Of a stretch of 45,396 nt of DNA, positions 1 through 45,396 are shown in pieces (position 1 is the stretch's first letter; each line of letters starts with the position of its first letter). The translations under genes were made by a program, and so were the position numbers. Source of the stretch: Candidatus Eiseniibacteriota bacterium (GTDB taxonomy: Bacteria; Eisenbacteria; RBG-16-71-46); NCBI GenBank assembly GCA_025360715.1, contig JANYBS010000247.1, forward strand, positions 1 to 45,396, given 5' to 3'. The notes beneath the pieces are model-generated. The model was not told the DNA's origin. It did no database searches and saw only the letters and a list, made by a program, of their open reading frames with translations.

Positions 1-298
1 GCCCGAGGCGAACCTGGGCGCCGAGGTCAACGTCGATGCTTTCGAGGTCGAGGCGGCGATCGCGCTCTTCAGCGAGCGGCCCGCGATCGTCTACGAGGTC
101 AGCTTCGAGCGCTTGCCGCGCTTCTCGCAGGCCGCGCGCGAGGCGGGGCTGGTCGCGTGGCCGATCGGCACCGTGACCGAGCAGCCGGTGCTGCGCGTGC
201 TGCTGCCGGCGAGCGAGCAGGTCACGTGGGATGCGCATGCGTTGCGCGAGGCCGCGGGCTCGGGCCTGCGCAGGCGCTGGAACGAGGAGGGCGTATGA
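1..298 (+). CDS. purL: Phosphoribosylformylglycinamidine synthase subunit PurL, C-terminal fragment
   Basis: Only the last 98 codons are in the window; the 5' part lies upstream. The frame reads through from base 2 to a TGA at 296-298. The segment ALFSERPAIVYEVS followed by a short beta/alpha tail ending in a Trp-containing stretch is what the C-terminal AIR-synthase-like domain of PurL looks like. PurL is the FGAM synthase catalytic subunit, using ATP and glutamine-derived ammonia to convert FGAR to FGAM in de novo purine synthesis. The stop overlaps the ATG of purQ (ATGA), and purQ, a PurS-like gene and purF follow, which supports the call. Whether this is a small or a large-type PurL core cannot be told from the fragment. 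Confidence 0.85.
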   Translation, partial: PEANLGAEVNVDAFEVEAAIALFSERPAIVYEVSFERLPRFSQAAREAGLVAWPIGTVTEQPVLRVLLPASEQVTWDAHALREAAGSGLRRRWNEEGV

Positions 299-1113
299 GC
301 GCGCGGATCGCGGTACTGCAGTTCCCGGGTGTGAACTGCGAAAACGAGAGTGCCCGCGCGCTGGCCATGGTCGGGCTCGAGCCCGAGGTCTTCCGAGCGA
401 CGCGGCGCGCTTCGGACCTTGCGGCGTTCGACGGCTACCTGTTGCCCGGCGGCTGGAGCTATCAGGACCGCGTACGCGCCGGGGTGCTGGCGGCCAAGGA
501 TCCGCTCCTCGATGTGCTCGCCGAACAGGCGGCCGCGGGCAAGCCGGTGCTCGGCATCTGCAACGGCGCGCAGGTGCTGGTCGAGGCCGGACTCGTGCCC
601 GGAGGCGGGGGGATCAGCCTGGCGCTCGCGCGCAACCGGATGCCGCAGCGCAGCGGCTACTACGCGCGCTGGGTGCGCTGTCGTATCGAGCCCAGCGAAT
701 GCCTGTTCACGCGGAATGTGCCGGTTGGAACAATGCTGCCGCTCCCGATCGCGCATGGCGAGGGCCGCTTCACCAGCGCCAAGCGCGGCGCCATGGCGGC
801 GTTGCTCGAGCGCGGCCAGATGCCCATGCGCTACGCGGATGTCGCGGGCGAGGTGGCGAGTGAGTTCCCCGACGATCCCAACGGCGCGGAGCTTGCTGCC
901 GCGGCCATCTGCAACAGCGCGGGCAATGTGCTCGCGATGATGCCGCACCCCGAACGCACGCTGTCGTTGGGCGCCCTCGCGCGCAGCGTCGGCGGCGAAT
1001 GGGGCGCCAGGCGCGACGAAGCGCTGGAGCGCGGCGACGAGGCCGCTTGGGCCCCCGCGCCCGGACTCGCCATCTTTGCAGGGCTTGCGAGTCACTTCGA
1101 GGTGGCGCGATGA
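295..1113 (+). CDS. purQ: Phosphoribosylformylglycinamidine synthase subunit PurQ (glutaminase)
   Basis: 272-residue class I glutamine amidotransferase that supplies ammonia to PurL for FGAM formation. The N-terminus has the PurQ signature VLQFPGVNCENE. The nucleophile is Cys89 in LGICNGAQ, and the catalytic His218 and Glu220 lie in MMPHPER. HGEGRF is the conserved glutamine-pocket strand. At 272 residues it is longer than Bacillus PurQ (about 227) and closer to the longer PurQ proteins of archaea and Thermotoga-like bacteria or to the glutaminase domain of single-chain PurL. The ATG at 295 overlaps the purL stop, and the TGA overlaps the next start, so translation is probably coupled. Confidence 0.96.
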   Translation: MSARIAVLQFPGVNCENESARALAMVGLEPEVFRATRRASDLAAFDGYLLPGGWSYQDRVRAGVLAAKDPLLDVLAEQAAAGKPVLGICNGAQVLVEAGLVPGGGGISLALARNRMPQRSGYYARWVRCRIEPSECLFTRNVPVGTMLPLPIAHGEGRFTSAKRGAMAALLERGQMPMRYADVAGEVASEFPDDPNGAELAAAAICNSAGNVLAMMPHPERTLSLGALARSVGGEWGARRDEALERGDEAAWAPAPGLAIFAGLASHFEVAR

Positions 1114-1709
1114 GTGTGGCCACCAAGACCATCGCGCAGGCGTGGATCGAACTTCGCGCGAGCGACCCCGAAGCGTCGTCCGCGTTCGCGATCGCACGAG
1201 CCGACCTCGAGGCCGGGCGCACGCTCGAGAGCCTGCGGCGCTTCCGCGTGTTCGAGCTGCGCGGCGAGCTGCCCGATGCCGAGGGCATCGCGGAGCTCAT
1301 GCATCGCTCGATCCAGTTCTACAACCCTTCCAAAGAACGCTGCGTCGTTCGTGCCGCCGAAGGCGATGCCGTGCCGGTGCGCGAAGCTGAAGAGCTGGTG
1401 CTGGTCTTCGAGCGCGGGGGCGAACGCCGCACGGCTGCCGAGCGGTGGTGGAAGCACGAGACCGGGACGAAGGTGGAAGTGCGTGAGGGCATCGCGTGGG
1501 CGCTACGGTTCGCATCTGGCGCCGATGCCGCCGCGCTGGCTGCGGACCTTGCGGTCGCGCGTGACCGCTCGCACGGCTTGCTGAGCAACCCGCACGCGCA
1601 GGAGTGGCGGCCGGGGCGCATGGAGGGCTCGAGCAGCATCCCGCCGCTCGAGTGGATCGGTTCGAAGGCCGCGGCGATCAAGCGCGGACGAACGCGAGGT
1701 GCGAAGTGA
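1110..1709 (+). CDS. Putative double PurS-like subunit of FGAM synthase
   Basis: 199 residues, ATG overlapping the purQ stop, TGA overlapping the purF start. I do not recognise it by overall identity, but it reads as two copies of the small PurS fold. Repeat 1 (about residues 33-81) has RFRVFELRGELPDAEG, a helix, then FYNPSKERCVV. Repeat 2 (about 96-167) has VREGIAWALRFASGADA, a helix, then LLSNPHAQEW. Each resembles the PurS pattern of V-x-G-K-x-(Y/W)-x-L-x-(F/I), a helix and L-(A/S)-N-P-x-x-E. Single-chain PurL enzymes carry an N-terminal domain equivalent to a PurS dimer, and this protein looks like that domain as a separate gene. Its place between purQ and purF fits a bridge between PurQ and PurL. 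The last 30 residues are basic and unassigned. The function is inference from pattern and context. Confidence 0.55.
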   Translation: MSVATKTIAQAWIELRASDPEASSAFAIARADLEAGRTLESLRRFRVFELRGELPDAEGIAELMHRSIQFYNPSKERCVVRAAEGDAVPVREAEELVLVFERGGERRTAAERWWKHETGTKVEVREGIAWALRFASGADAAALAADLAVARDRSHGLLSNPHAQEWRPGRMEGSSSIPPLEWIGSKAAAIKRGRTRGAK

Positions 1710-3151
1710 GCCACGGCGGATGGTCTCGGGACAAGTGCTGGAACGAGGAATGCGGCGTGGTCGCGGTGGTCGGCGTGCAGAACGCCGCGCAGATCGCGGC
1801 GCTGGGCCTGCACGCGCTGCAGCACCGTGGGCAAGAGGCGACGGGCGTGGTGTCGTGCGATGAGCGCAACCACTTTCATGTGCACAAGGGCATCGGCCTG
1901 GTTTCGGACGTGCACCGCGGACCCAAGCTGGCGGCGCTCGAAGGCCAGATCGCGATCGGCCACAATCGTTACTCCACGGCGGGCGGGCTCACGCTCGAGA
2001 ACACGCAGCCGTTGCGCGTGGTCTACCGCGGCGGGCAGCTGGCGCTGGCGCACAACGGCAACCTCACGAACGCGAAGGACCTGCGCTCGGGTCTCGAGGA
2101 GTCGGGCAGCATCTTCCAGACGACCCTGGATACCGAGGTCTTCCTGCACCTGATCGCGCTCTCGAGCAGCGATACCCTGGAAGACGCGCTCACCGAGGCG
2201 ATGAAGCAGGTGCAGGGCGCGTACTCACTGGTGGTGCTGACCCAAGGCCGCGTGATCGCCGTGCGTGACCCGCACGGCTTCCGGCCTCTCTGCATCGGCC
2301 GTCTGGGCGATGGCTACGTGGTCGCGAGCGAGACCTGCGCGCTTGATCTGGTAGGCGCCGACCTCGTGCGCGAGGTGGAGCCGGGCGAGATGGTCACGAT
2401 CGACCCGCAGGGCCTGCGCTCGCGGCAGGCGATGCCCGCGGCCTCGCCGCTGCAGCAATGCATCTTCGAACACATCTACTTCTCGCGGCCGGATAGCAAG
2501 GTCTTCGGCGAAGGAGTCGACCGCGTGCGCCGGCGTCTGGGGCATCAGCTGGCGCGCGAGCAGCCTGCAGACGCCGATGTGGTGATCGCGGTGCCCGACT
2601 CGAGCAACTCGATCGCGCTGGGCTACAGCGAGGAATCGGGCCTGCGATTCGAACTTGGACTGATTCGCAACCACTACGTGGGTCGCACCTTCATACAGCC
2701 GCAGCAGGCCGGCCGCGATTTCGGTGTGCGTGTGAAATTCAATCCCGTGCGCGAGGTGCTCGAGGGCAAGCGCGTGGTGGTGGTCGACGACTCGATCGTG
2801 CGCGGGACCACGAGCCGCAAGCTCGTGCGGTTGCTGCGCCGCGCGGGCGCGCGCGAGGTGCACTTCCGCGTTGGCTCACCGCCGGTGACCCATCCGTGTT
2901 TCTACGGCATCGACACCCCGAGCCGCCGCGAGCTGATCGGCGCGCTCAAGAGCGTGGCGGAAATCCGCGAGTTTCTTGGGGTCGACTCGCTGGGGTACAT
3001 CTCGTTGGATGGCATGCTGAGCGCGGAGACCGAACCGCGGCGTTATTGCCGTGCCTGCTTCACCGGCCAGTACCCGGTGCCGGTGGACGTCACGTCGGGC
3101 AAGCTGTCGCTCGAACAGATGCGGCGTGGTCCGGTGGGCAGCGAACGGTAG
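1706..3151 (+). CDS. purF: Amidophosphoribosyltransferase
   Basis: 481-residue enzyme that commits PRPP to purine synthesis, transferring ammonia from glutamine to give phosphoribosylamine. The GTG start overlaps the preceding stop (GTGA). It leaves a 15-residue propeptide before Cys16 in ECGVVAVVG, the N-terminal nucleophile exposed after processing. The N-terminal Ntn glutaminase domain (NRYSTAGG, LAHNGNLTN) is followed by a phosphoribosyltransferase domain with the PRPP loop VVVVDDSIVRGTTS. Cysteines in QQCIFEHIYFSRPDS, THPCFYGID and YCRACF match the ligands of the Bacillus-type enzyme, so an Fe-S cluster and propeptide are expected. This is the last gene of the pur group; a 167-bp gap with a stem-loop and the lysS promoter follows. 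Confidence 0.97.
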   Translation: MSHGGWSRDKCWNEECGVVAVVGVQNAAQIAALGLHALQHRGQEATGVVSCDERNHFHVHKGIGLVSDVHRGPKLAALEGQIAIGHNRYSTAGGLTLENTQPLRVVYRGGQLALAHNGNLTNAKDLRSGLEESGSIFQTTLDTEVFLHLIALSSSDTLEDALTEAMKQVQGAYSLVVLTQGRVIAVRDPHGFRPLCIGRLGDGYVVASETCALDLVGADLVREVEPGEMVTIDPQGLRSRQAMPAASPLQQCIFEHIYFSRPDSKVFGEGVDRVRRRLGHQLAREQPADADVVIAVPDSSNSIALGYSEESGLRFELGLIRNHYVGRTFIQPQQAGRDFGVRVKFNPVREVLEGKRVVVVDDSIVRGTTSRKLVRLLRRAGAREVHFRVGSPPVTHPCFYGIDTPSRRELIGALKSVAEIREFLGVDSLGYISLDGMLSAETEPRRYCRACFTGQYPVPVDVTSGKLSLEQMRRGPVGSER

Positions 3152-3174
3152 GAACGCACCCGGCGCAAAGCGCG

Positions 3175-3216
3175 GCGGCGGCCCGGGATCCATGCGGCCC
3201 GGGCCGCCGCGCGTTT
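3175..3216 (+). terminator. Possible weak terminator after purF
   Basis: A perfect 13-bp inverted repeat (3175-3187 with 3198-3210, arms GCGGCGGCCCGGG and its complement) encloses a 10-nt loop. It is followed only by GCGTTT, so the U tract is short. It lies 23 bp after the purF stop and ends at the lysS -35 element. It could terminate the pur transcript partially or simply be a stable hairpin. Confidence 0.45.
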
Positions 3217-3243
3217 GACGCGCTCGCGGGCACTTTCTACAGT
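3215..3243 (+). promoter_or_regulatory. Predicted sigma70-type promoter of lysS
   Basis: TTGACG at 3215-3220 and TACAGT at 3238-3243 are separated by 17 bp. The expected start near 3250 gives a leader of about 70 nt before the lysS ATG. The same TTGnnn/TAnnnT form recurs upstream of other transcription units in the window. Confidence 0.6.
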
Positions 3244-3318
3244 CGACCGCCACCGCATGGGCGCGAGGGACGCGCTTGGCGCTCCTCTGCTTGCACGGGT
3301 CAACCGAAGGACACGCGA

Positions 3319-4845
3319 ATGTCGCTCTCCCATCTCATGGCCCAGCGCCGCGCCAAGATCGAATCGTGGCGTGCGATCGGCTGCGAGCCGTACGCCTATG
3401 CCTATGACGTGACGCACCATGCGGATGCGCTGCTCGCCAAGGGGGACGCGGTCACCAGCGAATTCGGCGAGGTGGTGCGGATCGCCGGGCGGCTCATGAC
3501 CAAGCGCGGGCATGGCAAGGCGGGCTTCGGGACGCTGCTCGACAAGACGGGCCGGATCCAAGCCTATTTCAAGTCGGATGTGCTGGGTGAGCAGTTCGCG
3601 CGCTTCGAGTTGCTCGATGTGGGCGATTGGGTGGGCATCGAAGGGCCGCTCTTCCGCACGCGCACCGGCGAGATCACCGTGCGCGCCGATGCGATCATGT
3701 TGCTCGCGAAGAGCATCCGTCCGCTGCCCGAGAAGTGGCACGGCCTCACAGACCCCGAAGTGCGTTTTCGTCAGCGCTACGCCGACTTGTTCGTGAACCT
3801 GGACGTGCGCGAGACGTTCCGCCGCCGCGCGCGGCTCGTGTCGGGAATCCGCCGCTTTCTGGACGACAGGGGCTATCTGGAAGTCGAGACGCCGGTGCTG
3901 CAGCCGGTGTACGGCGGCGCGTTCGCGCGGCCGTTCGTGACGCAGCACAACGCGCTGGACCTGCAGTTCTACCTGCGCATCTCCAACGAGCTCTACCTGA
4001 AGCGCCTCATCATGGGCGGGCTCGAGCGTGTGTACGAGTTCTCGCGCGACTTCCGCAACGAGGGCATGGACCGCACGCACAATCCCGAGTTCACGCTGCT
4101 CGAGTACTATCAGGCGTTCGCCGACATCCATCAGATGATGGACGTCACGCAAGCGCTCGTCTGCGATGCGCTCATGGCCGCGTGTGGCTCGCTCAAGGTG
4201 CCGTATCAGGGCAGGACCCTGGACTTCACGCCGCCTTGGAAGCAGGTGAGCATGCTCGACGCCGTCTCCGAGAAGGTGGGCGAGAGCGTGCACGATCTCG
4301 ACGAAGCCAAGCTGCTCAAGCATTGCGCGAAGCACCACCTGCATCCGCGTCAGGGCACCGGAGCCGGCGGCGCTCTGGACGAACTCTTCTCGGCGCTCGT
4401 GCAACCCGAACTTCAAGACGCGGCGTTCGTGATCGACTTCCCGGTGGCCACTTCTCCGTTGGCGCGCGTGAGCCGGACGAACCCGGCCGTCGTGGAGCGC
4501 TTCGAGCTCTTCGCGGCGGGCTTCGAACTGGCCAACGCGTTCAGCGAACAGAACGACGCCGACGCGCAGCGCCACGCGTTCGAGGCGCAGGCCGCCGCGC
4601 GCGAGAAGGGCGATGAAGAGGCGCAGGTGCTGGACGAAGACTACCTGCGCGCGCTCGAGTACGGCATGCCGCCCACCGGCGGTGTGGGCATCGGCATCGA
4701 CCGTCTCGTGATGCTCGCCACCGACTCGCGCACGATCCGTGACGTGGTGCTGTTCCCGGCGATGCGGCCCGAGGAAGGGCGCCCGGTCGATGACGAGGCC
4801 GACGTGCCCGAGGACGCAGCCGAGGAAGGTGCGCCGCGGGTTTGA
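3319..4845 (+). CDS. lysS: Lysyl-tRNA synthetase, class II
   Basis: 508 residues. The N-terminal OB-fold anticodon-binding domain (about 50-145, GRLMTKRGHGKAGF) is followed by the class II catalytic core. Motif 1 is around VETPVLQPVYGGAFARPF, motif 2 is FRNEGMDRTHNPEFTLLEYY and motif 3 is GVGIGIDRLVM near the C-terminus. YLRISNELYLKRL is the LysRS-specific stretch that separates it from AspRS and AsnRS. It charges tRNA-Lys. The ATG at 3319 is preceded by GAAGGA and sits downstream of a clear promoter. The C-terminus carries an acidic tail (DDEADVPEDAAEEGAP) past motif 3 that is not needed for the fold. Its stop overlaps the TTG start of the lolE-like gene, so the Lol genes are probably co-transcribed with it. 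Confidence 0.97.
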   Translation: MSLSHLMAQRRAKIESWRAIGCEPYAYAYDVTHHADALLAKGDAVTSEFGEVVRIAGRLMTKRGHGKAGFGTLLDKTGRIQAYFKSDVLGEQFARFELLDVGDWVGIEGPLFRTRTGEITVRADAIMLLAKSIRPLPEKWHGLTDPEVRFRQRYADLFVNLDVRETFRRRARLVSGIRRFLDDRGYLEVETPVLQPVYGGAFARPFVTQHNALDLQFYLRISNELYLKRLIMGGLERVYEFSRDFRNEGMDRTHNPEFTLLEYYQAFADIHQMMDVTQALVCDALMAACGSLKVPYQGRTLDFTPPWKQVSMLDAVSEKVGESVHDLDEAKLLKHCAKHHLHPRQGTGAGGALDELFSALVQPELQDAAFVIDFPVATSPLARVSRTNPAVVERFELFAAGFELANAFSEQNDADAQRHAFEAQAAAREKGDEEAQVLDEDYLRALEYGMPPTGGVGIGIDRLVMLATDSRTIRDVVLFPAMRPEEGRPVDDEADVPEDAAEEGAPRV

Positions 4846-6080
4846 ACCTGCCGCTGTGGATCGCCGCGCGCTATCTGCGCAGCCGGCCAACGAGCGGCTT
4901 CATCACCCTGCTCACCGGGATCTCGATGGCTGGGGTGGCCTTGGGTGTGTCGGCGCTGCTGATCGTCCTCGCGGTGATGAATGGCTTCGAGAACGAGATC
5001 CAGAGCCGCATCGCGGGTACCGACGCGCACGTGGTGCTGCTGGGCGGTGACACCGGTGGTGTCTCCGACGGCTCGGGGCTTGCGCAGCGCTTGCGCACGC
5101 AGCCGGGCGTGGCGGGTGTCGCGCCGTTCACGTACTCGAAGGCCATGGCGTTCCGCGAAGGGCTCTCCGAGGGCTTGGTCGTGAAGGGCGTCGACCTCGC
5201 CGCCGAGCGGTCGGTCACCACGATCGGCCAGCACATGACGCCCATGCTGGATTCGATCCCGTCGCAGACGCTCCAAGGCGAACCCGGCATCGTGCTCGGC
5301 TCGGAGGTGGCGGCGCGACTGGGCGTGCATGCGGGCGACCGCATCCTGCTTGCCACCCTGCAAGGCGACCGCGCCAGCGCGTTCGGGTACTCGCCCAAGC
5401 TGCGGCCATTCCGGGTCGTGGGAGTGTTCACCAGCGGGCTCTACACGTACGACTCGAGCTTCGGCTTCACGAGCATCGCCGCCTCGCAGCGCTTCTTCGA
5501 GCTGGGCGACCAGGTCACGGGCGTCGAGGTGAAGCTCACCGACATGTTCGCGGCGCCGGCGATGGCCGAGAGCCTGCTGCGCGTGGCCGGGCAGCCGGGC
5601 CTGCGCTCGAACAACTGGATCGAGCTCAACCGCAACCTGTTCACGTGGATGAAGCTCGAGAAGACCATGATGTTCCTGATCCTCGCGCTCATCATCCTGG
5701 TCGCGGCCTTCAACATCGTGAGCACGCTGTTCATGGTGGTGATGGAGAAACGCCGCGACATCGGCGTGCTCAAGTCGCTGGGCGCCACGCCGGACTTCAT
5801 CCTGCGGGTCTTCCTGTTCGAGGGAATGCTCATCGGCACGGTCGGCACGGCGGCAGGGACCGCGCTCGGGGCGCTCATGATCTTCATCCTCAAGCGTTAC
5901 CCTTTCATCCACCTTCCGGGCGATGTGTATTTCATTGAAACACTCCCGGTGCGTCCTGAAGCAGGCGATTTCGCTGCCGTCATTCTGGCCGCCTTCGTCC
6001 TGTGTCTGGCCGCTGCGCTCTACCCGGCATGGCAGGCCTCGCGACTCGACCCCGTGACCACCATCCGCAGGCAGGTGTGA
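4842..6080 (+). CDS. Lipoprotein-releasing ABC transporter permease, LolC/LolE family
   Basis: 412 residues starting at TTG (TTGA overlap with lysS). It has the LolC/E/MacB plan: one transmembrane segment at about 20-45 (starting from IAARYLRSRPTSGFITLLTG), a periplasmic domain of about 225 residues, then three transmembrane segments of the FtsX domain (about 270-300, 320-350, 375-400) around the coupling region EKRRDIGVLKSLGATP. Opening with the amphipathic IAARYLRSR segment is typical of LolC/E. With LolD it would extract lipoproteins from the inner membrane for transfer to the outer membrane. Only one permease gene is present, so it may act as a homodimer (LolF-like) instead of a LolC-LolE pair. 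The spacing of 2 bp to lolD indicates an operon. Confidence 0.88.
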   Translation: MNLPLWIAARYLRSRPTSGFITLLTGISMAGVALGVSALLIVLAVMNGFENEIQSRIAGTDAHVVLLGGDTGGVSDGSGLAQRLRTQPGVAGVAPFTYSKAMAFREGLSEGLVVKGVDLAAERSVTTIGQHMTPMLDSIPSQTLQGEPGIVLGSEVAARLGVHAGDRILLATLQGDRASAFGYSPKLRPFRVVGVFTSGLYTYDSSFGFTSIAASQRFFELGDQVTGVEVKLTDMFAAPAMAESLLRVAGQPGLRSNNWIELNRNLFTWMKLEKTMMFLILALIILVAAFNIVSTLFMVVMEKRRDIGVLKSLGATPDFILRVFLFEGMLIGTVGTAAGTALGALMIFILKRYPFIHLPGDVYFIETLPVRPEAGDFAAVILAAFVLCLAAALYPAWQASRLDPVTTIRRQV

Positions 6081-6082
6081 GG

Positions 6083-6811
6083 ATGGACATGAAGCAAAGC
6101 GGTCAAAGCGCAGGGAGCATGACACTTGACACCAAGTCGCTGGCCCTTCGAGCGACCGGCTTGGGGAAGAGCTATCCCAGTCCCACGGGCCCGCTCATGG
6201 TGCTGCAGGAGCTGGACCTGGAAGTTCCCCGTGGCACGCTTCTGGCAATCATCGGGGCGTCCGGGACGGGCAAGACAACGCTGCTGAACCTGCTGGGTCT
6301 TCTGGACCATGCCGATACCGGAACACTGGAGGTCGGCGGCCGAAGGGTCGATGCTCTCTCGGAGGCGGACCGCTGTCGCCTGCGGGCGGAGCGCCTGGGC
6401 TTCGTGTTTCAATTCCACCATCTGTTGCCGGAGTTCACGGCGGAAGAGAACGTCATGATGCCGCTCCTGCTAGCAGGAGTGGCGATGGAAGCGGCAAGAG
6501 CGAGAGCGCGGACGCAACTGGCCGCGGTTGGGTTGCACGACCGGTGGCTGCACGTGCCGGCGGAGTTGTCGGGCGGCGAGGCGCAGCGGGTCGCAGTGGC
6601 GAGGGCCTTGGTCTCGGATCCCGAGTTGGTGCTGGCCGATGAGCCTTCGGGGAACCTGGACACCGCGACAGCTGCGGGACTTCACGAACTCCTGTCTTCA
6701 CTGGCTCGTGAGCGGCATCAGACATTTGTGCTGGTGACACACGATGATAGGCTCGCGGGACAAGCGGACCGCGTGCTACGGCTGCAAGGTGGCCGGCTCG
6801 AGCCGGCCTGA
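6083..6811 (+). CDS. lolD: Lipoprotein-releasing ABC transporter ATPase LolD
   Basis: 242-residue ABC ATPase with Walker A GASGTGKTTLLN (from residue 58), Q-loop region FQFHHLLPEFTAEEN, signature LSGGEAQRVAVARAL, Walker B LVLADEPSGNLD and H-loop VTHDD. The length and the LLPEFTAEENV segment match LolD/MacB-type ATPases, and the upstream permease fixes the assignment. The start is uncertain: ATGs at 6083, 6089 and 6119 are all in frame. GAGG at 6079-6082 fits 6089 best, and 6119 would give 230 residues, closest to E. coli LolD. Codon use is less biased than in the neighbours (CTA, GCA, GGA and AGA codons cluster near 6465-6510), and a 16-bp palindrome lies in that stretch. Confidence 0.92.
   Translation: MDMKQSGQSAGSMTLDTKSLALRATGLGKSYPSPTGPLMVLQELDLEVPRGTLLAIIGASGTGKTTLLNLLGLLDHADTGTLEVGGRRVDALSEADRCRLRAERLGFVFQFHHLLPEFTAEENVMMPLLLAGVAMEAARARARTQLAAVGLHDRWLHVPAELSGGEAQRVAVARALVSDPELVLADEPSGNLDTATAAGLHELLSSLARERHQTFVLVTHDDRLAGQADRVLRLQGGRLEPA
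6464..6479. repeat. 16-bp perfect palindrome inside lolD
   Basis: CTCCTGCTAGCAGGAG reads the same on both strands (arms 6464-6471 and 6472-6479, no spacer). It lies in lolD codons encoding PLLLAGV. It may be coincidence, a protein-binding site, or an RNA hairpin with a shortened stem. Confidence 0.6.
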
Positions 6812-6825
6812 ACGCGAGGGATTGG

Positions 6826-7359
6826 ATGCTCTGCCAGATCTGCGGCAAGAATCCCGCGACGGTGCACTTCACGGAGATCCACGACAATCAGATGTCGGAG
6901 ATCCACGTGTGTGAGCGCTGCGCTGAGGAGAAGGGCATGCAGGCCTCGGCCCAGCAGCACAAGTTCGAGATCGCCGACCTGTTGGCCGGCATGGTCGATT
7001 CCATGACCGTCACCGACGAGGAGCGCGTCGGCCATGTGGCTTGCACGCGCTGCGGCATGCAGTACTCGAGCTTCAAGGAGACCGGCCGCTTGGGCTGCTC
7101 CGAGTGCTACACCGCTTTCCAATTCCAGTTGCGGCCGCTGTTGCGGCGCATCCATGGCGACACGCGCCACCGCGGTAAGACGCCGGCGCGCGGCGGCGCC
7201 GGGGCGGCGCGTTCGCGGCAGATCCAGCGCCTGCACGACGATCTGCAGCGTGCGGTCGAGCGCGAGGACTTCGAGACCGCGGCCAGTGTTCGCGACGAGA
7301 TCCGCCGGCTCGAGACCGAGGCGCAGGCCGAACGCGCCGACGCAGGGAAGAGTTCATGA
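6826..7359 (+). CDS. mcsA: McsA-type zinc-finger/UVR protein, activator of McsB
   Basis: 177 residues with four CxxC pairs: CQIC at the N-terminus, CERC near residue 30, CTRC near 74 and CSEC near 90. These form two zinc-binding modules. A C-terminal UVR motif (about 130-165, LHDDLQRAVEREDFETAASVRDEIRRLE) follows, as in Firmicutes McsA. McsA activates the arginine kinase McsB and links it to ClpC. The gene begins 14 bp after lolD and its stop overlaps mcsB. Firmicutes usually have ctsR directly upstream of mcsA. Here lolD is in that place and no CtsR-like gene is visible, so regulation must differ. Confidence 0.9.
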   Translation: MLCQICGKNPATVHFTEIHDNQMSEIHVCERCAEEKGMQASAQQHKFEIADLLAGMVDSMTVTDEERVGHVACTRCGMQYSSFKETGRLGCSECYTAFQFQLRPLLRRIHGDTRHRGKTPARGGAGAARSRQIQRLHDDLQRAVEREDFETAASVRDEIRRLETEAQAERADAGKSS

Positions 7360-8447
7360 GCGCGCCGCTCAAGGACTTCACCGGGCTCTTCGAGAGCACC
7401 AGCCCGTGGCTGCTGGGCGAGGGTCCGCACGCCGAGATGGTGCTGTCGACGCGGATCCGCCTGGCGCGCAACCTGCGCGAGGTGCCCTTCACGCACCGTG
7501 CGCGTGAGGAGCAGCTGCAGGGCGTGCTCGCCAGTGTGAGCGGCGCGGCGCAGGGCTCGCGGGTATTCCATGATGGTCTGCTGTTGAAGATGAACGAGTG
7601 CACGCCGATCGAGCGCCAGGTGCTCGTCGAGCGCCATCTTGTGAGCCACGAGCTGGGCGACGGCTCGCGTCCGCGCGGCATCCTGATCGCGCCCGATGCG
7701 CGGCTCAGCCTGATGATCAACGAAGAGGACCATCTGAGATTGCAGGCGCTCACGCCCGGCTTCCAACTGGCCGAAGCGTGGAGTGTCGCCGATGCCGCCG
7801 ATGACGAACTCGACCAGACGCTCGAGTTCGCGTTCTCGGAGGAGATCGGCTTCCTCACGTCCTGTCCGACCAACGCTGGCACCGGCCTGCGCGCGTCGGT
7901 GCTCATCCACCTGCCCGCACTGGTATTGCTCGAAGAGATCCAGCGAGTGCTCAAGAGCATCATGCAGGTGGGCCTGAACGTGCGCGGCCTCTACGGCGAG
8001 CACAGTGAGGTGATGGGCAACCTGTTCCAGATCTCGAACCAGACCACGCTCGGCCGTAGCGAGCGTGATTCGATCGAGAGCCTGGAGCGTGTCACGAAAC
8101 AGATCATCGAGACCGAAGAACGCGCGCGCGAACGCATGATGCGCGACGCCCGCACGCAGATCGAGGACAAAGTCTGGCGCGCCTACGGCACGCTGCGCTA
8201 TTGCCGTTCGATCCACGCGCGTGAGGTCATCAATCTGTGCTCGGCAGTGCGCCTGGGTTCGGCGATGGGCCTTTCGGGCCTCTGCCCGCTGCGCACGCTC
8301 AATGAATTGCTGGTGCTGACCCAGCCGGCACACCTGCAGCGCTCCCACGGGAGCGAGTTGTCACCGGCGGAACGGAATGTCTATCGCGCCCAACTCGTGC
8401 GAGAGCGGCTTGCTGCCGCCGAACGCGAGTCGGGCTTGGGAGCATAA
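7356..8447 (+). CDS. mcsB: Protein-arginine kinase McsB
   Basis: 363 residues of the ATP:guanido phosphotransferase family. It phosphorylates arginine side chains and marks proteins for ClpC(P) degradation. Visible motifs: LSTRIRLARNL (ATP-phosphate Arg residues, about 30-40), NEEDH with Glu123/Glu124 (substrate guanidinium), Cys170 in FLTSCPTNAGTGLR, and EHSEVMGNLFQISNQTTLG. The length equals McsB and is shorter than metazoan creatine or arginine kinases, and mcsA and clpC flank it. The C-terminal allosteric motif, RDxxRA in Bacillus/Geobacillus McsB, reads RNVYRA here (residues 340-345), so the Asp is replaced by Asn. The ATG overlaps the mcsA stop. Confidence 0.94.
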   Translation: MSAPLKDFTGLFESTSPWLLGEGPHAEMVLSTRIRLARNLREVPFTHRAREEQLQGVLASVSGAAQGSRVFHDGLLLKMNECTPIERQVLVERHLVSHELGDGSRPRGILIAPDARLSLMINEEDHLRLQALTPGFQLAEAWSVADAADDELDQTLEFAFSEEIGFLTSCPTNAGTGLRASVLIHLPALVLLEEIQRVLKSIMQVGLNVRGLYGEHSEVMGNLFQISNQTTLGRSERDSIESLERVTKQIIETEERARERMMRDARTQIEDKVWRAYGTLRYCRSIHAREVINLCSAVRLGSAMGLSGLCPLRTLNELLVLTQPAHLQRSHGSELSPAERNVYRAQLVRERLAAAERESGLGA

Positions 8448-8453
8448 GGGCCT

Positions 8454-8513
8454 AAGGAGAGGAGGAGGTCGCTGTCAAGGCCCACGCAGGGCCGGAAGCG
8501 GCGACCGAACAGC
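8454..8513 (+). promoter_or_regulatory. clpC translation-initiation region with distant SD and bridging hairpin
   Basis: A long purine Shine-Dalgarno tract (AAGGAGAGGAGGAGG, 8454-8468) lies 45 nt before the clpC ATG at 8514, too far for normal use. No other SD lies close to the ATG. Between them GGTCGC (8467-8472) pairs with GCGACC (8501-8506), and GGCCC (8479-8483) pairs with GGGCC (8489-8493). Folding would bring the tract to within about 9-13 nt of the ATG. A CTG at 8472, in frame and 6 nt after GGAGG, is an alternative start that would add 14 residues. Confidence 0.45.
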
Positions 8514-10997
<2,484 letters not shown>

Positions 10998-11020
10998 AGT
11001 CCGAGCCCGAACGCAGTCCA

Positions 11021-11060
11021 TCGCCGGCAGTGCCCTTGGGGCGCTGCCGGCGACTGTTTT
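11021..11060 (+). terminator. Rho-independent terminator after clpC
   Basis: A perfect 10-bp stem, TCGCCGGCAG (11021-11030) with CTGCCGGCGA (11044-11053), has extra GCCC/GGGC pairs in the loop region. CTGTTTT (11054-11060) follows. It lies 24 bp after the clpC stop and closes the lysS-clpC transcript. Confidence 0.8.
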
Positions 11061-11182
11061 GCCGCGTGCGTCGCTCCGCGACGCCTGGGGGGCGGTCCCG
11101 ATCCGTCGAATCGACGGGAACACCCGGCCCTGGAGCAGGGTAGAAGGGGGGCTTCCCCGGGCGGCGGCCCCCGCGTGGCCGC
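11061..11182. other. Intergenic segment with consecutive small stem-loops
   Basis: No convincing gene lies between the clpC terminator and the bamA promoter. GCGTCGC-TCC-GCGACGC (11068-11084) and CCGTCG-AAT-CGACGG (11103-11117) are perfect hairpins, and a G-run/C-run pairing follows near 11140-11165. No promoter that would transcribe this segment is evident. It may be structured RNA or only GC-rich spacer. Confidence 0.35.
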
Positions 11183-11210
11183 TGGACATCGGCGGCCCGG
11201 TCGCTATGAT
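11183..11210 (+). promoter_or_regulatory. Predicted sigma70-type promoter of the bamA-lpx operon
   Basis: TGGACA (11183-11188) and TATGAT (11205-11210) with a 16-bp spacer. The predicted start near 11217 leaves a leader of about 100 nt before the bamA GTG. This is the only clear promoter I see for the envelope genes up to lpxK. Confidence 0.6.
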
Positions 11211-11319
11211 TCGGCCGACTCCCCATCCCATGGCCACCCCCCGGCTCGCGCGCGCAAGGACGCGACGACGCAGGGCTTGAGCGTGGGGTACCTATCCGCG
11301 GCCACAGAGGAGCTCCTGA

Positions 11320-13761
11320 GTGCCCGAGAATCCGTCACGTATGTCTTTCCTGCTCCACCTCTTGCCGGTCCGCCTCGCAGCGATGGCGACCGTGTTGCTG
11401 CTTGCCGCGAGCCCGATGGCGGCGCGTGCCCAGTCGGCGGCGGATACCCCGGAAGCGCAGCAGGCCCCCGAGCAGGTCCCGACCATCGGCACCATCACGG
11501 TCCAGGGCAACACATCCACCGACACCACGCGTATCCTGCGGACCTTCGAGGTCCCCACGGGCGCCCGATACTCGCTCGACCTGATCCGCCGCGGCCAGCG
11601 CAAGCTCATCGCGCTGGGGCTCTTCCGCGACATCCAGGTGCTCAAGAACGACCATGACGGCGTTGTCGACCTGACCATCGTGGTCAAGGAGCGGCCGCGG
11701 CTGGGCAAGCTCACGTTCTCGGGCAACAAGAAGCGCGAGGACGTGGATCTGGAGAAGAAGCTCTTCCTCAAGACCGGCGAGACATTCTCCAAGACGCAAG
11801 TGCAGACCCAGGTCGATTCGCTGATCGACTACTACCGCAGCGAAGGCTGGCCGCGCACGCGCATCACGGTCAAGAGCGACACGCTCGCCGACAAGAACAT
11901 CGTCGACCTGGCGTTCCAGGTGGAGGAGGGCGAGAAGCTGCGCATCACCAAGGTGCAGCTCGTGGGCGCGAAGTCGCTGGCGGTCAAGAAGGTCCTCAAG
12001 GCCATGAAGACGCACCCCAAGGGCTTCTTCGGAGGGGGTGACCTGAAGGACGAGGCCTTCCCCGAGGACCGCGAGAAGCTCGAGGCGTACTACCGCAATC
12101 ACGGTTTCCGCGACATGAAGGTGGACAGCTTCTCGCTGGTACCAGGCGCGACCGCCAAGGAACTCACGTTGGTGGTGCACATGACCGAGGGCAAGCTCTA
12201 CCAGCTGGGCTACGTCTACTGGTCGGGCAACCGCGTGGTCGAAGACGCCCTGCTCAAAAAGCTGCTCGTGGCCAAGCCGGGAGCGATGTACGACCACTCG
12301 CGGATCGAGAAGGCTTCGAGCGCCGCATACGCGGAGTACGCCGAGCGCGGCTTCCTGTATGTGAGCATCGAGCCCAAGGAGACGCTGCGCGATTCGATCG
12401 TGGACCTCACGTTCGCCGTGGGCGAGGGTTCGCCCTCGCATGTGCGCAACATCACGATCCTGGGCAACAAGGGCACGCGTGAAAAAGTCATCCGCCGCGA
12501 GCTCGACATCCACGAGGGCGACCTGTTCCGGCGCTCGGCGCTCGTGCGCAGCCAAGGCGACATCATGCGCTTGGGCATCTTCGAAGAGGCCAATCCGGAC
12601 TTCACGCCCGCCGAGAGCACCGACGTGGACCTGGTCTTCAAGGTCAAGGAGAAGCAGGTCGGCACGGCCTCGGCTGGCGCGGGTTACACGGGCACCACGG
12701 GCCTCACGGGCTTCCTCGAGGTCGGGCACAGCAACGTCCTCGGCAATGGCCAGAGCCTGGCGCTGCACCTGGAACGTGGCGGCAAGGTGCAGAATTATTC
12801 GTTGAGCTTCACCGAGCCGTGGTTCCACGATTCGCCCACGCTCCTCGGGTTCTCGGCCTACAACACCTTCTCGCAGCTCACCGAGTTCGATCAGCGCCGC
12901 AAGGGCGGATCGGCGCGCATCGGCCGGCCGCTGCCATGGCCGGACTACTCGCGCGGCTCGGTTTCGTACACGCTCGAGTCCATCACGATCGACAATGTGC
13001 GCAACTCGATCGCGCTCAACGGCATCACGATCGGCAAGCCGGAGCTCACGAGTTCGCTCAACTTCGATTTCTCGCGCAATTCGACGGACAACGCGTTCTA
13101 CCCGACCAAGGGCACGCGCCTCACCGCCAGCGAGGAATTCACCGGCGGTCCGCTCGGCGGCGACCTGTCGTATCACAAGCACCGTTACGAAGGGCGCGCT
13201 TACTTCCCGGGCATCCTCAAGGGCATCACCACCATGACGCGCTTGCGTGTGGGCCTGCTCGGCACGTACCCGTGGAAGGGCGGCACGCTGCCGGACTACA
13301 CGCGCTTCCGCTTGGGCGGTGGCAATACGCTCGACCCGTTGCGCGGCTATCAGGACTACCAGGTCGTGCCGCAGAAATTCATCACGAACGTGCTCACGCA
13401 GACGATCCGCACGATCACGACCAAGGCGCGCGACGGCTTCACCGATTCCACGTACACGGTGACCGACTCTTCGTATGCCAAGCAGCGCTATCCCGGTGGC
13501 CGTTACTTCGCCCTCGCCACGATCGAGCAGCAGTTCCCGATCGTCGCGCCGTTGCGCGGCCTGCTGTTCCTGGACGCTGGCAACACGTGGGACCTGCGCA
13601 GGGAGATCCAGCCGTTCAAGCTCAAGTACGGCGCGGGCGTGGGGTTGCGTATGGAGATCCCGCTACTGGGTAATATCGGCTTTGACTACGGCTACGGTTT
13701 CAATCGCGACGACGGACCGCGCTGGCAGGGCCACTTCCTGCTTGGCAACGTCAACTTCTGA
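11320..13761 (+). CDS. bamA: Outer membrane protein assembly factor BamA
   Basis: 813 residues. A signal peptide (about 15-38, ending AARAQS) is followed by five POTRA domains (about 54-124, 125-205, 206-294, 295-372, 373-445), each with the beta-alpha-alpha-beta-beta pattern and a GN or SGN turn. A 16-stranded barrel of about 365 residues follows. The L6 motif RGY is present in LDPLRGYQDY, and the protein ends in Phe (GNVNF), as barrel proteins recognised by BAM do. It folds and inserts outer-membrane proteins. The GTG at 11320 has AGAGGAG 7 nt upstream; an ATG at 11341 is the alternative. ompH follows by 9 bp, the usual bamA-skp-lpxD order. Confidence 0.96.
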   Translation: MPENPSRMSFLLHLLPVRLAAMATVLLLAASPMAARAQSAADTPEAQQAPEQVPTIGTITVQGNTSTDTTRILRTFEVPTGARYSLDLIRRGQRKLIALGLFRDIQVLKNDHDGVVDLTIVVKERPRLGKLTFSGNKKREDVDLEKKLFLKTGETFSKTQVQTQVDSLIDYYRSEGWPRTRITVKSDTLADKNIVDLAFQVEEGEKLRITKVQLVGAKSLAVKKVLKAMKTHPKGFFGGGDLKDEAFPEDREKLEAYYRNHGFRDMKVDSFSLVPGATAKELTLVVHMTEGKLYQLGYVYWSGNRVVEDALLKKLLVAKPGAMYDHSRIEKASSAAYAEYAERGFLYVSIEPKETLRDSIVDLTFAVGEGSPSHVRNITILGNKGTREKVIRRELDIHEGDLFRRSALVRSQGDIMRLGIFEEANPDFTPAESTDVDLVFKVKEKQVGTASAGAGYTGTTGLTGFLEVGHSNVLGNGQSLALHLERGGKVQNYSLSFTEPWFHDSPTLLGFSAYNTFSQLTEFDQRRKGGSARIGRPLPWPDYSRGSVSYTLESITIDNVRNSIALNGITIGKPELTSSLNFDFSRNSTDNAFYPTKGTRLTASEEFTGGPLGGDLSYHKHRYEGRAYFPGILKGITTMTRLRVGLLGTYPWKGGTLPDYTRFRLGGGNTLDPLRGYQDYQVVPQKFITNVLTQTIRTITTKARDGFTDSTYTVTDSSYAKQRYPGGRYFALATIEQQFPIVAPLRGLLFLDAGNTWDLRREIQPFKLKYGAGVGLRMEIPLLGNIGFDYGYGFNRDDGPRWQGHFLLGNVNF

Positions 13762-13770
13762 CGAGGGCAC

Positions 13771-14331
13771 ATGCGATATCTCCAGCGACTGCGGCTGCTC
13801 GGGATGCTCGGGCTCACCTTGGGGCTGACCCTGGTGAGCACGGGCGACGTCCACGCGGCAGACATCCGCTTCGGCTACATCGATTCGTCGCGCATCTTCG
13901 TGGAGTACAAGGGCGCCCAGGAGGCGCAAGCGCGCTTCGACCGTCAGGTCCAAGGCTGGCGTGACGAAGCAGTTGAGAAGGAGAAGTCGGTCACGCAGCT
14001 TCGCACCGAGGTCAAGGATCAGGCGCCGATCCTCTCCGCACTCAAGCGCCAGGAGAAGGAAGCTGCGCTGCAGCGCGCGATCACCGAATACGAGGCGTTC
14101 ATCAACGACGTGTGGGGGCCGCAGGGCAAGGCGCAGCAGGAGAACGAGCGCGCCACCGGTGATATCGTCGCCCAGATTCGCACGGCTGTGGAGAAGGTCG
14201 CGAGCAGCAAAGGTCTGGAAGTGGTGCTCGATTCGGCCGGCGGGTTCCTCGTGTACGCCGACAAGACGCTCGACCTGACACCGGATGTCATCAACGAGCT
14301 GAACACGATGACGCCCGGCGCGAAACCCTAA
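13771..14331 (+). CDS. Periplasmic chaperone, OmpH/Skp family
   Basis: 186 residues. A signal peptide (1-30, cleavage after VHA) leaves a mature protein that starts DIRFGYIDSSRIFVEYKGA, the typical Skp N-terminal strand. A long charged helical region (about 45-150), predicted to form the Skp coiled-coil tentacles, follows, then the C-terminal strand LEVVLDSAGGFLVYADKTLDLT. Skp holds unfolded outer-membrane proteins in the periplasm for BamA. It is 9 bp after bamA and 17 bp before lpxD. Confidence 0.92.
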   Translation: MRYLQRLRLLGMLGLTLGLTLVSTGDVHAADIRFGYIDSSRIFVEYKGAQEAQARFDRQVQGWRDEAVEKEKSVTQLRTEVKDQAPILSALKRQEKEAALQRAITEYEAFINDVWGPQGKAQQENERATGDIVAQIRTAVEKVASSKGLEVVLDSAGGFLVYADKTLDLTPDVINELNTMTPGAKP

Positions 14332-14348
14332 GCCGCCGGAGGCCGCTC

Positions 14349-15464
14349 ATGAGCACACGAACCCTTGCGGAGCTCGCAGCGGAACTCGACGGGCTGGTGG
14401 TCGGTGATGCGGCCGTCGTGATCCGCGGCGTCGCCGGCATCCGCGAAGCGCAGGCGGGCGATATCACCTTCATCGCCAACTCGCGCTACGACGCCTACCT
14501 CACCGAGACCAAGGCGTCCGCGGTCATCTGCTCGCGCGAGACGCGCGAATCACCCGTGCCGCTGCTGCGGGTCGACAATCCCTATCTGGCATTCCAGCGC
14601 ATCGTCCGCCTGTTCCGGCCCGAATTGTTCCATGCCGTTCCGGGCACGCATGCCAGCGCGGTCGTGGATCCCACCGCCGTGATCGGCGACGGCGCATCGA
14701 TCGGCGCGAATTGCGTGCTCGAGTCCGGCGCACGGATCGGCGCGCGCACGGTGCTCATGCCCGGCTGCTACGTGGGCGTGCAGTCGAGCATCGGTGAGGA
14801 CGGCATGGTGTATCCGCACGTCACGATCCGCGAGGAATGCCATATCGGCGATCGCGTGATCCTGCACCCGGGCGTGGTGATCGGCGCCGATGGTTTCGGA
14901 TTCGCGTTCGACGACGGCAAGTACCACAAGGTGCCGCAGGTCGGCAGTGTGGTGATCGGCCACGACGTCGAGATCGGTGCGAACACGACGGTGGACCGCG
15001 CCACGACCGACGCGACGCGCATCGGCGATGGCACCAAGATCGACAACCTGGTGCAGATCGGCCACAACGTCGTGATCGGCAAGCATTGCATCATCGTGTC
15101 GCAGGTGGGGATCTCCGGCAGCACACACCTCGAGGATTACGTCGTGATCGGCGGCCAGGCGGGCGTGGCGGGTCACATCCGGCTCGGCAAGGGCGTCAAG
15201 GTTGCCGGGCAGAGCGGCGTCACGAAGTCCGTGCCTGCGGGCGCCGAGGTGTTCGGCACGCCGGCGATGGCCTTGAATCTCTTCAAGCGCATGAACGTGT
15301 ACCTGCACAAGCTGCCGCGGTTGTTCGACAAGGCGAAGTCCCTGGAAGAACGCCTAGAGAGGCTCGAAGCGTCGAGGCTCGAACAGTCGAAGCTCGAAGA
15401 GTCGAGGCTCGAACAGTCAAAGCTCGAGCAACACGCGCCGAAGGACAAGGAGGCCGTGCGTTGA
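14349..15464 (+). CDS. lpxD: UDP-3-O-acylglucosamine N-acyltransferase LpxD
   Basis: 371 residues. An N-terminal uridine-binding domain (about 1-100, [13 protein letters not shown]) is followed by a left-handed beta-helix of hexapeptide repeats (about 105-285, such as [11 protein letters not shown]). His239 in QIGHNVVIG coincides with the catalytic His of E. coli LpxD. It adds the N-linked acyl chain at the third committed step of lipid A synthesis. The C-terminus is unusual: after the normal end helix ([29 protein letters not shown]) come tandem pentapeptides [10 protein letters not shown] encoded by 15-bp DNA repeats. The start has GGAGG just upstream. The stop overlaps the lpxC TTG start. 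Confidence 0.96.
15357..15431 (+). repeat. 15-bp tandem repeats in the 3' end of lpxD
   Basis: Five in-frame 15-bp units encode [25 protein letters not shown]. The unit TCGAGGCTCGAACAG at 15372-15386 recurs exactly at 15402-15416, giving a 30-bp higher-order repeat. The encoded charged helix extends the C-terminal helix of LpxD. Confidence 0.85.
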
Positions 15465-16783
15465 GGAAGCGGATGCAGCGGACGATCGGTGGTCCCGCGG
15501 TGATCGAGGGCGTCGGGCTGCATACCGGCGAGAAGGGCACCATGCGTTTCATGCCGGCGCCGGTCGGACATGGCGTGCGTTTCGTGCGCACCGACTTGCC
15601 GGGCGGTCCCGAGGTCCTGGTGCGGCCGGAGAACGCGCACTTCGATCCCGGCGCAGGGCGCCGCACGATCCTGCAGCAGGATGGCGTGCAGATCCACACC
15701 ATGGAGCATGTGCTGGCAGCCGTCGCAGGCTTGGGCATCGACAACCTGCGCATCGAGACGAGTACGATGGAGGTGCCGGAGGGCCACGACGGCAGTTCGG
15801 CGCCGATCGCACGCGCGCTCATGGCGGCCGGTCTCGTGGACCAGGACAAGCCCACGCGCCACATCAAGGTGACCAAGCCCGTGCACTGGGCAGAGAAAGG
15901 TGTGGAGCTGAGCGCGGTGCCGTTCGACGGCCTGCGCATCACCTTCCAGATCGAATATGACCATCCGCTGATCGGCATCCAGGAGCGTACGGTCGATATC
16001 TCGCCCGAGGTATTCCTGGAGCAGATCGCGCCCGCGCGCACGTTCGTACTCGAGCGCGACCTGGAGCTGCTGCGCGAGGCCGGCTGGATCAAGGGCGGGC
16101 GGCTCGAGAGCGCGATCGTCGTGGGCAAGGACGGCACGATCCTCAATGATGAACCGCTGCGTTTCCCCGACGAGTTCGTGCGCCACAAGATCCTCGACCT
16201 GATCGGAGACCTGTTCATCCTGGGTGCGCCGGTGCTGGGACATTTCACAGCGCGGCGCTCGGGACATCAGGGGCATGTGGCATTCGTGAAGATGCTCAAG
16301 GAGACGCTGCCGTTGCCGGGCCGCCGTCCGGGCGGGCCTCCGGGCGAGTGGGACATCACGGCGATCATGGACCTGCTGCCGCACCGCTATCCGTTCCTGC
16401 TCGTCGACCGCATCATGGCGATCGAAGAAGGCGTGAGCATCGAAGGGCTCAAGAACGTCACGATCAATGAGCCGTTTTTCCAAGGCCACTTTCCTGGGCA
16501 GCCCACGATGCCGGGCGTGCTCATCCTGGAAGCCATGGCGCAGGTGGGCGGCATGCTCATGCTCAACTCGGTCGATGATCCCGGCAACAAACTCATGTAT
16601 TTCATGGGCATCGATGGCGCGAAGTTCCGCCGCCCCGTGGTGCCAGGTGACCAGTTGCACTTCAAGCTCACGCTCATCAACGCCAAGCGCCGGACCATGA
16701 AGATGCGCGGCGAGGCGTTCGTCGATGGCCAACTCGTCGCCGAGGCCGAACTGCTGGCCACGGTCGTGGACAAGCGCCCATGA
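15461..16783 (+). CDS. lpxC/fabZ: Bifunctional LpxC deacetylase / FabZ dehydratase fusion
   Basis: 440 residues. Residues 1-285 are LpxC (UDP-3-O-acyl-GlcNAc deacetylase, the committed zinc step of lipid A synthesis): Glu82 and His83 in TMEH, His242 and Asp246 in [10 protein letters not shown], and His269 in SGHQGH match catalytic and zinc residues. Residues about 295-440 are FabZ (3-hydroxyacyl-ACP dehydratase): [12 protein letters not shown], then His343 in [12 protein letters not shown] and Glu357 in LEAMAQ. No stop or frameshift separates them. The TTG at 15461 has AAGGAGG 7 nt upstream and overlaps the lpxD stop; the ATG at 15473 is less well placed. Such fusions are known in Bacteroidetes. 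Both halves control the same 3-hydroxyacyl-ACP branch point. Confidence 0.95.
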
Positions 16784-17583
16784 CGCCTCCCGCAGGCACG
16801 GTGACGAAGGGTGCGCGCGTCCATCCGGCATCGTTCGTGGATCCAAAAGCGCGTCTGGGTGTCGACGTGGTCGTCGAGCCCGGCGCCGTGATCGGTCCCG
16901 ATGTCACGATCGGGGACCGCACCATCGTCGGCTCGCACGCTCTGGTCTCGGGCTGGACGACCGTGGGCGCGGATTGCCATATCCATCACGGCGCCGTGCT
17001 TGGCACGCCGCCGCAGGATCTGAAGTATTCCGGCGAGCCATCGTACCTGACGGTGGGTGACCACACCGTGTTGCGCGAGTACATGACGGCGAACCTCGCC
17101 ACCGAGCCGGGATATACCACGCGGATCGGCAGCCACTGCCTGCTCATGGCCTACTCGCATGTGGCGCATAACTGCCAGGTGGGCGACCGCGTCGTCATCG
17201 CGAACGCCGTGCAGATGGCAGGCTACGTGATCGTCGATGACTGGGCGATCGTGGGCGGCAGCACCGTCGTGCACCAGTTCACGCGCATCGGCCGCCACGC
17301 CATGATCGGCGGCGGTTCGCGCATCCCGCAGGACATCGCGCCGTTCGTGAAGGCGGCCGGCAGCCCGCCGCGAAATGCCGGCATCAATAGCGTTGGCCTC
17401 GACCGCCGCGGGTTCAGCCGCGAAACACGCGAGGCCATCGAAAAGGCCTACCGGATCTTCTTTCGCAGCGGCGCGACCGCCGTGGCGGCGGTCCAGCAGA
17501 TCCGCCAGCGGTTGCCGGGCATCCCCGAGGTAGAACATTTCGCGCGTTTCTGCGAAACCTCGGTTCGCGGCATCTCGCGTTGA
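16780..17583 (+). CDS. lpxA: UDP-N-acetylglucosamine acyltransferase LpxA
   Basis: 267 residues. A left-handed beta-helix (about 8-195, hexapeptides such as [14 protein letters not shown]) is followed by a C-terminal helical domain with [23 protein letters not shown]. His130 in [10 protein letters not shown] is the catalytic His. It adds the 3-hydroxyacyl chain to UDP-GlcNAc, the first step of lipid A synthesis. The ATG overlaps the lpxC-fabZ stop, as expected since LpxA and FabZ compete for the same acyl-ACP. Confidence 0.97.
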
Positions 17584-17594
17584 CAGGAGGACAC

Positions 17595-18578
17595 GTGAAA
17601 AGCGTCCGTTGCGGTGTGTGGGGAGTTGGCGTGTGGGGCGAGAAGCACGCGCGCGTCTATGGCGCCGTGCCGGAAGCGACGCTCGTCGGCGTCTACGACC
17701 AGTCCCCGGAGCGCGCGAAGGCGGTCGCGGCACAGTACGGCACCCAAGCGTTCGAGACTCCCGGCGCACTCTTGGAGAAGTGCGAGGCGATCTCGGTCGC
17801 GACGCCGACCATCGCGCACCGCGCGGCGGCCGAGCAGGCGCTCGCGGCAGGCGTCCATGTGCTGGTGGAGAAGCCCATGGCCGTCACGGTCGCCGACTGC
17901 GACGCCATGATCGCTGCGGCGAAGCGCGCGCACCGCGTGTTGCAGGTGGGCCAGGTCGAGCGTTTCAACCCCGCGCTGCTCGCAGCGAAGCCGTTCGTGC
18001 GGCAGCCGAAGTTCATCGAAGCGCACCGGCTGGCCGCCTTCCAGCCGCGCAGCCTGGATATCGACGTCGTGGGCGATCTCATGATCCACGACATCGACGC
18101 CGTGCTGCACATGGTGGGCTCCACACCCACGAGTATCTCGGCGGTCGGCGTGGCGGTGCTCTCGTCCAACGAGGACATCGCGAATGCGCGCCTCGAGTTC
18201 GCAGACGGCTGCGTCGCGAACCTCACCGCGAGCCGCGTCTCGGTGGAACGACTGCGCCGCATCCGGTTCTTCCAGGGCGACGCGTACGTGTCGGTCGACC
18301 TGTTCGAAAAGGCGGGCGAGGCCTTTGTGATCAAGGACCCCAACTCGTTCAAGCCCGGCGCGGTCGATCCATTCGCACTCTTGCAAGGCATCCAGCGTAC
18401 GAAACTCGAGGTTGCCGCGGGTGAACCACTCACGCTGGAACTGCAAGCCTATCTGCGCTCGCTGTGTGGCGAAGGCGCCGGTGCGGCCTCGGCGCAGGCC
18501 GGCCGCGACGCGCTGTTCGTGGCCGAAGAGGTGCGCGAGGCCATGCGCCGGCGCGCGCTGCAGTGGACGGCGCACTGA
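17595..18578 (+). CDS. Gfo/Idh/MocA-family oxidoreductase in the lipid A operon (GnnA-like candidate)
   Basis: 327 residues. An N-terminal NAD(P)-binding Rossmann domain (GVWGVGVWGEKHARVY) is followed by the EKP motif in VLVEKPMAV, whose Lys is catalytic in the family, and by the C-terminal domain with DLMIHDIDAV. The GTG at 17595 has AGGAGG 4 nt upstream. It lies between lpxA and lpxB. In Acidithiobacillus and Leptospira a Gfo/Idh enzyme, GnnA, oxidises UDP-GlcNAc at C3 before GnnB transaminates it, giving lipid A with amide-linked acyl chains at position 3. No gnnB is seen here, so that role is only a candidate. lpxI occupies this slot in some alphaproteobacteria. The overlap of 16 nt with lpxB indicates coupling. 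Confidence 0.8.
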   Translation: MKSVRCGVWGVGVWGEKHARVYGAVPEATLVGVYDQSPERAKAVAAQYGTQAFETPGALLEKCEAISVATPTIAHRAAAEQALAAGVHVLVEKPMAVTVADCDAMIAAAKRAHRVLQVGQVERFNPALLAAKPFVRQPKFIEAHRLAAFQPRSLDIDVVGDLMIHDIDAVLHMVGSTPTSISAVGVAVLSSNEDIANARLEFADGCVANLTASRVSVERLRRIRFFQGDAYVSVDLFEKAGEAFVIKDPNSFKPGAVDPFALLQGIQRTKLEVAAGEPLTLELQAYLRSLCGEGAGAASAQAGRDALFVAEEVREAMRRRALQWTAH

Positions 18579-19717
18579 CCCCCTGCGCTCCCCGGGGCGA
18601 GCGCAGGATCCTGATCGTCGCGGGTGAGCCTTCGGGTGACTTGCATGCCGCGCGCTTGGTGAAGGCGTTGCGCGAACGGGGTGCTTGCCGCGTGCGCGGC
18701 GTCGCCGGGCCGCGCATGCGCGAGGCGGGCGTGGAAGCGGTCGTGCCGCAAGAAGACCTTGCGGTGATCGGCTTCAGCGGCATCCTCGCGAAGCTGCCCG
18801 TGCTGTTCGACACGCGCCGCCGTCTGCTCGCCGAGGTCGCGAGCTTCCAGCCCGATGCCGTGGTACTCGTCGACTATCCCGGCTTCAACCTGCGCATCGG
18901 TCCCGAGTTCCATCGCAGAGGCGTGCGTACGTTCTGCTACGTGGCGCCGCAGGTCTGGGCGTGGCATCCCGAGCGCGCCGGCGAGATGGCGCGTTGGGTG
19001 GACCGCTTGGCGGTCGTCTTTCCGTTCGAGGAGAGCATCTTCCGAGATGCCGGCGTGCCCACCACGTTCGTGGGTCATCCGTTGCTCGATGAGTTGGAGC
19101 CCGAAGTCGACGCGGCGACTCTGCGCGCAGAACTCGGCGCGGCCGAAGGCGCGCCGGTGCTGGGCCTGCTTCCCGGCAGCCGACGCGGCGAGCTGGCGAT
19201 GCTCGCGCGACCCATGCTCGCAGCGGCGCAGATCCTGCGCGCGCGCCACGCGGGCCTGGTGCCGGTGGTCGCGCTCGCCGAGAGCGTGAGCGCGGCTGCG
19301 CTGCCCGCCGAGCTGCTCACGGGCATCCGCGTGGTGCGCGGCCGCACGCGCTCGGTGCAGGCACATGCGACATGTTGCGCGGTGGCCTCGGGCACCGCGA
19401 CGCTCGAGACCGCGCTGTTCGGTACGCCGCTCGCGATCGTGTACCGAGTGGGCTGGCTCAATCATGTCATTGCGCAGCGCGTGCTCACGCTCACGCATAT
19501 CGGCCTGCCGAACATCGTCGCGGGACGCGAGGTGGCGCCGGAGCTGCTTCAGGAGGCGCTCACGCCGCAGGCGCTCGCCGAGACATTCGACGCGTGGCTG
19601 CGCGACCCCGCCGAGCTGGCGCGCCGCCGCGCGGCGCTTGCCGTGGTGCGCGAGCGCCTGGGCGGCCCGGGCGCCTCCGCGCGCACGGCGCAGGCGCTGT
19701 GGGAGTTGGTGGCGTGA
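18563..19717 (+). CDS. lpxB: Lipid-A-disaccharide synthase LpxB
   Basis: 384 residues from a GTG at 18563, a length close to E. coli LpxB (382). RILIVAGEPSGDLHAARLV is the N-terminal signature, and VDYPGFNLRI, YVAPQVWAWHPERA, FVGHPLLDE and LLPGSRRGE are GT19 motifs. LETALFGTPLAIVYRVGWL and LPNIVAGREVAPELLQ complete the donor site. It joins UDP-2,3-diacylglucosamine and lipid X into the disaccharide. The start lies inside the 3' end of the Gfo/Idh gene, and no strong SD is visible, so translation is probably coupled. The substrate lipid X requires LpxH, LpxI or LpxG, none of which is in the window. Confidence 0.95.
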   Translation: MDGALTPCAPRGERRILIVAGEPSGDLHAARLVKALRERGACRVRGVAGPRMREAGVEAVVPQEDLAVIGFSGILAKLPVLFDTRRRLLAEVASFQPDAVVLVDYPGFNLRIGPEFHRRGVRTFCYVAPQVWAWHPERAGEMARWVDRLAVVFPFEESIFRDAGVPTTFVGHPLLDELEPEVDAATLRAELGAAEGAPVLGLLPGSRRGELAMLARPMLAAAQILRARHAGLVPVVALAESVSAAALPAELLTGIRVVRGRTRSVQAHATCCAVASGTATLETALFGTPLAIVYRVGWLNHVIAQRVLTLTHIGLPNIVAGREVAPELLQEALTPQALAETFDAWLRDPAELARRRAALAVVRERLGGPGASARTAQALWELVA

Positions 19718-20379
19718 GTGATCGCGCGTTTCCTTGGTGGCTGGGCTTGGCCGAACGCGGTGGCACGGGGGCACTGGCCGTGCTCGGACACTCGTGGCGG
19801 CTCGAGCGGGCGGACGCGCCCGAATACCTGACGGCGCTGGCCGCAGGCGAGCGATTCATCTATGCCTTCTGGCATGCGCGCACCGTCACGATCACCTGGT
19901 GGCGCCGAGGCGAAGGCATCGCCGTGTTGGTGAGCCAGCATGCCGACGGCGAGCTCATCGCCCGTGTGAGCGAACGTCTGGGCTATGTGACCGGGCGCGG
20001 CTCGAGCACGCGTGGCGGCGAAGCGGGCATGCGCGACATGATCCGCTGGGCGCGCGCGGGCCGGCAGCTTGCCGTGGCGCCCGATGGTCCGCGCGGGCCG
20101 GCGCACCACGTGAAGGACGGGCTCTTGGTGATGGCGTCACGGCTGGGCCGCCGCATCGTGCCCATGGGCGCGGCAGCGGATCACGAGTGGCGCGCACGCT
20201 CGTGGGACCAGCACCGCATCCCCAAGCCGTTTGCGCGCATCGTGCTGCGCCACGCGGCGCCGGTCGCGGTGGTGAAGGACATCCATGGGGATGCTCTGAT
20301 CCCGGCACGGCTCGAACTGGATGCGGCGCTCGATACGGTGCAGGCCGAAGCCTCGCGCCGCGCCGGGGTGGCCGTATGA
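19714..20379 (+). CDS. DUF374 lysophospholipid acyltransferase family protein, LpxJ-like
   Basis: 221 residues, GTG start overlapping the lpxB stop. DUF374 hallmarks are FIYAFWHAR (about 49-57), SQHADGELIARVSERLGY, GSSTRGGEAGMRDMI and LAVAPDGPRGPAHHVKDG, followed by the membrane-facing segment ASRLGRRIVPMG. The known characterised DUF374 enzyme is LpxJ of Helicobacter and Campylobacter, a lipid A secondary acyltransferase that can act before Kdo addition. Its place directly between lpxB and waaA supports the same role here. No LpxL/LpxM-type acyltransferase is visible. The catalytic His is probably in FWHAR, by analogy with the HX4D-type enzymes. Confidence 0.82.
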   Translation: MSDRAFPWWLGLAERGGTGALAVLGHSWRLERADAPEYLTALAAGERFIYAFWHARTVTITWWRRGEGIAVLVSQHADGELIARVSERLGYVTGRGSSTRGGEAGMRDMIRWARAGRQLAVAPDGPRGPAHHVKDGLLVMASRLGRRIVPMGAAADHEWRARSWDQHRIPKPFARIVLRHAAPVAVVKDIHGDALIPARLELDAALDTVQAEASRRAGVAV

Positions 20380-21623
20380 GTCTCGCGTGGGCGGCCTACC
20401 GCACGCTGGCGCCGGTGCTGGGCGCCATCGCGCCGGCGACCGCGATCTTCGCGTCGCCGCAAGAGAAGCAGTTCTGGCGCGAGCGTCTGGGCGATGTCTC
20501 ATTGCCTGGCGGCTGCCATGCGTGGGTGCACGCCAGCAGTCTGGGCGAGACAGGCGCCGTGGCGCCGCTGCTGCGCGAGTTGTCGGCGCGGCAGCCCGGC
20601 GCGCGCTACTGGCTCACCGCGACCACGCGCACCGGTCGCGAGCGGCTGGCGGCGCTCACGTGGCCTTCGTCGCTGGCGCCGATCGATTCGCCCCAGGCTG
20701 TGCAGCGGTTCTTCCGTGGCGTCGAGCCGCAGCGATTGCTCTTGATCGAGACCGAGCTTTGGCCGCACTGGTTGTTGCGCGCGCGCGCTCAGCGCGTCCC
20801 TGTGGCGATCGTGAGCGCGCGGTTGGGGGAACGTAGCGTGCGACGCTACCAGGGCTTGGGCCGCGAACTTCGCGGGCTTGTACGTGATCTTGCCGCAGTG
20901 ATGTGCCAGAGCGAAGCCGATGCGACGCGCTGGCGTGAGATCGGTGCGGATCCCTCGCGCGTCACCGTTGTGGGCAATCTCAAGAGCGACGGTCTGCCCG
21001 AACCCGTTGCCGACCGCAGCGTGGAGCGCGCGGGACTGGGCCTTGATGCCGCCCGGCCGCTGCTGGTGCTCGGCAGCCTTCGTCCCGGCGAAGCGCGGGC
21101 CATGGCGCGTGCCTGGATGGCGTTGCCCCGCGAGATGCGCGAGCTCTGGCAGGTGGTGGCGGTGCCACGGCATCCGCGCGCGGCGGCGGAACTGCGCGAG
21201 GAGGCCGCGCGCGCAGGCGTCTTGTTCACCACCAGTGCGCCGCAGGGCGGCGCATGGCGCTGGGACGAGCGCATGGGCATTCTGGTCGGATGGTATCGCG
21301 CCGCCGAGGTGGCATTCGTGGGCGGGAGCCTCACACCCTTCGGGGGTCACAATCCGCTCGAGGCCGCCGCCTGCGGGTGCGCCGTGATCATGGGGCCGCA
21401 TCACGCCACGCAACTGGAGTACGTACGCGCGTTGCGAGGGGCCGATGCGCTGGCGCTCACCACGGTGGGGCCGCATCTGCTGCATACGCTCGCGGCGCTG
21501 CTGGGTGATGCGGGCCTGCGCGGTCGCGCCAGCGCTGCAGGCCTCGCTGTGGCCAAAGCCCAGCGCGGCTCCGCGGGGCGTGCGGCAACGCGCCTGAGCG
21601 CTGCGGGTCTGTGGCCCGTATGA
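20376..21623 (+). CDS. waaA: 3-deoxy-D-manno-octulosonic acid transferase WaaA (KdtA)
   Basis: 415 residues. An N-terminal hydrophobic segment is followed by the GT30 acceptor domain with WVHASSLGETGAVAPLL, where Glu58 is the expected catalytic base. LLIETELWPHWL, GNLKSDG, VLGSLRPGEA, FVGGSLTPFGGHNPLEAAACG and MGPHH form the CMP-Kdo binding half. It transfers one or more Kdo residues to the lipid A precursor at the inner membrane. ATGA overlap with the upstream acyltransferase and with lpxK. CMP-Kdo synthesis genes (kdsA, kdsB, kdsD) are not in the window. Confidence 0.95.
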   Translation: MSLAWAAYRTLAPVLGAIAPATAIFASPQEKQFWRERLGDVSLPGGCHAWVHASSLGETGAVAPLLRELSARQPGARYWLTATTRTGRERLAALTWPSSLAPIDSPQAVQRFFRGVEPQRLLLIETELWPHWLLRARAQRVPVAIVSARLGERSVRRYQGLGRELRGLVRDLAAVMCQSEADATRWREIGADPSRVTVVGNLKSDGLPEPVADRSVERAGLGLDAARPLLVLGSLRPGEARAMARAWMALPREMRELWQVVAVPRHPRAAAELREEAARAGVLFTTSAPQGGAWRWDERMGILVGWYRAAEVAFVGGSLTPFGGHNPLEAAACGCAVIMGPHHATQLEYVRALRGADALALTTVGPHLLHTLAALLGDAGLRGRASAAGLAVAKAQRGSAGRAATRLSAAGLWPV

Positions 21624-22588
21624 ACGTGCTCGCAGCGCTGGGCGCGCGGATCTTCGGCGCTGCGTGGGAGGTGCGCCGGCGGGCGTATGCGCTGGGCTGG
21701 CTGCGCCAGGAGCGAGTCGGCGCACGCGTCGTGAGCATCGGCAACCTGAGCGTGGGCGGTGCGGGCAAGACCACGCTCACGCTGGCGCTCGCCGCCGAGG
21801 CGCTGCGGCGAGGAGTGCGCGTGGCAGTGGTCTGCCGCGACTACCGGCCCGGCCCCGGCGGCCGCGGCGATGAGTCACTGTTGTATGCGATGGCGATGGG
21901 GGAGCGCCACGTGTTCTCCGGCACGTCGAAGCGTCTGCTCGCGCGCACGGCGGCCTTGAGCGGCGCGGAACTCGTGCTGGTGGACGACGGGTTCTCGCAT
22001 TGGCCACTCGCGCGCGACCTCGACGTGGTGTTGCTCGATGCGTCCGATCTCTGGGGCGGCGGCGCGTTGCTGCCCGCCGGACGGTTGCGCGAGCCGCGCC
22101 GCGCGTTGCAGCGCGCCGGCGTGGTGATCGTGACCCGTTTGGACGCCGACGCCGATGCTGCTGCGTGGGTCGCGCGCGTGCGCCCCTATGCGCCTGCGGC
22201 GATATTCGCTGCCGCGCGCCATCGGGTGAGTCGCGTGCGCGCGCAAGTTCCAGGCGCGCCTGCGCCCGCGGCGCGTGGCCCGGCGCATGTGGTGACGGCC
22301 ACCGGCAATCCCGAGGCCGTGGCAAGGACCGCGCGGGACGCCGGCTTCGCGCCGGTGACGCTCTCCTCCTACCGGGATCATCATTGGTTTACGGAAGCTG
22401 AAGCACAGGCCGAGCTGCATCGCGCGGGCAACAGCCTGCTGCTGCTCACCGCCAAGGATGCGGTGCGCTGGCCCGCGGCCGCGCAAGGCGCGAGAGTGGC
22501 AGTGTTGGACGTGGCGTGGGAGTGGGTCTTGGGCGGCGACGCCGTGCTTGCGGCGATCTTCGCAGGCCTCAGGGGATCGGAGGCGTGA
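21620..22588 (+). CDS. lpxK: Tetraacyldisaccharide 4'-kinase LpxK
   Basis: 322 residues. The P-loop region is VVSIGNLSVGGAGKTTL, and CRDYRPGPGG and LVDDGFSHWPLARDLDVVLLDA follow; the latter is the LpxK-specific stretch (DDGxxH-LARD in characterised enzymes). LREPRRALQRAGVVIVTR and LLLTAKDAVRWP are also family positions. It phosphorylates the 4' position of the tetraacyl disaccharide. The ATG at 21620 overlaps the waaA stop; a GTG 9 nt upstream is in frame. This is the last recognisable lipid A gene of the operon, with nadB following directly. Confidence 0.94.
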   Translation: MNVLAALGARIFGAAWEVRRRAYALGWLRQERVGARVVSIGNLSVGGAGKTTLTLALAAEALRRGVRVAVVCRDYRPGPGGRGDESLLYAMAMGERHVFSGTSKRLLARTAALSGAELVLVDDGFSHWPLARDLDVVLLDASDLWGGGALLPAGRLREPRRALQRAGVVIVTRLDADADAAAWVARVRPYAPAAIFAAARHRVSRVRAQVPGAPAPAARGPAHVVTATGNPEAVARTARDAGFAPVTLSSYRDHHWFTEAEAQAELHRAGNSLLLLTAKDAVRWPAAAQGARVAVLDVAWEWVLGGDAVLAAIFAGLRGSEA

Positions 22589-22590
22589 GC

Positions 22591-24228
22591 GTGGATCAGG
22601 CGGATGTGCTCATCCTGGGCAGCGGCATCGCTGGGCTCAAGCTGGCTCTCGAAGCTGCGCGCTTCTCGGATGTGATCGTGATGACCAAGAAGCGCGCCGA
22701 TGACTCGAATACGAATTGGGCGCAGGGCGGCATCGCGGCCGTCTTCGATCCGCACGACAGCTTCGCCGAACACGTGGCCGATACGCTGCTCTGCGGCGCC
22801 GGGCTGTGCGACGCGGATGTGGTGCGGCAGGTCGTGCGTGAAGCGCCCGAGCGCGTGCGCGAGCTCGATGCGCTCGGTGCCGGCTTCAATCGCAACGCCC
22901 GCGGCTTCCAGTTGGGCCGCGAAGGCGGCCACGGCAAGCGGCGCATCGTGCACGCGACGGACTTCACGGGCCGCGCGATCGAGCAGGCGTTGCTGGCGCG
23001 TGTGCGCGCGCATCCGCGCATCCAGATGCTCGAGAACCAGCTGGCCGTGGACCTCATCCTGGACTCGCGCCTGCGCGGCCAGCGCGAGGTGAAAGGCCGC
23101 GATACCTGCTGGGGCGCCTACCTCATGGACGTGGCCTCGGGCCGCATCCGGCCCGTGACCGCGCGCGCCACGGTGCTCGCGACCGGCGGCTGCGGCAAGG
23201 TCTACCTCTACACGACGAATCCGGACGTGGCCACGGGCGACGGCCTCGCCATGGCCTATCGCGCCGGCGCGCCGGTCGAGAGCCTGGAGTTCGTCCAGTT
23301 CCATCCCACGTGCTTGTACCACCCGCAAGCGCGCACATTCCTCATCTCCGAAGCCGTGCGCGGGGAAGGTGCGGTGTTGCGCACGCTCGATGGGCACCGC
23401 TTCATGCCGCGCTACCATCCGCTCGCGGAGCTCGCGCCTCGCGATATCGTGGCGCGCGCGATCGACCGCGAGATGAAGATCCGCGGCGAGGCGCACGTGT
23501 GGCTCGATATCACGCAGGTGAAAGCGGCGCGCCTGCGCGAGCGCTTCCCGAACATCATGGCGGAACTACTGCGGCATGGCATCGACATGACGCGCGAGCC
23601 GATTCCCGTGGTTCCGGCTGCGCACTACATGTGCGGCGGTGTGCAAGCGAGCCTGTCGGGGCGAACGGCGCTCGATGGCCTGCTTGCGATCGGCGAGGTG
23701 GCGTGCACGGGACTGCACGGCGCGAATCGCCTGGCAAGCAATTCGCTTCTCGAGGCGCTTGTGGCCGCGCATCACGCCGTGGACGAGATCGAGCGGCGTC
23801 TGCGCCGTGTCACGCGTGCACCCCGGCCCGATGTGTGGCATGCCGGCGGTACCAGGCCGCCGCAGGAGACGGTCGTCTTCGACCATAACTGGGATACCGT
23901 CCGGCGCGTGATGTGGGACTTGGTCGGCATCGTGCGCACCGATGAGCGGCTGGCGTTCGCGGCGCGACGCCTGGCCGTGCTGCGAGAGGAGATCGAGCAT
24001 GATTACGACCGCCTGCGCCTGTCGCCCGACCTGATCGAACTTCGCAACATCGCACTGGTCGGCAGCCTGATCGTGGGCTGCGCGCAGCGCCGCCGCGAGA
24101 GCCGCGGGCTGCACTACAACCTGGACCACCTGCGCCGCGTGGCCTCGTTCGGCCGCCGCGTCATGCGCATGCGCCGCGAACGGCGCTGGGGAGGTATGCT
24201 TGTCCCCGGCTCTCCGGCCAGCCTATAG
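22591..24228 (+). CDS. nadB: L-aspartate oxidase
   Basis: 545-residue FAD enzyme of the succinate dehydrogenase/fumarate reductase family. It oxidises aspartate to iminoaspartate for NAD synthesis. The FAD site is VLILGSGIAGLKLALEAA. NTNWAQGGIAAVF, ATGGCGKVYLYTTNPDVATG, LEFVQFHPTCLYH and GANRLASNSLLEALV are aspartate oxidase positions, and a C-terminal helical domain (about 430-520) completes it. The GTG at 22591 has GGAGG 7 nt upstream; a GTG at 22585 would overlap the lpxK stop. NadA and NadC are not in the window, so its place after lpxK is probably only positional. Confidence 0.94.
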   Translation: MDQADVLILGSGIAGLKLALEAARFSDVIVMTKKRADDSNTNWAQGGIAAVFDPHDSFAEHVADTLLCGAGLCDADVVRQVVREAPERVRELDALGAGFNRNARGFQLGREGGHGKRRIVHATDFTGRAIEQALLARVRAHPRIQMLENQLAVDLILDSRLRGQREVKGRDTCWGAYLMDVASGRIRPVTARATVLATGGCGKVYLYTTNPDVATGDGLAMAYRAGAPVESLEFVQFHPTCLYHPQARTFLISEAVRGEGAVLRTLDGHRFMPRYHPLAELAPRDIVARAIDREMKIRGEAHVWLDITQVKAARLRERFPNIMAELLRHGIDMTREPIPVVPAAHYMCGGVQASLSGRTALDGLLAIGEVACTGLHGANRLASNSLLEALVAAHHAVDEIERRLRRVTRAPRPDVWHAGGTRPPQETVVFDHNWDTVRRVMWDLVGIVRTDERLAFAARRLAVLREEIEHDYDRLRLSPDLIELRNIALVGSLIVGCAQRRRESRGLHYNLDHLRRVASFGRRVMRMRRERRWGGMLVPGSPASL

Positions 24229-24229
24229 T
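24200..24229 (+). promoter_or_regulatory. Possible promoter for the Minf_1886-family gene
   Basis: TTGTCC (24200-24205) and TATAGT (24224-24229) with an 18-bp spacer, overlapping the end of nadB. The predicted start near 24236 would give a short leader containing AGGAGG (24241-24246). Confidence 0.4.
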
Positions 24230-24250
24230 CGCGGGCCTGCAGGAGGTGAG

Positions 24251-24682
24251 ATGAAGGAAGAGACCGCGTTCTGGGATGCTGTCGATGAGCTGCGCGCGAC
24301 GCAAGGGGGATACATGCGTCAGGCGTACGGCTTTGTCGTGGGCTCACTCACCGAGACCGTGCGCGACCTGCCCAAACCCCGGCTCGACGATCCCCTGCTT
24401 CGGCATCTGAGCGGCCAGGAGCTGCTGCGCGGCATCGTGCGCTGCGCGCGCCGCGAGTTCGGTCCTTTCGCGCCCATGGTGTTCCGCGAGTGGGGAGTGC
24501 TGCATGGCGAGGACGTGGGCCGCATCGTCTTCCAGTTGGTCGAGTCGGGGCAATTGAGCGCGCGACCCGAGGACACGCTGCACGATTTCCTGGGCGGTCC
24601 CGACCTGCTGGCGGCACTCGAGGCGCACGAGGATTGGGGCCGGCCGCCCACGGCGGGCACGCTTGGCGACCGGCTCGCCTGA
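24251..24682 (+). CDS. Minf_1886 family protein (uncharacterised)
   Basis: 143 residues. The pattern FWDAVDELRATQGGYMRQAYGFV, then LSGQELLRGIVRCARREFGPFAPMVFREWGV, then GRIVFQLVESGQLSARPEDTLHDF, matches a small conserved family known mainly from Planctomycetes, Verrucomicrobia and related lineages. No catalytic motif, signal peptide or membrane segment is visible, so a soluble cytoplasmic protein is likely. Its function is unknown. The ATG at 24251 has AGGAGG 4 nt upstream. It ends 3 bp before msbA, so the two are probably co-expressed. Confidence 0.85.
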   Translation: MKEETAFWDAVDELRATQGGYMRQAYGFVVGSLTETVRDLPKPRLDDPLLRHLSGQELLRGIVRCARREFGPFAPMVFREWGVLHGEDVGRIVFQLVESGQLSARPEDTLHDFLGGPDLLAALEAHEDWGRPPTAGTLGDRLA

Positions 24683-24685
24683 TCC

Positions 24686-26563
24686 GTGAACCTCTACCTT
24701 CGGCTCCTTGGCTACCTGCGTCCGTATCGCGTGCGCATGGCGTTCGCGATCCTCTGCATGGTCGTCTACTCGTTCACATCGACGATCCAGATCAAGCTGG
24801 TCGAGCCTTTCACGAGCCTCATGTTCTCGCGCCCGGTCACGCAGGCGGCGCCTGCTGCTACCGGCCAGCCGTCTGCCGCGGGCTCGCCGATGGCGGGCAT
24901 CTCGCTGCCGGCGATCCCGATCGCGACGCCGCACGGACTGACGAGCTTTCAGGCGTGGTGGCACCACTGGCTCTTCGATGTGCGAAGGCTGGTCGCGTTC
25001 GAGCGGCTGTGCATGGTGATCCTGGGACTCTTCCTGTTCAAGAACGTGGCGGACTACATCGGCTCGTTCCTAAGCGTGACGGTCGAGCAAGCCGCCATGC
25101 GCGATGTGCGGCGCGACCTGTTCCATCATCTGCAGTCGCTCTCGCTGAGCTTCTATCATAGCCGCCGCACCGGTGGGCTCATCTCGCAGATGACCAACGA
25201 CGTCGAAGCGCTGCGCAGTGCGCTGGCCGCCGGCATCAGTAACCTGCTCAAGGATGGCCTCACGCTCATCGGCGCGCTCACGCTGGTCTTCCTTGCGTCG
25301 TGGCGGCTGGCGCTCATGTCGATGCTGATCCTGCCACCGGCCGCACTCGTACTGGTCACGATCGGCCGCAAGATGCGCAAGCGTTCGGGCCGGGCGCAGG
25401 AGCGCATGGCCGACATGACGGGCATCCTGCAAGAGAGCATCGCAGGCGTTCGCGTGGTGAAAGCCTTTCATATGGAAGCCTTCGAGGAACGCCGCTACGA
25501 GGAAGCGAACACCGGTTACTTCCACGCCTTCGTCCATCTGCGGCGGGTGTCGGCGGCGGCCAAGCCGTTCAGTGAGTACGCGATCATCTTGGTGGCGGTG
25601 GCGATCGCGTGGCTGGGCGCGCGCGAGATCTTCGACCAGCACAGCTTGCCGCCGGAGCGCTTCTTCACGTTCGTGACGGCGTTGTTGCTGACGATCTCGC
25701 CGATCAAGAGCCTCTCCGAGGTCAATAGCACGATCGCCACGGGACTGGGCGCTGCGGACCGCGTCTTTGGTCTGCTCGATACGCCGGCCACCATCACCGA
25801 CGTGCCGGACGCGCCGAATCTGGCCGCGCTGGGCGACGCGATCGTGTTCGACCACGTGAAGTTCGCCTACGAGACCGGGGACACGGTGCTGCATGACGTG
25901 TCGTTCTTGGTGCCGCGCGGGCATGTGGTGGCGCTCGTGGGTGCCAGCGGCGCGGGGAAGAGCACGACACTCGACCTACTGGCGCGCTTCCACGATCCCA
26001 CGGGCGGCGCCGTGCGCTGGGATGGCGCCGATATCCGAGGCGTGAGCGTCGCATCGCTGCGCGCGCAGCTGGGCATCGTGACGCAGGAGACGATCCTGTT
26101 CCACGACTCCGTGCGCGCGAACATCGCTTACGGTGTGCAAGCGACCCCGCAGGAGCAGGTCGAGGCCGCGGCGCGCGCCGCGCACGCGCACGAGTTCATC
26201 GCCAGGTTGCCGCAGGGCTACGACACCGTGATCGGTGACCGCGGCGTGCGGCTCTCGGGCGGCGAGCGCCAGCGGCTGGCGATCGCCCGTGCCCTGTTGC
26301 GCAATCCGCCCGTGCTGCTGCTCGACGAAGCCACCTCGGCGCTCGATACCGAGAGCGAGCGGCTCGTGCAGGACGCGCTCGAGCGCCTGATGCAGGACCG
26401 CACCGTGCTGGTGATCGCGCACCGGCTGTCGACCGTGCAGCACGCGAACGCGATCCTCGTCTTCGACGGCGGCCGGATCGTGCAGCAGGGCACGCACGAC
26501 GAGTTGGTCGCCGAAGCCGGCGGCGCCTATCGCCGGCTGCACGACCTGCAGTTCCGCGACTGA
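24686..26563 (+). CDS. msbA: Lipid A export ABC transporter, MsbA-like permease/ATPase
   Basis: 625-residue half-transporter. Six transmembrane segments lie at about 15-310; the first extracytoplasmic loop carries an Ala/Pro-rich insert (about 50-80) before the second segment. The ATPase domain has Walker A GASGAGKSTTLD from residue 419, signature LSGGERQRLAIARAL, Walker B VLLLDEATSALD and switch His in IAHRLST. The family includes many multidrug exporters; the position after the lipid A genes and before a heptosyltransferase favours MsbA, which flips lipid A-core across the inner membrane. The GTG start is only 3 bp after the upstream stop. Confidence 0.85.
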   Translation: MNLYLRLLGYLRPYRVRMAFAILCMVVYSFTSTIQIKLVEPFTSLMFSRPVTQAAPAATGQPSAAGSPMAGISLPAIPIATPHGLTSFQAWWHHWLFDVRRLVAFERLCMVILGLFLFKNVADYIGSFLSVTVEQAAMRDVRRDLFHHLQSLSLSFYHSRRTGGLISQMTNDVEALRSALAAGISNLLKDGLTLIGALTLVFLASWRLALMSMLILPPAALVLVTIGRKMRKRSGRAQERMADMTGILQESIAGVRVVKAFHMEAFEERRYEEANTGYFHAFVHLRRVSAAAKPFSEYAIILVAVAIAWLGAREIFDQHSLPPERFFTFVTALLLTISPIKSLSEVNSTIATGLGAADRVFGLLDTPATITDVPDAPNLAALGDAIVFDHVKFAYETGDTVLHDVSFLVPRGHVVALVGASGAGKSTTLDLLARFHDPTGGAVRWDGADIRGVSVASLRAQLGIVTQETILFHDSVRANIAYGVQATPQEQVEAAARAAHAHEFIARLPQGYDTVIGDRGVRLSGGERQRLAIARALLRNPPVLLLDEATSALDTESERLVQDALERLMQDRTVLVIAHRLSTVQHANAILVFDGGRIVQQGTHDELVAEAGGAYRRLHDLQFRD

Positions 26564-26564
26564 C

Positions 26565-27623
26565 ATGGCCGCGCAACGCCTGGTAGCGCCCGAAGGCGGC
26601 TTTCGCGAGATCGCCATCCTGCGGCTTTCGTCGCTGGGGGACGTGGTCCTGACGCTGCCCGTGGTCCATGCGTTGCGCGCGGCGTATCCGCTGGCGCGGC
26701 TGCACTTCTGGGTCAAGGAGGAGTTCGCTACGCTGCTGCGATTCGAGCCTGCCCTCACGCACGTGCGCGAGCTCGAAAAGGACGCGCGGCGCCTGGAGGA
26801 CCTTGTCTCCATGAGCGCTGAGCTCGAGGACTGCGACCTGGTTGTGGATTTGCACGGCAACATGCGCACGCGTGTGCTCACGTTCCGCCAGAAGGCGATC
26901 GTGTTGCGCGCCCCGAGCGAGCGGCTGCTGCGCGAGCGCTGGGTGCGCGCACGCTGGACGCAGCCGCCACGCCCGCACACGACGCTCGCGCGCTATGCGG
27001 CGGCGCTGGCGCCTCTGGGGATCGCCGTCCCGGCCGCGCCGCCGCAGCTGGTGGCCGGTGAGGCCGCCGAGGGCTGGGCGGCCGAATGGCTGGCGAAGTG
27101 GGGCGAGAGCGGTCCACTGGTCGCGCTCTGCCCCGGCGCGAAGCACGCGACGAAGCAGTGGCCGCAGGAACACTGGTGCGCGCTCGATGCGCAACTCGCC
27201 AAGGCCGGTGTGCGTCGCGTGGTCTTCAGCACCGGTAGCGAGCGTGCCGCGCTGCCGGAGTTGGCGGCGCGCATCGCCGCGGACCCGCGCGCGAGGTGGT
27301 GCCTGGAGCCACTGCCGCGGGTTGCCGCGCTGCTCACGCACGCGGCAGTCGCGGTCACGCACGATTCCGGGCTCATGCATCTGGCGGCGGCGCGCGGCAC
27401 GCGTGTGGTGGCGATCTTCGGCAGCACTTCGCCCGTCCTGGGATTCGCGCCGGCGGGCGAAGGTCACGTGGTGCTCTGCCGCGACGAGCCCTGCCAGCCG
27501 TGCACGCTCCATGGCCGTGAGCGTTGTCCGCTGGGACATTTCCGGTGCATGCGCGAGATCGCGCCGGCGCAGGTGCTGGCGGCGCTGGCGGAGCTCGGTG
27601 TGGCGGCCGGCGCCCCCGCCTGA
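26565..27623 (+). CDS. Glycosyltransferase family 9 (heptosyltransferase)
   Basis: 352 residues of the GT-B fold. The N-terminal ILRLSSLGDVVLTLPVVHALRAAYP is the GT9 signature. The donor half has LCPGAKHATKQWPQEHW, VTHDSGLMHLAAARGTRVVAIFGSTSPVLGF and a cysteine-rich segment CRDEPCQPC...RCPLGHFRCM near the C-terminus that is common in heptosyltransferases. It would add ADP-heptose to Kdo or inner-core heptose; WaaC, WaaF or WaaQ cannot be separated from sequence alone. A second GT9 gene lies at 32059-33054. It follows msbA by 1 bp. Confidence 0.88.
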   Translation: MAAQRLVAPEGGFREIAILRLSSLGDVVLTLPVVHALRAAYPLARLHFWVKEEFATLLRFEPALTHVRELEKDARRLEDLVSMSAELEDCDLVVDLHGNMRTRVLTFRQKAIVLRAPSERLLRERWVRARWTQPPRPHTTLARYAAALAPLGIAVPAAPPQLVAGEAAEGWAAEWLAKWGESGPLVALCPGAKHATKQWPQEHWCALDAQLAKAGVRRVVFSTGSERAALPELAARIAADPRARWCLEPLPRVAALLTHAAVAVTHDSGLMHLAAARGTRVVAIFGSTSPVLGFAPAGEGHVVLCRDEPCQPCTLHGRERCPLGHFRCMREIAPAQVLAALAELGVAAGAPA

Positions 27624-27638
27624 GTCGCGGAAAACCCG

Positions 27639-27668
27639 TGGACGCAAGCCTCGGTCCGGTGCCATGCT
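27639..27668 (+). promoter_or_regulatory. Weak candidate promoter for the metallopeptidase gene
   Basis: TGGACG (27639-27644) and CATGCT (27663-27668), spacer 18 bp. A start near 27675 would favour the ATG at 27700 over that at 27664. The -10 match is poor. Confidence 0.28.
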
Positions 27669-27699
27669 GACGGCGGCCACGACCGGGCCGTGCGAAGGG

Positions 27700-30483
27700 A
27701 TGAACCTGTCCGTGTTGCTGGATCCGCGACCTTTCTTAAGATGCCTGGCCTGCAGCACGCTGTGTGTCGCGTTGCTGTGTCTCGCGCTCGCCGCTGCCGC
27801 GGCCCCGCGCTCGGCGCAGGCGCTCGTCGGGATGTCACTGCCGGCCGGTGATCCCGCCCGCGCCCTCGAGCGCGCACTCGATGCCACGCTCGCGCCGGTC
27901 ACGGACAAGGCCGAGGACTTCACCGTGACGCCGCTCCGAGACGCGTTCGGCCTGCACCGCTACCGCGTGCGCCAGCGCTGGAACGCTCTGCCTGTGCTCG
28001 GCCACGAGGCGCTGGTCGTCACCGATTCCCGCGGTGTCGTCGTGAGCGCATTCGGCCGCCTTGCGTCCATCGTGCCGCCGGGCGCAGGCGCCGCGTTGTC
28101 TTCGGCACTGACCTCGGCGCAAGCGGCGGCGCTCGCCTTGAGCGGTGGCGAGCACGTGCGCGCGAGCGAGCGCGTGGTCGTCGCGGACGACGCTGTTTCC
28201 CGTATCGCTTGGGCACTCGAGACCGGCGGCGAGGGCGTCGAGGCCACGCTTGTGCTGGTGGACGCTGCGACGGGTCGCGAGCTGCGCCGGGAAGCGCTGA
28301 GCGCGCATGCAGTCGGCACCGTGTACGACGCGGACCCACGCAGCACGCTGCACGACGTGGCGCTGCCGCGTCTGGGCGGCGACGGCTCGCGATTGTCGGC
28401 GCCGGGCTTGATCGTGCTGCCGGCCGCGGGGGATCCCGTCGTCCGCAGTGATGGCGATTTCCGATTCGTGCCTGCTTCGCCCGACACCACACCGTTCGAC
28501 CAAGTGAACGTCTACCACCACGCGGATGCGTTCCTGCACGACTTTGTGGGTTCGCTCGGGCTGAGTGTTGCGCGGGATTCCATCGTGGTGCACGTGCAGG
28601 TCGACCTTTTCCCTTCGATCGCACTCACGACACAGAACTACGTGTCATTGGGCCGCGCCATCCCCGGCTTCAGCGGCGATCCGGCCAAGGGCCAGGACGT
28701 GGTGTGCCACGAACTGCAGCATGCGATCACGTACAGTTTCGGCATCCAGCCCACGGGTATGAATCGCGAGGCGGGTGCCTTGCACGAGGCGATCTCCGAC
28801 TACATGGCCGCGGCATGGACCCAGGATCCCGCGATCGGGGAGTGGGTCTACATCCCGTATCCCAACGGCGTCACGCGCGTGGACCGGCCGAGCAACCCTT
28901 TCTGTTACGCGAACTACAATCATGTGGCCTACGGGGGTGTGGAGGCGGGCTCGGCATGGGCGAACGGCATGATCCTGTCCGGCGCGCTGTGGCAACTACG
29001 CGGCCGTGTGGGTGCGAGCGCCGACTCCCTGGTGCTGGAGGCGCTTGCGTACCTGCCACGCGAGCCACTCTGGAGCGATCTCGCCGATGCGCTGTTGCTG
29101 GCGGATCGAGCATTCCATTCGCGGCGGTTGCGCGCCGACGTGCTTGCGGTCTTCCTCGAGCGTGGCATCCTGGGTTCCTCGCTTGCCACGCTCACGGGCC
29201 CCGATACGCTTTCGCGCGGTCAGACCGGCACGTGGCATGTGGCGTCGGTCTCGGCGGCGGGGCCTGCGCGCTGGCGGATCCAGCACTATCTCGACTGCCA
29301 GCCCGTGGGTGATCCGGTGGCGCAGGCAACGGGGGACTCGCTCACGTATTCGGATGGGCATGACTTCGAGGTGCAGGTCGTGGTGCCCGGAGCATGGACG
29401 GATTCGATCACCGCGACCCGGTTCGTCTCCGTGGAACGGCCGGCGCTCGAGTTGCAGGGACCGCAGGTCGCCGCGCGTGGCTCACGCGTGACCTACCGCG
29501 CGCGGACGACCGGTGCGGGCGCGATCGCCGTCACCTGGTGGCGCACGCGCATGGCTGGGCAGAGCGCGCCGGACTTCATGGGCTATGGGGATTCACTCGC
29601 GTTCCTGCCGGACACCGCGTTCCGGCTGGAGGGGCGCGCGAGCGACGCGCTGGGTCGCGATGCGCGCCGCACGCTCGACGTGCAGTGGCTCAGTCTGCTG
29701 GTGGACTGGCCGCAGTCGGTGGCGCCCGGTGTGCCCACGCACCTGCGCGCGTATCCGCGCGGTGTCTCGCTGCCTTACACGGTGCGCTGGGAGCAACGCG
29801 AGTGGCATGATGGCGTGCCGGACACTTCATGGAGTCTGCTCGGCACGGGCAAGGATCTAGTGTTCCTGCCGGCGCATGACACCGACGTGCGCTGCTCGGC
29901 GGATGCCGGCGCCGGCAGTATCGCGGTGACGCAGACCTTTCTGAGTGTCGAGACCGCGTCGATCGTGATTCGCGGCCCGCTCGTGCGGCCGGGTTTGTTC
30001 GAGTATTTCGCCTCGTGGCAGGGGCTGCCCACGCAGACGGTGACCTGGTACCTCTTGCCCGCCTCGGCCGGTGCCGCGGAGAAGATCCTTGGGACCGGAG
30101 TGCGCATGACCGTCACTGACGCGCCGCCGTATCGTCTGCGCGTGCAGGCGGTCGACCGCCTGGCACGCAAGGCCGGTATGGGCATCGAGGTCGCTGCCGA
30201 TGGCACCGCGACCACTCCGGGCTGGGGCCCGCCACTGCGCATGGACGTGATCTGCGAAGCTGGCGCAACGCCGCAGCTGTTGTGCTCGATCCCGGGCGCG
30301 AGTCACGTGCGGCTCGTGCTCTACGATGTGGCTGGGCGCGAAGTGGCGCGACTCGCCGACGCCGATCAGAGCGCCGGTTCGCGCGCGTACATGCTGCCGC
30401 CCGATTTGCCACAGGGCGTCTACCTTGCGCGGCTGCGCCTGCCGGGCACCGAGCTCACGAAGCGTATCGTGCTCGTGCGGTGA
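27700..30483 (+). CDS. Secreted M4-like metallopeptidase with Ig-like repeats and C-terminal sorting domain
   Basis: 927 residues from the ATG at 27700 (27664 is possible). A signal peptide (about 1-36) is followed by an FTP/PepSY-type propeptide (about 45-200, HRYRVRQRWNALPVLGHEALV). The gluzincin domain has His337-Glu338-x-x-His341 (CHELQHAITYS) and the third ligand Glu363 in ALHEAISDY. From about 495, four modules of roughly 90 residues start with a GP- or WP-containing strand (LTGPDTLSRG, LQGPQVAARG, VDWPQSVAPG, IRGPLVRPG) and resemble Ig/PKD folds. The last 75 residues (VRLVLYDVAGREVARL...GVYLARL) are a Por/T9SS type A or FlgD-like sorting domain. At the position of the active-site His (HxxG-x-I in relatives) the sequence reads WANGMI (Trp420), so activity is doubtful. 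Confidence 0.85.
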   Translation: MNLSVLLDPRPFLRCLACSTLCVALLCLALAAAAAPRSAQALVGMSLPAGDPARALERALDATLAPVTDKAEDFTVTPLRDAFGLHRYRVRQRWNALPVLGHEALVVTDSRGVVVSAFGRLASIVPPGAGAALSSALTSAQAAALALSGGEHVRASERVVVADDAVSRIAWALETGGEGVEATLVLVDAATGRELRREALSAHAVGTVYDADPRSTLHDVALPRLGGDGSRLSAPGLIVLPAAGDPVVRSDGDFRFVPASPDTTPFDQVNVYHHADAFLHDFVGSLGLSVARDSIVVHVQVDLFPSIALTTQNYVSLGRAIPGFSGDPAKGQDVVCHELQHAITYSFGIQPTGMNREAGALHEAISDYMAAAWTQDPAIGEWVYIPYPNGVTRVDRPSNPFCYANYNHVAYGGVEAGSAWANGMILSGALWQLRGRVGASADSLVLEALAYLPREPLWSDLADALLLADRAFHSRRLRADVLAVFLERGILGSSLATLTGPDTLSRGQTGTWHVASVSAAGPARWRIQHYLDCQPVGDPVAQATGDSLTYSDGHDFEVQVVVPGAWTDSITATRFVSVERPALELQGPQVAARGSRVTYRARTTGAGAIAVTWWRTRMAGQSAPDFMGYGDSLAFLPDTAFRLEGRASDALGRDARRTLDVQWLSLLVDWPQSVAPGVPTHLRAYPRGVSLPYTVRWEQREWHDGVPDTSWSLLGTGKDLVFLPAHDTDVRCSADAGAGSIAVTQTFLSVETASIVIRGPLVRPGLFEYFASWQGLPTQTVTWYLLPASAGAAEKILGTGVRMTVTDAPPYRLRVQAVDRLARKAGMGIEVAADGTATTPGWGPPLRMDVICEAGATPQLLCSIPGASHVRLVLYDVAGREVARLADADQSAGSRAYMLPPDLPQGVYLARLRLPGTELTKRIVLVR

Positions 30484-30490
30484 GCGCGGC

Positions 30491-30519
30491 TTGAGGCTCC
30501 GCGAGGGCTGCCCTATGCT
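30491..30519 (+). promoter_or_regulatory. Predicted sigma70-type promoter of proS
   Basis: TTGAGG (30491-30496) and TATGCT (30514-30519) with a 17-bp spacer, starting just after the metallopeptidase stop. It leaves a leader of about 60 nt with GGAG 6 nt before the proS GTG. Confidence 0.55.
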
Positions 30520-30584
30520 CGCGGCTTCGAGCAAGGCCCACCTGCCATCCGCGCCCGCGCGGAGGCGATCCTGCGGAGAGACGC

Positions 30585-32033
30585 GTGAGCGACGCCCCTG
30601 AGAAGACCAGCTTCGTCGAAGACCTGACCGATCAGTCCGATGACTTCTCGCGTTGGTACAACGAGGTCATCCGCAAGGCGCAATTGGCGGACAACTCGCC
30701 GGTCAAGGGCTGTATGGTCATTCGCCCGTATGGCTACGGGATCTGGGAGAACATCCAACGCCTGCTCGACAAGCGCATCAAGGCGACTGGCCACCAGAAC
30801 GCTTACTTCCCGCTGCTGATCCCCGAATCGCTGCTGCAGCTCGAGGCCGACCACGTGGAGGGCTTCGCGCCCGAGTGCGCGTGGGTCACGCAGGGCGGCA
30901 AGGAGCCGCTCGAAGAACGCTACGCGATCCGGCCCACCAGCGAGGCGATCATCGGCCACATGTACTCCAAGTGGATCGAGTCGTATCGCGACCTGCCGTT
31001 GTTGCTCAACCAGTGGGCGAACGTCATGCGCTGGGAGAAGCGCACGCGGCCGTTCCTGCGCACGAGCGAGTTCCTGTGGCAGGAGGGTCACACCGCACAC
31101 GCGAGCGAACAGGAGTGCCGCGAAGAGGTGATGCGCATGCTCGAGGTCTATCGCGAATTCGTCGAGACCGAGTTGGCGATCCCCGTGCACGCGGGCAAGA
31201 AGAGCGACGCGGAGCGGTTCGCAGGCGCCGAGGATACTTTCACCATCGAGGCGCTGATGCGCGACGGCAAGGCGCTCCAGGCGGGAACGTCGCACCACCT
31301 GGGCCAGCACTTCGCGAAGGTCTTCGACATCACGTATCAGGATGAGACCGGTAAGCGCCAGCACGTGTGGCAGACGTCGTGGGGCGTCTCGACGCGGCTC
31401 ATCGGCGCGCTCGTCATGACGCATGGCGATGACGCGGGTCTGCGCCTGCCTCCGAACGTGGCGCCGATCCAAGCCGTGATCGTGCCCATCTACCGCAAGC
31501 CCGAGGACAAGGCAGCGGTGCTCGGATTCCTCGAACAGATCAAGGCCGCGCTCGGTGAGAAGGTGCGTTTCCACATCGACGACCGTGACCAGTATTCGCC
31601 AGGTTGGAAGTACAACGAGTACGAGATGCGCGGCGTGCCCGTGCGTCTGGAGGTGGGCCCCAAGGACGTGGCGAACAGCGCGGTCATGAGCGTGCGCCGG
31701 GATACACGCGCCAAGGAGAGCATCCCGCTGGCGCAACTTCCGGAGCGTCTGCCGGCGCTGCTGGCCGAGATCCAGAAGGCGCTCTTCGACCAGGCGAGTG
31801 CGTTCCGTGACGAGAAGACCGTCATGGTGCAGGACCTGGCGGGCGTGCTCGCGCACTTCGAGGGCGGTGGTAGCGGATTCGTGGCGGTGCCGTGGGATGG
31901 CTCGGTGGCTTTCGAAGCCGAGGTCAAAGCCAAAGCCGGCGCGACGCTTCGCTGCATGCCGCTCGACACATCCCGGTTCGCGAGCCTGGAGAAGCCGGGT
32001 CACCGCGTGGCGCTCTTCGCACGTTCGTATTGA
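30585..32033 (+). CDS. proS: Prolyl-tRNA synthetase, archaeal/eukaryotic-like (type 3)
   Basis: 482 residues. The short form lacks the insertion domain of the E. coli-type enzyme. Class II motifs: motif 2 around NVMRWEKRTRPFLRTSEFLWQEGHT, preceded by RPTSEAIIGHMYSKWI, and motif 3 around QTSWGVSTRLIGALVMTHGD. The anticodon-binding domain (about 285-390) starts near APIQAVIVPIYRK. The protein ends in Tyr (LFARSY), as in archaeal-type ProRS. In the C-terminal domain most of the zinc-binding Cys residues of archaeal relatives are missing; only one Cys is seen, in RCMPLD. It charges tRNA-Pro. Confidence 0.96.
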   Translation: MSDAPEKTSFVEDLTDQSDDFSRWYNEVIRKAQLADNSPVKGCMVIRPYGYGIWENIQRLLDKRIKATGHQNAYFPLLIPESLLQLEADHVEGFAPECAWVTQGGKEPLEERYAIRPTSEAIIGHMYSKWIESYRDLPLLLNQWANVMRWEKRTRPFLRTSEFLWQEGHTAHASEQECREEVMRMLEVYREFVETELAIPVHAGKKSDAERFAGAEDTFTIEALMRDGKALQAGTSHHLGQHFAKVFDITYQDETGKRQHVWQTSWGVSTRLIGALVMTHGDDAGLRLPPNVAPIQAVIVPIYRKPEDKAAVLGFLEQIKAALGEKVRFHIDDRDQYSPGWKYNEYEMRGVPVRLEVGPKDVANSAVMSVRRDTRAKESIPLAQLPERLPALLAEIQKALFDQASAFRDEKTVMVQDLAGVLAHFEGGGSGFVAVPWDGSVAFEAEVKAKAGATLRCMPLDTSRFASLEKPGHRVALFARSY

Positions 32034-32058
32034 GCGAAGCGCAGATGGGACGGCGGTG

Positions 32059-33054
32059 ATGCAGACGCCTGCGCGCATGCTTGTGCGCTGGCCGAACTGG
32101 CTGGGTGACGCCCTCATGGCGCGGCCCTTCCTGCGCGGCCTGCGCGCGGCGTGCGGCAGCAGCCGCATCATGGCGATCGCGCCCGAGGGCTTTCTGGCGT
32201 TGCTCGCCGGCGACGGCGTGTACGACGAGACGGTGACGCTGCGCGATCGCGCGCTCGATGCGCGAGTGCGCGCATTCCGCGCGGAAGTGGCGTTCGTGCT
32301 GCCGCCGTCATTCTCGAGCGCGTGGTTCGCGCTGCGGCACGGCATCCCGCGCCGCATCGGTTTCCGCGGCGATGCGCGTGACCTGCTGCTGACCGAGGCG
32401 GTCGCAAGGCCCGCTCGCGGGGATCTGCACCTGTCGCGCGAATACCTCTTGCTCGGGCGCGGTTTCGGCGTGCGCGAGCCGGCATTCCGGCCGCTGCGCC
32501 TGACGGTGGGTGCGGCGGGCGCGCATGCCGTGCGCGACGCCCTGGCGGGGGCGCTCGTGCTCGCGCCGGGCGCGGCCTATGGCCCGGCTAAGCGCTGGCC
32601 GGCGCAGCGCTATATCGCGCTGGGGCGCAAGGGCCGGGAGCAGGGCTGGCCGGTGGTGGTCTGCGGTGCGGCGGAAGATCGCGAGGTGGCCGACGGGGTG
32701 GCCGCGGCCATCGGTGATGGCGCCCAGTCTCTGGCCGGGCGTACGAGTCTTCTGGATGTGGCGGCGGCGCTGAGCGGCGTGCGCGCGGTCGTGAGCAACG
32801 ACTCGGGATTCGCACATCTGGCCGCGGCGGCCGGCGCGCCCACCGTGGCGATCTTCGGATCCACCAGCAGTGCATGGACGGCGCCGCTGGGCGCCGCGCG
32901 GATCCTGCAGCATCCGCCGGTGTGCTCACCGTGCTTCCACAGGCGCTGCGCCATCGGTACGGTGTGCTTGCAAGCGGTCGCGGTCGATGAGGTGTGGGCC
33001 GCCGTGGGCGATTGCGTTCAGCGATACGCAAGAATCTCGAGGGAGACGCGATGA
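32059..33054 (+). CDS. waaF: ADP-heptose:LPS heptosyltransferase II-like, GT9
   Basis: 331 residues. It opens with RMLVRWPNWLGDALMARPFLRGLR, the WaaF-type pattern (R-x-PNWLGD-x-xMA). The donor half has LVLAPGAAYGPAKRWPAQRY, VVSNDSGFAHLAAAAGAPTVAIFGSTSSAWTAPLG and the Cys segment PPVCSPCFHRRCAIGTVCL. It probably transfers the second heptose of the LPS inner core. The start could be GTG 32056, ATG 32059 or ATG 32077; all keep the signature. It ends in ATGA overlap with the GmhB-like gene, another heptose-pathway enzyme, which supports the call. Confidence 0.88.
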   Translation: MQTPARMLVRWPNWLGDALMARPFLRGLRAACGSSRIMAIAPEGFLALLAGDGVYDETVTLRDRALDARVRAFRAEVAFVLPPSFSSAWFALRHGIPRRIGFRGDARDLLLTEAVARPARGDLHLSREYLLLGRGFGVREPAFRPLRLTVGAAGAHAVRDALAGALVLAPGAAYGPAKRWPAQRYIALGRKGREQGWPVVVCGAAEDREVADGVAAAIGDGAQSLAGRTSLLDVAAALSGVRAVVSNDSGFAHLAAAAGAPTVAIFGSTSSAWTAPLGAARILQHPPVCSPCFHRRCAIGTVCLQAVAVDEVWAAVGDCVQRYARISRETR

Positions 33055-34124
33055 GGATCGTGGTGCATGGCGCGAGCGTGAGGCGCTCCGGCGCGCGGAT
33101 GATGATGGCGGTGGCGGGACTGGCGCTGCGCGGCCACGAGGTGCACTGGCTGGGCGGTGAGGCGCCGCCGGTGCCGGGACTCAAGCCAGTACCTGCGCGC
33201 GCGGCGCTCGATGGGCTGCGTGCCGATCTCGTGCTGGGTGGCGGCGGCCCGCTATGGCCCGCGATCCTGGGTTGGCGCGCCGGCGCGCGCGCACTCGTGC
33301 TAGGCACCGCTGCAGGGGACCTGCGCGGCTGGGGGCTGCTGCAACGCTGGGCGTGGGATTCGCTCTACACGATGGCAATGGTCGAAGAGCGCGATGGCGA
33401 TGCCGTCCGTGACTTGGCCGCGAACCTGCCCTTGGAGCGCTTTGCGCTGTGGTCCGCGCAGGACGCGCCTTCGCAGCCCGATGCCACGCATGCCGACGTC
33501 GAGATGCTCGAGCGCGCCGGTGAGCGCGCCTTGGCGAGGCAGGTGGGGCATTCGGTGCGCGCAGGCTTCTTCGTCGACCGCGATGGCACTCTGGTGATCG
33601 AGCGTGGCTATCTGGCCGACCCCGAGGACATCGAGGTTCTGCCGGGCGTGCCGGGTGCGCTGCGCGCGGTGCAGGCCGAAGGCCACCCGGTGATCGTCGT
33701 CTCGAACCAGTCGGGCGTGGGCCGAGGGCTCTTTCCCATGTCGCGCGTGTACGAAGCAATGGCGCGCCTGCGCCGTGAGCTGCGCGCGCAGGGCGTGGAG
33801 CTCGACGCCATCTACTTCTGCCCGCACCGGCCCGGTTCGGGCTGCGCGTGCCGTAAGCCGGGCACGCAGCTGCTCGAGCGCGCGGCCGAGGACCTGAGGG
33901 TGTCGCTCAGGCACTCGGTGATGGCAGGGGACAAGCGCTTGGACGCGGCGACGGGTCAAGCCGCGGGCGGCCGTGGCGCGCTCGTGCGCACGGGTTACGG
34001 CCGCGACGAAGAGGCACGCATCGGCGATGAGGAGTTCCCTGTCGCCCCGGATCTCGTCGCCGATGACCTGCGCGGCGTGGCGGACTGGTTCCTGAGGACT
34101 CAGGACGAGAGCTTCGCTGGCTGA
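33051..34124 (+). CDS. Half glycosyltransferase fused to HAD-IIIA (GmhB-like) phosphatase
   Basis: 357 residues. The C-terminal part (about 172-345) is a HAD-IIIA phosphatase: Asp176 and Asp178 in FFVDRDGTLVIERGYL, VVSNQSGVGRG, a zinc loop CPHRPGSGCACRKPG and AGDKRLDA. This is the pattern of D-glycero-D-manno-heptose 1,7-bisphosphate phosphatase (GmhB), which makes ADP-heptose precursors, and the upstream heptosyltransferase fits. The N-terminal 165 residues (RSGARMMMAVAGLALRGHEVHWLGGE, then LRADLVLGGGGPLWP) resemble the N-terminal Rossmann half of a GT4 glycosyltransferase without its nucleotide-sugar half. Whether it binds an acceptor or is a relic cannot be told. Confidence 0.8.
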   Translation: MRIVVHGASVRRSGARMMMAVAGLALRGHEVHWLGGEAPPVPGLKPVPARAALDGLRADLVLGGGGPLWPAILGWRAGARALVLGTAAGDLRGWGLLQRWAWDSLYTMAMVEERDGDAVRDLAANLPLERFALWSAQDAPSQPDATHADVEMLERAGERALARQVGHSVRAGFFVDRDGTLVIERGYLADPEDIEVLPGVPGALRAVQAEGHPVIVVSNQSGVGRGLFPMSRVYEAMARLRRELRAQGVELDAIYFCPHRPGSGCACRKPGTQLLERAAEDLRVSLRHSVMAGDKRLDAATGQAAGGRGALVRTGYGRDEEARIGDEEFPVAPDLVADDLRGVADWFLRTQDESFAG

Positions 34125-34144
34125 CGGGGCCAGCGGCCCCGTTT
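34125..34144 (+). terminator. Terminator after the GmhB-like gene
   Basis: CGGGGCC (34125-34131), loop AGC, GGCCCCG (34135-34141), then TTT. It starts directly after the stop codon and lies 10 bp before the end of the converging DUF4388 gene. The stem is strong but the T tract is short. Confidence 0.6.
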
Positions 34145-34154
34145 CCCAACCCGC

Positions 34155-35237
34155 CTATCGATCCTGCTGCAGCTCCAGCGCGTAGTCCTGGCCGCCCTGT
34201 TCGCTGCGATAGGCGATCAGGTAGCCCGGTAGTCTCACCTGGTCGCGAGCGACCCAGCGGTCCTCGACCAGGTCCTCCAGACGCGCGGGGTAGGTGCCGC
34301 GCTCGCGGTGGTAGAGATCGAGCGCAAATCTCAAGTCGCGAACCTGCGCGGCCGCGAATGCGTCGTCCTTGGGCGCCGGCCGCGCCGTCAGGTGCACGAG
34401 CTGGCTCGAGAAGCGCAGCGCTGCGACCACCGCGATGATCGAGGCCGCCACGGCGAGTTCGCGCAGGATCGACGGGCCGTTGCGCGGCACTCCGCCGGGA
34501 TGTTCGACCACTGGTGCCTGGGTGCCCGGATCGCGGCGGCCCACAACCTCGATCCACTGCGAATCCAGCATCCGGAAAAGGGCTTCGTACGTCTCGTACT
34601 CGGACAGCGGCGCGGTCTCGACGATGTCGGCGACCGTATGCACGCCGTCGATGAGGCCGAAGAGTTCGCGCTCTTCCTCCGACAGCGGCTCGTCGGGATC
34701 CGGCAGGTCGCGCACGCCGAGCAGCTGGTAGGGGTCCTTGAAGACCGCGACGAAGCGCTTCTGCTCATCAACGCGCCGCGCCGCTTCGATCATGACGCCT
34801 TCCATGCTCATCGAGACGATGGGCGGGGTCGGCCACTTCACGTTGGGGTCGAACCGGTACGTACCGTTGTCCCAGCGCACCAGCCGCTGCAGGTCGTCGA
34901 GGATCTGTCGCTCGATGTAGACCGCGAGTTCCTGTGCGTCGAGGTAGCGGCCGTTGAGCAGCAGGTCCTCGAGGTCGCGACCGGATTCACGCTGGATCGT
35001 CAGCAGGCCACGGTACTGCTCTTCCGAGAGCCGGTGCGTCTTGCGCAGGAACGCCATCAGCGGGTCGTCCTTGGCCAGGCCCGGGTTGCGCGTGGCGACG
35101 ATGCGGCCTTCGTGCACATACACGACGGCCCGCTCGGTGTTCCACTCGAGCATGAGGCAGCCGGACTTCCTCTGCGTGCCGACGAGCTGGAGGATCTCGG
35201 TCGAGGCGAAGTCGCGTAGGTTGCCTTGCAGGGCCAT
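34155..35237 (-). CDS. DUF4388 (PATAN-like) protein with transmembrane segment and pseudopilin-like tail
   Basis: 360 residues. Residues about 1-150 are a DUF4388 module (MALQGNLRDFASTEILQLVGTQRKSG, then GCLMLEW and VVYVHEGRIVATRNPG), found in bacterial signalling proteins and gliding or motility regulators. A second part (about 150-245) contains a winged-helix-like ELFGLIDGVHTVADIVE segment. One membrane segment lies at about 262-282. The remaining 75 residues (VRDLRFALDLYHRERGTYPARLEDLVEDRW) resemble the periplasmic domain of type II secretion major pseudopilins. AGGAAGGAA precedes the ATG. It is the second gene of a minus-strand operon, 12 bp after the TPR/zinc-ribbon gene. The function is unknown. 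Confidence 0.75.
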   Translation of the reverse strand: MALQGNLRDFASTEILQLVGTQRKSGCLMLEWNTERAVVYVHEGRIVATRNPGLAKDDPLMAFLRKTHRLSEEQYRGLLTIQRESGRDLEDLLLNGRYLDAQELAVYIERQILDDLQRLVRWDNGTYRFDPNVKWPTPPIVSMSMEGVMIEAARRVDEQKRFVAVFKDPYQLLGVRDLPDPDEPLSEEERELFGLIDGVHTVADIVETAPLSEYETYEALFRMLDSQWIEVVGRRDPGTQAPVVEHPGGVPRNGPSILRELAVAASIIAVVAALRFSSQLVHLTARPAPKDDAFAAAQVRDLRFALDLYHRERGTYPARLEDLVEDRWVARDQVRLPGYLIAYRSEQGGQDYALELQQDR

Positions 35238-35249
35238 GGACGTTCCTTC

Positions 35250-37331
35250 CTAAGCCGCGGCCGGCGTGACACGCCGGGTCGACTGCGTGATGCGGCCACG
35301 GCCGGCGGAGGCGAGTGCGGCTTCGCGTTCGTGTTCCTTGGCGCACAGCTGGAAGTAGCGCGCGATCGATATGAGGTAGACGAGCGCCGCAACGGCCACG
35401 ATGAAGACCACCGGTACTTCCTGGCCCGTGAGCGTGAGGCGCGGTTCGATCGCGAAGGGCGGAGGGGCTGCGATCCACAAGCGCGCGACAAGCCACGTGG
35501 CGGCCAGTAAGAGCACCGCGGTGAACACGCGGCGATGCGCCAGCAGTCCGAAGCCGGGGACGAGCGCCGACAATCCGGTGCGGATCCAGTGGTAGCGCTT
35601 CAGGTGCGATTGGCGATGACGCAAGAGCAGCACGCGCGAGAACTCGGGACTCTCGGCTTGCGCTTCGATCTGCGTACACGTCGGGCAGAGCGCGTGTTCG
35701 CGGCGGCGCGTGGCGCAGCGCCGGCAGACGACCGAGCCACAGTTGCTGCAGGCGCGCATCGGCAGGGCCTTTTGTTGCCAGCGGCCCAGGAACAGGCCGA
35801 GCACGGTCACGATCAATGTGAGTACCGAGAACCCCCAGCCGCTGGCCTCCAGGTGTCCGCGCAGCGCGACCGGGAGGGAGCCCGGGAGCGACTGCGGCAG
35901 CGGTGCGGCGCGCAGCGCGTCCCAGAAAACCTTGGGCGTGAGCCACTGGTCGACGAGCACGAGGAGTCCGTCGTTGGTGGCCTGGGACTGGTAGTCCTTG
36001 ACGAGTTCGAAGTTGATCGCCGACGCGCGGCTGAGCGCATCGTTGGCGGCCTGGTAGTCGTAGCGCTGCGTGAGCAGCTGCGAGGTGTTGAACCACGCGG
36101 CGGCGTTCTGGGGATCGGCGCTCGTGGCCTTGCGATAGCAATCGAGCGCTTCGTCCGCGTGGCCCTGCATGGCCAGGACGTTGCCAAGATCATTGAGGAC
36201 GCGCGAGTCATTCGGCCAGAGTTCGAGCGCGCGACGGTAGGCGTGTTCGGCCACGGGCAGGTGATTTCCCCGGCGCGCGGTCCAACCCAGGCCGAATTGG
36301 AGCAGGCCGTCGTCGTGATGGCGTGCCGCAAGCTCCGCGAGTCGTTGTTCGCGCTCGGCCCCATAGGGCTGGTTCTCGAGGCCCGTGATGCCGTAGAACG
36401 GCGCTTGGTCCTCGTGGAGCGTGAGCGAGAAACGGCTCAGCGAGCTGAGCGCGAGCGGTGTGAGAAGCACCGTCAAGAGCAGCATCACGCCAAGCACCCG
36501 TTCACGAATGCGCATGTTCGGCCAGAGTACGCCCAGGAAGCCGAGCGTGGGAAGCATGAGGCCGAAGCCGGCGAAGTAGGGAAGGATGAGCAGACCCCAG
36601 CCCCAGATACGGCCGCTCGCGCGTGATCCGTGTCGGCCCAGCTCCTCGCTCCAGCCGTGGCTGAGGTCCTCACGGCGAAGGAACACGATGCACATCGCGG
36701 CGAGCAAGAGGCCGACGAAGAGCGCCTGCGCGAACAGCAGAGTGCTGTTCGCCACCAGTTCCAGCTGCAGGTTGAAATCCTGGCGCAGGAGCTCGATGAC
36801 GTTGGCGTACTGAAGCAGCGCCTGGCTCGGCTCGCGCGTGGCCATCCATGCGGCGATCGTCAGGTGCGGCTCCACGAACAGGGGGTCGAGTTCCGCGGCG
36901 CCGCGGACATCCACCAGCGCCTCGTCGTCCTGGCCGGCCTGCTTCGCGTTGAGGCCGCGGCGGTAGAAGATGCGCGCCTCGGTGGGCATCGACGCGATAT
37001 GCCGAGCGGCGCGGTAGTCGATCCACTCCGAGACCTTGCGCAGGTCGTGCGGGACATCGAGCAGGGTGCGCGAGGATGCGGGCACGTTCTTGGGCGCCGG
37101 CTTCAGGCTGGACTTGCCGCTCACGACCGGGACCGCGTCGGGAGCCGCGCTGGAAGGTGCCTGCGCATATGCAACGGAGTCGAACGCAAGGGTGAGCAGG
37201 GCGATGAGCGCGATGCGGCCTGCGGCACGCAGACCCGGAGAGACCCATGGCGAGCGCACGCGTGCAACCCACGGCACGTTGTATGTAGCGTGCGCGTTGG
37301 CCGAGACCAGCCTGGACCGAGGAAGCTTCAT
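35250..37331 (-). CDS. Polytopic TPR membrane protein with internal zinc ribbon
   Basis: 693 residues from the ATG at 37331 (37340 in frame is possible; AAGGGA is 9 nt from 37331). A signal or first membrane segment (about 37-55) precedes a Pro/Ala-rich linker, then a TPR region (about 100-185, ARIFYRRGLNAKQAGQDDEALVDV). Three membrane segments lie at about 195-300. A second TPR block (about 330-450, AYRRALELWPNDSRVLNDLGNVLAMQGHADEALDCY) follows, then a membrane segment, a three-pair zinc ribbon (CSNCGSVVCRRCATRRREHA, then CPTC) and two or three more membrane segments. I do not recognise a named family. It is the first gene of the minus-strand pair. Confidence 0.7.
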   Translation of the reverse strand: MKLPRSRLVSANAHATYNVPWVARVRSPWVSPGLRAAGRIALIALLTLAFDSVAYAQAPSSAAPDAVPVVSGKSSLKPAPKNVPASSRTLLDVPHDLRKVSEWIDYRAARHIASMPTEARIFYRRGLNAKQAGQDDEALVDVRGAAELDPLFVEPHLTIAAWMATREPSQALLQYANVIELLRQDFNLQLELVANSTLLFAQALFVGLLLAAMCIVFLRREDLSHGWSEELGRHGSRASGRIWGWGLLILPYFAGFGLMLPTLGFLGVLWPNMRIRERVLGVMLLLTVLLTPLALSSLSRFSLTLHEDQAPFYGITGLENQPYGAEREQRLAELAARHHDDGLLQFGLGWTARRGNHLPVAEHAYRRALELWPNDSRVLNDLGNVLAMQGHADEALDCYRKATSADPQNAAAWFNTSQLLTQRYDYQAANDALSRASAINFELVKDYQSQATNDGLLVLVDQWLTPKVFWDALRAAPLPQSLPGSLPVALRGHLEASGWGFSVLTLIVTVLGLFLGRWQQKALPMRACSNCGSVVCRRCATRRREHALCPTCTQIEAQAESPEFSRVLLLRHRQSHLKRYHWIRTGLSALVPGFGLLAHRRVFTAVLLLAATWLVARLWIAAPPPFAIEPRLTLTGQEVPVVFIVAVAALVYLISIARYFQLCAKEHEREAALASAGRGRITQSTRRVTPAAA

Positions 37332-37344
37332 GCGGGCCATTCCC

Positions 37345-37373
37345 TTGACACTCCGGTGGTGCGCTCCTACCGT
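37345..37373 (+). promoter_or_regulatory. Predicted sigma70-type promoter of asnS
   Basis: Consensus TTGACA (37345-37350) and TACCGT (37368-37373) with a 17-bp spacer. A start near 37380 leaves a leader of about 155 nt before the asnS ATG. The -35 element abuts the start of the divergent TPR gene. Confidence 0.6.
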
Positions 37374-37417
37374 GCGGCGCGATCGTCCGCGTTATCGGCC
37401 AGCCGTGCGCGACCCTT

Positions 37418-37483
37418 GAGAAGCTTCTCCGATGCGTGCTTTCCGCGGGTTCAGCCGTGCGTTTGTGCCCCCCCCTGAACCGC
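37418..37483 (+). promoter_or_regulatory. Stem-loops in the asnS leader
   Basis: Within the predicted leader are the palindrome GAGAAGCTTCTC (37418-37429) and a hairpin pairing GGTTCAG (37448-37454) with CTGAACC (37475-37481). The 20-nt loop of the second ends in a run of eight C (37468-37475). No U tract follows, so this is not a standard terminator. An attenuation or mRNA-binding role is possible but unproven. I see no T-box motif. Confidence 0.35.
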
Positions 37484-37535
37484 ATCCGGCGGCGCACACG
37501 CCAGCGAGCCGCGCCCGCCTTGAGGGAGTCCTGCG

Positions 37536-38855
37536 ATGAGTGTCACACCCCCGGGCACAGCGACGCCGTGGATCCGCATCGTCGAAGCGCCCAAGCACGT
37601 GGGCGAAATCGTCGAGCTGCGCGGCTGGGTCACCCACCGCCGCTCGAGTGGCAAGGTCCAGTTCCTGGTGCTGCGCGACGGTAGCGGCACGCTTCAGGCC
37701 GTGGCCGGCGTCAAGGACATCTCGCCCGAGCAGTGGGAGGCCAGCGCGGCCATCACCCAGGAGTCGGCGGTGATCCTGCGCGGGATGATCAAGGCCGACA
37801 CGCGGCAGGCCGGAGGCGTGGAGCTTGGCATGCAATCGCTCGAGGTGGTCTCGGCGGCGCCGGACTATCCGATCACGCCCAAGGAGCATGGCGTGGACTA
37901 CCTCATGGACCACCGCCACCTGTGGCTGCGCGCCAGCCGCCAGCAGTCGATCCTGCGCATCCGCGCCGAGATCATCTCGGCGTTCCGCGATTTCATGAAC
38001 CAGGAAGGCTTCCTGCTGGTCGATGCGCCGATCTTCACGCCGAGCGCGTGTGAGGGCACGTCGAACCTGTTCGAGACCCAGTACTTCGACGACAAGGCGT
38101 ACCTGTCGCAGAGCGGCCAGCTCTACATGGAAGCGGCCGCGATGGCGTTGGGTCGCGTCTACTGCCTGGGACCGGCGTTTCGCGCGGAGAAGAGCAAGAC
38201 GCGGCGGCACCTGATCGAGTTCTGGATGATGGAGCCCGAGTGGGCGTTTGCCACCCTTCAGGACGTGATCGCGCTCGAGGAGAAGCTGCTCATCTACACC
38301 GTGGGCCGTGTCCTGGAGCAGCGCGCCGAGGATCTGAAGATCATCGAGCGCGACACGAGCAAGCTGCAAAAGGTGCTAGGGCCCTTCCCGCGTATCCACT
38401 ACGACGATGCCGTGAAGATGCTGCACGAGGCGGGCATCGCGTTCGAGCACGGTAACGATTTCGGTTCGCCCGACGAGACCGAGTTGTCGAACCGGTACGA
38501 CACGCCGATCTTCATCACCAACTACCCGGCCGCCGTGAAAGCGTTCTACATGGAGCCGGACCCGAATGATCCCAAGCTCTGCTTGTCGTGCGACTGCCTC
38601 GCGCCCGAGGGTTATGGCGAGATCATCGGCGGCGGCCAGCGCATGTCGTCGCTCGAGATGCTCACGAGCCGCATCGATGCACATGGCCTCCCGCAGTCGG
38701 CGTTCGAATGGTACAAGGATCTGCGCCGCTATGGTTCGGTACCGCATTCCGGGTTCGGGATCGGCGTCGAGCGCACGCTGGCCTGGATCGCAGGACTGGA
38801 TCACGTGCGCGAGAGCATCGCGTTCCCGCGCATGCTGTACCGGCTGACGCCCTAG
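37536..38855 (+). CDS. asnS: Asparaginyl-tRNA synthetase
   Basis: 439-residue class IIb synthetase. The N-terminal OB fold (about 20-115, [21 protein letters not shown]) precedes the catalytic domain. [16 protein letters not shown] with the EGTS segment, [26 protein letters not shown] (motif 2) and [15 protein letters not shown] (motif 3) identify AsnRS over Asp[14 protein letters not shown] is also typical. It charges tRNA-Asn directly, so this organism need not rely only on the transamidation route. A clear promoter precedes it. The TAG stop shares a CTAG with the stop of the converging gene. Confidence 0.96.
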
Positions 38856-40381
38856 CGCGATCGCTGCAGGAGCATCATCGAGTTGGCGCCGCCTGTGGAG
38901 TCGATCACGGCCACGCGGGTATAGTGCGCCATGAGCGAGTCGCGTTCGGAACGGTCGCGGAAGGGCCGGCCGATGCCCGCGAAGCCGTCGGCGTTCTGCA
39001 GTGTGCCGGCGCGCACCAACAGGAAGTCGGGGCGGGCCTGCGCAGCGATGTCGGCGTACCAGCCAGGACCCTGCAGGCGGCGTCTGCTCACCGCTGGGGA
39101 TACGAGCCCGGTCTCGTCGATGATGCGCGCGGGAACACGAAAGCCGACGATGCCGATCGGTTCCAGGAACAGGCTCTGGCCCGGCTGCACATGATCGAGA
39201 AGTACTTCGCTGGCGCGCACGAAAGCGGTGTACTCGGTCTGGGCGCGGCCGCGATAGAGCTCCGGCTGCAACGTCCACATCCCGGCAAGGCAGCAGGCGA
39301 GCGAGATCCACAACGCGCGGCCCTTGAGCATCTGCGGCAGACCGATCGCGGCGCACGCGGCCAGACCCGAGAGCGGCACCATGAAGTACCACCAGAAATA
39401 CGACGCGCCGACCACGACGTACGACAGGTACACCGCGAGCGCACCAGCGACCGCGAGAGTGAGCGCAGACATCGTGCGCTTGGCGAGCGCCACCACGCCG
39501 AGCACTACGGCGGGCCCGAGGATAACGCTGAGCGGCACGAGGAAGTTCGCCTCGCCGATCACCGGCCAGCGGCCAAGCGGGAAGGGCAGGAGCCATTCCC
39601 ACCAGTGCCGTCCCGCCCATGGGCCGGGATGCCCGTAGACCTGGGACTTGGCGATGACGCTCTGCGGGATCGCCGAGCCGTAGGCAACCGTGAGCGCGGC
39701 GATGCCGCCGGCGATCAGTGCCAATGCCACGCCGCGATCGCGCCACGTGGCGCCCAGCAGCAGGATGGCGGCCGGCAGGGCGCCTTCGGGACGGATGAAG
39801 ACAAGGCTCGCGATCGCGAGGCCCGTGAGCGGACTGCGCTGGTCGAGCAGCAGTGCGGAGAGGGCGATGAGCGTGAAGAACATGCTCGTCTCCATGCCCG
39901 CGGTGGAGATGGCGCCGAAGAACGGCCACGCGCCGAAGAAGATCCCGAACGTCCATGCGGCCGCGACCGAAGCGTGACGGCGCAGCAGGGTGACCATCGC
40001 GAATGCGCTGACCATGTCGCCCAGCAGCGTGGTCAGTCGCGTCCAGACCTCGGGCTCCACATGAAGCGTGAACGCGAGCGAACTCCAGAGCGTCCAGAGC
40101 GGAGAAGAGAAGCCCATCACTTTCTCGCCGGGATTGAAGACCAGGCCGAAACCGTTCGCGAAGTTTCGTGCGTAGCGGAACGTGATGTACGCGTCCTCGG
40201 CGGCCAGCGGGATATAAGTGGTGAAGATCCAGCGCGAGAGAAGCACCAGCAGCAACGCCATGAGCCAAGGTTGCCGCGGGTCGAGGAGGTCCGCGAGTCT
40301 GGGAAGGGCCGGTGTTCCGGCGGCGGCATGTGCTTCGCGTGGGGCGCGCGCGGGCGTCGCAGGGGTGGGTTTTCGGGCCAT
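38852..40381 (-). CDS. GT-C fold polytopic membrane glycosyltransferase (AftB/ZomB-like)
   Basis: 509 residues. A basic, Ala/Pro-rich N-terminus ([14 protein letters not shown]) precedes a first membrane segment, then the first extracytoplasmic loop with [20 protein letters not shown] and [18 protein letters not shown]. The acidic pair ED followed by FRYARN and NPGE...G.(S/T)(S/N).LW is shared by polyprenyl-phosphate-dependent GT-C enzymes such as mycobacterial AftB and related GT39-like proteins. About nine more hydrophobic segments follow, then a C-terminal soluble domain (about 400-509). It probably adds a sugar to an envelope glycan or protein outside the inner membrane; donor and acceptor are unknown. 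An ATG 150 nt further upstream is in frame but lies upstream of the predicted promoter. Confidence 0.75.
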
Positions 40382-40448
40382 CGTCGAGCTTTCCCGGGCT
40401 GGGGGAGTTGCCGTTTCGCGCGAGTGCGAAAATCGCCTGAGCCGCACG

Positions 40449-40477
40449 AGTCTAGGCAGGCGATGCGCGGCGGGCAA
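40449..40477 (-). promoter_or_regulatory. Predicted promoter of the GT-C gene
   Basis: On the minus strand TTGCCC (40477-40472) and TAGACT (40454-40449) are separated by 17 bp. The predicted start near 40442 gives a leader of about 60 nt. The -35 element touches the 16-bp tandem repeat. Confidence 0.5.
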
Positions 40478-40508
40478 GTTCCGGCGGTCCACAGTTCCGG
40501 CGGTCCAC
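40477..40508. repeat. Perfect 16-bp tandem repeat between divergent promoters
   Basis: AGTTCCGGCGGTCCAC occurs at 40477-40492 and again at 40493-40508 with no gap or mismatch. It overlaps the first base of the minus-strand -35 element and ends 39 bp before the -35 of the pstS-like gene, a position suited to an operator or activator site. It does not resemble a PHO box. Confidence 0.8.
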
Positions 40509-40547
40509 CTCGTGGCATCGTATGCTCTCACGGGAGTTGCGCGAACC

Positions 40548-40576
40548 TTGACAGGCTCGCGAGCGATTCCTAGTGT
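40548..40576 (+). promoter_or_regulatory. Predicted sigma70-type promoter of the pstS-like operon
   Basis: Consensus TTGACA (40548-40553) and TAGTGT (40571-40576) with a 17-bp spacer. The start expected near 40583 gives a leader of about 75 nt and rules out the in-frame ATG at 40573. Confidence 0.65.
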
Positions 40577-40659
40577 GCCCGTCCGCTGTGCTCATTACTC
40601 TCGCTGCTGCACCCCTTGGTCTTGCGATTCCCGGCTCAGGCACCAGAGGTTGGATTGAC

Positions 40660-41625
40660 ATGCGGCGAGTGGCTTCCCTAGACTTTGGCTACTTCGTGGT
40701 CCGGAGCGCCGGTCTTCCATCCTTACCGGTCGCGCTCCTTTTGACGTGTGCCCTCTGCAGTTCCTGCGGCACCCCGGGCAAGCTCGGATCCCAACAGGTG
40801 GAAGATACCCAGACTTCCGGGCGTATCTCGGTCGTGGTCACGCCCGAGATCCGGCCATTGCTCGAACGCGAGGTTGCCGCGTTCGAAGCACTTTACCCGC
40901 AAGCTTCGATCACTTTGCAGACGGGAACCACTCGGGAGGCAGTCGCGGCTTTGTTCGGCAAGCAGTCCGACCTGGCAGTCGTCGGCCGGGAACTCGAACC
41001 GGAGGAACGCACGGTGAAGGTCAAGGGCGGCATGGAACTCGAGGGGTATCGCTTCGCCAAGGACGCCCTGTGCGTGGTCGTCCACCCCGCGAATCCCGCC
41101 GACCATGTGAGTGCGGAAGAGCTGCGCCAGGTGTATCTGGGCGAAGCGACTTCGTGGGACCGGCTGGGCGGTGCCAAGGGTGTGATCGAGCCAGTCGTGC
41201 AGCCGCTCGACGGCGATATCGGCGTGGCCTTCATGCAGTCCGCGCTCGGCGGTGAGATGCCCTCTGCCCCGGCGTACCGGGCCGCCGATGATTCGGCGGT
41301 CGTGGCGCGAGTGCGGGCCACGCCGGGCGCGATCGGATTCGTCTCCTCGCACTGGGCCGACCGTGGTGCGAAAGCGGTGCCGGTCTCGGCGCTGCGCGGA
41401 TTGCCGGCGGTGAAGGCCGACCCGGAAGCCGTCTATAAAGGGGAGTATCCCCTGTCTCGTGACTTCGAGCTCTATGTCCGCGCCAGCGGACCGCGGCTCG
41501 CGAATGGGCTGATCACTTATGTGACCAGCCTCGATGGACAGAAGCTCGTGCATGAGGCGGGATGGGTGCCCACTGCGGTGCCGGTCCGCTTCGCGCGACG
41601 CTCCCCGATGCTCAGCTCCCACTGA
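40660..41625 (+). CDS. PstS-like phosphate/substrate-binding protein
   Basis: 321 residues from the ATG at 40660 (AGAGG 10 nt upstream). An N-terminal hydrophobic segment (about 18-36) ends in CALCSSCGTPG; the final Cys could be a lipoprotein site, although the lipobox is poor. The periplasmic-binding-protein fold follows: GRISVVVTPEIRPLLEREVAAF, KQSDLAVVGRELEPEE, DALCVVVHPANPADHVSAEELRQVYLGEATSWDRLGG, ATPGAIGFVS. This is the PstS/PBP-like domain, but no pstC, pstA, pstB or phoU is adjacent. A TPR protein, STAS proteins and ExbB/ExbD follow. PBP-like proteins next to TPR and ExbB/ExbD genes also occur in Bacteroidetes, so a TonB-system role is as likely as ABC uptake. Confidence 0.8.
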   Translation: MRRVASLDFGYFVVRSAGLPSLPVALLLTCALCSSCGTPGKLGSQQVEDTQTSGRISVVVTPEIRPLLEREVAAFEALYPQASITLQTGTTREAVAALFGKQSDLAVVGRELEPEERTVKVKGGMELEGYRFAKDALCVVVHPANPADHVSAEELRQVYLGEATSWDRLGGAKGVIEPVVQPLDGDIGVAFMQSALGGEMPSAPAYRAADDSAVVARVRATPGAIGFVSSHWADRGAKAVPVSALRGLPAVKADPEAVYKGEYPLSRDFELYVRASGPRLANGLITYVTSLDGQKLVHEAGWVPTAVPVRFARRSPMLSSH

Positions 41626-41651
41626 ATCCCGAGGAGATCGCACCAGACGCC

Positions 41652-43436
41652 ATGAACCTCTCGAACCGTGAATACGCCAGCGCAGTCCAGTTCCCTCGTG
41701 TCATGCTCGCCGCCGCACTGTTGATGGTGTGCGCCTTCACCGCTCAGGCGGACGACCTCAAGGAGGGCCGTGCGGCGCTGACCGCCGGGCAGCTCGAGCA
41801 GGCGGTGACGCTGTTCGAGAAGGCAGCGCAGCAGGGCAGCGCGGAAGGGCGCGCAGGCGTGGGGTTGGTGTGGCTCAAGCGCCATGACGACGCCAAGGCG
41901 CGCGATGCGTTCGAGACGGCCACGAAGATGGATGGCAATCTCGCGCAGCCGTATTTCGGGCTTGGCGAGATCGAGCGCCATGCGGGCAAGTACGCCGAAG
42001 CGGTCGAGCACTACAAGCGCGCGAGTGACCTGGACCGGCGCTACCCCGAGGCGCTGCTCGCGTACTCGGATGCGCTCGTGCAGCTCAAGCGCTACGACGA
42101 AGCGATCCAGGTGCTCCAGCCGGGGCTCAACTGGGGCGCCAGGACGAAGCCGCGTTTCCTGGTCGCGCTCGGAAACGTGGAGATGGGGCGCGACTCGCTG
42201 CGCGATGCGGGCATCTACTTCACACAGGCGCAGCAGGAAGCGCCCGATGATCCGCAGACGAATCGCGCACTGGGCGACTTCTATCTCAAGCGCGGCATCG
42301 GTTCGTTGGCCGTGCCCAACTACCAGAAGGCTGTCGCCCTCGACAGCATGGACGTGGAGTTGCACTACGCACTCGGCCGGGCGCTGTATTTCGACAAGCA
42401 GTACAACGAAGCGCTCGAGCAGTACCGCTGGGTCACGATGCGCGATCCCGACTACGCCTTGGGGCAGTTCGCGCTGGGCAACCTGTACTACCTTTCCGGT
42501 CAGGCGGACACGCGCCGGTACACCGATGCGCAGCCCTATCTGGAGCGCTACGTGAAGCTCATGCCCGATGACGCGAAGGGCTGGAGCGTACTCGGGCGCG
42601 ACTACTATTTCCTCAAGATGAAGGACGAAGCGGTGACGGCCATGAGCAAGGCCGCGGCGCTGGGGGAGAAGTCCAAGGACATGTACACGATCCTCGGCCG
42701 CGCCTACGCGGATCGCAAGGAGTGGCAGAACGCGCTCGATGCGTACGCGAAGGGCGACCCGAACACGACCGATCTGCTCAAGATGGGGCAGATGCACGTG
42801 TTCCTGGGCAATATCGACCGCGCGGATTCGGTCTACCAGGCGATGATCGACCGGGATTCCACGTCGAGTGACGCGAAGTTCGCGCTGCTCGAACGGGGCA
42901 AGCTCAAGTTCCGGCAGAAAGACTACCCGGGCGCGGTGTCGGTCATGGCGAGGCGAATCGCCCTTGACCCCAACTCCGACGAGGCTTACTACTATACGGG
43001 CTTGTCGTATAAGGAGATGAAGCAGTTCCCCGAGGCCATCGCGGCGCTCCGTCAGGCCGCCGTGCTCGCCCCGGGAAAGTCCGACCGGCACTTCTGGTTG
43101 GGACTCGTGCTCGCCCAGGCGGATTCCATCCCGGACGCGCTGAACAGCCTGTCGCGCTCCACCGAGCTGGATTCCACCAGCCGGAATGCGGCGATCGCCT
43201 TCCAGCAGATCGGGTATCGCGCGCTCCTGGCGAAGAACTGGGAGGGTGCGACGCGTCCGCTCGAGCGTTCGGTCGCCATCTACGACAAGGATGTCCAGAC
43301 GCTGATCTGGCTGGCGCAGGGCTATCAGAACTCCGGCAACAAGGCGAAAGCGATCGAGACCTACCGCAAGGTGCTACAGCTCCAGCCCGGGCATCCCGAG
43401 GCGACGAAAGGGCTGAAGTCCCTCGCCGGTCAATAA
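41652..43436 (+). CDS. Secreted tetratricopeptide-repeat protein
   Basis: 594 residues. A signal peptide (about 12-33, ending FTAQA) is followed by almost continuous TPR helices, roughly a dozen repeats (such as RAGVGLVWLKRHDDAKARDA, AEAVEHYKRASDLDRRYPEA, SVLGRDYYFLKMKDEAVTAM and KAIETYRKVLQLQPGHPEAT). No catalytic domain is visible. It is likely a periplasmic scaffold. The nearest SD-like GAGGAG is over 15 nt upstream, so translation may be coupled to the pstS-like gene, whose stop is 26 bp before the ATG. The pstS-TPR pairing near exb genes suggests it works with that system. Confidence 0.85.
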   Translation: MNLSNREYASAVQFPRVMLAAALLMVCAFTAQADDLKEGRAALTAGQLEQAVTLFEKAAQQGSAEGRAGVGLVWLKRHDDAKARDAFETATKMDGNLAQPYFGLGEIERHAGKYAEAVEHYKRASDLDRRYPEALLAYSDALVQLKRYDEAIQVLQPGLNWGARTKPRFLVALGNVEMGRDSLRDAGIYFTQAQQEAPDDPQTNRALGDFYLKRGIGSLAVPNYQKAVALDSMDVELHYALGRALYFDKQYNEALEQYRWVTMRDPDYALGQFALGNLYYLSGQADTRRYTDAQPYLERYVKLMPDDAKGWSVLGRDYYFLKMKDEAVTAMSKAAALGEKSKDMYTILGRAYADRKEWQNALDAYAKGDPNTTDLLKMGQMHVFLGNIDRADSVYQAMIDRDSTSSDAKFALLERGKLKFRQKDYPGAVSVMARRIALDPNSDEAYYYTGLSYKEMKQFPEAIAALRQAAVLAPGKSDRHFWLGLVLAQADSIPDALNSLSRSTELDSTSRNAAIAFQQIGYRALLAKNWEGATRPLERSVAIYDKDVQTLIWLAQGYQNSGNKAKAIETYRKVLQLQPGHPEATKGLKSLAGQ

Positions 43437-43479
43437 TGAAGTTGTGAAGAAGGCCGCGCGCGTGCGGCATCGGATCCTA

Positions 43480-43510
43480 GGCGGATTCGTGGACGCGAAG
43501 CACATCCGCC
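43480..43510 (+). promoter_or_regulatory. Stem-loop just upstream of the first STAS gene
   Basis: GGCGGAT (43480-43486) pairs with ATCCGCC (43504-43510), and short TCG/CGA pairing is possible inside. It ends 5 nt before the SD GGAGG (43516-43520). No U tract follows. It could protect or process the mRNA, or affect initiation. Confidence 0.4.
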
Positions 43511-43526
43511 TGCTTGGAGGATTGGG

Positions 43527-43883
43527 ATGGCACAGATGAAGAGCCGCGTGGTGGGCAGCATCACGATCCTCACCCCGAAGGGTTACCTCACGGGTGGCGA
43601 GGAGACCGAAGAGGTCGAGAAGGCGATCAAGCAGCTCAGTGATGATGGCAACAAGGCGCTCATCATCAACCTGAGCGAGACCCAGCACCTGAACTCGACG
43701 GCGCTGGGCGTGCTGATCTCGGCCCATTCGAACTACGTCCGTCGCGGCGGACAGATGAAGCTGGCGGCTGTCGACAAGCGCATCGAGAACATCTTCGTGA
43801 TCACGAAGCTGTCCTTGGTGTTCGACGTGTACTCGACCGAGGAGCAGGCGATCGCCAGCTTCGCGGAGCGCGAGTCGGTCTGA
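43527..43883 (+). CDS. STAS-domain protein (anti-sigma factor antagonist type), copy 1
   Basis: 118 residues, a single STAS domain of the SpoIIAA/RsbV size. VGSITILTPKGYLTGGEE forms the first strands, LIINLSETQHLNSTALGVLISA contains the phosphoacceptor loop, and FVITKLSLVFDVYSTEEQAIASF is the C-terminal helix and strand. Ser57 aligns with Ser58 of SpoIIAA; the preceding Asp is Asn56 here. SpoIIAA-type proteins bind an anti-sigma kinase and are switched by phosphorylation, but no RsbW/SpoIIAB-like kinase is in the window. A second copy follows after a 32-bp spacer. The SD is GGAGG, 6 nt before the ATG. Confidence 0.88.
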   Translation: MAQMKSRVVGSITILTPKGYLTGGEETEEVEKAIKQLSDDGNKALIINLSETQHLNSTALGVLISAHSNYVRRGGQMKLAAVDKRIENIFVITKLSLVFDVYSTEEQAIASFAERESV

Positions 43884-43898
43884 GCGGGTCTGCCCGCT
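43883..43898 (+). promoter_or_regulatory. Tight hairpin between the two STAS genes
   Basis: AGCGGG (43883-43888), loop TCTG, CCCGCT (43893-43898). The stem starts with the last base of the first STAS stop codon and ends before GAGGAGG of the second. No U tract, so termination is unlikely. Confidence 0.4.
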
Positions 43899-43915
43899 CC
43901 GCACGAGGAGGACGA

Positions 43916-44266
43916 TTGTCAGTCCAGCGCAAGCAGTTGCTCAGCATCACCGTCCTGACGCCGAAGGGCCGTTTCTACGGCGATCGTGAGACCGATGAGC
44001 TCGAGAAGGCGGTCATGGACGAGGCGGCTACAGGCAACACCAAGCTCGTGCTCAATATGACCGAATGCGAGGCTCTGAACTCCGTGGCAATCGGTGCACT
44101 GATGCGCGGCTATGCGAACTACAAGGGACGTGGCGGTGAGATCAAGTTGTGCGGGCTCGGCAAGCGCCTGAAGGATCTCTTCGTCATGACCAAGCTGATC
44201 ATGATCTTCGACCATTCGGATACCGAAGAGCAGGCGCTCGCGGCGTTCGCCGAGGTCGAGAAGTAG
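43916..44266 (+). CDS. STAS-domain protein (anti-sigma factor antagonist type), copy 2
   Basis: 116 residues, TTG start with GAGGAGG 4 nt upstream. It is a paralogue of the preceding gene: shared TPKG, EALNS, RGGEIKL, TKL...FD and TEEQALAAFAE positions. Ser56 in ALNSVAIGAL occupies the phosphoacceptor place, again preceded by Asn. The following Thr of copy 1 is Val here, and the central helices differ (VMDEAATGNTKLVLNM). The pair probably arose by local duplication and may bind different partners. A 158-bp spacer separates it from exbB. Confidence 0.87.
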   Translation: MSVQRKQLLSITVLTPKGRFYGDRETDELEKAVMDEAATGNTKLVLNMTECEALNSVAIGALMRGYANYKGRGGEIKLCGLGKRLKDLFVMTKLIMIFDHSDTEEQALAAFAEVEK

Positions 44267-44424
44267 CCTCCGCCTGACCGGGTCGGGGGATCAGAACAAA
44301 GCACCGATGTGACGGGACGAACGTCCCGAGGCCCGGGCGGGAGAGCAGCCTCTACCGCTGACCAGAAACCTCCGTGATCCTGTCGTCGAGACGACGGGTC
44401 CGGTGATGGAGGAATCAAACCGAA
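44267..44424 (+). other. Spacer before exbB with two hairpins
   Basis: CGGGAC-GAAC-GTCCCG (44313-44328) and GTCGT-CGAG-ACGAC (44382-44395) are small perfect hairpins. I see no good sigma70 promoter and no gene. GGAGGAA (44408-44414) is the exbB SD. Confidence 0.4.
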
Positions 44425-45165
44425 ATGAATCGTTATATCGTCCCACTCGGCTTCGCAGCGGCTCTTGCGGTTTCCATTGCAGCGTGGTGGTTCCTCCCGG
44501 CACTCGGCGAATTGGGCAGGCAGGTTCACGACGGCGGCTTCCTCGTCTCGTTCCTGATCCTTCTGCTCATCCTCCAGGTCTCGTTCGTGATCGAGCGTAT
44601 CTGGAGCCTGAACAAGGCCAAGGGTACGGGCTCGATGCCGGACTTCCTCAACAACGTCCGCAAGAAGATCCAGACGGGCGAGCTCGACGAAGCGATCAAG
44701 CTCTGCGGTAAGCAGCGCGGCTCTGCGGCGAACGTCATGCGCGCTGGTCTCGAGCGCTACAAGATGCTCGTCGCCGAAGGCGCTCCGAAGGACAAGATCG
44801 TCGCCGAGACGCAGGCTGCGATCCAGGAAGCCAACGGCCTCGAAGTGCCGCTGCTCGAGCGCAACCTCATCGCCTTGTCGACCATCGCGTCGATCTCGAC
44901 GATGGTCGGTCTGCTCGGAACGGTCATGGGCATGATCGGCGCCTTCGGTGCACTGAGCCACGCCGGTGCGGTCGATGCCAGCAAGTTGGCCGGCTCGATC
45001 TCGGAAGCCCTCATCAATACCGCCGGCGGTCTGTTCGTCGCCATCCTCGGTATCGTGATGTACAACGTGTTCGTGACCCGCGTCGACGGCTTCAACTACA
45101 TGATGGACGAAGCGTCGTACGAAGCGGTCCAGCTCCTGGCCGCCAAGGCCAGCGAGAAGAAGTAA
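44425..45165 (+). CDS. exbB: ExbB/TolQ/MotA-family proton channel protein
   Basis: 246 residues. An extra N-terminal hydrophobic segment (about 5-27) is followed by the three segments of the family: about 38-58 (SFLILLLILQVSFVIERIW), about 150-176 (LSTIASISTMVGLLGTVMGM) and about 193-216 (GGLFVAILGIVMYNVF). ASISTMVGLLGTVMGMI and INTAGGLFVAILGI carry the small and Thr residues of the proton path. With ExbD it would use the proton gradient to drive TonB or a Tol-Pal system. ExbD follows by 21 bp. ExbB and TolQ are hard to separate by sequence; the context (binding protein, TPR) favours ExbB. Confidence 0.9.
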   Translation: MNRYIVPLGFAAALAVSIAAWWFLPALGELGRQVHDGGFLVSFLILLLILQVSFVIERIWSLNKAKGTGSMPDFLNNVRKKIQTGELDEAIKLCGKQRGSAANVMRAGLERYKMLVAEGAPKDKIVAETQAAIQEANGLEVPLLERNLIALSTIASISTMVGLLGTVMGMIGAFGALSHAGAVDASKLAGSISEALINTAGGLFVAILGIVMYNVFVTRVDGFNYMMDEASYEAVQLLAAKASEKK

Positions 45166-45186
45166 GCCGGAAGGAGAGTAGATCCC

Positions 45187-45396
45187 ATGCTCAAAAAGAT
45201 GCGCCGCATCGGCATCGCCATCGATATGACGCCGATGGTCGATGTGGCCTTCCTTCTGCTGATCTTCTTCATGTGCACGACGCAGTTCAAGCCGCCAGAG
45301 AAGGATAAGATCACTCTGCCGGAATCGAACTCCCAGGCGAAGTCGCCAGAGTCCCAGATCATCACGATCGCGATCACAGCACCGAAGCCGGAGAAC
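45187..45396 (+). CDS. exbD: ExbD/TolR-family protein, N-terminal part
   Basis: The first 70 codons are present; the window ends within the gene. A basic cytoplasmic start (MLKKMRRIGIAI) is followed by DMTPMVDVAFLLLIFFM, the single membrane segment. Asp19 matches the essential membrane Asp of ExbD (Asp25 in E. coli). The periplasmic part begins near KDKITLPE. AAGGAG precedes the ATG. It completes the ExbB-ExbD proton-driven motor. Confidence 0.92.
   Translation, partial: MLKKMRRIGIAIDMTPMVDVAFLLLIFFMCTTQFKPPEKDKITLPESNSQAKSPESQIITIAITAPKPEN

Follow-up and report, generated by a model that had tools for sequence, protein, structure and literature searches.

The GnnA-GnnB route is already known, and its closest described representative to the locus considered here is the pair from A. 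ferrooxidans (GnnA structures 7bvj and 7bvk), whose gnnA and gnnB presumably both lie in the lpxA-lpxB region. Two other organisms are reported with the genes apart: Mesorhizobium loti, which has GlcN3N in its lipid A and gnnA and gnnB far from one another (PMC5644692), and Capnocytophaga canimorsus, whose lipid A is of the GlcN3N-GlcN type, in which both gnnA and gnnB were identified and whose genes other than lpxA, lpxA', lpxC and lpxD are termed dispersed (PMC3342949). For G. bethesdensis a single putative gnnA and two gnnB candidates are reported (PMC8036547), and for L. pneumophila a GlcN3N lipid A (PMC7956469). In L. adelaidensis gnnA-lpxB occurs in a 12.8-kb stretch that has no annotated aminotransferase; the record holding this stretch (L236, NZ_LR134421.1 51841-64686) is termed a plasmid (88 kb), and the genes beside gnnA-lpxB there, htpG, glnA and gspF, are more usual for a chromosome. 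In the titles and abstracts shown for the open-access literature on gnnA/gnnB lipid A, Eisenbacteria are unnamed, and the terms Eisenbacteria, lipopolysaccharide and lipid A co-occur in that literature, as far as its displayed entries go, only in work on sheep gut microbiota.

A lipid A operon with gnnA in Eisenbacteria

The locus lies on a 45,396-nucleotide contig (C157, JANYBS010000247.1) of a Candidatus Eiseniibacteriota metagenome-assembled genome (MAG; 4.29 Mb, 253 contigs, 96% complete); the whole of this contig was analysed and is called the window. A same-strand run comprises bamA, ompH, lpxD, lpxC-fabZ, lpxA, gnnA, lpxB, a DUF374 gene, kdtA and lpxK (Table 1), and past lpxK come a frame that by eye resembles nadB, then msbA and a heptosyltransferase-like gene. 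The window GnnA has its best PDB match, with shared conserved blocks, in A. ferrooxidans, and its gene likewise adjoins lpxA, but unlike that system the window operon is without gnnB, and the candidate for it is unlinked, in another cluster. M. loti and C. canimorsus resemble the window genome in having gnnA and gnnB apart and differ in that their gnnA is not reported to lie between lpxA and lpxB. The Eisenbacteria GnnA would join this known route, and the finding of the initial annotation, made from the sequence alone, is correct as a local observation: the lipid A enzymes from lpxD to lpxK are indeed present in the window, the UDP-diacylglucosamine hydrolase excepted, and a GnnA-like Gfo/Idh gene does lie between lpxA and lpxB.

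Table 1. Features of the window and two candidate partners on other contigs of the same genome (positions are those of the window unless a contig is named)
Feature	Position	Strand	Basis and remarks
lpxD	14349..15464	+	Pfam / NCBIfam
lpxC-fabZ fusion	15473..16783	+	Pfam LpxC at 2-276, FabA-like at 302-426, single frame
lpxA	16780..17583	+	profile matches; Val at E. coli Glu200 position
gnnA, Gfo/Idh UDP-GlcNAc 3-dehydrogenase homologue	17595..18578	+	ORF, Pfam, PDB match, alignment, tree; in-frame TTG at 17580
lpxB	18563..19717	+	profile matches; GTG start 18563 inferred; 18590 onward used for searches
DUF374 acyltransferase, LpxJ-like by family	19714..20379	+	PF04028; family meaning as reported in PMC6148475
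kdtA/waaA Kdo transferase	20373..21623	+	profile matches
lpxK	21611..22588	+	profile matches
msbA-type ABC transporter	24686..26563	+	NCBIfam
heptosyltransferase-like protein	26565..27623	+	NCBIfam, below curated cut-offs
degT_C228, candidate GnnB	G000 C228:12554-13675		GnnB/WbpE clade in tree
LpxH-family phosphoesterase, LpxH2-type	C131:3692-4468		TIGR01854 sub-cut-off match and motif blocks

The lpxC-fabZ product of the window reaches 462 of 465 bits on the NCBIfam bifunctional-enzyme model, and as a query it aligns at full length in most loci of the phylum. The DUF374 family is reported to contain LpxJ, which acts late as an acyltransferase on the 3' position (PMC6148475), so the window DUF374 gene is read as LpxJ-like and may supply the operon's secondary acyltransferase; the idea that LpxJ is a further UDP-diacylglucosamine hydrolase was dropped on the same account of it as a DUF374-family late acyltransferase. 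Further upstream, at 7356-10997, two frames resemble (by eye) the McsB arginine kinase and ClpC. The McsB-ClpC arrangement is better known from Firmicutes.

Identity of the oxidoreductase and conservation of its slot

The gnnA coding sequence is real, with a frame open from a TTG at 17580 to 18578 and a GTG at 17595 that gives 327 aa; it follows lpxA, whose stop ends at 17583, and precedes lpxB. Its product matches Pfam GFO_IDH_MocA (4.9e-30) and the C3 domain (1.2e-10). Against all PDB sequences it scores 204.8 bits over residues 4-318 with 7bvj (PDB title 'Oxidoreductase, NAD-binding'), which we take to be the A. ferrooxidans GnnA (AfGnnA), and the next entry reaches 70.5 bits at partial coverage. 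A 13-row alignment that includes AfGnnA leaves E142, R145, R152, D155, D157 and the block DLMIHD invariant. A tree built from 21 GnnA-type rows and 11 rows of other Gfo proteins splits the two sets at 92/95, a value slightly short of the tool's star; AfGnnA, the Legionella GnnA and the GnnAs linked to gnnB fall on the window side, and the other Gfo paralogue of the window's own genome is placed apart. An earlier tree gave a 99/98 split, yet drew two truncated outgroup rows to the GnnA side via long branches; in the 92/95 tree the three truncated rows are absent and different rows serve as outgroup. The NCBIfam UDP-GlcNAc 3-dehydrogenase model, archaeal by its name, is matched at 167 bits, short of its cut-off of 450. 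Homology and synteny together make the assignment of the window coding sequence as a GnnA homologue well supported. Among the matches listed, from which records of the own genome may have been left out, the closest named relative is a Candidatus Eisenbacteria MAG (86% identity over the protein). Relatives borne on plasmids account for 21 records, most of them haloarchaeal and 34-40% identical in the rows listed (H2-H20).

The placement of the gene recurs throughout the phylum. With the window gnnA as query, 42 of 47 phylum genomes match at E 1e-20; the match in G016 is to the other Gfo paralogue only (28% identity), leaving gnnA in 41 of 47. The order lpxA-gnnA-lpxB is found in 34 of 36 phylum gnnA loci, and the other two (L076, L093) are truncated at a contig end and retain one neighbour. 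In the six genomes without gnnA the slot is not covered: the lpxA match meets or nearly meets a contig end where gnnA would follow in three (G003, G011, G035), and no lpxA match exceeds the cut-off in the others (G012, G016, G032). Because the slot is the same in relatives of many genera, the placement is more than chance. No DegT match (E 1e-8) lies beside gnnA in the 36 phylum loci, over stretches of 4 to 15 kb; among named loci of many phyla, a DegT adjoins gnnA in 3 of 80 (L122, L127, L182; the 80 are the best of 591 relatives, and some flanks are short).

The initial annotation put the oxidoreductase in the lpxI position. That gnnA replaces lpxI is a view that we reject, since the two genes share a cluster in seven loci of other phyla: 7 of 7 examined lpxA-gnnA gaps of named loci (L107, L118, L125, L143, L150, L157 and L162, from Acidobacteria, Nitrospira, 'delta' groups and an uncultured bacterium) encode an LpxI whose two Pfam domains both score far above cut-off, and LpxI was not found in the three other gaps around gnnA (L106, L142, L155) that complete the ten examined. 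Within the phylum, PF06230 (LpxI) was found in 0 of 47 genomes, and not in the window's own, by a search that detected the Caulobacter control.

Candidate partners elsewhere in the genome

Profile searches of the own genome place no LpxI, no LpxH, no other PF00149-type metallophosphoesterase and no DegT aminotransferase in the window; genome-wide the match counts are 0 for PF06230, 1 for TIGR01854, 9 for PF00149 and 11 for PF01041, none of them on the window contig. LpxH, LpxI, LpxG and GnnB are lacking from the window, and the lack of hydrolase and aminotransferase candidates is a property of the window and not of the genome. The eleven DegT (PF01041) matches comprise four strong ones (on C103, C228, C155 and C90) and seven weak ones. 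Compared with three gnnA-linked GnnBs, degT_C228 shows 45-49% identity (344-369 bits), degT_C90 40-45% (273-305 bits) and the other two strong candidates 32-36%. A 63-row tree groups degT_C228 with the same three GnnBs and WbpE at 98/96 and leaves the other three DegTs of the genome outside; branching inside this clade is poorly resolved, so GnnB-like and WbpE-like use of degT_C228 are not separable. An orthologue at 68-90% identity is present in all 19 family relatives. At E 1e-60, 45 of 47 phylum genomes give a match, which is not in every case an orthologue.

Like WbpE and related DegTs, whose clade it shares, degT_C228 sits in a Gfo-acetyltransferase-DegT cluster: in its own genome it adjoins a Gfo dehydrogenase and a hexapeptide acetyltransferase, and across 13 such loci in families f1 and f2 the acetyltransferase is present in 13 and the Gfo gene in 10. 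This company suggests another pathway, and degT_C228 may make a different diamino sugar, serve both pathways or have no lipid A role. Standalone DegTs occur in several outer families, either in addition to the cluster copy or in its place. In family f11, two loci (L210 and L219, of G042 and G044) hold a GnnB/WbpE-clade DegT that has neither a Gfo nor an acetyltransferase gene as neighbour; the frames beside it resemble (by eye) AsmA, multihaem cytochromes and deoxyhypusine synthase.

For the UDP-diacylglucosamine hydrolase (step 4), the LpxH model TIGR01854 has a single matching protein, at C131:3749-4405, in the own genome. It is like LpxH in aligning to model positions 2-220 of 231 and in keeping all seven metal ligands, but unlike it in its third block, GNHD instead of GNRD, and in its score, 77 bits against a cut-off of 190. 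Motif inspection covered 29 of the 45 LpxH-family matches in all, and GNHD recurs in 27 of the 28 relatives inspected. An Arg in this block is reported to separate LpxH from LpxH2 (Opiyo et al., PMC3087551), and by that criterion the C131 protein is called LpxH2-type; in P. aeruginosa LpxH this residue is Arg80, a ligand of the lipid X phosphate, and the same account reports no known activity for LpxH2 (PMC5016852). Matches to TIGR01854 occur in 44 of 47 phylum genomes, including 26 of 26 high-quality ones, and exceed the cut-off in none of the 47. Caulobacter, which has LpxI, also yields a sub-cut-off LpxH match, so such a match alone is no proof of function. The C131 protein is the likely candidate for the UDP-diacyl-sugar hydrolase, and the LpxH2-type is the only kind of step-4 candidate found in the phylum. 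One genome (G004) carries, alongside its GNHD copy, a second LpxH-family copy with GNRD at 136 bits (L058, C107:27457-28122). LpxG is described as a calcineurin-like protein with the blocks GDxxDR and GNHD (PMC4807358); GDxxDR was found in none of the six motif-readable proteins among the eight PF00149 matches besides C131, the other two (L007, L010) giving no motif.

The hydrolase and GnnB, both reported missing by the initial annotation, are missing from the window, as it said, but have possible counterparts elsewhere in the genome, where contigs C131 and C228 supply an LpxH-family candidate and an aminotransferase candidate of the GnnB/WbpE clade. The genome search that it proposed for lpxH, lpxI, lpxG and gnnB produced LpxH2-type and DegT candidates and came back empty for LpxI and, in the six proteins readable by motif, for the GDxxDR block. 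It had named a lack of gnnB genome-wide, combined with an oxidoreductase outside the GnnA clade, as evidence against its proposal; what we find is degT_C228 and a position on the GnnA side of the tree.

Residue 200 of LpxA

At the position of E. coli LpxA Glu200 the window LpxA has Val. Glu is found there in several LpxAs of GlcNAc type (E. coli, Burkholderia, Vibrio and Acinetobacter), Val in L. interrogans (3hsq) and C. jejuni (3r0s), and His in H. pylori. Selectivity for UDP-GlcNAc3N is a property of the L. interrogans enzyme, and H. pylori lipid A contains GlcN. C. jejuni is reported to have a GlcN3N-GlcN lipid A (PMC7956469). All 35 phylum loci with lpxA have V, I or L at this position, and 13 of 14 loci from other phyla V or I, the remaining one (L107, gnnA-positive) having Glu. 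A Rhodocyclales genome has two LpxAs, of which the copy linked to gnnA-gnnB has Val and the other Glu. In an alignment covering 17 of 18 loci (L247 gave no row), two genomes are exceptions: G047, with gnnA-gnnB-lpxB, has Glu in its sole LpxA, and in a Flavobacterium (G056) both LpxAs have Val. The residue check suggested by the initial annotation gave a Val shared with Leptospira and Campylobacter, with exceptions that include L107, G047 and G056.

Among 143 gammaproteobacterial genomes, 57 have gnnA (E 1e-30). At least one non-Glu LpxA is present in 44 of these 57, against 5 of 39 sampled genomes without gnnA (Fisher 3e-10, which ignores kinship); 13 of the 57 have Glu only, and when the residues counted are restricted to V, I, L, T, M, C or A the figures become 34 of 57 and 5 of 39. 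The 39 were drawn from 86, mostly by best-scoring LpxAs, and the gnnA-positive counts are without the second LpxA copies of G101, G106 and G198. One Glu and one V or I copy were found in 11 of the 14 gnnA-positive genomes whose two LpxAs were compared. A kinship-aware pair test on 81 single-LpxA genomes gives two independent pairs on supported branches, too few to decide, and in a column scan positions 104 and 116 outscore 200. Glu196 of PaLpxA, which corresponds to position 200, is listed in the UDP pocket and not in the GlcNAc pocket in the account of that enzyme (PMC7072397). As a marker of a GlcN3N-type LpxA, Val200 is suggestive only.

Predicted pathway and alternative readings

In the pathway that we propose, GnnA would oxidise the 3-OH of UDP-GlcNAc with NAD+ to UDP-3-keto-GlcNAc. 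Conversion of this product to UDP-GlcNAc3N would fall to a GnnB/WbpE-clade aminotransferase encoded away from the operon, degT_C228 being the likeliest. The operon's LpxA would add a 3-hydroxyacyl chain to the 3-amino group, giving a GlcN3N backbone with amide-linked primary chains, LpxC-FabZ and LpxD would act after it, and the UDP-diacyl sugar would be cleaved by the LpxH2-type phosphoesterase on C131, of a type with no known activity. We assign a probability of roughly 0.65 to this joint reading, in which gnnA, the unlinked aminotransferase and LpxA would lead to GlcN3N lipid A, an LpxH2-type protein would be the hydrolase, and lpxI would not have been replaced; from family, synteny and the presence and place of candidate partners we infer the activities and the lipid A structure. 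The suggestion that the lipid A may carry GlcN3N is retained, and amide-linked GlcN3N lipid A is the best reading across the phylum on sequence grounds. The fuller version, in which all-amide GlcN3N lipid A would be phylum-wide, the aminotransferase would also serve a separate diamino-sugar cluster and the hydrolase would be LpxH2-type, we advance tentatively, at clearly worse than even odds; if true, it would give LpxH2 a role in the lipid A pathway.

A MAG that is 96% complete in 253 contigs, the identity of degT_C90 to the gnnA-linked GnnBs and the standalone DegTs of several outer families could all accommodate a GnnA that acts in lipid A synthesis with a different partner, either another DegT, for example that on C90, or one lost in gaps of the assembly. 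We consider this unlikely, degT_C228 being nearer to each of the three linked GnnBs, alone of the four in their clade and conserved as an orthologue in all 19 family relatives. More doubtful still is that GnnA is a UDP-GlcNAc 3-dehydrogenase feeding diamino sugars of surface glycans through the C228 DegT and acetyltransferase, with its lpx placement a matter of envelope co-regulation only. Such a role would suit an operon without an aminotransferase, a GnnB-closest DegT beside an acetyltransferase in all 13 f1 and f2 loci examined, an archaeal dehydrogenase as nearest NCBIfam model and relatives on haloarchaeal plasmids, but the C228-type cluster mostly has a Gfo dehydrogenase of its own (10 of 13 loci), gnnA keeps a constant place between lpxA and lpxB, and at position 200 the LpxA of the window has the residue of two GlcN3N organisms. 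That the oxidoreductase took over UDP-diacylglucosamine hydrolysis from LpxI, or is tied to that step, would fit its occupation of the lpxA-lpxB slot in a phylum where LpxI was found in none of 47 genomes; we give it hardly any credence, given the seven loci in which gnnA and lpxI both lie between lpxA and either lpxB or genes downstream and the LpxH-family candidate on C131, and we know of no hydrolase chemistry of the LpxI kind in the Gfo/Idh fold.

The preferred reading, of GlcN3N lipid A made with an unlinked aminotransferase, amounts to predicting from sequence which lipid A chemistry a phylum without cultured members has, and it narrows a known gap, that of a full lipid A pathway with only an LpxH2-type protein at step 4. 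With an LpxH2-type candidate in 44 of 47 genomes and LpxI in 0 of 47, the LpxH2 question is directly testable in this phylum. The change at LpxA position 200 might likewise mark a GlcN3N-type LpxA if kinship-aware support is found. One genome (G090) has a Glu200 lpxA, gnnA (L286) and a Val200 lpxA in a row (the two lpxA copies being L329 and L330; C237:29653-32235), a natural LpxA-selectivity pair.
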